This document shows, piece after piece, positions 1-64,000 of a stretch of 64,000 bases of DNA (position 1 is its first letter; each line of letters starts with the position of its first letter). The notes under the pieces are model-generated. The model saw only the letters and a program-made list of their open reading frames with translations, was not told the DNA's origin and searched no databases. Origin of the DNA: Amanita rubescens (Eukaryota; Basidiomycota; Agaricomycetes; Agaricales; Amanitaceae); NCBI GenBank assembly GCA_015039365.1, contig WION01000018.1, positions 248,001 to 312,000 of the forward strand, in the 5' to 3' direction. A program made the translations under genes and the position numbers.

Positions 1-30
1 CTGAAAAGACAGAAATGCATAGTCACTTAC

Positions 31-1629
31 TTCCTGTTGTTCATGTGATGCAACCATTTGACAAAGAAAAAATGGAGTGACACCCACTCTCTAGAATTGC
101 ATTGGTGACTCAATAAGACTTCCTGCAAACAGCAAAAATATACTGCCAGTCACTCACATCCTGTTGTTCATCACTGGATGAGGGAAACTGTCTGGAAAAG
201 ATGCAGTATCACTTACATACTGCCATAGGTTGTGTGATGACAATGAGCAAAAGATTACTGTGTTACTTACAGTCTGTTGGTGCTGTGGTGAGGGATGTGA
301 CATGAATTTATGAAAATGCAAGAAAGGAAAAGAAAAGCTGTTTTACTGACTTTCTGTCAATGAGATGAGATCATGACAACATGGCATAGAAGAAAAATGT
401 GGTGTCACTCACATCCTGTTGTTCATGGTAATGAGTTGTGATGACTTGCAAACAAGTACAGGGGCCGTGTCACTCACTTCCTGTTGAGTATGCAATATGA
501 AATGACAAAATGGTTCAACAGAAAATACACTTACATACTGTTGATTTTGAGAGATATAAAGAGAATGACAAGCTGTGCTGCAAAGTACAAAAGCACTTAC
601 CCACTGTTGGACAGCAAATGACATGAATAAGTTTGTCTGACTCTGTCCAGATATTTGCAGTGACAAACATCCTGTTTATTGACAATCAGTGTTTCTGTAC
701 ACTGCCAAAGAATCATGCAATTCTCACTCTCTGTTGAATTAAATTAACAAAACAATTTAACAAAAAAAAATTGCAATGTCACTTACTTCCTTTCAATCAT
801 GTGATGAAATTATGATGAAGAGGAACATGCACTGCCACTCACTTCCTGCCAGTCATAAAATGTTGAGATATCCTATAGATAACTGTACAGCATTTGGCAC
901 TCACTCTCTGTAAATGAAATGCATAGGGTGTACAAAAATGAGTGCAGTCTCACTTACTGCCTGTTGTGCATACTATGGGATGTGGTGAGACTACTAAACA
1001 CTTGTTGCTCACAATCTATCAACAATTTGAACATCAGAAAACAAGCATCAGTAGTACAATGTTGCATACTCTCTTAATCAGATAAGATGAATCTGTGTGC
1101 CATCAAGAGAATAGAGTAACTCACATTCTATGTGGCATAGCATGACATGTGACTGCCTGGCCAATGCAGCATTAACACTCACTGCCTGTTCACATGGGAT
1201 AAAAGGTGGTTATGCTGTTCTCAAAAAAGTGCAACTCACCCTCTGTTTGCCATATGAAGAATCTTGATGAGAGCATTCATAGAAATTTGCACATCACTTA
1301 CTTCCTATTGCTCATAGTGGGACAAGTTCTGTCTGTAGAAGGTACAGCATCACTCACAAACTGTTTTTGAAAAAAAAAAAGATCATCAAAGACTGACTAA
1401 TAACTAAATTCTTGTCACTTGCCCACTGAAGTTGTACAAGGTACATATCAGGTATGCAAATGAGCATATTTTGTGCAATTTCACTCACATTAATTTCATT
1501 GTGTTTCTTGAGACAGAGTTTTGTTGTCAAACTGCAATGTGCAAGATGAAGCTCAACATACACCCAGCTCATCATTTTGTTCAGTGCAGTTCATCATCAA
1601 AGAGAGTGAATTTCTGTACTCACATCTCT
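31..1629 (-). other. Array of 24 putative 3-nt micro-exons plus short upstream exons
   Basis: Read on the minus strand, the same pattern recurs: an acceptor-like AG, three bases, then a donor-like GT. The triplets lie at 31-33, 88-90, 158-160, 217-219, 271-273, 351-353, 413-415, 478-480, 535-537, 601-603, 669-671, 728-730, 787-789, 843-845, 905-907, 958-960, 1013-1015, 1070-1072, 1125-1127, 1183-1185, 1240-1242, 1302-1304, 1358-1360 and 1423-1425. Mean spacing is about 60 bp (range 53-80), which gives introns of fungal size. Seventeen donors are GTRAGT; one (at 1422) is GCAAGT. Acceptors are CAG (18), TAG (4) or AAG (2). Upstream, exons of 18 nt (1489-1506), 6 nt (1562-1567) and 6 nt (1624-1629) continue the spacing, and all have lengths divisible by 3. 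The spacer sequences look unrelated to each other. None of the triplets is a stop codon; GAA, AGA and GAT are commonest. The array runs off the left edge. It could be a micro-exon gene, an alternative tail of the GTPase gene next to it, or a strongly diverged satellite. Confidence 0.6.
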
Positions 1630-1700
1630 CTTGAATTTGTGCCAACAATAACTAATTATTGCTGTCATATATTTTGCACAAACTAAAGCTTACTTTTCGG

Positions 1701-3065
1701 TTAACCTGTTTTTATCTCAGATTTCCCATATTCATCTGAATCTGTTTGGGAAGTTACCCAGTAATGAGGGAACTTGCTGAGGATAATAATAAAAACTTTT
1801 TCCAATGGTGTATCCAGTTGTCGACTCATAACATGCCTAGACACTGAACATTTGAAATAAATATTTCAGTGTGATCCACTCACTTGAGCCCAGATTTAAC
1901 ACAAAGACCAAGATTGTTCATTTGAGTTGAGACAAAGAGTTCTCGTAGACTGGCATCATCAATTGCATCAGCAGTCCTCTCAGTCAATTCTGGACAGTTC
2001 TTCTCTGGTATGTCCATATCTATGAACAATATAATGTCCTGGTAATTGATTTGTAGAATATTCACCACCCTCACCTTCCAATCGCACATATCCCTTTGGA
2101 GGATATGTAGTATTAAAGACTTTAGGGAGATAAACTCCTTGGAAAGTGATTTCAGCATTTTCTCTGGCCTTGTTCCACTTAACTGCATCATCCACTATGT
2201 CATTCAATTTTCCAGATTCTTGGATTAGTTGACCATCAAATTTGGTGAATACAACCACCAAGGGAACTGCACAGATAGTATTTATACAGAGTTAATACTG
2301 CATGCTGTGCCTGGTCAAAAATATTGATAGGCATCAGACTTACCTTTCCCTGTTCCCTTGTCAAAGAATTCAAGTTCTGCAGGCAGAATTGGACGTGTAC
2401 TGTCCATTGGTATACAATACCTATGCATGAAAGCCTAGATCAGTCATCCACACAAATTACAAATTCAAAGATACCAAATGGCATGCAACTGGTCTTTCAG
2501 CTGAGCTGCAGCAGACCGCTTGTCAATAAAATCCCAAACAACTTCTAGCTCCCTCCTTGCACCAGACTCAAAACCTTGGGAGTCATGAAATATAAAGTTG
2601 CTCCCTTCATATGTAATCTGATGATCAATCTCATGTATGCCTCTCTTGCAATGTAAAGTACATCCAAGTCAGTGCACAGATCAATATTTAATAACTTCAA
2701 GTTGACTCACCTCTATTGATGGAGTCACATGGGTTTTATTTGGTGCCAGTTTGTTGTCTAAAAGGAAGAGAAGATAGAAAAGGAGTGGATTAGTTGTTAT
2801 TAAACTAACCATTTTCATCATATATTATGATTGGCTGTGTTCCCTTTGCTACACCACAGACCTTCTCAAGAATTGTAGTCTTTCCAGCATTGGCTCTTCC
2901 TATTATAAGAATACGAAAGTGAGGGCACTTGTATAGCTCTTTGCGTTCTTTTACATCTGCACCTGACATTTACAACTCAATCTTCAACTGGCACATCAAG
3001 ACAAGATAGTACATATTTGACTCACTCGATGCAGGATCAGATACACCCACAATGTCTGATTTCAT
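1701..3065 (-). CDS. P-loop GTPase (AIG1/G-domain type, fungal family)
   Basis: Eight exons read cleanly on the minus strand: 3065-3026, 2962-2810, 2757-2711, 2644-2475, 2420-2344, 2266-2075, 2019-1884 and 1836-1701. All phases agree and give about 316 residues. The protein starts MKSDIVGVSD and carries the G1/P-loop GRANAGKTT at about residues 35-43, a G3 motif in HDSQGFE, and the G4 motif TKFD after a hydrophobic strand (VPLVVVFTKFD). It ends with LSKFPHYW and a short acidic tail. Such soluble GTPases are expanded in Agaricomycetes; their cellular role is unknown to me. The region is clearly more AT-rich than the rest of the window. A good alternative acceptor (AAAACAG, ending at 1706) lies just before the stop codon, so splicing could skip the last exon and run into the micro-exon array downstream. 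No disabling change is visible. Confidence 0.9.
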
Positions 3066-3501
3066 CACAACTACTAATGCCGTGTGTGTAGGAAGTGAAG
3101 GATGGTATATCAAGCTCAAGATAAGAGCAGGAAAGGATAATGAGCTCCGGAGATACTTATGCGACAAAATATATGACCGCCCAGTCGAAGAGGCAAGGTG
3201 GGCGGACAGCGCGTCAGATTCAGGAGATGAGCGCACGGAAGAGCCTGCAATTGTGAGTCACGCCGCATCCCCACGGGTAACTACAATCAGAGAACTCCAC
3301 ATTTATGCCGTTCGGCAGAGACATCTTCGCGATAGTTCCGATTCTGACATTGTCAACGTGATCTCCAAAATCTGTTCTCTCGCTCGAGATCGGAAAACAT
3401 CTTTCTTCCGAACTCCACCACTATTCCAAGACGTTCTCACTCTCCGGATCTACATGTCACCCCTATCCAAATATGTACCAATGCCCTACAATGGTAAATA
3501 G
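3052..3501 (+). CDS. Open frame of unknown status upstream of the GTPase gene
   Basis: An uninterrupted plus-strand frame of 149 codons overlaps the first exon of the minus-strand GTPase gene by a few bases. The predicted protein is hydrophilic, with an acidic SDSGDERTEEP stretch near residue 60 and no motif I recognise. The left end overlaps a well-supported gene on the other strand and no introns are obvious, so this may be a chance frame over the GTPase promoter region. I see no other gene between 3066 and 3593. Confidence 0.2.
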   Translation: MSDFITTTNAVCVGSEGWYIKLKIRAGKDNELRRYLCDKIYDRPVEEARWADSASDSGDERTEEPAIVSHAASPRVTTIRELHIYAVRQRHLRDSSDSDIVNVISKICSLARDRKTSFFRTPPLFQDVLTLRIYMSPLSKYVPMPYNGK

Positions 3502-3593
3502 TGGAGAAAAGAGCGATCGGCCACGTACAAATGCCCAGCCGCTGGTCCTGAGTTTTTAACCCAATCGAAGGCACGCACAGTAGTAATGATATG

Positions 3594-4089
3594 TTACACG
3601 GTTACTTTGTTCTGGAAGGACTCCGTTCAATCGATTTTTAGTCCATGAACTGGAATCTCGTTGGCGACAAGACCACCCACAAGACGGTCGGTTGATCAAC
3701 GAACTCTTCTTGATGACCAAAGAGCTGTGAAAACCTCGCTTTGTAACCCATTTGAAGCTCAGCGTGAATCCCGAAGTGCCTACGGCCAGAGAGAAAATTT
3801 ACAGAGACGCACGAAGACTCAAGAGCCTGGCATATTTCGATCGTTAAACGTTAACACATCAACCTACCACACATCTCAGCAACGTTGAGTCGTTGACTCA
3901 CAGCAAAACCAACTTCATGAGTATATGTCGAGGTTGCAGGGCATGGGTGGACCTGAGGACGGAAGATGACCTTAACTTTACCATAATACCGTCCGGCGCC
4001 CTCCTTAACTAGAATACATCAAGGGCATGCCGAGGAGAGTTGTAAAGACCCGCGATAACTAGTGGTCACAGATCGGGTTTGAGTGCCAT
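3594..4089 (-). pseudogene. Decayed copy of the DsbA-like thioredoxin-fold gene
   Basis: This stretch aligns by eye to the gene at 4449-5332. The start region, the GGQYYGKVK-type strand, the region around the paired EFF exon and the C-terminal LVANE block are all recognisable. It is broken in several ways. The start of exon 2 together with intron 1 is missing. About 250 bp present in the other copy between 4546 and 4797 is deleted, and both deletion edges carry the short repeat gtcggt. Single-base losses shift the frame near the C-terminus (for example near 3655-3675). The deletions do not coincide exactly with intron borders, so this is a decaying DNA-level duplicate and not a processed retrocopy. 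Confidence 0.8.
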
Positions 4090-4166
4090 GGCATAGAGAA
4101 CAGGCTTGCGTGGCTCGGAGTCGCGAGAGTCTCGGACTGATTTTATTCTCGGATTCAACCTCCAAG

Positions 4167-4305
4167 ATGCCCATCAACTTTTCCACTTATATAACTCAAC
4201 TTAACGATGATCTAGCAGAAGAAAACGGTCCCAACCTCGCATATCTCCTCCGCCCAACAAGTCCCCATGGAAAGGATCTCGTGAAGAGTTTCGGAACGGA
4301 GAGAT
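4167..4305 (+). pseudogene. Truncated first exon of a CSN12-like gene
   Basis: The first about 135 bases match the start of the CSN12-like gene at 5402: MPINFSTYITQLNDDLAEEN, then LLRPTSPHGKDL. The copy loses one base near 4290 and then leaves the homology at about 4305, where the second copy of the duplicated block begins. It sits head-to-head with the decayed DsbA-like copy, in the same arrangement as the intact pair to the right. It therefore marks the right end of the left duplication unit. Confidence 0.8.
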
Positions 4306-4448
4306 CGGCCTCGCACAAGTGTCCGTCCGGGTGTTGGTCCTGAGTTTTTAGTTCAATCCAAGGCACGCACAACAGTAAGGCTCCAACCATTGTATTTCCA
4401 TTTGAACGAAATTAAATAAAATAATACACATGAGCTTTGTTTGATATG

Positions 4449-5332
4449 TTACACGGTTACCTTGTTCTGGAAGAACTCCGTCCAATCGTTTTTAGACCAT
4501 GAACTGGAAATCTCGTTGGCGACAAGACCATCCCACAAGACGGTCGGTGAGACATGGATGCTATTTTGTCTGCCAAATTTGACTTTATATACATCAGACG
4601 CATATCACTTCACCGAGTGATTGGAGAGTACATACTTGCATATTTCATGTCATCGGTAACACCGGTGCCTCCATTGGCCGTAGACTTGAGCTCCAGCAGA
4701 TCCTCAAACTTCCCAACTGCGGGTTCAGGCAGGACCTGCGAAGCTAATTCTTTAAGCCTCTGGCGAATTTGTAAGGCAGTCATACGTGAAGTCGGTTGAT
4801 CAAAGAACTCTTCTTGATGACCGAAGAGCTGTGAAAACCTCGCTTTGTAACCCACTTGAAGCTCAGCGACCCGAGGTGCTTACGGCTAGAGAGAATTTGT
4901 AGAAATTCTCCGGAGACGCACGAAGAGCCTGGTATATTTCGATTGTTAACCAACCGCACATCTCTCAGCGACGTTGACTCACAGCAAAACCAGCTTCATG
5001 AGTATACGTCGAGGTTGCGTGCCATGGCTGGACCTGAGGACGGAAAATGATCTTCACTTTACCATAATACTGTCCGCCCTCATTGACTAGTGGCTTTATG
5101 ACTGTATCGATGGTAGCCATCATCTTCGCACTGACCACAAAAGTGTTAGATAATATCATTCATTCAATTACATGATTGGTTCGTGCCTGTATGGACAGAC
5201 ATAATCCACTAATCAAATGAGACAGTAAGCTCTTGAGTGTCGGACTCTGTACTTACAGAATACATCAAGGGTATGAGGAGAAGTGTAAAGACCCGCGATA
5301 ACTAGCGGTTGCAGATCAGGTTTGAGTGCCAT
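4449..5332 (-). CDS. Thioredoxin-fold (DsbA-like) oxidoreductase family protein
   Basis: Minus-strand gene with about five exons. Exon 1 starts at 5332 (MALKPDLQPLVIAGLYTSPH) and ends at 5257. Exon 2 contains KMMATIDTVIKPLVNEGG and the family block VKIIFRPQVQPWHATSTYTH, ending at 4983. Exon 3 is ALRASPENFYKFSLA. Exon 4 is LFGHQEEFFDQPTSRMTALQ through LLELKSTANGGTGVTDD, ending at 4636. The last exon starts at 4582 (KFGRQNSIHVSPTVLWDG) and ends at the stop at 4449. The order and sequence fit a fungal thioredoxin-like family related to DsbA. The join into exon 2 (about 5100-5140) is not clean, and the CPF-type motif expected before SAKM is missing. The gene may therefore have lost its redox cysteine or be damaged there. 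It shares a 69-bp intergenic region with the divergent CSN12-like gene. Confidence 0.7.
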
Positions 5333-5401
5333 GGCAGCTAATAGAGAACAGACTTGCGTGGGAGTCGCAAGAGTCTCAGGCTGTTTTTATCAACCTCCAA
5401 G

Positions 5402-7106
5402 ATGCCCATCGACTTTTCCACTTATATAACTCAACTTAACGATGTTCTGGCAGAAGAAAATGGTCCCAGCCTCGCATACCTTCTCCGCCCAACAAGTCCC
5501 CATGGAAAGGATCTCGTGAAAGAGTTTCGGAACCCAACGGTACTTGTTTGGTTCCTTCTGCCGAAGGAGTTGTCTTACGAGGATGTAGCCCGTTAGCGCA
5601 CGCTGTTAAACAGGTATAAGGGAAGCATGGTGACTCCGTGGGACGAGATTGCAATACAATACGTCCTAGTCTGCACTCATGTTGCGAAAAAGAGACCAGG
5701 GGAGGCGTTTCAAGAACACTCAAGCTTAGTATCGTAAGTGCCAACTTGTCGAATGGATGTTGATTAATCCTCGTTGCTTTCAGCCTTTTCTTTAGGTTCT
5801 TTGTTGAGAACAGAGGCTGGACGCTACCTGCACTTTTTTCCATTTTGCGGGATTTAAGGGATCTCGCCCACGACGTAAGCAACGCGATTTGCGACTTACA
5901 AGTGTACTCTTAACAGCTGCAATGACAGGCGGACCTCGATGCGATGTGTAATAATCAAAAAAGCGATTTCATGGAAGAAGCAGCCAGGATAATCTCAAAA
6001 GCTTTTTCGAACTGTATAATAGACAGGTACTTAACATTCCTCGGTCCCGTTGATGGTTGTTGACTTGTGACGAAGGGTATCGCCCCCTGATCAGTCCCGG
6101 AAGTGGGGTGTGTACTATGTTGTAGGCTTGATAATGAAATGCTACTTCCGGGTATTTAATTCCTGCTTCGTTTCCGTCCCTGTATAGATGATTTTCAACA
6201 GGTGAAACGTATCTCGCTGTCGAAAAACATACTCAGAGCACTTCAAGCGAGCTCAGATGTCCCGCCATTATCAGCTTTTCCTCGCTCGCACCAAGTATGC
6301 ATGGATTACCACATCCGCGTATCTACGACCTAACCGGCTTCTTAGGTCACATACCGATACTACATCGGCATGATAAGCTTCCTAAATGAAGATTACGCTA
6401 ATGTGCGTGCGGTCGATACCTTCAATTACTAAGCTTGTAATCTAATTTCAACCTAAGGCTGAGCAAGAACTTACCCTCGCATTCTACCACTGTCACATAG
6501 GATCACAGTCAAATCAAACGTGCGTTGTTTCACTCAATTTCACGACTTTGGTAACAGAACACGCCGCAGACGGATCCTAACTTACCTCATCCCCCTTCGC
6601 ATCTTGAAAGGGCATCTACCATCGGAAGAGTTGCTGAACCGTTTCCCGATCCTCAGGGATCTCTTTATTCCCTTCATCGATGCCATCCGCAAGGGGGATA
6701 TAGCGGAATTTGACAGAATGCTAGAAAGCAGGGAGAGACGGCTCGTCGAACTCAACTTGTGGCTAACACTGGAAAAGGCACGGGAGTTATGTATGCGCGG
6801 CCTATTCAGACGAGTGTGAGTGTATTCATTTCCTGCTTCTCATCGCAAAGCTGAATTCTTTCCTTTTGGGACAGCTGGGTCGTAACGAACAAGTCATCGC
6901 GAATTCCTATCGCCATGTTCCACAGCTCGCTTCGGATATCAGGCATAGATGTTTCACAGGAAGAAGCCGAGTGCTTTGTGGCGAACATGATATACAAACG
7001 TTACATGATGGGCTATATCAGCCACGAGAAGCGGATGGTGGTGCTCTCGGTGAACAACCCCTTCCCCCGATTGGCAGAACATCCGTCACCCTTTTCGTTT
7101 ATCTAA
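5402..7106 (+). CDS. CSN12: CSN12-like PCI-domain protein (Thp1/PCID2 family)
   Basis: Multi-exon plus-strand gene. The first exon encodes MPIDFSTYITQLNDVLAEEN and LLRPTSPHGKDLVKEFRNPT. Later exons give TPWDEIAIQYVLVCTHVAKK, FFVENRGWTLPALFS, a KSDFMEEAARIISKAFSNC-like block, KWGVYYVVGLIMKCYFR, and the PCI part ILTYLIPLRILKGHLPSEEL, FPILRDLFIPFIDAIRKGDI, CMRGLFRRV. It ends SLRISGIDVSQEEAECFVAN, then NPFPRL..PFSFI. Proteins of this family (Csn12/Thp1/PCID2) act with Sac3-like partners in mRNA export or splicing, or with the COP9 signalosome; which of these applies cannot be told here. Introns are about 50-60 nt. A broken copy of its first exon lies at 4167-4305. The start at 5402 is the first ATG, only 69 bp from the divergent neighbour. 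Confidence 0.85.
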
Positions 7107-7192
7107 ATAATCTTGATTTATGTAGTTGTGAAGAAAGCGGGTATCAAACTGTTATCTGTGATGAGGGACTTTTGATTAGAGAAAAAATCATA

Positions 7193-7265
7193 TGGGACCA
7201 CCGCGGATTGAACGCGGGACCTGTAGATCTTCAGTCTATCGCTCTCCCAGCTGAGCTATGATCCC
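7193..7265 (-). tRNA. tRNA-Phe (GAA)
   Basis: On the minus strand a 73-nt cloverleaf can be drawn. The acceptor arm is GGGATCA paired with TGGTCCC. The D-arm is TAGCTCAGCTGGGAGAGC (A box), the anticodon loop is CTGAAGA with anticodon GAA, and the T-arm contains GTTCAATCC (B box). The discriminator base is A and there is no intron. A T6 run follows the 3' end (A-run at 7182-7187 on the plus strand) and should terminate Pol III. It sits just downstream of the CSN12-like gene, on the opposite strand. Confidence 0.92.
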
Positions 7266-7497
7266 GATGAATGTGAGCTTGAAATACAACAAATTTGTAC
7301 AATATTTTCTCTTTATTTCTATATGGGTGTAATAGCGCGAATTTCGCTATGTTCCAAAGTTCACGTTCATTCCCGACGGCGCCATCAATCCTGGTCCCGG
7401 TCTAGACCTCAATAGAGAGCGCCCATATTGACACGAACGTTCCAATACATCCATGACAAATTACATATCCTAGTAGATTAAATTATAACCTCGGGAA

Positions 7498-9968
7498 TCA
7501 TGACCGCCCATAGGTACCCTCTTCGTCATCGCTATCGCCGACATTAAACATCGGCTCTACATCCTCTTCGAGATAACCACTTCCGACAGCCTTCGCTTTA
7601 CCTTTTGCACTATCTCTTGGAGGGTATGGATCTGGTGCCTCATCTTCATCCGCATGACCGTTGTAGCTGGTCAGGGGTATAGCCTCCTCTGAGGCCTTCG
7701 TTTGGGGTAATCGAACGCGATTCCTGCGGACGCGACACCACAGGAACACGCCAATTCCAATAAAGATAAGAACAAGAATAAGCGCGGCGGATCCCGCGTT
7801 GTAATATGCTGATTGGATCGAACGTTTGGCAAATGACTTGTTCAAAACCGAGATGATGGCTCACCTTCCCACATTGCTTTATCTTGCTCCGGCGTTTTAC
7901 CCGGGACAGTTAGGTTCGTAGGTTTCGCTGTGCTCGTGGCAATAAAGATTGGTTTTGTCTCTGTTCCGATGCTACTTGGTATCCTCGCTGATCCATCAAC
8001 GATCGCAGAGAAATTGACACCCATGAACCGAAGGATCATATCGTGTGTAATGTGAGGGACGTCATAGGGCGCCATGTGTGAAGCATTGAAGATCTGCAAC
8101 GGGGCATCAACATGCTGCCGCCAAGACGCACGGATCGCCCACGCTTACTTTGGCATAAGTTAGGTTCCTTGATGTAACCCAAGTACCGGCGGGTACATTG
8201 TTGACGCTCCATGATTGAGTTTCAACAGTCTATGAAGAATGTTAACCTAAAGTTTATGAAGTATGGTTAACAAGAAGTTTACCCCCAAGCCAGTCCCGCC
8301 GTTCCACGTCATCGATTTCATCATAGCCTCCAGTCCGACATAATTACATATCAGGTCCTGATCACCAGCGAAAATGAGGACGGGTAACTTTGAGAGTACT
8401 TTGGGCAACACGGTGATAGAGGCATTAAGCTTAGTTTCCTCAAAATGAGAATGAATTGTGCCGCGGCATTCAACCCATTTCCCAGAATGAGAAGATGCAT
8501 GAAGGGCGTTTACAACGTCGGAACGCTAATTGATGAGTTAGCAAGGCGCTAACTGAGGCCGCTGCAGGCACGCACGTCTAGATAGGAAGTCACATGTTCG
8601 ATGTCTGGTGGCCAATTCATGCCGCAGGCGGGTTTCGTGTCGTCAAGACGGACGTCATAAATGTTTATGCACATTTCCTCCCCGCCCACTCTGTCAATGA
8701 TGTTTAGACCGGTTGGTCAAAGTTATGTACATTAACAACGCACTTTTTCTCCCGGACTTTGGCAACATCTAGTATAAGTGAAGCGCATTCGGTGACCGAC
8801 ATAGGTTCGAAGTTGATCTTGGACATGGCCTCCGTACATTTGTCGGAGTATTTTTTGGCCATTTTCCAAGGCTATACTCCTTCTAGGTGGGTGCCCTTGA
8901 CATACGAACCAATAAGAGCTTACCTCTGAGTTTTCTTCTAGAATCCCTACTTTTACTGTAAAATCGAGGTATGCTGGGTATTGTCGCCGAGGATCTATCC
9001 AGCCATTACCGATAGCGACTCCTCGGACGGGAATATTGAGATTAGATTCGAGGATGGCATTAGCTGGCACAGCATATATGAGTTGAGCGTCAGGCTTTGA
9101 GGGAAAGGGGCATACCAAAGTACGGTATCCACTGTCCAGCAAAGCTTTCTCCGCCAAGGTAGGTCTGCAACAGCAATGAATGGATGCACATGAGATTGAT
9201 AAATGCATTAACGAACATCCATCTGTTTGTATTTCGGAAAGACGGCGTAAAAGTTCCTCAGAAATACCAAAAATTGTTCTGAAGCCTTTTTTTCCTTGTC
9301 AAAGACGGTATCATAGTCTATAACGGCAACATACCTCGTCAGGGGTTCTTATGAAATGCTCTGAACTGGTATAGGAGAAACCCGTCCCTGCAGGTTGATC
9401 GACTGCAGAAACACGAGTGAGATGCAAGCTCAAGAGAGAGTTAGGCCAACGTACCATAAACCATGGTGGTATATTCTTCCCAACCGCCTTCCTTCACTCC
9501 AAACCCTCCTTTCCCATCCATCCTCCAAGGACCCACCTCCATCATAAGTCCATCGAAGGAAGAACACCCTGGACCGCCCTGTGCTTCGTCAGCGAAAAAG
9601 GAACTTCGATTGATAGAAGATTGCATACATTGAACCAAAATAACACTCTCTCCTTATCCGCTGTCCTTCTATTCTCCACGACTACGAAAAAGAGATGAGC
9701 GAACACCTCCGTAGACGAGGATCTATCATTGGCTTTAGGGTCTGAGAGAAGATTTCCAGCATATATTGTGAGGGGATGGTTAGGGTCTTGGTGTATATCA
9801 GGTAAGGATGGAACGTAAAAGGACGCAGCAGATGGTACTAGTAAGTGACGTGAGCGGTGGGGTAGTGCGAAAGAAAAGAAATAGATACTTACTGTCTGTT
9901 GGAGCGCCTATGACAGGTATAGAGGCAGCGAGTAGGACAGTGCCCGCCCATAGAAGCCGGATAAACAT
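7498..9968 (-). CDS. KEX1: Kex1-type serine carboxypeptidase, membrane anchored
   Basis: Minus-strand gene with many short introns. Exon 1 (from 9968) encodes a signal peptide, [20 protein letters not shown]. The mature part has [19 protein letters not shown], the oxyanion/substrate block [38 protein letters not shown], and the catalytic serine motif [16 protein letters not shown] (about 9150). It continues with [20 protein letters not shown], the catalytic Asp region [20 protein letters not shown] (about 8350) and the catalytic His region [17 protein letters not shown] (about 8070). A transmembrane helix ([17 protein letters not shown]) and an acidic cytosolic tail ending [12 protein letters not shown] follow. 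All three catalytic residues are present. Kex1 trims C-terminal basic residues from secreted precursors in the late Golgi, including pheromone precursors in yeast. The gene is transcribed divergently from the thioredoxin-like gene at 10159. Confidence 0.93.
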
Positions 9969-10158
9969 GTGTTGCGCAGTCGCCAACGACACTGAAAAAT
10001 AACAGCGTAAATATAACCGTATAAACCTTGACCGGAATGTGTAGAGGCACACCCTGAGTCTTGAGACGTTCCGCGATGTAAGGAGAATTTCAAGGGAGTG
10101 AAGTGATGCGCATCAGTTTGTCCTGTGCAGGTTCATTCGTCTCACGCGGGCGGTGACC
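9969..10158. promoter_or_regulatory. Divergent promoter between KEX1 and the ER thioredoxin-like gene
   Basis: Only 190 bp separate the two start codons. Both genes encode signal-peptide proteins of the secretory pathway, so a shared bidirectional promoter is plausible. I could not identify a specific TATA box or binding site. Confidence 0.4.
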
Positions 10159-11244
10159 ATGAAGTTGGTTACCGTGTTCCTTACCAGTATTCTTCTTCTC
10201 CCAGCAACTGTTCTAGCTGATGGTCAGTGTCTCATGAAAGAACGTATAGCCAGAGACTAAAAAAATTCGTGGGTCATTGCAGGCCATTCGACAACTTCAC
10301 AGAGCCTCGGCAATAGGTTCCTAACGTCAGGGCCAGTCGCTTCGCTGTTTGCAAGGCTCGGCGTAAACATTACAAAAACGTTGGAACAACCAAATTACTG
10401 GGACGAACGTATACCGCTTATCACTGACGACAACTACAACGACATTATTGTGAATGAACCATTGACAGATGAAGAACTGCAGGACAGAACGTGGGCTATT
10501 ATAATGTGAGCATTTCAGCGTTGCATCAACACAAGTTTCTCTAACAGTTACGGCAGTACTGCCGCTGCAGGAGATTCTCTTCGTGATAGCCTTTCAAAAC
10601 TGATGGACGATATGTTCGACGCAGCCTATAACGAAACTGTACTTGCTGGCGACATACCTAATGTCCGATGGGGTCGAATTGATTATCTCAATGTCACCTA
10701 CCTCACGACCAAGTGGAACGTTTGGAGGTGAGTGATTCATCGTTTACTACTCGCCACTTCACCGACATTCCTCTAGTACCCCATACCTGGTAATCCTACG
10801 CAACCGAGGCCAAGAGCTGCGTTTCTACAAAGGCCAGAACCTGAGGCTCCAAGAAGACGAACTACGAAATTTTTAAGAGCAGAAGATTGGAAATATACTC
10901 CGGTGTGGTCTTCTTCCTTCGCTCCCGGAGGTGACAAGTGAGTTCGCCACTGTGCAGTGCATGTTCCTCGTCTAACCGGTGTCGGCAGAGAATCCGTTAT
11001 GCATTACTTTGCTATCGTGACAGCCAAGGTTTATACCCTAACAATCAGTATACCTCGCTGGCTTTTCGTTCTAATCTCGGGTGCTGTCGGGTCCCTCCTT
11101 TTGGGTTTAATGCATACGCAAGCGAGCCCCAAACCCAAACGAGCTAAGGAAGTACCAGTTTCTTCGGAAAAGACATCTCCCGCTACCCCAAGCGCTGTAC
11201 ACCCAAAGACTAGTGATAGCACCAAGAAGAGAAAGAGAAGATGA
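10159..11244 (+). CDS. ER thioredoxin-like membrane protein (TMX-like)
   Basis: Exon 1 encodes a signal peptide (MKLVTVFLTSILLLPATVLA). Following exons encode LGNRFLTSGPVASLFARLGV, YWDERIPLITDDNYNDIIVN, a stretch with NVRWGRIDYLNVTYLTTKW, then the thioredoxin-fold strand TPYLVILRNRGQELRFYKGQ. After RAEDWKYTPVWSSSFAPGGD comes a transmembrane helix (TISIPRWLFVLISGAVGSLL) and a basic tail ending KKRKRR. No CxxC is visible, so it is probably a redox-inactive thioredoxin-fold protein of the ER membrane with a cytosolic basic tail. In the T5 run at about 10871-10875 the frame hits TAA; one more T would restore the conserved reading, so this is an apparent one-base deletion. Function is inferred from fold and topology only. 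Confidence 0.75.
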
Positions 11245-11338
11245 CATGTACTTGTTGTATTTTCTGCATGTATTACTAGTAGTACCGCCCGGAAACCTTT
11301 GCTCGCGCGATAGTTGAAAAGGGGAATCTATTTTCAGT

Positions 11339-11420
11339 TCTCTGCTAGTATATCGGTTAGTACACGCGCCTGTCATTCTGATGGACGCGCGAAAGCTGGG
11401 TTCGACTCCCAGGCAGAGAG
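11339..11420 (+). tRNA. tRNA-Asp (GTC) with a 10-nt intron
   Basis: The acceptor arm TCTCTGC pairs with GCAGAGA, with discriminator G. The D-arm is TAGTATATCGGTTAGTA and the T-arm carries GGTTCGACTCC. The anticodon stem CGCGC/GCGCG encloses CTGTCA, then ten extra bases (ttctgatgga), then C. Removing these ten bases leaves the standard loop CTGTCAC with anticodon GTC. The insertion is at the canonical position between 37 and 38. A T6 run at 11424-11429 provides a Pol III terminator. The intron is unusually short but in the correct place. Confidence 0.88.
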
Positions 11421-11586
11421 TTCTTTTTTGTTCTCTTCCGCTTTGGAACCCAGTTCGTCATTGCTATGCAAAGTCCATTGTTAACACTACTGGCTGGCCA
11501 GAAAGAGGGACGTATGTAGTCCGAGAATACAGACAACAAAGACTAGAGAGAGATAACAAAGCGCTAAACATAACATATACATAGTC

Positions 11587-12526
11587 CTATAGTATAGACA
11601 ATCCACACAGCACTACAATCCCACCAATAATCGCCGCTATCACCAGATGCGGCCAAGTAACAAGCTTCGGACCCTCCATCATCTCTGCCGTGCTCGTCAA
11701 AGAGCCTGGCAACCCCCTCTGATGAGAATCCATCACCTGCTGCACCGTAGCCTTATTCTGACCCAAAATCAACCACCACGATGGCTCCCTCGCCAGCTTT
11801 AGCTTCTGAAGCCTCTTCTTCTGCGCCCTCGCAAAGGCCACATCGACCTTTATATCATTCTCGTCCTCCTCCTTCTCCACCGTATCAAGAAGACGTTCAT
11901 CCGTGTCCAGCGTCGTTTTATGCACGACACCCGTATGAAACCCCAACCGGTCTGCAGTCGACCTTATCCGTGGTATATCCTCGTACTTGGTATTGAAAAT
12001 ACTCACGACCGGTTTGCTCATAACAGCTAACCGGTCCATGAGCATCGACGACGTCGTCCCAATGCTATTCATGTCGCTTCGGCTTTTACTCCTAGCCCGA
12101 ATCGTGCGTCCTTCAGAGTCTACGAGGACGGTAGGCACAACGGAAGCCAGTGGGAGTCGCGGGACGTTGGTAATGTGGAAAAGGATTCTTTTCGACAAAG
12201 TTTGGGTTACGCCAGTGCCATGGGCCAGTCTCGGGTATCACGAGCGGTGACCGAGGTGAAGGCGTTATCGTCTTTATAGGTTGAGAGTGAGAAGGGGGAG
12301 GTGTAACCGCGCGTCCTTGTGCTGAATCGTGCGTGATTTGGGGTTTCCTCGCGGGGGAGGACTGGGCAAGGGGAGGCTCTGACGCGTATCGGTCATCAAA
12401 GCCATCAGTCTTCGCATTCAGCATGCTAGGGCACACGGGGGACCCTCGATCGTTGCGTTTGTGACCTTCCATCGGCATGCCGCAGGTGCGACAGTGAGGC
12501 TTCTTTCTCCCCGTCGAGACGACCAT
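11587..12526 (-). CDS. Zinc-knuckle-like, tail-anchored membrane protein
   Basis: Starts at about 12526 (MVVSTGRKKPHCRTCGMPME). The N-terminal C-x2-C-x2-PM-x-GHKR...CP motif resembles a small zinc knuckle, and related motifs occur twice in the gene at 34102. A Pro/Ser-rich region, a WHWRNPNF block and a domain with PTVLVDSEGRTIRARSKS and VVSIFNTKYEDIPRIRST follow. A charged helical stretch (FARAQKKRLQKLKLAREPSW) precedes a C-terminal hydrophobic anchor (HLVIAAIIGGIVVLCGLSIL). The N- and C-terminal halves lie in different frames with an overlap at about 12113-12198 and no plausible intron, which suggests a one-base frameshift near 12150. Function unknown; the C-terminus suggests insertion into the ER or mitochondrial outer membrane. 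Confidence 0.7.
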
Positions 12527-12865
12527 GAGTAGTTCGGTTTCGCGTTTTATGATTCCTCGTCTAAGGGTAACTTTGTCTGTAAGAAAATATCGGTGGCCTA
12601 AGTCCACGCGTTATGACCAAAAACTGTGAATACAGGGGGAGATCAACGTCTCTAGTCAAGAAGGGACCTCTCAAATGACGCTGCCGACTGAGAAAGTTCC
12701 CACCGGAGCAGAATAGGTAAATGAAACTGATTCGACCCTTTTCTGGCCACCTCTTCCCAAGCGCTGCGACCCTGCAAACAATGAACAATGAACATTTCGT
12801 CTTTCTACAATACTTGTATCAGTTATATGACTACACTATACGTACATTCATCTATACCCATAACA

Positions 12866-15853
12866 TCACCGAGCCCCAGAATGAGCCTGCATCACCAGCA
12901 AACTTGCATTTAAATTCATCACGACCATTGACGCTCCCACGTCCCCCAGTGTCTTGGCAACCGAGGTGCCAATAGACGATCCATGCTCAGTCATAATCTG
13001 GCGCAATTCGGCTGCGTGCGATTCCGTCGCCATCCTCCTCGACCGACCTAGCACGATAATAAGCTCCTTATCCTGCTTGAGCAGGTTGTTTGCCTCCTCG
13101 GCAACGGTGTGCAAAAGCCCGGGAGTGCCCTTGGTGACAAAGTTGATTCGTGATAATGCTTCAAGTTCAAAGGCGTTCAAGCCATCCTTATGCACATACT
13201 TGTCCCACAACAAGTTGTCTGCCGTATCGGAAACCATTCTGTGCTGTGCCGTAACCTCACCGTAGTGAGTATCGGCTGCTGCCATTGTCTGTCACGTGTC
13301 CGCTTGTCAGTATACTGGCCCAACACGGAAGAATCAACGAAAGCTGACCTGATGAATGAGTGTCATGTGCGGATGCGTAGATCGTGATGGTTCCACTGCC
13401 GTAGCATTGGTCATCAAAGGAGAAAGTGGATCGGCCTTGCTCAATCGCAGTACAATGGCAGATGCATCCTTGCTCATGCAAAGTTGGACTACAAATGCCA
13501 ACGCCAGGCGATCATCAGGTCCTCCGAAGAAGGGCAAGAGTAGGTGTCGCATTGACTTGGCTGAAGTCTTCAAGGAAGGAGCGCGATCAACGTACAAGGC
13601 AATATCGACAGGCGAATGATTGAAAACTCTGCGGACGTACTCGGAATAGACAATCGAGCTTGTACTATCCTGCGTTGTCGATCTGTGGAATATACTGTCG
13701 AACGGATTGTGTGCTTCTGCCTTCGTTCCATCGTGAGACCCGATATGATGCCCACTGGACCATGGGACAACGATCATTTGTGAAGCGGATCGTTCAGCAT
13801 GCTCAGCAATTGCGTTCGGGTATTCATCATAGTTGACGACGGCGATGCTGGAAAAAACGGGAATGCAATTGAGATGTCCGAACGTCTTGAAAACAGTGAT
13901 AAGAGGATCCTCCAGCAAAAGTGCCTCGGATTCCGTAGAACGAAGGACAGCAGATGTACGTCCAGACAATTCCATTAGCCTAAGAGCATCCACGCTCATA
14001 GAGAGGGGTAAAAGAGCGGGATCATTGATTGTCTTTTCGGCAGATGACATAGGGGGGGTGCTGGCTTTCAAAAGTTGGGTGAGGGTCATTGCAGCCGGCA
14101 ATTGCTCAAACCTGTCGAGGGCAATCGTTATTCGGGTCTTGTATGAAAAATCACTATCCGCGGAAAGCTTGCCATCCAAGTCGCCTCGAGACATAACTTC
14201 CGAGCGCGAGGTATGTTCGTAAACACGGTGTTTTGCGGGATAGAAGAGTAGTACAAGAGGGGTCGTCAAGAACGTCAGGATAATGGCGTGCACGACAAAC
14301 ATGGAAAACACTCGGGTATCGAGGTAACCCGCTTGAAGGCCGATGTTAAGAACGATCAACTCCACCAGTCTAAGAATCCGAAGTCCTGGTCAGATGCTGA
14401 TACAAGGCACAGGTATACGTCATTGAATTTTCTCACCCTTTACATGCCATCAAAGATCCGATGGCTCCAGACTCGCGCCAATTGTAACCGGTCAGTTTAG
14501 CCGAAACTGCACAAGCAAAAAACTTGGCCGAGAAAGCAGTGATACAGATTAGGATGGTGTAGCCCCACGTAATTCCGTTATCCAAGAGGCCAAGATTCGT
14601 CCTCAAACCAGAGAGTGTGAAATACTATTCGAGCAATAACATTAATATTTGACGTTCGATGCTAGAGCTTATGAACGTACGATAGGCATGAATAGGATGG
14701 ACACAAGATCTTCTAGCTTCTCCACCAATGAAATGGCGAATCCATTTTCGTGTGGAATCATAAGGCCTGCCAAGAAGCCACCTAAAAAAAGACCGTTGCG
14801 GAATTATTCGGCTATGTTCAGCATGAAACGTACCAAAGATAGCCTGAACACCGATAATATCGGTAAAGAGTGCACAAACTAACACGATCAAGAGTGTTAC
14901 TGTCATTAGCAGCGTCGTGGGGGTTCCTCGTTCCAAGCTACCGGTTCGTCTTGCCAGCCAAACATACCCCCATCTGATGGGAAACAACAAGAAGATTGTA
15001 AAGCCTGTGCAGCTGAACAGAACCCAAAGGGCGGACAGACCAGAAGACGCATTAATCAATGCGACGGTGAGTACCAGAAGAATCCATCCGACGACATCAT
15101 TGCAGACGCCAGCTGAAAGTGCGACAACGCCAACAGAGGTATCAAGTAACTTCAATTCCGTCAAAATACGACAGAGGACAGGAAAAGCTGTGATCCCGAC
15201 GGCGACAGCAACGAAGAGCAAAAAGTATCCAAAGTTGACCTCAGGATTGATGAATTTATGGTATACCCCAATGCCGAGCGCTGCACCAAGACCAAGGGGA
15301 ATGACAAGGCCAGCCACCGCGACTGCAGCAGAATTGGCCATGTTACGCTTGAGAACACGTACGTCCAACTCGAGCCCGATCAGGAAGAGGTAGAACACAA
15401 GGCCTATATTAGACGTCAAGTTGAGCAATGGCATTGATGACGTCGGAAAGATCTTCGCCGTAAAACCAGGAATTCGACCCATTGCGGTTGGCCCTAAAAT
15501 CACGCCCCCAAGGATTTCAGCGATAACCCTAGGCTGTCGTATCCGACGGAGTATGACGGCCAGTATTTGGGTTACACCAAGAATGAGGACTAGGAAACGC
15601 GTCGAGCGTCAAAGCAGTTTCTCGACGTATATAATAGACTGTCACGAACCGACTTGGATAACCCATAATGGGAAGGGATCGTTCGGATTGTAGACGACTG
15701 GGTTGAGTCCAGTAATAACGCCACCCTGAGCGACGCGTTGGTAAATACAATGGCTTGCAAGTAATATGAGCTGAAACTCACCTGTGCGGTCGCCTTTGCC
15801 CTCCGGGTGAACTGCTCGTACACCACGGCAGTGAGTTGGGTAAATTCGCCCAT
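12866..15853 (-). CDS. KHA1: K+/H+ antiporter, CPA2 family (Kha1-like)
   Basis: Minus-strand multi-exon gene starting MGEFTQLTAV at 15853. An exon with GGVITGLNPVVYNPNDPFPL is followed by a CPA2 transport domain: VTQILAVILRRIRQPRVIAE, ILGGVILGPTAMGRIPGF, IGLVFYLFLIGLELDVRVLK, GITAFPVLCRILTELKLLDT, ALSAGVCNDVVGWILL (the ND motif conserved in CPA2 exchangers) and DIIGVQAIFG. Then come GFLAGLMIPHENGFAISLVE and ELIVLNIGLQAGYLDTRVFS. The C-terminal half is a cytosolic domain of about 400 residues ending ASLLVMQAHSGAR. Kha1-type proteins exchange K+ for H+ in endomembranes (Golgi in yeast). The phases I checked by eye agree, with introns of about 50 nt. The start is upstream of the first membrane segment, as in homologues. 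Confidence 0.93.
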
Positions 15854-16249
15854 GAGCGCGTGGAGTTAGACATAGTCGGAGAGTCTGCGAGGGCGAATTT
15901 ATAGGAAACTTTGTATTTGTTTTGAAATCACTATACGAAAGGGGGAGTGGCACCCGCGCGCCCAGTCTTGGCAAATTATTGCCTTCCGTACCTTTTATAA
16001 GGTATACGTTTGATTTCCCACCTGTTTCCCACACAGATAACCGTCGCTTGCGCAACTTGCGACGGCTAGTCTCTCTGTTTGCTTTTGAATTCGCATTGGA
16101 ATAAGACTCCCGTTTGCGCTTGGACTAAGGCACAGCAATACGTCATATCAAATACCCGATCCCACACTCAAAATGCCCTGCGTTATCTAACCCCACTTTA
16201 ACAACAAAATGGCCCGGATAACCGAAGTGAGCTCAAACGCCACTACAGG
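15854..16249. other. Intergenic region between KHA1 and BUD31
   Basis: About 400 bp between the KHA1 start and the BUD31 stop. It should hold the KHA1 promoter and the BUD31 3' end. No coding signal, repeat or RNA gene is apparent. Confidence 0.5.
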
Positions 16250-16906
16250 TCATGAATCGGAACTACAACCACGGCAGCCTGGCCAAAGCATGAAAAACAG
16301 AACAACGGGAAATAAAAGAGAGAAATAACTGACCACAATGAACGCACTCAACAACCGTGCCACTGTGCACTTGCGCTTTGGGCACGCGACAAATGCAAGT
16401 TGACCCTTGATAATTCATATCCTTTGACGTTGTCAGCAACGTGCGATCAAGATCCGCAATAGGTGGGGCTCTCACTCTAGTTTGAATGCAACGCAGGCAG
16501 CACAGTTTCTCATAGCCGGTCTTCTTCCACTTGGCAATGAGGCTGGAGTTGGTCAACAAATATTTGTCATTGAAGAATGACTTTGACATACTTAACATCC
16601 GCATATCCCTCCTTCAACAGCCAGTCATAGAGCTCCCTAGAAATGGCCTCTCTCTTGTAATACAACTCATATATGTACCGTGACCGTGCATGCGAAATGC
16701 GCATTATGGGCCACAGTGATTCAGCCTTGCGTTTACCTTCGTGTGATTCGTTTTCCTGCATCCCGCATTTTCCGCGCATAATCATCGAGAATCTGCCACA
16801 CATGAGGTTAGTGGCGTACAGACAAGCAGCCGGACATACCCACACTTTCTATGTCCTCAAAGCCTTCGGGTGGCCTTTTTGTTCTCGACGTACGTATCTT
16901 GGGCAT
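16250..16906 (-). CDS. BUD31: Bud31/G10 pre-mRNA splicing factor
   Basis: Minus-strand gene starting [20 protein letters not shown] at 16906. Exons give [81 protein letters not shown] and [20 protein letters not shown], with the C-terminal cysteine cluster [13 protein letters not shown]. The paired CxxC-type cysteines are the conserved zinc-binding sites of Bud31, a component of the Prp19-related spliceosome complex. The third-exon donor is GTATGT inside codon N, which restores the family sequence YADVNLIAKW. One extra base at about 16755 breaks the frame between MRDA and ENESHEG. Bud31 is very strongly conserved and needed for efficient splicing, so a sequencing error is more likely than true loss. 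Confidence 0.9.
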
Positions 16907-17115
16907 GGTGGGCGGAAAGAACGAACTAACACAGCTTTTTTACGTAAGCGAGCGTTCAGAAAGGACGTGTCGACCGTCGCGTGCAAGTGAGTGAGTCGGA
17001 GCCGTATTTTGCCTCATGTTCTTCGACGACCTTCTGCCATACAGATTCCGCGTCTTCTAGGCCATTTCGACGCGAATTTAGGTAAATTTTTGCCCTAGAA
17101 CTCTCATCTTCAACC

Positions 17116-19072
17116 ATGCCGCTCGTGGTTCCCATCCTGCGTCTAGCGATGCTCTTCCTCAACATATATGACTCATACAAGGTCCTCAAGCCCCCACCGC
17201 CCTCGCCGCGACATGCCAACAGACCAAGTCTGCGCGCCGTCACTCAGAGGAAACGCAACATCAAGGGTTGCTTAGTCAGTGCTGGATCGTTTGGGCAAGA
17301 AATCTTTTTTCCCGCATTCTGCACTGCTTCACTCACATCTCAAAACCAGTGTTGTTATATTCTTTATGAACGGATACTCGAACGCCTCGTTAGCCTGTTT
17401 ATTCCATTTTACGATGAACTGAAATCATTGGTGATCCTTTTTCTCATGTTGACGCGCGCCCGGGTAAGGATACGAAACGATTTCCGATCTCAAATCAAGG
17501 CTGATGATCCCAATGCTCAGGGTGCAGAGCCCATTTATCTGCACATCATTCGCCCCTTCCTCAAACCATATACTGGGACACTTGATAATGTACTCGATTT
17601 CATGTCTGTGATCGCCGACATTGCACTGGCTATTGTCAGTGTTCCTGTCAACACTGTCTTGGGCATATGGGACAGGAGATTTGGCCGCGGAGATAGCCCA
17701 TCAGATGATGAGCAGACGGATCATCTCCAATCTGATACTGGAAAGCAAACCAATGAACATTCCCTGTCATCATCCCGGAAAGCCCCGGAGACCCATTCAC
17801 ATATACCGAGACCAACGGCAATTCAAAGGATTGACTCTGGGAGCTCATCGCGTTCCGTGCCCAGGGAGAATGGTCATCCTATTACAGCGCCAGGTTGGGA
17901 CCAGACTGAAAAACACGAAATTTGGTACCCCCCACCGTCCGCGTACTGAGGATGATGACGAGAACAATGTTGGTGACCCTAAACCTCAAGGGACGGCGAC
18001 CCCCTCTCCGATGGACTCAGATGTCACTCTGGTGACCGTCGAACCAGTTGATGAGTGGAGACTATACCCTCAATTCCCTTCTGCCTACCCGCCAACACCT
18101 CTCGTGACATTAACACGCCTGGCGTCCGATGCTCGGTTTAATGGATCTACCCTCCCCAAGGTCGACGAAGTATCCAACCAGGGTTTTCGCCGGTCGCTCT
18201 CGCCCCCACCTGATGCAACGAATCCCGGCTCGTTTGGTGACTTGAGCGACGAAAAACCTGATTCGGGGATTCATGAAATGAAGGAAGATGATGATATGAC
18301 AATGTCAGATGATCGTGATATCAGCATGGATGAGGACGAAGAGGACGCGTTCAATATCACCCTGCAGACACCCGTTCCCGTTCGCGTAATCAATGAAACA
18401 CTCTTTCACGCTTCAAAGATGAATTCGCGCACCACATCCCTGGCGACGACAATGAGCATACGCAGTCTGTCAACCGGCCTCAGTACCGTGGACAACGGAT
18501 CTTCTCTAAGAACCAGATCATCATTAGACTCAATATCATCTGCAGCCGTCTCCTCTGGAGAAGATTCGCCAGTGATTGGGAAGAAGCGTCCCCTTCCAGC
18601 GTCAAGTAAAGTTAATAACCGTAATCACAAAGCCGTCATCGATACAGGTCTAGATCCGGCGATGACGAATGAATCTATTAGAGACAAACGGCATGGTCAA
18701 GGACACGCGCCAATCATGCGCTGTTCTAATACCCAAAAGAGTCGTGATGACGGCAATGTTATGTTCGAGAAGAGACGAAGGGTTGCATCACCACCTAGAA
18801 TCGCCGTACGAACCTCAAAGCCTGTTAGGCATGTCAGGCCTAGACCTGCACAAGCGGTATCTCCACCTTCCAAAACTCAAAGGTCTAGGCTCGAACGGAA
18901 AACTGACACTGGACAAGTGAAATCTATACCCCAAACACGAACTTCCGCGTTACGTACAGAACGCTGGGTGCATGGCGCCGCAAGTTCTAATGTGGCAATT
19001 GACAAATTTATTCCCCGACGTATTCATACTGCCTCAGGAGAGGAAACGACGTTGAATGAAGAAGGCACCTGA
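17116..19072 (+). CDS. DP1/Yop1/HVA22-like membrane protein with long disordered tail
   Basis: N-terminus MPLVVPILRLAMLFLNIYDS then YKVLKPPPPSPRHANRPSLR. A family block TQRKRNIKGCL is followed by an intron from about 17273, then CCYILYERILERLVSLFIPF, YDELKSLVILFLMLTRAR, an intron at about 17464-17519, and GAEPIYLHIIRPFLKPYTGT. This is the reticulon-like DP1/TB2/HVA22 (Yop1, REEP) hairpin region that shapes tubular ER. A Ser/Pro-rich tail follows. At 17947 the frame meets TGA, but one base fewer (TAC-GAG) continues as EDDDENNVGDPKPQG for a further about 370 codons to 19072, ending SGEETTLNEEGT. I therefore treat both parts as one gene with an apparent one-base insertion. A WIVW block usual in this family lies out of frame inside the first intron, so the splice there is uncertain. 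Confidence 0.75.
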
Positions 19073-20243
19073 GATTCGCAGCATAGGAAGTGGACTCGTT
19101 CGTTATTTCAATCAGACATGTAACATATCATGCATACATAATCAAATTCTTCCCTACAAAGGACACGCTTCCACTGTGCGACACGTTAGATTATGGTAAA
19201 TAGATTCAATTCCCTTATGCAAACACACTTTTTTTACGTAGACACCTATCCAGTCATCGCCTGCGGGAATATTTTACCCTTTTTGATAATTAAAATCACG
19301 CGAAAAACACAAAATTGAAGTGTCTTGTAATTCGCCGCCGTCACGATATGCAGTTGGACCCTAGGCCTGTCACTGGTTTCATCAAGCCCAGGAAATGGTG
19401 CGTCTTGTGCAATCTACAAATCAATCGCTCCGCCGATGTCATCCGACTGAATCCCCACTTCAGGTAGTAATGCCCTGCTTGAATGCTGTCACTTCGAACA
19501 TCATTGAGAGCCTCATTGTTCTCCCATGCTATAGAGGCCGTACTGAGGCGATGACCGCGCTGATCGTCCCACAAGTTTCCTGATTAACTGTTACGAGACG
19601 CCTCGTATCATCTAAGATCCAAATGCTCGAAGGAGCAGTCCTTTGTATTCCGGGGTGCCGGTTTCCGCGGTGGCTCGATAGAGAGCCAGACAGATGCGAG
19701 CTACGCAAGTATCCACTCTTTCAATTTCGGGGAAATCGACATGATGTGTCTCCTTCAACCAATTTCGGGGAGACAGTGACACGATGTGCCACAGTGCATG
19801 CCAGTGCCGAGCCGTCACCAATATATCAATCCTTTGGCTGCGCACACTCCAGTAGTGGACAATAATGTGCACTGGTAGTGTTAGCGACACGTGTGGCAAT
19901 TCCCATGGACAAACCAATCAGCGTTAAGACAGTTCTGACGCGTTGACAGCTGAGACCCCCATCGGTGTCTTGCGCCCATCAAAGTCCCATTCCGTATGGA
20001 AAAGCAGGGCACGTGTCTAAATACGGTATGGTTTGGCGTCAAATGATATTTTGTTTTTGATCCCATGCGATGCAATGGGCCATCTAGCGCAGAAGAACCT
20101 TCTGTGCATCGCTCATGAATCCGCTGTGACCTAACGCGTGTTTAACACGCGACCTCAAATTTGGTATCACTGTATATATGTCTCGTTCTGGTCATGATTT
20201 CATGTCCTTTTGTGCTTTGGTCCTCCTGCAGCGCTAATCCCGT
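19073..20243. other. Region without a clear gene
   Basis: About 1.2 kb. Two minus-strand open stretches (19341-19574 and 19612-19917) contain protein-like segments such as LKWGFSRMTSAERLICRLHK and TARHWHALWHIVSLSPRNWL. I could not join them with convincing splice sites or recognise a family. They could be exons of an unrecognised gene or remnants of one. Confidence 0.3.
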
Positions 20244-21233
20244 ATGCCCATGACAATGAAACATCCTAGACACACTTCTCCTAACTGCACCAGCGAAAAG
20301 CCCGAAACCGCAAATCAACCGAAAGTCCACAAGATTTTGCAAGGCATCAGACAGCCAGAAAGAGTGAGTCGGTCTTTCGTTTTCTCGACCTTTCGTATTG
20401 ATATCATGCAGTTCGGTACGTGGGGAGTGCGTTGGGGTAGCTCGGACTACGCCAGCCGTGCCAAGCCTGGCGCTGACGGTAGTCGGGAAGCGCAACCCAT
20501 ATACGACCAACAGATAGCATTTTCTTCCTCGCCAACCAGCGAGGAGCCCGCCACTGCGTCGGAACCAGTCGAGATTCAGCGCGGGCGGTGGTCTAGAGCC
20601 CAAAACAGGAGGTCCGAACGTTGTTCGGTAGCCAAGAGGGCCGAACCATATCGAGGCACAACTCTCCAAAAGAGCCAGAGTATCTCCACGGCTCTGGAAC
20701 TCGGTTCTAGAGCATTGAGCGCCCCCGTTTCGTCGCCTGAAAGCTATGCAGGCGCCTCCGGCCGAAAAAGGCACCGACCCAGAAAGGTGTCTTCATCGTT
20801 ATCGAGAAGGCACGCAGATCCTACGACGTCCAACGGCGCGGCTATCCCTGTTTACTGCAGGACCTGGCCTGGCGCTACGTCTCATTCTTTTGATTCGAAT
20901 CCAATGTCATTCCCACAATGTTGCGTAGCCCCGCCGGACGGTTGGTTTTGGCCATCGAACGAGGCCGAGGGCCTTGCCAACTTACAGCAGCGTAATTTCA
21001 GTCCTTTTGGCCCTGCCCACGCCACCGCTGCGGGTGGCATTGCGCAGACCGGCCACCAGATCTCGCTTGACGCTTCTTATGCCACTTCTGGCGGCGGCAC
21101 GCCGATGCCAGGCTATAGTCATACTAGCTCGTCTGACAGCATCGTATGGCCGTGGACCTACCCCGTTGTAACCGCCACTCGCCCTGCCCTGTCTCCCTAT
21201 AACGACGACCCTGAAGCTAATCAGCACTTCTAA
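20244..21233 (+). CDS. Hypothetical low-complexity protein
   Basis: A single uninterrupted frame of 329 codons, longer than expected by chance. The product is Ser/Pro/Arg-rich with no membrane segment or known domain. A basic patch (GRKRHRPRKVSSSLSRRHAD) lies near residue 175 and a Gly/Ser/Thr-rich C-terminus ends DDPEANQHF. The initiator may be the later Met at MQFGTWGVRWGSSDY (20406). An antisense frame of 210 codons overlaps, so the region is generally poor in stop codons and coding status is uncertain. Confidence 0.4.
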   Translation: MPMTMKHPRHTSPNCTSEKPETANQPKVHKILQGIRQPERVSRSFVFSTFRIDIMQFGTWGVRWGSSDYASRAKPGADGSREAQPIYDQQIAFSSSPTSEEPATASEPVEIQRGRWSRAQNRRSERCSVAKRAEPYRGTTLQKSQSISTALELGSRALSAPVSSPESYAGASGRKRHRPRKVSSSLSRRHADPTTSNGAAIPVYCRTWPGATSHSFDSNPMSFPQCCVAPPDGWFWPSNEAEGLANLQQRNFSPFGPAHATAAGGIAQTGHQISLDASYATSGGGTPMPGYSHTSSSDSIVWPWTYPVVTATRPALSPYNDDPEANQHF

Positions 21234-22759
21234 CCTCCATCATACTAGTAGACCCTGAAGCGGCGCTTTTCATCTGATTAGAGCCCTAAGGGTTCCCCGT
21301 GAATCATCTAGTCCCAAGCCTGAAGACGCCTCCACCTCGCTTTGATCGCCAGGACTAGAGAGGTATCGAAGATACCCGCAATTAATGATATACCATACCT
21401 TCACCTTATCCCTACTGTGCTAGTCGTGTTTTTGCTGTATTAGTATGATGGTTCCCCTGTTACGTCGCTTTCTTTTTCTTTGTCCTCTGATCTGTTTTGC
21501 TGTCGTTCGCTATCCATGGTTTGACTCACCACTACTGTAATCGTAGTACTGTACCCAGCTATACATATTCTCCATTTTGAGCTTAGCATTGCTGAATTTC
21601 GATGCCATGCACTCCGTGGCCAGCCAGCCGCCCGTGAACTGAAGTTAATTCCCTGTTAGCTCAAACACAGCCAAACATAGTCTGAACCCGAGTTACACCC
21701 GACAACTCAACTCGATATGCCCGTTCCTTGGGAAGCTCTTATTCCGTTTGGTGAATGAACTCGTCACAATCACAGTACATCCCTGATTCCTTTAGGTTTA
21801 TTAACCGCCATGTTTGGCGCTGCCGGCACGCTGCTCAATACATCATACAGAGCACAAAACCAAGGCAAGGTAAGGAGGCCAATTTGCCGAGATGTGATTA
21901 TATGCTCATTCCTGACAAGCCACCACGGTACCACGTTGACCGCTGGGAGGAGATGATGATGAGACGCGACGAGAGGCTAACGGGGCCACAGAAGGGGAGA
22001 GTCGGTGCGTGCTTTAGCCGGCTTGGTTCACAGCACAAGATCGTTTGACACCTTCCTAACTCGCAGGACGATCCTGTAGCCCCGGCAGAATTCGCAACGA
22101 ATAGCGTGTGGCACGCGGAACGACTTAAGCAATAATAACGGCATGGGGATGCCAGTTGTCAGGTCATCGCCCCTTCGTCCAGTGCAGGATCTGGTATACA
22201 GTACCGCTATTACCGTAGCTCCATATCACTCTTTGACTTTACTAGAAGTAACTCCGGACAATCTTGTTCATTTCTCCCCCGCGGAACAGTGAACACGTGT
22301 CCATGTTATATGTACGACATATCTGTCCGTCATTTCCGCGCAGGAAACAGCAAACTGGCCAATGCAGTGAGCATCTGCGCGTGTGTTGATGAACCAAAGG
22401 GCGTGCACAATTCACCTTATGGGTTAAGCATATGGATTAGGACGTTCCAATTATGACAACAAGCGCTGCAGTATGGGGTTAGCTTTCACGCTAATCCGGA
22501 AAGACAGCGTAAAATTTCGATTACAATGAATCCCGACGTAGACGGTAACCATTGCTAATGCGATAGTGAACAAACGATCCACCCTTTCGTGTAGTGTTCG
22601 CCCAATCTCCAAACAGTATAGATATGCGGTGATATGAAAAGCAGATCAAATCCAACTCGTCCATCACGAAAAAAAGATGTCCATGTCACTTGATTCGTCT
22701 CCTGAGAGTTTACTATATACAGCCTCAGGATAGTGACAAGTTTGACAAAGATGAGGTAT
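21234..22759. other. Intergenic region without recognised genes
   Basis: About 1.5 kb of mixed-composition sequence. Only a short frame of 97 codons (21755-22048) is seen, without recognisable motif. No tRNA or long repeat is apparent. Confidence 0.4.
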
Positions 22760-24997
22760 TCAGTTCGCCACAGCATCTTGAAGCCATGCTACAAGTTCCT
22801 GGATCTGTCCGTTGTCGACATGAGCGGTGGCAATGGCTGCCAGATCATATCGCTTGTTCTCAAGCGACTCGCCGAATTTGTGAAGACGTTCTAATTCCGC
22901 GCTGGAGAGCCATGTGTTCTCAATTTCCATAACACAGGACAGGATGATTCCGTGTTTGGAACGAATCTTTGCCATCTGGGTACAACCGGTGAACCTTATC
23001 GTTAAGGCTGACAATGGGTAGAACTCACGACATCGCCCCACCGAAAAGAATGGCTGACAGTGTACGTAAATTCGGGTGTTTGCCCATAACACCACTCCCA
23101 GCTCTAGACCGTCAGAAACTTTGGTTAGCGCATCGAAAAATAAGGAAAGATGCTACATTGATTCGCCATGGGGTGGTTAACTTACGGGAAGCTCCGCCAT
23201 GCCTTTACTCATGTAGTCAATGCTTGTTAGAGCTTCTTCATCCCCACCCACAACACAGCACGGATCCTGTGGTCCATTTCCGTTAGTTCCTTATCCCCAT
23301 GGATAATGCCCGAACCTTGGGCGACAAGATAATAGGAAATGATACTTACTTCGTCACTAATCCTATATTCAGAACGAAATTCGCCCACGACGGCATCGGT
23401 GAACGCCTCATGTGTTACAGATGGATCAAACTTGCACAGGTTGCATACTGGGGATGGCACAGAAGGCACACCTTTTGTCACCATATTCTCCTAGGCATAC
23501 AAAGACACATTAGCTCTCATTGATCCAAAAACATCTGAGCGCAAATGGCACTTCTTTTACACGCATATCTAGCATGGCTCAGGGCGACGTAGCACCGACT
23601 CGGCGAAGTTTCGAAGCCGAGCCAAAAAAAACCGAAATAAGATGAAAGGAAAGGAGCAGTAGGCGAATTCCCTTGCTAAATCACCTCCTGGCATTTTCCG
23701 CGATCAGGAAAAACTGAAAAATCGCCACTACTAACAGCTGATTCGGCCCGACGGGAAACCCCCGTTTCAATATTCGAATATCAGCCGCTGAGTTGAAATA
23801 ATAAAACAACCGGCGACCAGCGGGAGGCGCCTGGATGGAATCTTTCGCAATCAGGGGTACGAAAATGCTGTTGGGGCATCTGATCCTCGTGGAATCATTG
23901 CGGAGATAAAGATCCAGGGTGCAAACGTGGACGACGACCCTGCGGCGAGGCGCTAGGCGCCGCCGCTCAAAGTGAAATTGTAGTATTTCTATACTTACTT
24001 TATTTATTGGTTTTAAGATGTTCCCAAGTGCTTCGAGATCCGTTGATATCAACATAGTACCATGATGGTAAGCTCGTTGATTTACTATTTTATATGCAGA
24101 TCCTGATACGTGTTGTGAACGTTAGGATGTCGAGATGAAAAGAAATGGAATGATGCATATCTTAAAACCTCCAACGCAGATATCGTTGCGATCATTGACC
24201 CGGGCATCGATACCCAGCGTACGGATAGGCTCGGACTACTATCTGAGCGGTTGCGTGACGATCGAAAGAAGCGCGTGGAAGATGGATAGAAAAATTGGTG
24301 TTGCCAAGATCCTATAGCTTCATCAGTGCGTGATCGGATGATAAGGAGGATAACGGTGTATCGACATAGCGCCGTGAATAGGGAATCCAGGAACGTATGG
24401 CTGCGGTGGATAGTCTAGAAGAAGGACATACATGATACACTGTGCCTCCTCCACTCCTTCTCCTGATGAAAGGCACAGCGTGTTCTTCGTGCGACTCGCT
24501 GGCGAGCCTTTCCTGGTTTGGTCGCGAGCGCAGGGCTCTAAAGTTGATTTCCTTCCATGGATTCTGGTTCCGGCCGATCACAACACAAGGCGAATCTCGG
24601 TAAACTAGAAGAAGCGGTTTGTCTACCGGTGCGTGTCGAAACAACCTAGAAAATCACCAATCAGGAAACTGACCGCTCCACAATGCGAAGCGAAAGGATC
24701 AAGAGCAGCTGCCTGTCTTTCAACATACCAGTCTTCGAATGTAAGGTTGAAGTATGGATTGATTGATTGAGATATGTATATCTGATGCTGTGGAGGTGAA
24801 GAAAAAGGCGCCAATGCTGTTAACGGCCTGTGAAAGCGAGTCGGAGATAAGTCGTCAGCGTTCTGGCTGTGACGTGGTGCCAATTGTAGTAAATGGTGAA
24901 CGCGTTTTTGGACATGAAACGAGGGATACTGTATGCGAGGTCTAATGAGAAAGGAACTCATGAGACGGATCAGCCGTGGTTGGAAGGTAAGGGTCAT
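22760..24997 (-). CDS. AIM22: Lipoate-protein ligase (LplA/Aim22-like), mitochondrial
   Basis: Minus-strand gene. Exon 1 (24997-24729) has an Arg/Ser-rich presequence-like start, then QIYISQSINPYFNLTFEDW. Exon 2 (24645-24432) has LFRHAPVDKPLLLVYRDSPC, VVIGRNQNPWKEINFRALRS and IRRRSGGGTVYH, the RRxSGGGxVYH lipoate/ATP-binding motif. Later exons give DLGNTNFSIHLPRASFDRHA, RTLGIDARVNDRNDICVGGF, GSAYKIVNQRAYHHGTMLIS, ENMVTKGVPSVPSPVCNLCK and the C-terminal SWEWCYGQTPEFTYTVSHSF, ending QDAVAN at 22760. The enzyme attaches lipoate to E2 subunits and glycine cleavage H protein in mitochondria. Two oddities: an extra C near 24223 shifts the frame between VVRA and RTLG, and one intron (about 23491-24000) is roughly 510 nt, far longer than the others. 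Confidence 0.9.
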
Positions 24998-25141
24998 TGA
25001 ACAAGTAGCCGACCTAGAACTCTAAGTTTGCAAAATGCAATAAAAAAAGGTATTATATACAGGTGAGGTACATGAACGTATGGTATCTACGTAAACGCGT
25101 GGGTTCTAAGTCTACGCAGAGCGGACTGTGTTCAAAGTTCC

Positions 25142-25859
25142 TCATAGTTTCTTGAGTTTACCTAGAGGGCGCATATACTTTTGCACAGCCTTGAAAATGG
25201 GATTCTCAATCTCGTGTATAGGCAATTTGCCTGGAGGCGTGCCGGGTATCTCCTTCTTCATGCCCTAAAGCGCAATTGTGAGATAAGTCATTTAGTCGCG
25301 ACAGGAGCGAACGTACAAGTTTTTCAAACATGCACGAGTTGAGTTTTCGTTCTTGCTTCCGGCAGTACTGGTATTCCTGAGAGGCGGACGTGAGATCTAC
25401 GAAGAACATTTGAGAAATCGTACTAGCGAACCTCGTTATTCCGATCCAAGCAGTTCCAATGTGTTTGGAAGTCTTGCAAGCAATGCTCGCGCATCTTGTT
25501 AATTCTGAAGAAATTATTTAGTTATTGATTTGTCCATATGAGGAACATGCTCACAGATCCCTCGCGCAGCGCGTTACTCTCCTCCCCTCCTTCAGACAAT
25601 GCTCGGGATCCCGATTCTCGTTCTTGCAAAGCATGAAATCATCTTGTGTCCAGGAATTGAGTTAGTCAGTTCGTTCATATTATGCCGCGACTGTTTTCAT
25701 ACCATTATACTTCTGGCAATGAGCCCCAATGAAGAAGGCGGCGCTCTTCAACGGGGCACTCGTCACTCCCAGCTCTTCCACCTTTGGAACATGGTCCGGC
25801 ATAGGTGTTGGGTCGACATATGCCTCAGCTGTGGTTGAGCCTGGCTGAAACGATGACAT
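25142..25859 (-). CDS. NDUFA8: NADH:ubiquinone oxidoreductase 20.8 kDa subunit (NDUFA8-like)
   Basis: Minus-strand gene starting MSSFQPGSTTAEAYVDPTPM at 25859, followed by VPKVEELGVTSAPLKSAAFF, IGAHCQKYN, DFMLCKNENRDPEHCLKEGR, RVTRCARDL, HCLQDFQTHWNCLDRNN, EYQYCRKQERKLNSCMFEKL and a C-terminus ending AVQKYMRPLGKLKKL. The paired Cx9C motifs mark a CHCH-type protein imported into the intermembrane space by Mia40; it is an accessory subunit of complex I. Upstream in-frame codons to 25943 could extend the N-terminus, but homologues start at the inner Met. Introns are short. Confidence 0.92.
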
Positions 25860-26310
25860 TTTGGCTGCGAGTAGGAGAGAAGTTGAGACTGGCCTCCGCG
25901 CTCCGCGAGTCGGTGCGTTGGTTGTGGACGCTATGGGTGTCACCGGAGCACCGAAATAGTAATACTTTCACACGCAATTATTTTTTCTCTATTTTATTTA
26001 AATTCAAGATTTTGTAGCTTGCCAAAACAGTAAAGAGGCTACGATGGCGAGTATTACGATTCTACGATATGCATAGGAACTAATGCACACATAGCTGCGA
26101 ACACCGCCTAAGATCCACCAGTTATTGATCAAAACGCACAAATTAACGATATTTTTGACCTTGCCTCCAAGAACAACGATAGCACAGGTCAAGGAAGAGG
26201 CATCTGTCTGCGTTGGCTTCTGATGTGTATGAGGCACATGCGGATATAGATGGTACACCTGTCGTTCAATCCGTCAACTGACTTTGAGCTATGTCGGGCC
26301 CCACGCGAAA

Positions 26311-26633
26311 ATGACCGTAATAGAAGAACAGCTGGCAACTATGAAGTACTTGACCCACGTAGGGCTCTCAGAGACTTATGGTTTCCTTTCATGGGAGACA
26401 TTGTTCTTGCAATTCAAAAGTGATGATGGTAAGTCTTGCGTTCCATACATACATCTTTCGTACTGGACATAAGATTATAGGTGAACTATTACCAATCACG
26501 GCCACAATACCCTCTGTGGACGACGACTGACGATGTGGTCGTGCATCAAACACCTGCAGACGCGATGTCGGAAGATTCGCCAGCTATCCGCAGCACGAAC
26601 AAAGGAAAGAAGAGAAAGGTACAATCGGACTGA
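26311..26633 (+). CDS. Small unknown gene with basic C-terminus
   Basis: Exon 1 (from 26311) encodes MTVIEEQLATMKYLTHVGLS, ETYGFLSWETLFLQFKSDD and ends at a good donor (GTAAGT). The second exon contains VNYYQSRPQYPLWTTTDDVV, then a tail SPAIRSTNKGKKRKVQSD that resembles a nuclear localisation signal. The simple splice gives a different frame with an early stop (ELLPITATIPSVDDD), so either a micro-exon or a one-base error lies near the junction. I do not recognise the family. It is squeezed between NDUFA8 and NDUFAF3. Confidence 0.5.
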
Positions 26634-26774
26634 CGAATCCGATTAAGAAGCGAAGAAGCGCGTTTCTGTTTACACAATCCACCACGATATGATCTGTGCA
26701 TATACTTTTACTTGGTGGTTCATAATATGTCCATTGGGGATGGAAAGAGGACGACATTAATTTTTTGACGTGGA

Positions 26775-27398
26775 TCAGGCGATAGTAGTTTTCTGCCACT
26801 TGTGCGGCTTCAGAGGGAGGAGAGCAGGCTGCGACTTTGCGACCTTCTTCGGAGAGCAAATTGTATGTTGAACAAGCATTTCGCTGGAAAGACATCATCA
26901 TCGTCGTTTTCAATATGTATAATGAGCAGAGCATACCGTGTCCATAACGTCCAGTTGGATCCCCAATAAATTAAGATGCTTTCTTATACCTGGAGGTGGT
27001 TGTGAGATGACTTTTCCCGTACCCAGTAATAGAATCTCTAGGTATATGCGTGTCAAGTCAGAGCCTCGCTTGGTTGCGGGTCAACGTACCAGGTCTTGGC
27101 GCACCAATCTCAAACAACTTGAAATGGTGCGTTCCCCAAGCCATCCCACAGCGTCTGTGGGACGTCCCAGAGAAAGACTTTGCCCTCAAGAAAAATACAT
27201 GCGCCAGGGATGGCTAGGCCATCGGCGAGGTGTATTCCAGTCCTCATCTATGGACGCAACTTGCACGGGTGGTGGATTATCATCTGCCAGAATGTTGGTG
27301 AAAGTACTGCTAGAGCGTTTTAGGCCGTAGCTTGCGCGTCGTAGACCATGCGTGGTCAATACGCCTAGTCCAAGCCTTTGAAGTGTCGCGGCAGCCAT
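26775..27398 (-). CDS. NDUFAF3: NDUFAF3-like complex I assembly factor (Mth938 fold)
   Basis: Minus-strand gene starting MAAATLQRLGLGVLTTHGLR, with a mitochondrial presequence, then RSSSTFTNILADDNPPPVQV. Later exons contain GKVFLWDVPQTLWDGLG, EILLLGTGKVISQPPPGIRK, HLNLLGIQLDVMDT and NACSTYNLLSEEGRKVAA. The expected ending ALLPLKPHKWQKTTIA at 26775 is reached only if one extra T at about 26830 is removed; as written the frame reads CSPPSEAAQ and overruns. NDUFAF3 works with NDUFAF4 in early assembly of the complex I Q-module. Its start codon is 40 bp from the divergent gene at 27439, and the complex I subunit gene NDUFA8 lies about 1 kb away on the same strand. Confidence 0.85.
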
Positions 27399-27438
27399 TT
27401 GACGGTGGAAACCCTAACCACATTTTTTCTCCAGCGCG

Positions 27439-30106
27439 ATGAGCATCAGCGAGCCATTCTTGCTCGCTTCGTACAACAGCCATCTCTATGCCTCAGCGAA
27501 CCTTCACAATGCGTCTCTGGCTGTGCAATCTGACGGTGTGCACGTTATCGAGCTGTCAACACTCCGGCCTATTATCTCCCATACTCTAGGCCCATCCACG
27601 TCCTTCGCTTGCTCACCTCTGACAGTTTCAGATGGCCATATTCATACAATATATGCGCCTATACAATCATCTTCTGAATTATCTGATGAGCAGGAGCACG
27701 GCAGAACCATCTGGGTCTGGCGGGAGGATCTGAGCTCAACTATTGCAGATCGAGCAGAGGCGCATAAGAAAAAAGTTTCTGTGACTGTAAGTCTTGTCTT
27801 TCTATATATTGGTTCATGTCAGAACGCAGCCCACCAACACTTGTAGCTCTGCAGGTTCCGCATACCATAGCTGGGCTGTTTTACGCGCCCGAGCTATCAA
27901 ACAAGATTATTGCTCTTTCTCCCGGTGGCGCTATCACCACACTAAATTCAGAGGATCTGAAAAAGCAGAAAACTTGGATATGTCAAGTTGATGGCGCAGG
28001 CCGTTCACTTTTGAAATCTTTTGTATATCCTAGGTCAGGGTGCTCATTCCTGTCGCCTGTTGAGACGCCTAGGAATGGAGTTGTACTCGTTCTCCTTCTG
28101 GCGGATCCAACTACCAGCGATACAAGAGTGGAGACTGTTTTCATCACAAGCGAGGACAAAGAATCACCCTTTGTTCTAGCGAGCAGCTATCGGATCAATA
28201 TTACACAAAATGTAGGCCATCTATAGATCAAACATGGCCACTAACGTAATTTCGGACAGGAAATACTCGACGTGTCATGCAGCTCAACCGGACATCTCTC
28301 TATTCTCAGTGCGTCTCAGTTAACTATGAGGTCATAATGGTAATTGAACTTCTGACATAGCTACTGATGGTGAATGGCATTCATTCTCTGTAAAACCCTC
28401 GGAAGAGGACCCAAGTACATTGGTGCAAGGCTGTTGATCCTTTCAACTGAAAAATCTCCAATTCACAGCCTGATTCCCCCTCAAAAACGTGTTGCACTCC
28501 TTCCTCTGACATCAACCCATGTTCTTCTTGCTGGCATCTCCTCATCATCAACAGAAATAGTCATCCACATATGGGATCTCCAGTATTCCGTTTTGCTTGT
28601 ATCGCATATCCTCTCAATCCCATCCTCAATCTCTTCATTCTCACCACAAACGATATCAATAACGCTCCTCCCATCTCTGCCAGCTGCGTCATCCCAGGCA
28701 GCTTTAATAGACTCACAAGCACTCCTCATCAGTATCTTCGTCTTCACAATCGACAAGTAAAAGCAAGTCAAAAAGCAGGTCACGATCCGGTGCAGTGGCA
28801 AGCAGCTGTTTTTGCCTGTTCCATATGTCGTTCCGCGTGCCTCTACTATCGCCAATGCCATGGGACGAGCTAGCGTGAGCGCACAATGGATAGCACCGCG
28901 GGAAGATGACGAGCGGAACGAAATAGACGACGATGTCATGTATAGCGGAATGGACAAAAGCAGGAAAGAAGTATTAAAGGAAATGAGCGACGCAATGGAG
29001 GGGAAAAGACCGCAGGCCGCGAACGACGCATTTTTCAAATGGGAGAACAGTCAAGCAACTGACAAGCCGCTGGTTTTTGGGCATGATTTCGTCAAACAAG
29101 TCTTGGATGTGGTTATTCAACCAGGCTAAAAATCCATCAAGCGTCATGTATTCATCCGTCGTTATCAGACATCTAATCAAACGGAAAGCAGTGAGTAACA
29201 ACATGTTAGAAGGTGGGCTGATCAGAGCTCTAAAGGCGAAGGATGATTGGGTATGTCGTTGACGCTCCCGTGCTGTCTGATTAACTTTAGCCGCTATAGG
29301 CCTCAATTGGCTTGGCGATGCAGAATGTGATGGACATTACCGAGTCGGAAATTGTCGAGGCGCTGTATCATATCGTCCGCGCCTGCGAGGAACAACGTAA
29401 TCCCCATGACCCGGAGGCAATGGAAGTTGACCCGGGCAACTCTTCTAACGTGACTTCTGCCAGGAAGGATACACCTACTGTGCCGTCCTTCTTGGGATGC
29501 TGTGTGAACTATAGGATAACGCCGCCTCAACTCCGGCTGGCGCTCCGTGAGCAGCACTCCACAGCGCCTGAACACGCGCTCGTGATCCTCCGCATTCTGA
29601 TCGACTGGCTGCAAGTATGGCGAAATCGTGATGTGATGCTATCATCGGGGAACAAAGAGCAATGTGAACGATCTCAAGTGAAGAATGGAACCAACGAGGT
29701 GCCTGAGCTGCAAAAGGTGAGATACAGCTCAGCCCCAGTTTCATGGTCTAATCAGATGTGTGGCGTTGGCAGATTGTATCATTTACACAAGCGTATTTGG
29801 ATGCAACATCTCTTATTCTAGTCCAGCATCCGCCTGCGCAAGAAGTGCTTCGCCAGTTGGCGTCATCATTGGAACCTGAAATCCAGTTCACAGAGGCAGT
29901 TCAGCCATTGTGCGGAGCACTGGATGAATTTGCCAGAGCACATAGAAAGGCTCTGCGTGATGCAGAGGACAAGGGTGTCAGTAACGTTAAAGGAGTGAGT
30001 GCCGGAATGTAAGCATCAAGAAGATTGGAGGCTGCGGAAGAAACGTGCTCGAGAGCAGGAAGGGATGAGTATTGGGCTTTACCAGTTGGAAGACCTTGTA
30101 CTATAG
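27439..30106 (+). CDS. Putative nucleolar NOL11/Utp8-like protein
   Basis: Multi-exon gene starting MSISEPFLLASYNSHLYASA. The N-terminal half looks like a beta-propeller: VHVIELSTLRPIISHTLGPS, TIAGLFYAPELSNKIIALSP, HVLLAGISSSSTEIVIHIWD. The C-terminal half is helical: MGRASVSAQWIAPREDDERN, FFKWENSQATDKPLVFGHDF, NNMLEGGLIRALKAKDDW, ALVILRILIDWLQVW, SFTQAYLDATSLILVQHPPA. It ends with a basic region and MSIGLYQLEDLVL. The architecture resembles NOL11/Utp8, a component of the UtpA complex in rRNA transcription and processing, but the assignment is by overall pattern only. Two one-base insertions are apparent, at 29127 (creating TAA between QPG and KNPSSVMY) and near 30010. The 3' end shown assumes both are errors. 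Confidence 0.7.
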
Positions 30107-30256
30107 TCACGTTCTAGATTTGAACACTCTCCGAAAGTGTTCAGACCAGTGCCAAAAAGAGAACCGCTGAACAAATATAGAGCGGATTCGGACCGAGCTG
30201 AGACGCGCGCCAGCGTTATATTCTTGAGAAACACCCACGCAACCACGGTCACGGAA

Positions 30257-32741
30257 ATGAGAGTGGGAGTCTTGACAGGTGCGTGAACGTCAATTAAACC
30301 GTGCACAAATGTTGATGTTGAACGTTGAACGTAACCGAACTTTGCATCATCAATATCGGCACCTGTAAGTGAGTGATACGGCCTCTCTCGATCCAGGTGC
30401 AGACCGATCTGGTCCACTTGTCCGAGAGCTCCTCCTTGAGGCATCGTCGAATCCTCATCGACCGAAGTATTCGTGCGAAGTGCACGCAATTGTGCCTGAC
30501 GATGTAGTTCGCATCCGCGAAACAATCGCTTCGTGGGCAAGGCACGGTGACATGGATTGGATCATCACAACAGGAGGGACAGGATTCGGCGTCCGAGATT
30601 GCACGCCGGAGGTGAGAACGATACGATAGATGCGCTTGATGCGATCCTCATACTCGCCAATGTCCGCCTTACCTTCTAGGCGATCAAATCCTATCCTGGA
30701 TCGTGAAGCCCCTGGGCTGGTCCATCTGTTGCTCTCCAGCTCGCTGAAACATACGCCACTTGCGGCCCTATCTCGGCCTGTGGCGGGCACTGTACGAAAT
30801 ACACTTGTCGTAACATTACCCGGCAGTGTCAAGGCTGTAAGAGAAAATATGGAAGTTTTGCTAACGGACGGGATGATTTCCCATGCTATCGAGCTAATTC
30901 GGGGTGGGTCTGGTCAAGAAACGCATGCTGCCCTGGCTAGTAGCGACGTTAGTGCGCAAGGTCATTCTCACCGCCGTCAACATAGCCATCAACACCACCA
31001 TCACCACCAAGGTCATGGCCACCACCACCACCACCATAGCCATAGCCATGACCTATGAAATCCCGCAGCCAAGGACAGTGCTTACACAAGATACCACAGC
31101 ACCCGGTAAGCTCTTATGCCTTATCGTCCTCCATCACCAATGTTATCATTATGTAGTATCTGCTAGACAGCGCCAGTCGCCTTTCCCTATCTTGAGCTTT
31201 GACCAGGCCATGGGGCTTATCCTGGGGAAAATAACTCCCCTTGCCACCGGTGATCCTTCCGGTAGGCGCTTAAATTTTTTTTCTTCTTTTTTTTAATATT
31301 CTTTATTTCTTGGTCAAGGTTACGCCCGCTCTCAGAGGTCATGTCCTTGCAGAGGACGTGTACGCTGCTCAAGACGTCCCATCGACATTGACAACCAACG
31401 TGGATGGTTACGCATTACGATGTAAGCCGCTTGGGCAGGTCTTTCGTAGGCTGTATCTAATTTCCGCAGCTTCTGACGTACCAGGAACGTACAACGTCGT
31501 TACATCCCAAACTCACCTCATCACGGACCCACTGGCTCCTGGATGCATCTACAGGGTCAATACTGGTGGTCCTTTGCCGCCTGAAGCGGACGCAGTCATC
31601 ATGGTAGAGGACACTCGCCTTGTCTCGTCACAAGCGGACGAGGACGGAGCGGACGAAGAAGAAAAAGAAGTGGAAACACGAGCACAAGTTAATGCGGGCG
31701 AGAATGTACGAAAACCTGGCTCTGACGTGCGCAAGGGTGATCTTGTTCTTCGGGCCGGGAAAAGAATTATCAGCAGCGGCGGAGAGATCGGTACTTTGGC
31801 TTTCGTAGGGAAAAAGGAGGTTAGTGATGTTCTTTTCTGAATTTCTGGTATTCTTACCAAGATTTTGCAGGTCAACGTGTACAAAAAACCCGTGGTCGCA
31901 ATCCTCAGTACGGGAATGAGATTGTCGACGTTCAAAGCCCGACGCCACTCGCTGGCAATGAGTGGGGTGGCGTTGTTGATACGAATCGGCCTTCGTTGCA
32001 GGCGGCACTAGAGGGAATGGGTTACGAAGTCAGTGGATTTGGGAATCGTTCTCGACAAGTTGAGTTGGCTTGCCATTTTTAGATATGATCTCAAATTCAA
32101 CGGATAACAGGGTGGATGCACACGTAGATGCAATCGCGCGGGGTTTACAGTCTGCAGACATACTACTGACCACGGGTGGCACATCTATGGGTTCAACTGA
32201 CTTACTTAAGCCGGTCATAGAGCAACACTTTGAGGGAACGATACACTTTGGACGTGTAGCGATCAAGCCGGGAAAGCCAACCACCTTTGCTACGATACCT
32301 TCGGATGGTGGCGTTGAGAAGCCAATATTTGCGCTGCCCGGAAATCCGGCCTCTGCGCTCGTTACCTTCCATATTTTTGTTCTCCCTGCGCTGAGGAAGC
32401 TCTCCGGTTACCCTGAACGTCTATGTCAGCTGCCACGTGTCCCTGTCAAGGTGAAAACCTTACTATTATCGATGGTCGGAACTGATTTTCAAATTCGGTA
32501 GCTCATGGAGGACATGAGCCTCGATCCCCGAATGGAGTTCCATCGCGTAACGGTCGGAGCGGACGGAGAAGGCTTGAAAGCACGTAGCACCGGCGGCCAA
32601 AGATCCAGTCGCGTAGCTAGTCTGAGTGGAGCAAATGCTTTTGTGGTTTTGCCACCGAGGACGCCCGAATCATCTGGAAGCCTCGCTGCAGGCGCAATGG
32701 TGGACGCCGTGCTCATCGGGGAGATCGAGGTGAATAGTTGA
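30257..32741 (+). CDS. Gephyrin-type molybdenum cofactor synthase (MogA-MoeA fusion)
   Basis: Starts MRVGVLT at 30257, with an intron inside the next codon. The N-terminal MogA-type domain has VSDTASLDPGADRSGPLVRE, MDWIITTGGTGFGVRDCTPE (the TTGGTG motif), AIKPILDREAPGLVHLLLSS and LPGSVKAVRENMEVLL. A linker follows in which most residues are His (about 30965-31050). The MoeA-type domain has PILSFDQAMGLILGKITPLA, VPSTLTTNVDGYA, VNTGGPLPPEADAVIMVEDT, KPGSDVRKGDLVLRAGKRII, ADILLTTGGTSMGSTDLLKP and IFALPGNPASALVTFHIFVL, with a C-terminal domain IV ending VLIGEIEVNS. Together the domains adenylylate molybdopterin and insert molybdate. The fungal order MogA then MoeA matches gephyrin/CnxE. Apparent one-base frameshifts lie near 31053 (insertion) and 31913 (deletion). 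Confidence 0.9.
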
Positions 32742-32824
32742 ATGGAGTAGCGGCGTGTAAGATTACAAGATGCACTATTAACGTGTATAGTAAAGGCGAT
32801 TTGTATTGGTACCTGAATAGTCAC

Positions 32825-33580
32825 TCATCGTTCTTCAGCGACTTGTCGTTCCTGAAAGTACAAGTCAAACAGGGTAACGGAGAGGAGGACCGACCGAAAT
32901 ACCAAGGCCTCGACTTCGGCTTGTAGAATTTTCATTTCTTCTTCTAGTCGTTCCCTTTGTTTCACCACCATCTGGTGGCGTCGTGCCTCCAGCTTCTGGG
33001 CAGCTGTTGTACCTGCTGTTGGTCGTGGTGGGCGCAACTTGGCGCTTTCAAGCTGCGGACGTAAATGAGTTATTATGAAGAAAGGGTCTAGATATTCTCT
33101 TGGGACCTTGGTTTGCAATAGACCCTCTTTCTTCATCAGAGCTTCCAACCCTTGTTCAGCCCTTTTCATAAGCTCAGTAATTTGCGGCTCCACCTCATCG
33201 GCGAGATCTCCTTTATATCGTTTGACAGTACCCTCGTCAACAAGCAGAAATACCTGGATCGTTGATACGGATTATGCGCCGTGGTCGTCGGGATCACGAT
33301 CCTTACTTACCCGTTGATTCTCCAAAACTTTCGTTATTCGTGGAAGGTCATGCGTACCATTTCTGAGGAGATGCTGAGCTTCATGAGCCTGAATATGTTA
33401 CATTCAGCCGGCACATTGGATCACAGGAAACAGAACACGCGCTTCTTTGCAACAACTTTCCAGGGCCAATACGCATTCCGTGAGATTTGGGGGACATATT
33501 GCCTGTATCTCTCCACGATAGAGTTCAGGCCCAGCACCAAAAACTGACTCCCTCGCTGCTACACGTGAGAGTCGAGACAT
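32825..33580 (-). CDS. SPC19: DASH complex subunit Spc19
   Basis: Starts MSRLSRVAARESVFGAGPEL at 33580, followed by LTECVLALESCCKEA. After an intron come HEAQHLLRNGTHDLPRITKV and LENQR, then VFLLVDEGTVKRYKGDLADE and PQITELMKRAEQGLEALMKK. A long charged helix ends QERQVAEER. The pattern fits Spc19, a coiled-coil subunit of the fungal DASH/Dam1 ring that couples kinetochores to microtubules. The first intron needs a GTTCTG donor to keep frame, which is unusual and might hide a sequence error. The gene is convergent with the gephyrin-type gene, 83 bp away. Confidence 0.85.
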
Positions 33581-34101
33581 GGCTTAGCGCGCTGAGTAGA
33601 TCCAACGTGCTGTGTGCATCAGTCTACTTCGGCAATGGCCACATGGTTTGGATTCATCTCCGCCTTAAGTAATGGTAATTTATCTATTTCTGTAAAGCCT
33701 ATGTCCAAATTATTCTCTGCTGGTCCACGTGTACAGAAAATCCACCATGTCGCGTACCCGACTCGGCAACCTTATTTGAGAGATGAACGCAGCTTGTAAA
33801 GGAACATGACAGTGGCAATCTCCTTTATCCAGTTTTTTTCGGAGGGTTTCACCAATTTTGGAGAGTGATATAAACAAGGCCGTGAGACTTCGAGCTCGAG
33901 TCATTGATTGGAGACATGTGAATTAGATGTAGTATGTAATATGTAAGAATGGACCTACAACGCAATACAACCACCATTGAGCAAGAGAGTAACGATACAA
34001 AAAATCGATGAGTACTCTCCCGCTGTTTGTGTTTATCGTCAAGTTGATTTACGTATTTAGGAAAGCGCCGCGTTCCCATCAACCAACGCGCGCTTCCGAG
34101 C

Positions 34102-35424
34102 ATGAACAACAGCCCCGGGCTAAAGACACCAATTCGCGCACCAAGGACCGCATCTCACAAGGCTCCTCAGTTTCGCGATTCACTGGTGGAAAGGTCGCCT
34201 ACATTGGTTGGGGATTCTCCTCCACCGCTTCTGCGGACGACAACTCCATCTTCCGCAGGCGTCAATCTCAGTCAAATGACCGCGTCATTTGACGAGACTC
34301 CCGCCGAAAGTGCGTCATGCGATGTGTCAATCAGTTCCACCATCAGTACCAGACGAAAACCCATTTGCCGGAAGTGTAAAACTCCTAGGAAAGGCCATAA
34401 GGGTGGCCAGTGTCCTATCGCAGTATCTGATGATGGCAGATCCTTATACGCAGCGTCATCCGAGAATGAACGAAGTACATCGGCAAAGACAATCGCCAAG
34501 TCTGAATGTCCTGTAGAGGGGAGCACTTCATCTATCACTACGACGTGCTCGTCCGTCTCCGTTGGAGGGAAACGGAAACAACCTCAGTGCCGAAAATGTG
34601 GCTTCCCAATGAAGGGTCATAAACGTCCCAATGGCATTTTACAATGCCCTTCCAGCTCTGGTTCTTTCGATTGGGATTCTAATGCCAGTGCACCGCCTAC
34701 ACCTTCAAAACCTAAGCGTCTAAACACTGATCATCCAACGCCAACTCCCCCTCCCCAATTGGCCTCTGAAGTATCCTCCGCGGACATAAAACGCGGCAGA
34801 TCGCCTGACAGGTCTGTACCAATGAATTCATCTGCAGGTCATATCACAGCTTCTGCCTCCCGCAGGTATCGGCGTAACATCACGCCAACCCTCTTTGCTC
34901 TGTCGGAGCATAGATCATCATTCACACCGACTAAGCCTATTGCATATCCGTCACGGAGCCTCCAGCAGGACTCTGAGAATGATAGAAAACCGTCTCATAG
35001 ACGGTTTTCCCATCATTCACCGAGTCCCTCGTCCAGCGCGCCCACCGCATCTGACCACATGCCGCTACAGGGCCCTGCATCGCAGTTTCATCAACCAGAG
35101 AGTTCATTTGATTCATTGCGCCAGGCTCTCGGTGAGCCAGAGTTGTCAATTTACCCTGCATGCGACCGTGGTGAGGCCGCGCGGATCCGCGATAAGGCGA
35201 AAGAGCTGAAATACTTCAGCGGTGTTATCAATGTCGGGACCCAAGGATGTGATGACATGAGGATTGATAGCCAAGTTACTAGCAGGGCGCATAACGCGGC
35301 TACGAAGGAGGCAGACGTGAAAGAAGAATGTCGTTCTTACATAAAATGGGTTCTAATCTCCAAGAAGGAAGACATTGTAAGACGGTGCACTGATATTTAC
35401 CAGAAGTACTTTACAGGTGTATAA
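34102..35424 (+). CDS. Double zinc-knuckle protein, lineage-specific family 'Z'
   Basis: Single uninterrupted frame of 440 codons starting MNNSPGLKTPIRAPRTASHK. Two related zinc-knuckle-like motifs, CRKCKTPRKGHKGGQCP (about residue 89) and CRKCGFPMKGHKRPNGILQC (about residue 165), are separated by a Ser/Thr-rich linker. A disordered Pro/Ser-rich centre follows, and a helical C-terminus (AARIRDKAKELKYFSGVINV, then SYIKWVLISKKEDIVRRCTD). The same C-x2-C...GHK signature occurs in the gene at 11587-12526. Decayed pieces of this gene lie at about 40.2-40.7 kb (same strand) and 60.45-60.79 kb (opposite strand). Function unknown; nucleic-acid binding is possible but not shown. Confidence 0.75.
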   Translation: MNNSPGLKTPIRAPRTASHKAPQFRDSLVERSPTLVGDSPPPLLRTTTPSSAGVNLSQMTASFDETPAESASCDVSISSTISTRRKPICRKCKTPRKGHKGGQCPIAVSDDGRSLYAASSENERSTSAKTIAKSECPVEGSTSSITTTCSSVSVGGKRKQPQCRKCGFPMKGHKRPNGILQCPSSSGSFDWDSNASAPPTPSKPKRLNTDHPTPTPPPQLASEVSSADIKRGRSPDRSVPMNSSAGHITASASRRYRRNITPTLFALSEHRSSFTPTKPIAYPSRSLQQDSENDRKPSHRRFSHHSPSPSSSAPTASDHMPLQGPASQFHQPESSFDSLRQALGEPELSIYPACDRGEAARIRDKAKELKYFSGVINVGTQGCDDMRIDSQVTSRAHNAATKEADVKEECRSYIKWVLISKKEDIVRRCTDIYQKYFTGV

Positions 35425-36735
35425 TAACATTAGTGTTTTTGTAATTGTATGGGATAGGAATATTGTCGTATAATTGTAACTTACATTTTCTTCAAGTTGA
35501 GGGGAACGGTCCGAACGGACCAGACTTGTGGTGCGGCCAGATTTAAAACTCCGATATCGTCCATCGGCCGCTCACTACGACGCATCCAAGTACTATCATA
35601 CTGAAACTATCAGCGGGTTTGTCGAAGTTCTGTATTAATGTTAACAGTTAACAGTGAAGAATTGCTGTATTCAAATCGCAGGCACATGTCCGAATGGCCC
35701 GCGAGTGGCGTTGAACTGGGGTTCATGCATTCATGCCTTCTCTCTTTCCAAATCGTCATTTAGATCCAGGTAGCTTCTGGCTGCTGCCAAGACCTCAAAC
35801 ATTTCACGCAAGAAGAACACCTCCTGTCCTTATCTTCGAGGTCCGGACCTGGCGAACATACAAGGTAAGCGATAGCAATGGGCCACGAGCAGTCCATGAT
35901 GCAAACGCACATATTATCATGTTATTCCTGCTGATAATGACGCGTGTTTTTTAGTCTTTTTTTGGGCTCATTCAAATGTATGATAAGACAGGCGTTTAGC
36001 GGAACCAAAAAGTGCCGCCCATACGCTTATCGGCTCATCAAGCTTCAAGATGTACCTAGCCGGTCGTGCGCGGCGTGACGCGTGATGCTTTACTTCTTGT
36101 CATCTCCAAAATAGTCCCTAATGAACAATATTTCTATCTCTGCAGCGCTGGCCAGCACCAACGCCTTCTGCATGCTTGATCTTAATCTCCGACAAGCCCA
36201 GGCCAGCCCTAAGCGAGCCTCGCGTCTGGCTGATATGGACACGCGGTGTATAATGCTGCTCATATGACAACATTTGTTCTCTCCGTACTGGGTGGAATGT
36301 GAATTCCACTTCCCTCGTGCTTATTCCTCTAAACCCTTTGGTCGAGTCCCTTACATCTCACGTTCATAAGACTATGGTCGCTTACAGCGATGTCGTCAGG
36401 TGCACGCAGGACACCGATCACCCACGCCACAGCAATAACAAGTTGGGGCAATAAGCTTGCGTTTGCATCGCACGTGTGCGTATAGGAATCCGGTAAGAAA
36501 AGGCCTGTACCACCTTCCATTTGGGTCGTATAACGGGTTTGGTCCGTTGTATTGCCGAATGATTTGATAACTTTCCAGAAGTCAAGGCTTAACACAGCAT
36601 AGTAATACATGCGCTAGAGAAGCTATTAAATATCGAGAACGCGCAGTATCGTACAGGAGTAGAAAAACATAGACAAAAGCATGAGGAGCGACGGAAAGAA
36701 AATGGGACATCTCGTATCTCTGGAGAATGGATAAT
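35425..36735. other. Intergenic accessory region
   Basis: About 1.3 kb with no gene I can support. The segment about 36260-36335 reappears in reverse complement at about 58841-58917. Position 36560 onward is the 3' flank shared with the inverted 'M' copy near 60.1 kb. Confidence 0.4.
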
Positions 36736-37604
36736 TCAGCGACGCTGGGTTGATGGTCCTTCGAGGTGGGATCCGCCTGCTGCTAGATAACCATCATAGG
36801 CCCCCTCATGTGTACCGTGCGACGGGGTAGGGGACCAATCTCCGGAGCTGCCGCTTGCGTAAGACGGCGATGTAAAACCACCATCATGAGATCCAGCAAA
36901 TGTGGACTCTGGAGAACTAGCCCACGGTTGATGATCCATTGCGGCGGGGCTTATGTCACCTACGGACGAACCATGGACGCTGCTGGCAGTTGAATAGTTG
37001 TAGGTGTAGAAATAGGACGGTAGACCTTGGTGAACAAAAACTCCGGGCTGGTAAGACAAGTTCTGTAAACCATGATGGGAAATTGCAGGATGCGGATGCT
37101 GTCCAGCATCCATGGGAGGATTAACTTCAATTTGCGGAATAAACGATCCAGCGCTGCCATTGTGCGCAATGGCCGAAGCATCCGCAAGAGATAGAGGCAA
37201 GGTGGGCGGAAAAGGAGCGTTTGGTTCATCGAGCGCTGTGGCTGTGGTCGGGGGTAAGGGAGCGGTTTGTTGTACGGGGGAAGGGGAGGCAGAAGGAAAC
37301 CTCGAGCTTGAGCATGAACCGATGCGTCTATATGAGCATCTTCCACCCTCCATTGATATTATTCCTAATTCAGTGGGTCCGTTCGGGGTAAGAAAATTCC
37401 CTCTTCCCGCGATGCGCTCTCCCCACCTGTGTAGCTATAAAACGTGATGAGTAGGCGCGCCGTTAACGGGCTAAAGTGCGCGCTTACAAAATTTCGTGGG
37501 ATATGCCGTAGGACTTCTCTTTGGATACGCCTTGCGCGAGTCTCAGTATTCTGGGTATTCCGAGTACGTGAAGGGCGAGATCCGGACGTTGTACTTTGAG
37601 ACAT
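36736..37604 (-). CDS. Pro/Ser-rich protein, lineage-specific family 'M' (copy M1)
   Basis: Exon 1 starts MSQSTTSGSRPSRTRNTQNT at 37604 and ends RIQREVLRHIPRNF at a GTAAGC donor. After a 51-nt intron the second exon reads LHRWGERIAGRGNFLTPNGP, TELGIISMEGGRC and continues through a disordered region with VGDISPAAMDHQPWASSPES and TFAGSHDGGFTSPSYASGSS, ending HLEGPSTQRR. It aligns along its length with the gene at 42298-43235 (WG..RGxxLTxNGxxExGxIS) and is nearly identical to the broken copy at 59148-59986. No known domain; the short N-terminal exon and the LTxNG block are the conserved parts. Confidence 0.75.
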
Positions 37605-39320
37605 GGGATTAGAATTGGCGGATGAGAGAAGTATGAAGTTGGGGCAGGAGCATAGTGCTTTTATTATCATTCAAGCTCGTGGTGTTCACGAATTGACAAA
37701 GGTGAAGAAACACGCATCGTGTCGCCAAAGATTTGGTCGTACGCAGTTCAGTAGCGTGGCCGGTCTTGTGAGAATTCCAACCTTCTTTGGGTATCTTACT
37801 GTAACATCCCAAATGATACGCTCCCTTCGCTAACGCCGGGCAGCGAATAGTCGCCGCCATCTGTTTCCAGGTGCAATTACCATTTCAAGAAACACGCCTA
37901 TAGTGGTTCTGAAGGCTTCTGGAGTAGGGACGATTGGCCTAATATCAATGACTGTCCTGTTATCGCAACGGAGAAGGGAGGAACCGATGTTCATCTTCAC
38001 GCCCTGGCCATTCCTAAAACACGTCGTGAACCACGAGACGTACATCAAAGGATCGGATATAAGGCGGAAAGCCTGAGTACTTTTCCGTTGTCTCCGTTCG
38101 GATAGGCCATACGAATCTACGGTATCTTGTTGGATTGACAGAGTTGGAAATGGGCGTTACGTGCTAGAGAATGATGGCAATCAGTTCACCATGCGATGAT
38201 GTAGGCACCAAGGTAACTTCCGAGCGCCAGAGTTTAATTTGCTGTGCGCGCGTGAATCGCGACAAAGATGCAATTATGTGACGGCGACACGTCACAATGT
38301 TTCTGATGGCTCAGGTAAAGATTGAGTAGTCCGTCCTGAACCTCCCAACTGTATGTGCTCTGAAGCAAGGCATAAAATATCGAAGGTTGCATTTCGTGTG
38401 CTCGGCTCGGTGAATGTCGTCACTCTGTTCAGGATCAGGGTCGACCACCCTTCAGGTTCTGTCGCTACCCTGTAGCTGCCGTTCGCCTGTTGACCCTTCA
38501 CGGCTGACGCCATCAAATGTTGAAAACTGCCCGAACTCGAAGATCGTGTCAGTGGGTCGTCACTAGACTCCTAGTAGCAATTTACATAGCGTCGCAGTAT
38601 GACTACGTCGGACAAAAACAACGAGAACAATGCACCAGCGTGATTCGGCATGAGCGGCTCGGAATCGCGCATGCATGTAATTCCCACGGGAGAAAGAAGC
38701 CGGCGGAGAAGATTGCGGGGCATTAGACGAGCGTGGGAGTACAGCGGCTACATCAAGATGAGTTCCACTATTCCGCTTCCAGGTTTTTTACAGGTGAGTG
38801 ACCAGCATAGCACGAATGCACATCGCGACAACGACAACGACTCCCTGGCCTTTCTGGAAGGCCCTTTATTTAGCTCAACTTCTAACCGCTCAATGAGCAA
38901 ATGATTCAATAACCATCTTCTGAAGCCATGGACCGCGGCGAGGGCGAAGTGATACAGCTTTCGACTCGCTCAGGGATACCACAGTGACTCACAGCAACAA
39001 ACACCATGGTCCCGCAATCCGGGAGTGGGCACGACATGAGTGACGCGGGAACAGCCATTCATGTGACTCGAACTCAAGGCCAGGTACGTTCAATCTGATC
39101 AACGCTCCTGCTTTTCTGACACGAGGCAAAGGTGCGCTCAGCGGTGAGCGTGCCAAGGACTCGGCACCGTTAAACTCTTACTCAACGGTCGAACGAGGAA
39201 GAAGCGAGAATAACGGAAAGGGGGTAGCACGGGAAAAGCGGACTACGCGAGTCAACCAACGCGAGCTCGAGGGGAACGGAGAAGCAAGGATAGCTGCGCG
39301 CTGAGTGACCCGGTAAGACC
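37605..39320. other. Accessory region without supported genes
   Basis: About 1.7 kb. Short open frames only. The first about 90 bp upstream of M1 is duplicated at 59064-59148. Nothing else recognised. Confidence 0.35.
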
Positions 39321-39329
39321 TGTTTTCTT

Positions 39330-39850
39330 TATTCCTCATTATAGTGTCTACGGTTGTATGGACAAGGTCTTGTGTTGTCACATTCGCTATATGCGTGCGT
39401 GAGGGACAGGACAATGCGCTGTACAAGCACGTTCGGGCTCCGGAAGGGCATCCTAGGCTCGCAGGCTTATCCCTTATCGAACTCGCTTTCAGTCTGTTCT
39501 TTTTTACCTTGGCCAATGGCTATACCTGCCAACCGGCTCATCGTCGATTCGAGCATCGATGATTAAAGCTGTTCTAAATGTGGAATGTACTACGTGATCG
39601 CCATTAAAGCTAATTATGGTCCTTAGTGCCAAGATCGTCGAGGATCTTCGTGCCTGTTAAAGGTTCGCCTCTTCACCCCGCAGTTGGCCCATTGAAAATT
39701 AGATCTATAGCTCTAGCTTAGATCTGGGCGCATGTCACCGTGCAATAGAACATTATAACACGAGGCGTCTCCACAATCTGGATCAATTATGCATCGTGCC
39801 ATCCAGGTGCATCTACATGCGATATCGTGTCAAAGAGTTTGGAATACGAT
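39330..39850 (-). pseudogene. Decayed copy of family 'W' gene
   Basis: This stretch resembles 44990-45420 closely enough to align by eye: the region matching the W C-terminal exon (cctgccaaccggctcatcgt and the following cgattcgagcat), the exon/intron border and the next exon (tcaccgtgcaatagaacatt). Multiple small deletions and in-frame stops remove any continuous reading frame. It lies about 5 kb from the better-preserved copy in the same orientation. Confidence 0.7.
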
Positions 39851-40199
39851 GAGTCACAGGGCTTTCCCAGACTAGAAATAATTTATAGATCCGGTTTTAC
39901 AAAAAAGCACTTTCAATGCCATTGGCTTTTGGAGCCATTTATATGACATGCTGCTCGACATTTGCAGGGCAGTCCCCTCCGCCATTCCCGCAGAGTACGG
40001 CCCCTTCTTCAAGCGTTGGAAAATGAACATGTCATTCGGTGAGACCCTCCCTGTGTTGATCAGTTCCCTCCATCTGTTATTACGATACCCTTGTCCGTCT
40101 GTACTGGAGAAAACGGAAGCAGGCTCACCACTGTGGCACGCCAAGGGAGGCCACAAACGACTGGATCTAATGATATTCTAGCATCCACGGAACTAAAGC

Positions 40200-40690
40200 A
40201 TCTGCCAAAGATCCGAACATTGAGGCCATCGACCACTCTCCTCGTGATCGCCGGGACCCTGGATACTATCACTTATCGCCACGCCTTCCGACGCAGATGT
40301 CGATCCACAAGCCCGAAGCGGATAATACAAATCACGAAACACGGCAGATCGCCTAAAAACACTGTGTCTATGACTTCATCTGCAAATCATATCAGACTCA
40401 ACATCACGCTTTTTGCTCTCAGTGGCATAGATCGTCATTCACCACGATTAAACTTGCATGCATATGTTCCACCAGAGAGCCTTCGGAATGATACGGAATT
40501 GATTATTCCCGAGTCCATTATCTATCACTTACAGCTCCGTACGTATCTAACTATGTTCTGATCCATGGTGCTGCATCGCGGCCTTGTGAAACGGGCCTTT
40601 AGTTCATTGGGCCACGCCGTCAGTGAGCCAGAATTGTCAAATTATTCTGCGCGGTGAAGCTGGACAAGTGCATAACTGACAAAAAAGAGT
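40200..40690 (+). pseudogene. Decayed copy of the middle and 3' part of family 'Z' gene
   Basis: The segment matches 34780-35160 by eye. The blocks corresponding to GRSPDRSVPMNSSAGHI, RRNITPTLFALSEHRSSFTP and SLRQALGEPELSIYPA are recognisable on the plus strand but scattered over frames with indels and stops. The zinc-knuckle region is absent. It lies directly next to the decayed W copy, so both may have moved or decayed together. Confidence 0.65.
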
Positions 40691-42297
40691 CATGGTAGTA
40701 TATTACTATATTAGCTCAGAGACGCGCCAACGCGGCAGAAAAAAAAAATTGTTCTTAACAATTAGGTTATCGTCTGCAAGAATACAATATCGTCCGATAT
40801 TTATTTGCAGATGTGACACAGGTGAAGTACTGGGTGTATGGAGCCTACTAGACTTCGGGCGCATTTCTTAAATGCCCGCCCATAACGGCATAACGGACCG
40901 TGTTTGGCCCGAATTACCTCTTTCAACTTCCCATGGATTCTCGTCGACGTCATTGCCAGCGGTTAAGTGAATAGAGTGAAACGCACACATAAAACTCCGA
41001 ATGATTCGGAGTTTATAGAACGGCTTGAGCGTTACTCGAACAAGAGCCTCCACTGTTGATGGTGAAACTCAGCTTCAATGCCGATTGAAACGCATACCAC
41101 TATGCAACCTGCCCGTTTCGGTTGGGAACAAAACGGGAACATGGCACGCAACCTTTTTAGATTCCGATCCCTTATATAAGAACTTGCTGAGTCATCATGT
41201 CACCAGCAGGCTCAATCACTCACTACGGTATCTAGCGCTTCTCGAATTCGCTCAACTTTCCTGAAATCAGCGTTGGAGGTTTACAGTAAAGCATCCCTGT
41301 GTCACCGGAAGATGGCTGAACAACTGGTGCAAAATGCAAACTAATCTAGGCCTCCATATTGTTTAGATCCCGGGTTCAAGGGTTTCTGGTTTGTGGCCGC
41401 AACCTCGTGCGTTCCGTGCAAAACGTCCATGAAGGAAACTCATAACCCATCTTTTGTAGCCGTTGTATTCAAGAAGCTCCGGTCATTACGAGCGCAGTCT
41501 CTAGAAAACCACGAGTGTTGTGCATGCCCTAAGTTTGCATCGGCCCCTCCCTGAATATGAATTTCGCCGCTTTGGGTTTTACCTGTTTTCAATTGACAAT
41601 GGTTACCCGAATTGGTCCAGAAAGCATGCAGCCTCAGCACTCTAAACGTTTCGACTCCTGGAACTGGAATTCCGCCGACCTCTTGTTTTTTTTAATCATG
41701 ATGTTGATAAGGCTCTTTCCTTTTTTGGACATGATACTTAGTAGTGCTCCTGCCGCAAGCACCACAGCCTTTCTCGTAATCTCAGCATCTCAGCAATGCT
41801 CATACTAAAGCGAGCCAAATGTAATGAAAAGAGCGTGTTTCGAAGCACACCCTCTTCGCTCTTGGTCGGATTCTATCCGCAGAGTCCGTGATAGATTAGT
41901 ACTCTGATGTTGCCATGCGCTCGTGTAGAGGCTCCTGCCGATTACCACGGCGCCGCCAGGCAATACATGAGTTACGACGAGACACCGATCATAAAAGATC
42001 AATTAGACAACTTGAATCCTTTGAACGGTATGACAAGAGCTGAGTGTGGACATGTGGACGTCACACCAGCTCTGCTTGAAAGGTTTCATCCCTGCTGTTG
42101 TGACGAATCTGGTAGACACCGGCTTATCACGAAGGGATGCGTCATCGGAGACTGAAATGTGGCATAGTAGTACTGGATTTAGAACAGGGTCCAATATGTA
42201 CCATAAAACGAAATACATGTATCGGGCGGCAGTGACAAAGCATATGAACAGGTTAGCAAATGAGCATGGAATCACGGACATATCGGATCTGATCATC
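40691..42297. other. Accessory region without supported genes
   Basis: About 1.6 kb of short frames only. No recognisable protein motif, tRNA or tandem repeat seen. Confidence 0.35.
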
Positions 42298-43235
42298 TCA
42301 GGTACCTCCACTGGGCCGGATCGATGTCGTATCCCGAGGCTCTACGTACTCCCCTCGTGTTGTATCAATGAAGTCCTCATGCACACTCTGTGATGGTGCA
42401 GAAGATGAGGACCCTGACCAACTACCGGGGCTAGCGCTGTTATATACAGGGGATGAATAGGAATACGGTGGCGAAGAGGCCGGGAAACTGCCATTGAGCG
42501 ACGCATGGCCGGTAAACGGAGAATTGGCCCATGAGTTAGCGGCGGGGCTTACACCACCGAGGACGGACCCGTGGGGGCTCTGATGACCGTCCACGTTCGA
42601 GGGTGCTGTGAAACCGCCGTACGCATGGCCTGCGAGCGGAAGACCGGCCCATGAATTGGCGGAAGGGCTTGCGCCCCCCAGGACCGAACCAAGATGGGTA
42701 CTGTGAACATCGAAGACCCGCGGGATGGGACCTCCGGGGAAATATGAAGGACCTTGCAATGGGTTCCGGAGATAAGGAAGAGCAGTCACAGGTTGCGTGT
42801 AGTGCAGAGGATCCGTGAGGACATAGTTGTATGAGACATGAGGGTGATAAGCCCCAGCTGCAGAAACATTGGGAGCCGACTGGGGCAAAGACTGTTCGTG
42901 AAATTCGGGATTGGCCGTTGTTGTGGCCAGTAGAGGAACTGGTGCTGGCGTAGCAGGGCGACTTGAGCCAGGGGGTGGCTCAACCTGATAGATACCTTCT
43001 CCATTCGCATAGGAAATTAAGCCAAATTCAGAGGCTCCATTTTCAGTGAGATATGATCCTCTCCGCCCGAATGGCACTCCCCACACGGGAAGCTGAAAGT
43101 TTGGATTTAGTGACGTTATTGAGAAACAGGGGATAGGCGTACAAATTCTTCTGGAACATAACGCTGGACTTCTAACTGAACGCGACCGTTCACAGCGTTA
43201 GGAGCGTTTGAAGAGCTCGGTGTTGTGCTAGACAT
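42298..43235 (-). CDS. Pro/Ser-rich protein, lineage-specific family 'M' (copy M3)
   Basis: Exon 1 starts MSSTTPSSSNAPNAVNGRVQ at 43235 and ends QRYVPEEF at a GTACGC donor. After a 50-nt intron exon 2 reads LPVWGVPFGRRGSYLTENGA, SEFGLISYANGEGIYQV and then a Pro/Ser/Gly-rich region. This contains two imperfect internal repeats, GSVLGGASPSANSWAGLPLA and GSVLGGVSPAANSWANSPFT, each followed by GHA. It ends TTSIRPSGGT. The exon structure and the WGxxxxRxxxLTxNG block show homology to M1, but the two are much more diverged than M1 and M2. Function unknown. Confidence 0.75.
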
Positions 43236-44892
43236 GGAGTTTGAGGCGTTTTCTGAATCGGGGAGCTGTGGAGGCCGAAGACAGAGCATGGGGACTTAAG
43301 TACTATCTCGAACGCGTGTGTTTGATGAACATTTGCAGAGATTACAACAAAATGCTTACTATGCGGCCCATCCTTCTGTCAATAACCAGTGCTGTGGCCG
43401 AAACGGAAGTAGGGACTGAAACACTTGCAGGCAGTCCATGTGCGGACTTGCTGGTCAGCAGATACTTTGCGTTCCCGTCGCAGGTCTAAGGTGATACAAC
43501 TATCTTTCTGGAAAAAGTGAGCGTCAAGAAGATGAGCCATTGTGATGGTTCACCATTTAGATCAATTCAGATGTATACGCCGTCAGGTTCAATCTCCTCG
43601 AATTTGTCCGATCATATCAAACGGACACGATACAAGGCCGACCAATTAGACGCACAACCTGACTGCTTTCACAGTGACGTCTGGGCTGCGTCTCGCTTAT
43701 GAACTACCTGGCCTGAATGAACCGCGAAGAACGGATTTCATGAACCGGGTCGTCATCAATATGGAGTTCCGTGAAGACGCCCTCACCATAAGCTTTTCTT
43801 TCCATTGTAAGGCCTTGGTACGTAAGTTGCACGTTGCAGGATTTTCACTAGTTGACCGTTAGTTCGTCGCCCAGTTTGGCAAGAGACGGTGGCACGTCGC
43901 AACCGTGCGGCTTGATAAGGGTAAGTTCACCCTGAGCAGAACCTAACACCGCATCGTGAGGTTATTCTTGAAATCGCTGATATGTAGCATGGTCTTGATT
44001 ATGCCGGAATAATTCAAATCCTCTAAGTAAAATGGAAGACCGGCTAAGATGGTGTTTGTTTACCGAGGCTTGTTTTTGGGACAACAAACAGAGCGAACAA
44101 AACGACACGACGTTATGCCCCGGCGAATTATTGACCAACTCAATCCCCAACTGGATGCGTGTAGTCCGGAGAATACGAGGCACACGCAGTGGACTTCGTC
44201 TACTCGGGGCGAAATTTGGCTAGTGTCGTTTCTTCCTTCAGGCTCGCCATGCGTTTACCTAAGGTCATTCAGGTTCTGTTGCCGTGACCCTGATATCCGT
44301 CTATTCAGACTTTCGCGGCTTGGTTAACGTTATCGACGATGCGCACTCGCCGGGCGCCGAACAACCGCCCAGTCGCTAGACTAAATCGAGAACTGCGCCG
44401 CTTTCAGAGGGTTGCATATATGCGCTGTAGGTACGGTCTTCGAACATTGTGAGACCCTTTGACATGTTTCGGCACGTATCGCTGACTTTTTACCGTCACG
44501 ATGCAGATGCCGCTCACCAATGCGGTTACATTTTGATATCTGATGCATGACGATCAAACAGTGTGCCCGTCATCGATACAGCCGTGGGCGGCATCTTTAT
44601 TCTTTCTCCGCGAACTTGCCTTTGCAAACACAGCGCTGCAGCCGCGCGGCCACCAAGTGGGCGCGCTGATCCTCCTAGTGAGTCTTAATATGCCAGCGCG
44701 AATCATCTCATTACTTAATGGTCGTCTGATCTCCCGCGAAAGTTACCATCGTCGGGCTTATTACAGTGGATATAAAATGCGTAATTGATATGAACACTCC
44801 AAATTGGTATACGAGCCATCAGTGAACGAGATCGGAGAAGCTTTTTCAGATCCGGTACTGTTGAACTCTGTTTAACTACATATTGAACTAAT
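43236..44892. other. Accessory region without supported genes
   Basis: About 1.65 kb between M3 and W. Only short frames in several phases; nothing recognised. Confidence 0.35.
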
Positions 44893-45816
44893 TTAGTTAA
44901 TCCCTAAGTTTTCCATTCTGAGGCTGATACTGAGGTTTTCCTGCGCACTATCTATGAGGTCCTGGGCCATTGTCAAGTTTGCAATGCGTGCACGAAGGAC
45001 AGGCAAACACGCCGCAAAAATGCGTTTGAGTTCCGAATGGGCAGCCTGTTTTGGGTTTGCAGGCTTATCGCCATCCCTATCAGTCTCAACTGCAGTCTGT
45101 TCTTTTTCGTCTTGGCCAGGAGCTGCATCTGCTAGACAAATTATCGTCGATTCGAGCATTGATGCTTTCTCTTGAAGCTGCGCTGAAGAAGGAACGTGAG
45201 TGATCGCCCAGTGCTAATTGTCTTCTTACTTACCAAGATCTTCGAGCAAATTAGTGTATGCCTTTAAAGGTTCGTCCCTCTTCGCCCGCATTTGGTCCAT
45301 TGGCGACCAGATCTAGAGCCGAAGCTTCGATCTTAGTGCATGCATCACCGTGCGATAAGAACAATTGGATAACACGGGGTGCCTCTGCAATCTGGATCGA
45401 TCCGCGTTATGCACAAAAATTGCAACGACAACCAAGCGCATATGCGTACCATATCACCCGACACCGTGCCAAGGGGTTGGTCGTTATTGGCATCCTGCAG
45501 AATGGGTTATACTCAACACGTGCCGATGTGCTGAGGGGAAACGTACTGTCGGGATGTTGAAGCATGCATCTAATGTTTCTGTCATGTGAAGCCAAAAATT
45601 AGACTGTGACAAATTGGAAAAGTCTAAGGCATGAGGCAGGACGCGTGTTGGTGGCTGCTGGTCAGATATAGACGCGTCACTTTTGGTCGAAGGCTTGTCC
45701 TCTTCGACTTCTGCAGTAATCACGGCCTCATCTGAGCTCGGGGATGAAGACGCTGTCTTCAAGTTGGATTCATTTACGCCATGCTCGGGGGTATCTGGAC
45801 TTGCCTCTCCGGCCAT
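44893..45816 (-). CDS. Unknown helical protein, family 'W'
   Basis: Starts MAGEASPDTPEHGVNESNLK at 45816, with an acidic disordered N-terminus (AVITAEVEEDKPSTKSDASI). Then come HALDFSNLSQSNFWLHMTET and LDACFNIPT at a GTACGT donor, a short exon DANNDQPLGTVSG, an exon IAEAPRVIQLFLSHGDACTK with EASALDLVANGP, and MRAKRDEPLKAYTNLLEDL. The last exon encodes PSSAQLQEKASMLESTIICL and AAHSELKRIFAACLPVLRAR, ending RMENLGIN. One extra T in the T3 run at 45291-45293 breaks the frame inside exon 3. The C-terminal part is likely helical. No known family recognised. A decayed copy lies at about 39.33-39.85 kb. Confidence 0.6.
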
Positions 45817-46033
45817 CAAGGGCTTAGAGACAGGGCTCCTGCCTGTCCATTATTTAGCCGAACTGTTATTCTGGTAGATATTCCAAGATACCGCGGATAG
45901 CACCATCTGCAAGCGGTTGAATAGCCATGCTTGGGGGGTTAGGGTCAGAAGAATAGCAGCTGTGGGAATCTTTTTAAATTGAAACTCCGCAATTGGGGAG
46001 TCCTCTTCGCTTGCTTGTGAATAACTAGTGGCA

Positions 46034-47296
46034 ATGTCCTTCCTTCTGTCCTTACTACGACCTTTGGCTTATGTCTCTCTCCCTTTCTTTCTCTTGCGCT
46101 CAATTGCGGCCTCATCGCCCCTCGGTCGCTACTATGTGCGAGCTGCCATGTATGTCTCTGTGCTGATGTCCTTCGCGACATGCAGTACCGCAATTGCTGC
46201 AAGCATGGTCTTATTAGGAAGGCGCCATGAACACTAATTTCGTGGTGGCGAGGGCATTCTATGCGCTTTGCAAGAGAGTAATGAACATCCATGTAGAAGT
46301 CGAGGGCGAAGAGTTTTTATCTACGAGGCCCGCTGTGTACATGATGAATCATCAAAGCATGCTTGATGTTCTGATCGTTGGACGGTGAGTGTCAGAAGTT
46401 CGCATTTACGTTGCCCCTTCTATCAACCGTCCGCTGTCCCGTCATCGTTACTTGTTTAATTTGGGAGCGCGCGTCTCCGCATAACTTGCCCTCATCTGAC
46501 TGTAATGTAATTTAGGCTAATGCCAAAGCAGACGTCCATCATGTCGAAGAAATCCTTACAATTTACCCCTCTCGGACCCTTCATGACGTTATCGGGCGCC
46601 ATCTTTATAGATCGAAGCAAAAATACCCAGGCTGTCCGCTCATTAGAGGTTGCGGGCCAACTTATGAAGAAGCTCGGAACTTCCCTATGGATGTTCCCTG
46701 AAGGGACGAGACGTAATCAGGAAATTCCTGACATGTTGCCGTTGAAGAAAGGCGGCTTTCATCTCGCCGTTCAAGCTGGTATCCCCATTGTTCCTGTGGT
46801 GACGGAAAATTATTGGAGAATGTATCATCACGGGGTGTTTGAGGAGGGCAGGGTGAAAGTCCGTGGTAAGCGCACGATCCCGTGAATGCAGATCTAGACC
46901 TCTTTCTCACCATTGATCCTAGTTCTCCCCCCTGTATCCACCACGGGACTTAAAGACCAAGACGCTTCTGACCTCGCCGTCCGTGTTCGTGATCTGATGA
47001 TCGAAGCATTACGTGAGATCTCCGTCAAGGTCCCAACAGGGCAAACCAGAGGAGAGACCAAAGTTGAGGTCCATCCGTCAGCATCAGGGCCACAAACGGA
47101 CACCCCACAGTTAAGCGAAGCCAAGCTCCCACAGCATATACCCGCCGTTGAAGAAAAAGAAAATGTGGAGTCGAGTGCCTCGTTGACCATGTCATCAAGT
47201 ACGTCGTCATTGCATACATGGCAATCAGGTACTAGTGAATATGGTGCAGAGACGGAGGAGGATGAAGGCATGATACTTGTAGGACGGCCAACATGA
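46034..47296 (+). CDS. SLC1: 1-acyl-sn-glycerol-3-phosphate acyltransferase (Slc1/PlsC-like)
   Basis: Starts MSFLLSLLRPLAYVSLPFFL with N-terminal membrane segments (YVSVLMSFATCSTAIAASMV). The acyltransferase domain carries the catalytic HX4D motif in YMMNHQSMLDVLIVG (about 46345), KQTSIMSKKSLQFTPLGPFM, GAIFIDRSKN, and the substrate-binding FPEGTR in SLWMFPEGTRRNQEIPDMLP, then GGFHLAVQAGIPIVPVV. A Ser/Glu-rich tail ends EGMILVGRPT. The enzyme makes phosphatidic acid from lysophosphatidic acid in the ER. One extra base near 46231, between LLGRRH and NTNFVVARAFYAL, shifts the frame. One intron splits after LIVGR. Confidence 0.9.
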
Positions 47297-47837
47297 TATG
47301 ACGTGTTCTGCTAGCCAGTGCTAGCCAAGTAATAAAATTACAGTCTAATCCGAGCGTGCGTGGGGCCAACACGCCCCCGTAAACTCACTCACACTGTGAT
47401 GGGGCAAAGAGGGGGATACGGATGAACGTTTTTCTTGTCGTCGAGGTTTGTGTTTCTAAATTAGGACATTTCCAAACAGGGACGCATGTGCTTGCGAATG
47501 ATTGGCCAAGAAACGCAACCGCAGCCACAGGCAGAACTATACGCGATCACACGTTCATAAGGATGCTAGCCTTGCAGGCTCCGCTGCTCGTCCAGGTGTA
47601 GTGACTAATCAACTCCGCTTAGTCCTCGGGATGCCTGGATTACCTTTTTTACATAAAAATTTTTATATTCAGGGAAATTTGCGGATCTTCCCTCAGACAA
47701 CGTATCGCTATCGGCATCCCAGGGCCCCTCAAACATCTTGGTTAATTCAGCTCCTTTCTCGAAATATAAAACTCGTTCTCAGCCATCTTTAACTTCATCC
47801 CACCACCTCCCACCACCTCCCATTCCTCTTACTCTTC
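47297..47837. promoter_or_regulatory. Upstream region of the GDPD gene
   Basis: About 540 bp without a supported gene. Just before the GDPD start lies a pyrimidine-rich direct repeat (cccaccacct repeated, 47799-47822), of a kind common near fungal transcription starts. Confidence 0.35.
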
Positions 47838-49443
47838 ATGACCGGATCTCCCAAGACGCGGATGCTACCCGGTAGGCCTATATTTGCTACCAGTGAACTA
47901 TGCTCTAACGCAACAGCTAAGATTGCTGGGGCCATCGCGGAGTGAGTGTGGTTAATTTATACCACTCTTGTCAACGTCTTCCACTGGGGTTACTCCTGAA
48001 CCCAAACCCCTTGACTATGCCCATACATTATCTCTTCTCTGCAATTGTGTGAGATTCGGGTCACGGCAGTATACTCAACTTGTCCCAGGCGTCGTCGCGA
48101 TTCCCAGAAAACACGCTTGCAAGCTTCGAAGCCGCTATCCGTGATGGTGCAGAAGGCATCGAGAGCGGTATTTTGCCCGGAAGTCTTGCCATTTGAATCC
48201 CGTAACCACCGTCAGCAGACGTCCACGTATCCGCGGATGATGTTGTAGTTATGTTCCACGATCCGGGTGAGCATTCTCGTGTTGTTTTTGTCTGATTGAT
48301 TGACGGAGATTTCAAATGTCGTCAGCTTTGGAACGGACAACGGATTCGACAGGTGATGCCTTTTATGGTCAACGGGGATTAATGTTCCGGCAAACTGAAA
48401 CCAGCCCGACTTTTACAGGACAAATTAAGGAACGAAATTGGTTTGGAGACGGTGGAATGCAACATGTCAGAACTAGGAAAGAACCGAGGCAGCCCATTCC
48501 CACCTTTGCAGAGACGATAGAGCTCCTGATGAAGGCAAGTTCCGGATCTCGACCTCGCCTCGATCTCCCGATTCTGATACGCCGGGTCTTGTAGCCTGAA
48601 AACCACCACGTCAAGTTCAACGTCGATGTTAAAGTCCAAAATGATCCGGATCGTTTGTTTTCACTCATGAACGAGATCATAGCTGCGCAGCCCGATTGGC
48701 AAACGGCCCTTGCTCCCCGGATTTTACTTGGATTGTGGCATCCGCGGTTCTTAGATCATGCCAAGGCACGCTTACCTTATTGTCGTCGATCCTATATCGG
48801 ATGTAGCACCGATATCGCTCGCAAGTATTTCTGGAATGATTGTGATGCATTCTCTATCGCTTTTGGTGCGCTTGCAGCACATGATGGACAGAGGTACGCG
48901 TTTGAATTGTCGGGTGGATAGTCCTGTAACTTTTTTTCTCCTTTTACGTTTTCAGGTTCAGGGAAGAGTGCAAGAATGCCGGCAAGAATCTGATGGTATG
49001 GACGGTTAACAAGCCTGCACATATGATGGAGGTACGCGGTGTCATTTTTTTTTGGCGTTCGGAGCTCCGCTTACGAGGCTCATACATAGGCCGTGAGATG
49101 GGAGGTTAATGCCATTATCACCGACGCGACACAGATTTGGTTGGACCTTCGGTCGAAATTAGAGGGTACGTCACGACATTTCTATATTTAGATAAGATAA
49201 CGGGTGACTAATGTCTCGTCTGTAGTTGATTACGAGGGAATTAGCTCAAAGTACGGGCGCGTATTCCTCTGGACCACGCCTAGGTTCTACGCACCTGTAC
49301 TCCTCCAAAAGAGCATCGCGTCACGCCGATACCTGGAGGGCGTTGCTGGCCCATTCGATTCGTTTGTAAGGGAAAAAGTAGAAGCTGGTACCGTCCTCGG
49401 GCTGCTGAGGATGTATACCCCTTTCAAGACCATTATGACGTAG
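47838..49443 (+). CDS. Glycerophosphodiester phosphodiesterase family (Pgc1-like)
   Basis: Starts MTGSPKTRMLP at 47838. Short exons then give the GDPD core: CWGHRG (catalytic His), ASSRFPENTLASFEAAIRDG, AEGIES then DVHVSADDVVVMFHDP (metal-binding Glu/Asp and second His), LERTTDSTG, QIKERNWFGDGGMQH, PIPTFAETIELLMK, a strand with VKFNVDVKVQNDPDRLFSLM, AAQPDWQTALAPRILLGLWH, ECKNAGKNLMVWTVNKPAHM and WEVNAIITDATQIWLDLR. The C-terminus ends RMYTPFKTIMT. The layout matches fungal Pgc1, a phospholipase C that removes phosphatidylglycerol, more than cytosolic GDPDs. Splice phases are consistent through eight or more introns. Confidence 0.88.
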
Positions 49444-49814
49444 ATTTGGACATTGAATGATTGGACTGCTAGTAGAAATACCAAGAATACCGTATAGATG
49501 TAGTAGCGAAGAATGTAAGATATGATACCGGCTAAAGGAACACGCGATGCCCAAATGCGGATTAGTGTCTGTCCATGTTCTAATTTCACTACTTTCACTG
49601 CTTTCTTGACTCATCCTTACTCTCTTCCGCACGCAGGGGCTCCTCCCTTCCGGTGCTACGTTTTCAATGAAACGGACACACAGAAATCGATATTCCCTGA
49701 CACATCTATCTACAGAGACAACTGCCACTCTACCCGAGTATGCACCAACGTCAGGCGGTGTCACTTGGCAGCATCAACCGCCCGTTCGCGTTCAACAGCA
49801 CAAACCGGCTAAGA

Positions 49815-52102
49815 TGTATCCCGAGTTCGATGGAACTCTGTCCGACAGACCACCCGATTACCCTGACAGCGCTGACGAAGCAGACGAGGAGACGGATTCT
49901 GTCGCAGGGGATGAGGAGGTAGTATATGCGGACAACAGTACCATTTCGCTTCCAACCGCGCCCGGTGCTGCCACGCCTTCTCCGCGCCGCCACTTCAGGC
50001 GGTATTCATCTTCAACGAGTTCGACCAGTTTCCACCCTCATTACGATCGGCATAACCCTAATCTACATCATCATCACCACCACGCGCACCGGCCCCATCC
50101 GCCATACAGGCGCTACAAATCGAGCGTGGTCCTCCCATCGCCATCGCCGGTTGATGACCCCTATCTCGATTCGCTGCTAGCGAGAAGCGTGCACGCGTTG
50201 GAAATGTCTAACACGCTGTTGCAGTCGTCTATTTCAACGCAGACGAGTTTATCAGCGTTGTTGCATACACCGGTGGTTGAGACGAGCAATAGTAAGCCGT
50301 TCAGGGAGATAAGTGGGGTGGGCCAGCTAGAGGAAAGGACGAAAGGGTTGTCGAGGAAGATAGACGTGTATGAAGGACAAAGCGAACAGTGGGTGGATGA
50401 TTTGGAGAAGATAAGAAAGGATGTGGAGAGGTTATTTGGTGATGGGGTGAACGAAGGTGAAGAAGACGTGCAAGGTGACGATGATGGAGAAAGCTTATCT
50501 AAATGGACAAGACCACTGCAACGGCGGAAAGAAGATATTATTCAAAGACACGAAGCTGCACCGGGTGGTGTTAGTTCTAGTCTACCCGCATCATCATCAA
50601 TGCCTGCGAGTCGCGCATACAAGCGACGACCATCTCAGCTCGACCTACAAAACTCGGGGGACGACCAAAACACGGCGCGACTGACATATTCTCCTCAGTA
50701 TAGATCGCGGCTTATTTCACCAGCACCACGCGCCATCACGCAGTATGTCGTGGCATCCTCTGCGGATCCAGATGTTATTACATTACCATCAACCCTTGGC
50801 ACGCGGACGTCTTCACATCATTCAATAGCTCTGACACCACAGCTAACAGATAGACTACCAGAGCCAACGACGCGTGCATACAACATGCTCGCGTCGTTCG
50901 TGCAGCGAACACCAACATCGATCGCGTCGACGCCGTCGTCTGTGACGAGCACGTCCGTGTTGGCGTCGCTGATGCCCAAGATGCGACGGCGATCGAACAG
51001 TAGCAATGCCGCTATTTCTGGCGGGGAAGTAGCGGAAGGGAACAACGCGAGACGCAAGCGCAGATCCACGATCGACGATGATCCCCGGTTGCAGCCGCCT
51101 TCCGCCGACGGACTCCGCGGCCGGACGCCCAAATCTCCTCTTCCCGTTCGGCCCATGACCCCGCCGACAGAGGAGTCTACCGGCTCTTCCTCGTCGTCGT
51201 CCGAAAGTCTGATTGCCAAGCTAACCGTCATGAGCCTGCGCAAGATTCTCGACGAGCAAGCTGCCAGGTCCGAGACCGCCCCCAATGCGAGCGATATTCA
51301 TGTCCGTCAGCCGTTTAAAGCCCCCGCATTTTTCCCTGTGACTCCTGCCGTGCCTCAGGCGAGTACGTCCAACGCGACGGCGTCGATATCGCGGTTATTC
51401 ACCAAGGCGATACATACCTCGTCTACGCGACCGCCATCGCCTCCGAGACATTCTGCCATGAAGCATGCCAGCGGCAGCAGGAGTGCGCTTTCGGCATCGG
51501 CGCGTCAGCCAGAGGCGTCCACGTCCTCTGCGGGGGCACATAACTCCAACACTGAGATCGACGCGATCGGGACGACGAATGGCATGTTGAGCGTCAACGC
51601 GGCGAAAGCTCAGTTGGGCATGTTGCCTGAGCTTGTGAGCGCGGGCATCTCCAGAGCGTTTGGTGTCAGGCCTAACAGCGTGGGGAGTGCGACTAGTTCA
51701 GGACAGAGCACGCCAAAAAGGATCAGCTTTGCTGAGTTGCCTGAGGGGACCCGACCTGAAGGTCGGTCGTCGTCGAGGTTTAAGGAGAAGCAGGCGCAGA
51801 AGAAGCGGAGGAAGTTATTGAATGGGCGGGGGAGGAGAAACGCGACCGTGCTCTCTGGTGGGGACAATGAAGATGTTTGGGATGGGGAGGGGGGAAGTCC
51901 ACCCACCGGTGGATGGTGGTCTGGGTGGTTAGGTGGTGGCACTGCCGAAGCAGAAAGTGCACTAGCCGGAATGGGAGGAAGCAGTGGTGGAATGTACGTG
52001 TCCCGATATGAAGACAGGATGGAGAGTCGGCTGAGCCGGTCGTGGAGTGGTTTGGGGCGATTGACTGGTGCGCCTGAATTCGGCGATGAGTGGGCCGTTT
52101 GA
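49815..52102 (+). CDS. Large disordered protein of unknown function
   Basis: One uninterrupted frame of 762 codons from MYPEFDGTLSDRPPDYPDSA (811 if an upstream Met at 49667 is used). An acidic N-terminus is followed by a His-rich patch near residue 80. Next is a short conserved-looking helix YLDSLLARSVHALEMSNTLL plus QSSISTQTSLSALL, and a second helix around LEERTKGLSRKIDVYEGQSE. Long Ser/Thr/Pro-rich stretches, a basic motif KEKQAQKKRRKLLNGRGRR and a Gly/Trp-rich segment (GGWWSGWLGGG) precede the C-terminus EFGDEWAV. No enzyme domain seen. The GC-rich third positions and absence of introns differ from its neighbours. Confidence 0.8.
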
Positions 52103-53108
52103 GGTGAGGCTGGTCGTTTGGTTTTTCTCCGTTGTCTGTCCCTTCATATTTTGGCGCTGGTCATTTTTCGTTTATTGGATTGAAGATTAAATCGGTCAAT
52201 CTTTGCACCGCTTCACGTCCATTTCATTCAGTCATCTGCTGATCGGGCCCCGTCACCCCCCTCCGATCACGCGCCCTCGCGCCATATCTCATCCCATGCA
52301 TACTTATTATAAACATTTTTATTATGACATACGGGCGTGTTACGCTTTTTCCGATATTGCATATGTGTTTCTTTTTCGATCTCTCTATCCGCAATTTTCA
52401 CGTACACGGCCAATGATTCATGTAGCGATATCACTTTACGACGGTCACGTTGTCATGCATCATGAATGAAATAATATAGATGTTTTACATAGATCAGATG
52501 TATGTTTACGTTGGCGAGATCAAGAGATGCTGTGTACTTAGTCAACGAAGCAATGAGGCATCGGAACGAACTGTCATCGTCACGCGACACTCGTCTTCTT
52601 TAGATTCATGGCGGAATATGACCAATTGCATCTTTCGTGCGGCTGCAGCTGTTGCACTTCACACTGCAGGTGATTGATTACTGCATTCCAGTGCGTGCAT
52701 TCTCTCCGGACTCACATATGCCTAGACCCGAGTCGGAAGAACGAATTCAGTCATATAAAGCTTAACTCCAATGAAAACCCCTATTCACGGTCCACACAAC
52801 GCGTCGCTAACTGATATTAATGGTGTCATTTCCTTTCACGGAATATAGACGCGTTCTCGACCCTGACATATCAACGCCACCGTCGTTTTGCCTGCAGGTG
52901 AACAGCGCGTCTTGACCAACTTGGAAATTGAGAAGCTTCCGGCGCCCCCTGAAAAGCTAAAGACATGCAAATTAAGTAAAGAACATTCGAGTGGACGGTA
53001 TATAAAAAGGTCTGTGGCAAGGGTGAGAAGTTTCGCTAGGCGAACATGAACTATTCATGACGCCCGTAGAACGCCGCATAACGCCGCTGGCAGCCCTGTT
53101 TCCCTGTT
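52103..53108. other. Intergenic region
   Basis: About 1 kb between convergent genes. AT-rich stretches with short frames only; no gene recognised. Confidence 0.45.
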
Positions 53109-54345
53109 TCATGAACGCGAGGACTTCCGTTGGGGCCGTCCGTCCTCCTTATCGTCTTCGTCTTCGTCCTCGCCGGAAGTTGCGTTACGCTTACGCTTTT
53201 TGGTAGGCTTTTGCGTTTTGGCTTTGCTCTTGCTCTTGCTTCCTCCTTCCCCCTTCTTTCCAGATGGTCCCTCTGGTTCTTGATTCTTCGCTGAGTTCCT
53301 CCGTACGGACTTTGCCTTCGTTGCACGTTTCTTCAGGGACGCTTCGTCCCAGCCACCCCGCTCCGCCAGTAGTTCAATAGTCGTCCAGGCACCCTCGCTG
53401 ACGCGTTGCACGCTCAACCGCCCTCTAGTGACAAGGTCCATTTCTGTGCATCATGATGTACGAGTGAAAATTCTTGGTGGGGTAACTCGTACCTCTGATG
53501 GCTTTGCAACCTTGGGCTCCGATGTAACTGATGTCTTCTGGGACCTGGTCTGGAGGAGACTCTGCGATCTTTTTGAGCAGGGTTAGGGGAACGAGATGCT
53601 TCGTGCGGGACTTGAACGTCAAATCGATCATGAACCACCGCGGATTGTCCTTGTCTGTTTTCTGCGATTCTTGAAAAGGGATGAATACAGACGCAGGGTA
53701 GAGAGCATACTGGATCATGGTAGGGGTGGGCCCTGTGGAAAGAATAATTGAGCTTGTCGTGCGGGGCACTTCGGATCACTTACGGGTCCCAGGCACTGTC
53801 TAAAAAATAGAGTCAGCAGAGCGAGGCGCCTATCCATGGCTATGCTTACGGTCGGGGTGTGCTTCCTTGGATATCTTAGAGGGGATTAGTCGATATAACT
53901 GTCATCGGGTTCTAAACTGACCTCGGCGAATGCAATGACGCCTTGCGAGAGTCAATAAAAATACACGGCCGTGCTGATGCGAGGAACGTACCTGGGTTCT
54001 TGCAATTGGATTGGTAAAAGAGTGCCTGACATATCCACATATGAGCATGGAGCCCCTGATCCCTTGACAACAATGACGGCTGACTTTTTCGCCGACTCTC
54101 ATCTCCTTCATGAGGTTTCGGGCCTCGTAGTTGCGAACGCCCTCCCACGGGGATGTTTTGACAGCCTCAAAGTCGTCCACGCTGAACTAGACGTTCCCGT
54201 GACAAACAGGTATGCAACAGTTATTTCTGGACCATCAGATATAATTGCAACGTGTTGGCTGGCAAAAGCTCACTTTGACATCTTTTCCTTTGACTATGCG
54301 AGAATCTGGCTCGGCTTTTAGTAACCAATATTGAGAATTGGACAT
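53109..54345 (-). CDS. EVE-domain protein (THYN1-like)
   Basis: Starts MSNSQYWLLKAEPDSRIVKG at 54345, then FSVDDFEAVKTSPWEGVRNY, EARNLMKEMRVGEKV, FYQSNCKNPG, DNPRWFMIDLTFKSRTKHLV, PLTLLKKIAESPPDQVPEDI and SYIGAQGCKAIR. The last exon has MDLVTRGRLSVQRVSEGAWT, TIELLAERGGWDE and a long Lys/Arg-rich tail ending DGRPQRKSSRS. The order YWLLKAEP, WEGVRNY, NPRWFMIDL and GRLSVQRVS is typical of EVE (DUF55) proteins, which share the PUA-like fold of the YTH family and may read modified bases. The basic tail suggests nuclear location. Several short introns interrupt the gene. Confidence 0.88.
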
Positions 54346-54780
54346 GGAGCTGATCGTCGCCGTTGTCGCGTTGGTTACGATATTCTGCAGAAACCAACTT
54401 GTGCCCTTCTCACGCCACGATCACAACTGTCAGTGACGGGCAAGTAGCAGGCTGGAACTTTAAACAATCAATGCCGCGCACTGGCCGAGCGCGGTTATTT
54501 TGCGGTGATGCACCTGGACAGGTATTGCTGTAAAGCCGCGTCAAGGGATTTTGGCTAAGAAACGGCAAATACAGCAAAATCTCACTATTGGATAGATTTG
54601 TTTGATAGTCAACAAGGAAATGCTGTAGTAGTTTGTAATGGTTGCACTGGCCAGGATTTGCTTACGTATTGCTGTGCACCCTGTTCTATTTTTGGTGCCA
54701 CCCGCCTGGTTCGATCCCCGCATAAAAGGCCTGGCCCAATATTTAGCTTCAGTCAATCACACGCAGCTCACTCCCGCATC
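54346..54780. promoter_or_regulatory. Divergent promoter region, EVE protein / stomatin-like protein
   Basis: About 435 bp between two divergent start codons. No specific element identified. Confidence 0.35.
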
Positions 54781-56197
54781 ATGTCTTACTCCAAGGCTCC
54801 TGGCTTCTCTTTTACTGACGAAACTGGAAATGTCGTTGACCACGATGCAGCCCATGGTAAATCAACACTCAACGTTCGTATTGTAGTACTCACTCACTCA
54901 CTATAGTTACAGAGGAGCCTGTTCGTCCGTCTCACGTTCACAGTCACAAAAAGCAGGGCGTTGAGAATGGCCTTATTACTGTGGAACCTTTGAAGCAGAG
55001 TGAGATGCAGGTATGTCTATTGTTATTCCACCTCAACGAGCGCTCACTCCCGTGATAGCCATTGTATGCACAGGATTTAGGCTTAGGAAATGTAAGGGGA
55101 ATTCAACCTCAACGTAATGGTGCTGATTGGACATCCCTAGGTTACCCATGGGATCTACGGTACTATGATGCAGGGCCTTGGCGGCATCGTTGGATTCCTT
55201 GGCGCTATCCCTTGTTGCATCTTTTGTCCCAATCCTTACAAGAATGTCGAGCAAGGTAATGGCCCCTATTTACACTCTATTTGTCGCTTAGCAACTCTTT
55301 CCAGGATCGGTTGGTCTTGTCTCTCGTTTCGGTCAATTCTACAAATCCGTCGACCCTGGATTGGTTAATGTCAACGTGTGTACGGAAAGCCTAAAGAAGG
55401 TTGATGTCAAGATCCAAATTAGCCCCATTGGAAGGCAAATGGTCATGTATGTTCCGCCAGGACGGATCGTGTTTCAGTTGAGCTGAATATCCTTCAGAAC
55501 CCGAGACAATGTCAATGTCGAAATGTTTGTCAACTTTAAGGATTCATATCTCGCTATCTAATTGTCATCTTTCAGTGACTCGGTTATCTACTTCCAAATT
55601 GTGAACCCCTATCGCGCAGCATTTGGAATTAGCGACTTGCGTCAAGCTCTCACCGAACGGGCACAGACTACTCTTCGGCACGTCGTCGGCGCGCGCGCCG
55701 TCCAAAGCGTCGTGACGGAGCGGGAAGCCATGGCCTTTGAGATTGCAGAGATTGTTGGCGACGTTGCAGACAAGTGGGGCGTAGCTATCGAGGGCATTCT
55801 CATCAAGGATATCATATTCAGCGCAGAAGTCGCAGCTTCTCTGTCATCCGCAGCGCAACAGAAACGGATTGGAGAATCGAAGGTTATTGCCGCACGTGCC
55901 GAAGTTGATTCCGCTCGCCTCATGCGTCAAGCTGCCGATATCTTGGCGTCGCCTGCTGCCATGCAGATCCGGCAACTCGAAGCCCGTAAGTGATTTAGGC
56001 ATTGGCGCGAGACCCTGTTATTGATTGCATTCCCAGTACAAACGATGGCTAAATCGGCAAGCAGCAAAGTTATTTTTGTCCCAATGCAACTCCAAAGTGA
56101 TGTCGTTGGTCCTATGTCAAGAGTTGAGGCTGGCAATGATCTTGGAAGCAGCTCCGTTGGCCGCGCGGGCCTACTGGGCGCCATGTCAGACTCGTAA
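54781..56197 (+). CDS. Stomatin-like SPFH/Band-7 membrane protein
   Basis: Starts MSYSKAPGFSFTDETGNVVD, then EEPVRPSHVHSHKKQGVENG and VEPLKQSEMQ, LYAQDLGLGN. A 49-nt intron restores VTHGIYGTMMQGLGGIVGFL, GAIPCCIFCPNPYKNVEQ, a hydrophobic membrane-inserted segment. The SPFH core follows: GLVSRFGQFYKSVDPGLVNV, VCTESLKKVDVKIQI, TRDNVNVE, FQIVNPYRAAFGISDLRQAL, TLRHVVGARAVQSVVTEREA, KWGVAIEGILIKDIIFSAEV, IGESKVIAARAEVDSARLMR, LASPAAMQIRQLEA. It ends VIFVPMQLQSDVVGPMSRVE and LLGAMSDS. Such proteins form scaffolding rings on membranes. Apart from splice details in the 3' half, the reading is continuous. Confidence 0.9.
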
Positions 56198-57364
56198 AGG
56201 CTTTACTCTTGAATGACTTGATACGACGTCACTGGCCTACGATGTAACCCACTATGCTTATCTGCCAGTTGTATATTACCATGTGTTTCTTGTCAAAAGT
56301 TTAAATGTTTCATTCTGGACTTGTATTACTTGCTTCTAATATACATCTTAAGGACGTATCGTAGCTTTTTCCTAACAAATCCATTCCATCTCTCATGCCC
56401 TGGACGAAATGTTTGGATAAAGTTCAAGTTTCAGTTTCAACCTATGTCACAAATGGTTGGTAGTGAATAATTAACATCTTACGAACTGCCGTTAAAGAGC
56501 GCTGTGATCATTGGCCATCTACAGACGTTGCCAATGAGATACAGCCCAGATATATGAATAAAGCTACACTCTTACTGTCCAAGGTCACTCGCATGCGCAC
56601 CTACATACATCATAATCGGATTGTCCTGCTGCTCTCATGTAACACCTTGGCACGAATCCCGCGCTCACTGATCAGGAGTTCGAAATTTTCGAACTGTGCA
56701 TATGGTAGCAAATCAAACAAAGTGTTTCATATACAGCCGCATGTCAAGAGATTGCGTAAAAAATACCGAAATAAAGAAAATCAATGTTCGCGACGTGGCA
56801 GCTGAGCGCGCTTGTCTTCTGTACAACCACAGCAATAACCCCAGAAAGAAGGCCCCAGAAGAAGGCCCCAGGTTCAAGCCCTTTTCTGAAAACCCCATTC
56901 GGGCACTTTACTGGATGATCGTCGGAGTCAGGGCCAGATGCTAGGTTCATCAATATACTTTTTCTTTCTAGCGCTGCGCTTTCGCTTCATAATGCCGTGG
57001 CCATCGGTCAATCCAAAAGCTTGCATCTGTTGGTCCCATTGACAGCCAGCTGTCGGGCTGATCGGCCCCCGAAGGAGGTTCAATACAAGTTTCTGACTGG
57101 ACACTAGACTGGGTCCTTACTTCCTAATTGGACAATCCAAGTTTGGCATAATGGCATGCTGACATTTGGAGTGTCTCTCAGTTGGGGCGTCGCAATGGCT
57201 GTTCGCACCCTTAATTAATGCCCGATGGTGAATCTTTTTCTAGCTAGCATCCTCAACATATCCCCCCATCTATCGGATCTCTGCCATAACGTTGACGTGG
57301 TACAGCGTTAGAAAGGCTCACAAATTAAATGCTGCTATTGCGTCTACCTCATCTCCCGCAACCC
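56198..57364. other. Intergenic region without recognised genes
   Basis: About 1.2 kb, AT-rich. Only short frames; nothing recognised. Confidence 0.4.
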
Positions 57365-57780
57365 ATGTCGTCGTCCTGGAACACCAACTGGGACCCTAAC
57401 ACACCCCCTCAACAACTGTACTTCCCTCAACCTGGTACGAACGCCAATACGCTTGCCTCTGCAAATGGTGATGTTGAAACTTGGTACGATCCCCAAAATA
57501 TGTCTGGCGTTAACTGGCATCAGTGGCCTTTGCAGAGCGGCCATGACGCGCGACTTGTCGAGGGTTGGGTATGTAGTTTGACGAATCACGATTTCTTCAT
57601 TCCACTTAATCCGCCCTTCCTGTAACCGGTTTATTAGATGCATCAGAACCCAGCAATGGGGGGTAACATGCACCAGGCTGTTGGCACACGACACACGCCG
57701 GTCGTCACTACTCAGTATCCAGGTAAAGAGTCGTCATGCTTTTGGACAGTAATCAGGGTTAATACGGATCCTCAGCTACA
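57365..57780 (+). CDS. Hypothetical protein start, possibly truncated gene
   Basis: Exon 1 encodes MSSSWNTNWDPNTPPQQLYF, PQPGTNANTLASANGDVETW, YDPQNMSGVNWHQWPLQSGH and ends VEGW at a GTATGT donor. A second exon reads MHQNPAMGGNMHQAVGTRHT and PVVTTQYPG before a GTAAAG. No continuation is found, because the downstream sequence is repeat-like. The Asn/Gln/Pro-rich composition looks like the disordered N-terminus of a larger regulatory protein. The rest may have been displaced by the repeat-rich block that follows. Confidence 0.4.
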
Positions 57781-57939
57781 GCCGCGTGGCGACGGTTCAT
57801 AAATCAATTAATCATCATGAACGCCAGCCAACTCTCGGAATTGCGGGAACTCTGAAGGCTTCAGGCTGTGCGGGTCGTCGAACTCGAAGTTAAATTTCCC
57901 ATTCTCTTCACGAGAGAATCATATAGATATTGCGTTTTT

Positions 57940-58130
57940 ACTCCTAGTAGACAAAGTGCTTTGTGCCTCGTACCGTCACGTAGAGAACAGCACGGGTTGA
58001 TCAACCCGTCATAAGGAATAACTCGACCCGCACGGGTAGCAGGTACGGGTATAACTGGGGTACGGGTACGGATTGGGACATTGAACACCCGTACCCTCCA
58101 GCGCCGCGGTTTGACTGTCTCCGGTAGAGG
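57940..58130. repeat. GTACGGGT-rich repeat segment
   Basis: Several copies of GTACGGGT/ACCCGTAC-like words occur within about 120 bp (about 57990-58100), including a short inverted pair of acgggttgat/atcaacccgt at about 57991-58010. The composition differs from flanking sequence. It resembles a fragment of a dispersed fungal repeat, but I cannot assign a family. Confidence 0.4.
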
Positions 58131-58620
58131 TACAGTGCATGTCAAGCCAGATAGCGAGAGACCAGATGTGAGCGGACCATCATCCCGTGATGCGTATAAC
58201 TCAGCGCATTGAGGAATCCCATCCTTCTCGTCCACGGTCCTCTCTCAAACGGCTTCAAACTCCACGACTCTCTAGCTCAGAGTCTCGCATGCACATATGT
58301 AGTAATGTACTGTTGTTGACCACCGAAACCGACACAGCCACCGCACCCCATCACGCTCAATCACCCAGTGCCGTCGCCCTGCTCATGCATCATGGTTGAC
58401 ATTGTTCGCCTGGGTCTTATCCAGATCTCATGGAAATCTTTCGGAGAAGCATCAGCAAAGCCAGTGGGAGCAGAGTTATAAAATTTGAATGTCTATGGTG
58501 GCATGTTATCTCTGACAATACGCTTTCAGGGGAAGGATCAAGGTACATGTCGACACATCCTGTGGCACAGAGATGTTGGGCTCACTCACTTAAAAAAAAA
58601 CAACTTGGGAATCGGCATTA

Positions 58621-58917
58621 GGATACTGGGAGGCTCGGGGAGCAGAAAGGGCTGCTGCTCATGGGCTGACGGGGATCGTGGGTTCAAGGTCCAGCCATCT
58701 GTATGTGCATGTTGATACACAACGAGGTCCTGCTCACCAGAGTCACTGCTTTCCTGGCGCGCGTTTATCGAACTAACGACGTCCTTCGATCCACAGGGCG
58801 TCTTGCCATCCGCGTATGAAAACGATGGACGAAATGCTTAGGGTTTAGTGGCATAAGCACGAGGGAAGTGGAATTCACATTCCACCCAGGACGGAGAGAA
58901 CAAATGTTGTCGTATGC
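58621..58917. repeat. Chimeric repeat: copy of 61.0-61.3 kb joined to inverted copy of 36.3 kb
   Basis: 58621-58840 resembles 60990-61320 in direct orientation (shared tgctcaccagagtca, ctaacgacgtc/ctaacgaagtc and the gaaatgc near the end), with gaps. 58841-58917 is nearly identical to the reverse complement of 36260-36335, including gtggaattcacattccac. The junction lies about 150 bp upstream of the inverted M-gene duplication. Confidence 0.65.
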
Positions 58918-59063
58918 CAGAAGATAGACGCAAAGGAACCAAAGAAGAAAATGTCCACTGCGGCGAAAGCTACCAGACGTTCGGCGAATGTAGACTTTCG
59001 TGTCAGAGATCCATCGCAGAGCCCAATCGGCTTTCTTCTCAATGCACGGATGGTTGTCAAATC

Positions 59064-60170
59064 ATGAACACCACGAGCTGAATGATAATAAAAGCATTAT
59101 GCTCCTGCCCCAACTTCATACTTCTCTGATCCACCGATTCTAATCCCATGTCTCAAAGTACAACGTCCGGATCTCACCCTTCGCGTACTCGGAATACTCG
59201 GAACACTGAGACTCGCGCAAGGCGTATCCAAAGAGAAGTCCTACGGCGCATCCCACGAAAATCTGTAAGCACGCACTTTAGCCCGTTAAAGGCGCGCCTA
59301 CTCATCACGTTTTATAGCTACACAGGTGGGGAGAGTGCATCGCGGAGAGAGGAAATTTTCTCACCCCGAACGGACCCACTGAATTAGGCATAATATCGAT
59401 GGAGGGTGGGATGCTCATATAGACGCATCGGTTCATGCTCGAGCTCGAGGTTTCCTTCTGCCTCGCCTTCCCCCGTCCAACAACCCGCTACCTTGCCCCC
59501 GCCACAGCCACAGCGCTCGATGAACCAAACACTCCTTTTCCGCCCACCTTGCCTCTATCTCTTGCGGATGCTTCGGCCATTGCGCACAATGGCAGCGCTG
59601 GATCGTTTGTCCCGCAAATTGAAGTTAATCCTCCCATGGATGCTGGACAGCATCCGCATCCTGCAATTTCGCATCATGGTTTACAGAATTTGTCTTGCCA
59701 ACCCGGAGTTTTTGTTCACCAAGGTCTACCCTATTTCTACACCTATAACTATTCAACTGGTTCGTCCGTAGGTGACATAAGCCCCGCCGCAATGGATCAT
59801 CAACCGTGGGCTAGTTCTCCAGAGTCCACATTTACTGGGTCTCATGATGGTGGTTTTACATCGCCGTCTTACGCAAATGCCAGCCCTGGAGATTGGTCCC
59901 CTACCCCGTCGCACAGGGGTGCCTATGGTAGTTATCTAACAGCAGGCGGATCCCACCTCGAAGGACCATCAACCCAGCATCGCTGAATTATCCATTCTCC
60001 AGAGATACGAGATATCCCATTTTCTTTCCGTCACTCCCCATGCTTTTTACTTGTCTATGTTTTTCTACTCCTGTACGATACCGCGCGTTCTTGATATTTA
60101 ATAGCTTCTCTAGCGCATGTAGTACTATGTTGTGTTAAGCCTTGACTTCTGGAAAATTATCATTCGGCAT
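59064..60170 (+). pseudogene. Inverted duplicate of family 'M' gene (copy M2), frameshifted
   Basis: About 1.1 kb nearly identical to the reverse complement of 36560-37690, covering the promoter side, both exons, the intron and the 3' flank. Exon 1 starts MSQSTTSGSHPSRTRNTRNT at 59148. In exon 2 the reading LHRWGECIAERGNFLTPNGP, TELGIISMEGG ends in a stop at about 59418, because two bases present in M1 are missing. A further shift occurs near 59500. Downstream the frame is open again (ALDEPNTPFPPTLPLSLADA) to 59986. The coding parts differ from M1 by small losses such as a missing VHGS. It is probably a recent duplicate that no longer encodes the full protein, although sequence error could explain part. 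Confidence 0.75.
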
Positions 60171-60203
60171 TACAACGGACCAAACCCGTCATACGACTTT
60201 AAA

Positions 60204-60238
60204 TGGGGGTGGGCAATTCCGAGAATTGCCCACCCCCA
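60204..60238. repeat. Perfect 35-bp inverted repeat (16-bp arms, 3-nt loop)
   Basis: The arms tgggggtgggcaattc and gaattgcccaccccca are exact reverse complements around cga. It lies just past the 3' flank of the inverted M copy and before the Z fragment. It may be the joined ends of an excised DNA transposon, a miniature element, or a hairpin near two converging 3' ends. Confidence 0.8.
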
Positions 60239-60448
60239 CTTATTCTAAATATAAGGGACCGTTCAAATATTTTCCCATCTGAGCCAAGTTGAAATTATGC
60301 TGTGCAGACCCTTTTGGAAATGATCGAGGAGGCGTGAAATTGTGGTGCATCTCTATGCTTGCTTCATTTGCTGGAGTACTCGAGTTTGGCGCGAGCTTTG
60401 TGTATATATAAATTGTAAATGCATACAAAGACTGTTTCAATAATAAAA

Positions 60449-60790
60449 CTAAAGGGTATCATGTGCTAAGCATCCTTGAGTATGAGGGTCAAATTTATAG
60501 GGATGGGAAAAAGCTGGCAAATGGAGTTGCTGTTGGTCACTACAGACCATAAATGGAAGGTGGTAGGGTCTGATGGTGGAACTGATTGACACATAGACAC
60601 ATAAGATGCACTTTCGGCGGGAGAAGCTGGATCCGGAGTTGTCGTCCGCAGAAACGGTAAGTAGAGGAGAATCCCCCACCAATGTAGGCGACCTTTCCAC
60701 CAGGGAATTGCGAAGCTGAAGACCCTTGTGAGATGCGGTCCTTGGGGAGCGAATTCGAATTGGTTGTCTTTAGCCTGGGGCTGTTCATGT
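60449..60790 (-). pseudogene. 5' fragment of family 'Z' gene
   Basis: On the minus strand the sequence aligns with 34102-34345: NSPRLKTTNSNS, KDRISQGSSASQF, and FPGGKVAYIGGGFSST, the last two matching an alternate frame of the intact gene. Indels scramble the frame, and homology stops before the zinc-knuckle motifs. Together with the inverted M copy to its left it mirrors the order of Z and M in the 34-37.7 kb block. Confidence 0.7.
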
Positions 60791-61079
60791 ACTTAAGGCG
60801 GAGCTGAATCCAAACACACTAATGTGGCCAGGCCACGCAACTAAGCTCTCGCGAGACTCACGTGCGGGGGATGAAACAAACACAATCTATATTACAAAGT
60901 GTACATTACAGCCACTACGAGAGTTGTTACGGGGCTTAAACCAGGGTTATTGAAATAAAATAAAAATATGAGAACCAGCATTGCCCCCTAGGATACTGAG
61001 ACTCGCCCGGGATGCTCCGACTCGTTAAAGGGAGGAGAAAGGGCTACTGCTACATGAGCTATCCCGTGTCCCCATTTGT

Positions 61080-61550
61080 GTGTACATGTTGATCCCAAGT
61101 TCTCTTCGTATTCCTCCATGTACCCTCCGACCCACGCCTATGATAATGGAGGTGATCATGGAATGCCCTGCTTATCACCAAAACACTCTGCTCACCGCTA
61201 CACAGGCCATTTCTTTTCTGCTTTTGCTCCTGCTCACCAGAGTCAGTGTTGCCCTGGCGAGAGTTGACCAAACTAACGAAGTCCTGTCTCGTTATCAGCG
61301 TATGGGAACGATGGAGGAAATGCCAGGAATGATTATCACCCACTCAGATGTCTTGAAGCTTGAACGAGCGTTGTTTGTCGCATCAGATTCACAGCATCGC
61401 CGCATGAATGCCTCGCATCGGCTTCTGGGATTATCCGTTAACAAAGTTATCGTTATCATCGAGGAAAGTTTAAACTCATGGATTCTGACCTGTCGACAAC
61501 AGTATTACACTTTGAAAAACCGACAAGTACGATGGCAAGATGGAAGCTGA
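61080..61550 (+). CDS. Hypothetical protein, possible duplicate-family member
   Basis: Open frame of 156 codons. After a hydrophobic segment (TATQAISFLLLLLLTRVSVA) comes RVDQTNEVLSRYQRMGTMEE, then GMIITHSDVLKLERALFVAS and VNKVIVIIEESLNSWI. A hydrophobic N-terminal stretch followed by an alanine-containing cleavage-like site would fit a signal peptide. No family recognised. Part of it is duplicated at 58735-58840. Confidence 0.35.
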   Translation: MYMLIPSSLRIPPCTLRPTPMIMEVIMECPAYHQNTLLTATQAISFLLLLLLTRVSVALARVDQTNEVLSRYQRMGTMEEMPGMIITHSDVLKLERALFVASDSQHRRMNASHRLLGLSVNKVIVIIEESLNSWILTCRQQYYTLKNRQVRWQDGS

Positions 61551-62298
61551 TGCGCCCCCCTGGTCGATGCGTCAAAGTCATCTGGGTGAATGTATAGGGG
61601 ACCTCCAAAATGATTGTCGCGCTAAAAGAATTGTTGCAGGTGAGTACACACAGCTAACCAGCAATCACGAATTACTCGCACTCATGATTGTTGTTAATTA
61701 GCCGTCATGACGTCCTTCCTTCTGTTATGACGAAATACTGGTGGCGCTATTCAAGTCTTTTCGCCGACTGAGTAACTTACCTTGGGAATGCATATGGCAA
61801 TCATAGGCGACATTTCCCACTGCTATTTTTGTCCGTCACGGCTAGTGCCAGATATCCTCATTCATCTATAAAGTGTTTTCTACTGTGAGTGCGTTCTGCA
61901 CAATACCAATCCCGTATTCAACTTGTCGGGGTTAGGAAGCCGCCGAGAAGGGGCGTTTTGGAATCGAAAAGAGCATGGTTTGCAAATCACCTTAACGGTG
62001 TATTGTTCGCCCTTTTAGGCGATGGCAGTGTCTGAATGATGGCATCGATAAGCCAATTATATTCCGACGATTAGATTTCTCAAGTTGGAGACCTACCGCC
62101 GGATTAAGCATGGCGCTCAACCCGACGTCTACGAGGAATAGCTTGCGTATGATTATAGGCACATGCGCCCTCCGCGATGGACAAATAAACTAATCTCAAG
62201 CTTCAAGATTTGAAACCTGTGTGCCTGTGTGTTGTTATATTTGTCCGGGACAAATTTAGCCCCCCTTCAGATATAATATCGAACAGAATCCACTCATA
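61551..62298. other. Intergenic region
   Basis: About 750 bp with short frames only; presumed to include the promoter of the gene at 62299. Confidence 0.4.
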
Positions 62299-62829
62299 AT
62301 GTCCACGGAGTGAGTCTCTTTCTATCCTACAGCGTAACTAATGAATGCATTCGTAGGACGCGAGCCACGACGATCTGTCTGTTTTGTGTTAGTCCTTTAG
62401 AAGAACTACGCAGAACTGTCACTGAAGGAAACGGGCTCTTGAACACATTTGAGGGTCTGGGTGGAGCGCTGAGAGCATTATCCTTAACATCACTCAGCAG
62501 GGCCCCAATCGGGCAAAACTGCTTGCTCTGTCCCGTGACACCAAAGATCGTCAGGTAAGTTCATTGACATTGAGCAGGAGAGTATTTGATTCGTCAATCT
62601 AGCATTTTAGACCGCATTTGCAACTTGGAAGAGCAAGTAGACCGGCTCACATCCAACCGCGATGCAATGATGGGAGACCTTTTCAACGACTGTAACCTGG
62701 TAAAAGAGGAGTTACAGGTGAGTAAACATGACCAGCCGAGGTTTGAATTTAGTTCATATGTCAATCTAGACAATCCTGGAGAAAGTAACAAACCCCCCCT
62801 CCCCCCCATCAAGCGCAAGTATGTTTGAT
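62299..62829 (+). CDS. Unknown gene with short coiled coil
   Basis: Exon 1 is MSTE, interrupted by a GTGAGT donor. Exon 2 gives TRATTICLFCVSPLEELRRT, VTEGNGLLNTFEGLGGALRA and NCLLCPVTPKIV, with a CxxC near each end. Using the acceptor aatctag, exon 3 reads SILDRICNLEEQVDRLTSNR and DAMMGDLFNDCNLVKEELQ, a heptad-like coiled coil ending at a GTGAGT donor. Further exons are uncertain; the right end is a guess. I do not recognise the family. Confidence 0.45.
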
Positions 62830-63643
62830 GGAGCTTATAGTATCAGGATTGAAGGAGGGAATTTTATTAATGTTTCTGGCAATTCCAACTCCATCAACCA
62901 AGAGGGTATATGCGTTCGCACTGTATTGGCTTCAACTTTAATTTTTTTAGGAGTACTACTCTTCCGCCTGTGATAACGAGACGACACTTGTTAAATGTGT
63001 ATTGGTTGTGGAGGGTACTACGAGGTATATCCATGCAGCTTAACGGTTGGTACATGATTAACAGGTTAGCCTCTAGCAGCCCGCTTGCCGCATCTGGAAA
63101 CCTTATAACCTGTATTTTGAGCTAACAATGCTCCCAATTCCAATCTCGAGCACATGTCTTCACGACCTGCTGCAGGTATCATTCTCTTTTCCCATCTATG
63201 AGACTTTTCTTTCCTTTACAAAGGAGAATGCTACTGCCTTCTCCTTCGATGACCTCCCTCTTGACGTCCTTTGTATCTCCCATCCTTTTATCGCCTACTC
63301 GGTTGCGTCCTGTTAACTGCTCTCCCTATACGTTTATTAGCTGCGCTATCCACACATGCATCCGTTTATGACCAGAGTCATGTTCCCCACTGTATTTAGT
63401 CGTATCCTTGCGATACACTTGTTTCTATTCGAAAAATAAAAAAAATATCGACGAGAAAATGGTCTAAGCTCAGAACGGATTCAATCGACGATTTCCGCGC
63501 TGGATATTAATATTCGTGAGAAACATACTCTTTAGTCTATGGGTTAACCAATTAATGAATTTTGTACAGGCTACATTAACGTTCTACATGATACACCGGT
63601 CGAGATTTGCGTGGATAAAGTCAATGCAGGTATTAGTCAGAAA

Positions 63644-64000
63644 TTAGCCTATAATCCTTTCGATGAGTACAGGAATCCAGTTGATCATCTTCGTCGCATG
63701 GCCCCGGTCCCTCGGTAAAAATGTGAAACTGTTGGCAAGACCTTGCATTCCAAGTTCTTCCAATGCGCTAGCTTGACGTTTCCGCCAACTTTCGTCTGAA
63801 GAAAGGCCTAGCGTAGAGCTGGAATCTCGAACGCCACTTTTCGATTTTTCTTGAAGAGCGACGGTGAATATGTTCGAGACACTCTTGATAATCGATGCAT
63901 TAGCCGAATTAGCGAACGCGTCTTTGATCTTATCCTGCAGATTGTCGTAGCTGGCGTATGGTCAGCTGCGTTTCGGTCGTTGTAAAGAAAAACTTACATC
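63644..64000 (-). CDS. 3' end of an unknown conserved-looking gene (partial)
   Basis: The last exon (63950-63644) reads YDNLQDKIKDAFANSANASI, IKSVSNIFTVALQEKSKSGV, then SSDESWRKRQASALEELGMQ and NSFTFLPRDRGHATKMINWI with the end PVLIERIIG and a stop at 63644. An intron of about 45 nt separates it from an upstream exon of which only the last bases (63998-64000) are in the window. The exon is long, open and protein-like, but I cannot name the family. Confidence 0.6.

Follow-up and report, generated by a model that had tools for sequence, protein, structure and literature searches.

Candidate arrays of single-codon exons in a P-loop GTPase gene family of Amanita rubescens

Does the short motif that recurs at one end of this stretch of Amanita rubescens DNA mark a run of exons that are each one codon long, or a repeat that is not spliced at all? 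The whole stretch analysed, referred to here as the window, is 64 kb long (C90:248001-312000 of an assembly of 75.7 Mb in 786 contigs), and from position 1 to 1629 its minus strand carries AG-NNN-GT units at a spacing of ~60 bases. A sequence-only reading had interpreted these units as micro-exons, an interpretation that the present analysis of the DNA supports. We propose, with a probability of roughly 0.8, that the array consists of spliced and translated single-codon exons in a P-loop GTPase gene, and that units of one codon plus one intron have been gained, lost and reshuffled, giving hypervariable protein segments.

Across both strands of the 64 kb, the strict form AG-NNN-GTRAGT has 22 matches, including 17 at 25-1362 on the minus strand, compared with 3.23 on average and 10 at most in 100 dinucleotide shuffles of the window. 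The 24 codon-sized units, the 17 exact GTRAGT donors and the lack of stops among the triplets that had been described all held on recounting (none of the 24 codon exons in the window is a stop), the 24 being made up of 20 exons linked by a chaining script blind to stop codons and four added to them, namely TGG at 1425-1423 with its GC donor and three weak-donor exons accepted by eye. Upstream exons of 18, 6 and 6 nt are likewise present and are preceded by an additional one of 12 nt; the boundaries of these small exons were set by comparison with paralogs. Tandem Repeats Finder, run at its lowest score on window positions 1-5000, returned nothing, because the focal introns are too diverged. 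The predicted features, in window coordinates, are as follows.

1758..2969, minus strand: seven ordinary exons of a P-loop GTPase-like protein (manual stop-free exon model, ATG at 2969, 287 codons), at 2969-2810, 2757-2711, 2644-2475, 2420-2344, 2266-2075, 2019-1884 and 1836-1758
1694..1705, minus strand: 12-nt exon VNRK, phase 0, with counterparts aligned by eye in three paralogs
1624..1629, minus strand: 6-nt exon RD, phase 0, from the exon model
1562..1567, minus strand: 6-nt exon LG, phase 0, the weakest boundary, with a 3-nt exon here in paralogs
1489..1506, minus strand: 18-nt exon KHNEIN, phase 0, conserved in paralogs
1423..1425, minus strand: codon exon TGG (W), with a GC donor gcaagt common to C1:28282, C25 and C583
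31..1360, minus strand: 23 further codon exons, predicted to read FERANRIAREERDWYEDKTYDRE, 20 of them from the script and three by eye, as in the next four lines
Minus strand: TTT 1360-1358, GAA 1304-1302, AGG 1242-1240, GCA 1185-1183, AAT 1127-1125, AGA 1072-1070 (weak donor gtatgc, by eye)
Minus strand: ATT 1015-1013, GCA 960-958, AGA 907-905, GAA 845-843, GAA 789-787, AGA 730-728
Minus strand: GAT 671-669 (weak donor gtttgt, by eye), TGG 603-601, TAT 537-535, GAA 480-478, GAT 415-413, AAA 353-351
Minus strand: ACT 273-271, TAT 219-217, GAT 160-158, AGA 90-88 (weak donor gtgggt, by eye), GAA 33-31
1..30, minus strand: 5' part of the intron after the last codon exon in the window; the array goes on outside

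Elsewhere the window holds ordinary genes (a serine carboxypeptidase at 8732-9298, a Na/H exchanger at 14625-15608 and a MoeA N-terminal region at 31274-31840), together with tRNA-Phe at 7193-7265 and tRNA-Met at 11338-11421. The ORFs 59423-59986 (+) and 36736-37434 (-) encode nearly the same proline-/serine-rich stretch, which has a relative at 42298-43197; scans of 59423-59986 and 42298-43197 gave no Pfam match.

The GTPase exons enter the focal array in phase 0, and the exons of 12, 6, 6 and 18 nt are also in phase 0. Read directly, the predicted protein contains the P-loop GRANAGKT and a TKFD motif, which we take to be a Walker A motif and an NKxD-like GTPase motif, respectively. It matches Pfam MMR_HSR1 at E 3.2e-4 with 21.2 bits, 0.7 bits under the cut-off of 21.9, and scores 20.2 for NCBIfam small_GTP, below the cut-off of 42.5; its best matches among solved structures are the GTPase Der (E 0.0027) and a septin-like protein (E 0.015). 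As a TRAFAC P-loop GTPase it thus stays under the curated cut-off but carries both the Walker A and the NKxD-like motif. The locus had been described as the tail of a gene, which proved mistaken: beyond the left edge of the window the array reaches ~C90:245448 and is followed by ordinary in-frame exons. In full it comprises ~65 codon-sized exons, 24 in the window and ~41 to the left; the chaining script, which ignores stops, links 57 of them (55 of 3 nt and two of 9 nt), and weaker ones accepted by eye bring the number to ~65. If spliced as predicted, ~65 consecutive codons would each sit on an exon of their own (two exons appear to carry three codons), with introns of ~57 nt between them. The predicted spliced string begins KHNEINWFERANRIAREERDWYED, and after its last codon exons (..E-E-I, then L) the frame runs on into ordinary exons reading PELLSLMEVTRA, PAGCQILV and AMAIIAKLSFWIMNQ; the C583 array exit reads PELLLLFGHNSAEFSAT, PTACKILV and SINIIAKLSFWIMKP (both by eye), and C1a has one extra base at this point. 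A TAG stop in a 25-nt exon was considered as the array end and dropped, given that exons of 36 or 51 nt plus 25 nt, in frame with a conserved IIAKLSFW, fit three paralogs better by eye.

The same layout recurs throughout the assembly. A strict two-unit pattern has 3,053 matches genome-wide (1,654 + 1,399) and its reversed control none, and the P-loop exon of the GTPase family has at least 150 matches (150 scored of 261 candidates, haplotype copies included). The 100 two-unit matches listed (contigs C1 to C3) form eight clusters, seven of which have a GTPase family member upstream on the same strand; among the matches listed, one isolated pair, at C1:571152, has none. For the fixed context CAACAG-N(k)-GTGAGTGACA there are 1,646 genomic matches at k=3, as against 13 at k=2 (three in C13, ten in C749), seven at k=4 (two in C13, three in C749) and 15 at k=6. 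One locus, on C3, seems to have two arrays, as a second one of 35 regular units lies at C3:133371-135633 behind a IIIIAKLSFWINKP exon at 132455; in the same GTPase gene a Copia-like retroelement with a 2,000-aa open frame (118325-126000) separates the first codon exons (115890-116358) from the long array (126809-132008).

Several lines of evidence suggest that the triplets are coding. No stop occurs among the triplets of six genes, either in 322 units matched by regular expression (~20.5 expected from base frequencies) or in 340 chained units, and one is found among the 1,646 triplets in the fixed context genome-wide (TRA 1, TAG 0), all of these tests counting units as independent, though duplicated units are not. 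Third bases of array codons are A153, T145, G22 and C2, compared with A87, T102, G54 and C44 in the focal GTPase exons, and synonymous choice in the arrays looks restricted by the need to splice. Four arrays can be called old, namely the focal one (C90), C1a, C583 and C1b. All six pairs of their residue strings align above 500 shuffles each (z 3.3-4.0), with at most one of the 500 shuffles reaching the real score in each pair; of 236 aligned codons, 92 specify the same residue, and intron identity is 0.552 at the aligned positions versus 0.529 at random ones. Conserved triplets between diverged spacers, sought here in paralogs, are hence a property of these four arrays, whereas the younger array C1c aligns significantly with none of them (0 of 4 pairs, z 0.2-1.4). 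Splice signals in the old arrays are similarly regular: 83 of 90 good acceptors with a GTRAGT within 40 nt have it at offset 3, and GTRAGT occurs 132 times on the gene strand versus six on the other in 13,471 bases.

The frame kept on both sides, the near-absence of stops and the length peak at 3 nt support the earlier suggestion that selection acts on triplets and splice signals rather than on a repeat body. Its companion, that the spacers look unrelated to each other, needs correcting: they are slightly related, with a mean body identity of ~0.52-0.54 versus 0.48 for shuffled letters, and in other genes they are nearly identical. These results also bear on the idea that the array is an unspliced, non-coding satellite that has diverged around a conserved AACAG-NNN-GTGAGTGACA motif. 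The units of young arrays are indeed homologous tandem repeats, but a satellite would leave unexplained the frame continuity with the flanking exons, the exclusion of stops and a conserved triplet string amid decayed spacers, and we find it scarcely credible. Two further comparisons were uninformative or negative within their scope. The allelic pair C25/C583 has 0/120 triplet differences and 15/2,205 other intron differences, with fewer than one triplet change expected, and helical amphipathicity, examined because the C3 and C8 strings look coiled-coil-like, was not significant in any of eight codon strings (p 0.11-0.77). C25 and C583 agree at ~99% through the array, after which alignment is lost abruptly beyond index ~5436 of each segment.

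Young arrays have the opposite character: their introns are ~98-99.6% identical and the codons between them differ. In C13, 41 of 47 introns equal a 62-nt consensus, and the codons between include CAA, CTA, CGA and CTT. Per-site diversity of codons and introns, respectively, is 0.301 and 0.0042 in C13, 0.662 and 0.0166 in C79, 0.529 and 0.092 in C8, 0.440 and 0.023 in C749, ~0.6 and 0.19 in C3 (25 recognised codons) and 0.56 and 0.20 in C1c (11 recognised codons). C13 and C254 are 99.0% identical upstream of the array (1,003 bases) and 97.7% downstream (873 bases), and despite these near-identical flanks their arrays of 47 and 36 introns have unrelated codon strings. In the young array of C254 there are codons with C as third base (ATC, CTC, GAC), which older arrays almost never have (2/322).

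Unit duplication, unit loss and one chimeric intron can all be seen in the sequence. An 18-unit block is repeated within C79, a block picked after the location of shared markers was seen, and its copies differ at five of 18 codons (11 of 54 nt) and at ~3 of 1,116 intron nucleotides. The TTT/CGA and CGA/CAA differences lie between matching markers; the other three are neighbours, which unit loss and gain could account for. The chimeric intron joins TTT with a 9G marker, found elsewhere in C79 after TTT (twice) and TTG (once), to a 65-nt variant, found after CGA in the first block. The three contigs C79, C239 and C667 share one codon order, with one CGA unit fewer in C667 than in its near-identical copy C79.

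Could the likeness of the youngest introns be an artefact of assembly or polishing, in which reads from repeats were forced to a consensus? The 2-nt exons CA and GA in C13 and C749 resemble homopolymer deletions of CAA and GAA, and many odd-length exons look like lost letters in AA or TT. Such errors could not produce the old arrays, nor C79, C8, C3 and C1c with their intron differences of 2-20%, nor the same codon order on three contigs, and as a general explanation we regard them as highly improbable. C13 has two exons of 2 nt and one of 4 nt, and C254 one of 4 nt; in C749, 14 of 45 short exons are 2 or 4 nt or shorter, with lengths of 0, 1, 2, 3 and 4 nt in the array. The 2- and 4-nt exons in these three arrays would break the frame unless they are assembly errors; alternatively, the copies may be dead. 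The very young C749 array could be a dead copy, a newborn array before selection or a case of uncorrected indel errors.

In the mechanism that we propose, duplication, unequal exchange or conversion within homologous introns would lengthen and rearrange the arrays, and recombination in introns would move the codons between them. Every exon is a whole phase-0 codon, so the gain, loss or exchange of a unit would change one residue harmlessly. Selection would exclude stop codons and set the residues; old arrays would be those that have settled, with conserved residues and decayed introns, and young arrays would be hypervariable in their residues. For the variety of codons between near-identical introns we prefer the reading in which selection favours variety among the codons of an old pool, reshuffled by recombination, to the alternative that the contrast arises from homogenisation of the introns alone, for example from intron RNA. 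One part of this mechanism, growth by units, meets contrary observations. Young codon strings do not align with old ones. Identical neighbouring codons are no commoner than chance (p 0.07 in C13, 0.21 in C79 and 0.67 in C8), which gives no support to single-unit duplication and, together with an intron identity in C3 that is flat with distance (0.697 between adjacent units, 0.699 beyond 15 units), argues against slow tandem growth by single units.

The flat identity in C3 would also be expected had copies of a single mobile intron entered an old, ordinary coding stretch behind each of its codons, so that only the introns are new. The young introns of different genes share one consensus, their core having 1,412 genomic matches with at most two mismatches and none in the control; like introners, they are nearly identical introns spread over numerous separate sites. 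The codons vary independently of intron similarity, again in keeping with such a burst, and the 3-9 bp target duplications that some introners leave (PMC9860276) could explain exons of 3 nt. Nothing known, however, lands insertions exactly every 3 nt over dozens of codons; the young segments of C13 and C8 stand inside old arrays as added codons, array length differs between paralogs, and block duplications carry codons and introns together. A search of little power found no contiguous genomic copy of the spliced C79 codon string. Introners resemble the young arrays in being many near-identical spliceosomal introns in one genome (PMC9860276); unlike introners, which are scattered over many genes, the array introns follow one another at one-codon intervals within a single part of one gene family, and the arrays carry unit duplications. 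We consider an introner burst unlikely.

In the reading that we favour, the codons would be translated and the introns removed one by one, probably from 5' to 3', because a 3-nt exon has no room for two spliceosomes: each removal would add one codon to the growing upstream exon and complete the next 5' splice site. In recursive splicing, with its zero-length exons and RS-exons (PMC6224609), a 5' splice site is rebuilt at the exon junction after removal of the upstream intron; in the proposed array every codon in turn would do so. The comparison raises the possibility that codon exons are normally skipped, with the array forming one or a few long introns, or contributing an arbitrary subset per transcript, and its sites acting as recursive-splicing stepping stones. 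All exons are symmetrical, so any subset keeps the frame, and four of nine array ends examined (C90, C1a, C1c and C3) have a site like a zero-length exon, a pyrimidine-AG followed by GTRAGT, after the ATT exon and between I and L; the site has a weak form in C583 and is absent from C13, C254, C79 and C667. Conserved residue strings in old paralogs and near-absent stops would nonetheless require most codons to be translated at least sometimes, and habitual skipping seems to us very unlikely.

Among known genes with tiny exons, the schistosome micro-exon genes (MEGs) have exons of ~6-36 nt. They carry much of their coding sequence on tiny symmetrical exons, and alternative subsets of these keep the reading frame (PMC4350168). 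The focal family has a MEG-like layout as judged from its DNA, with a coding stretch in very small symmetrical exons of which subsets stay in frame; it differs from MEGs in having one-codon exons, dozens in a row, homologous introns of ~57-62 nt and a GTPase host protein. Exons of 3 nt do occur in nature, for example in Drosophila homothorax (PMC7392893), and for the microexon of Trichoderma Xlr2 the abstract of PMC11121469 states that functional microexons were previously undescribed in filamentous fungi. Both are, like the focal exons, very short or 3-nt exons spliced in nature, but they are isolated and not in arrays. No array of 3-nt exons is described in the open-licence PMC literature searched, where phrases for 3-nt or one-codon exon arrays are absent.

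In the HNWD family the repeat is a protein domain of ~42 residues and the homogenised part is coding; in the focal arrays a repeat contributes a single residue, and it is the intron that is homogenised. This fungal NLR family of Podospora is otherwise similar in consisting of nucleotide-binding proteins with repeats homogenised except at variable residues and with recombination between repeats (PMC1805685, PMC2873952, PMC12222747). The focal protein is not of the fungal NLR type (NACHT/NB-ARC with WD40, ANK or TPR), as none of these domains has a Pfam match in it at E up to 1. The arrays would probably serve to give GTPases from a large multigene family a variable segment, possibly for recognition, which is the weakest step of the proposal. 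A bolder version, possible but on balance doubtful, is a codon-cassette system in which thousands of interchangeable units of one codon and one intron, in hundreds of GTPase loci, are spliced in order and possibly included variably; their introns would be recombination handles for the in-frame insertion, deletion and shuffling of single residues, and the whole would act to diversify recognition proteins.

Should the splicing be what the layout suggests, the focal gene would be the limit case of a gene in pieces, with one-codon exons and more than 60 of them in a row; the assembly has at least 150 loci that match its family (haplotype copies included). Because no 3-nt exon is recognisable as an exon, it would offer a direct test of intron definition and of splicing order. 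Genes of this kind would be likely to escape gene-prediction programs, and others may therefore await annotation elsewhere. The introns of this family would act as spacers for recombination, through which a protein could be altered residue by residue.
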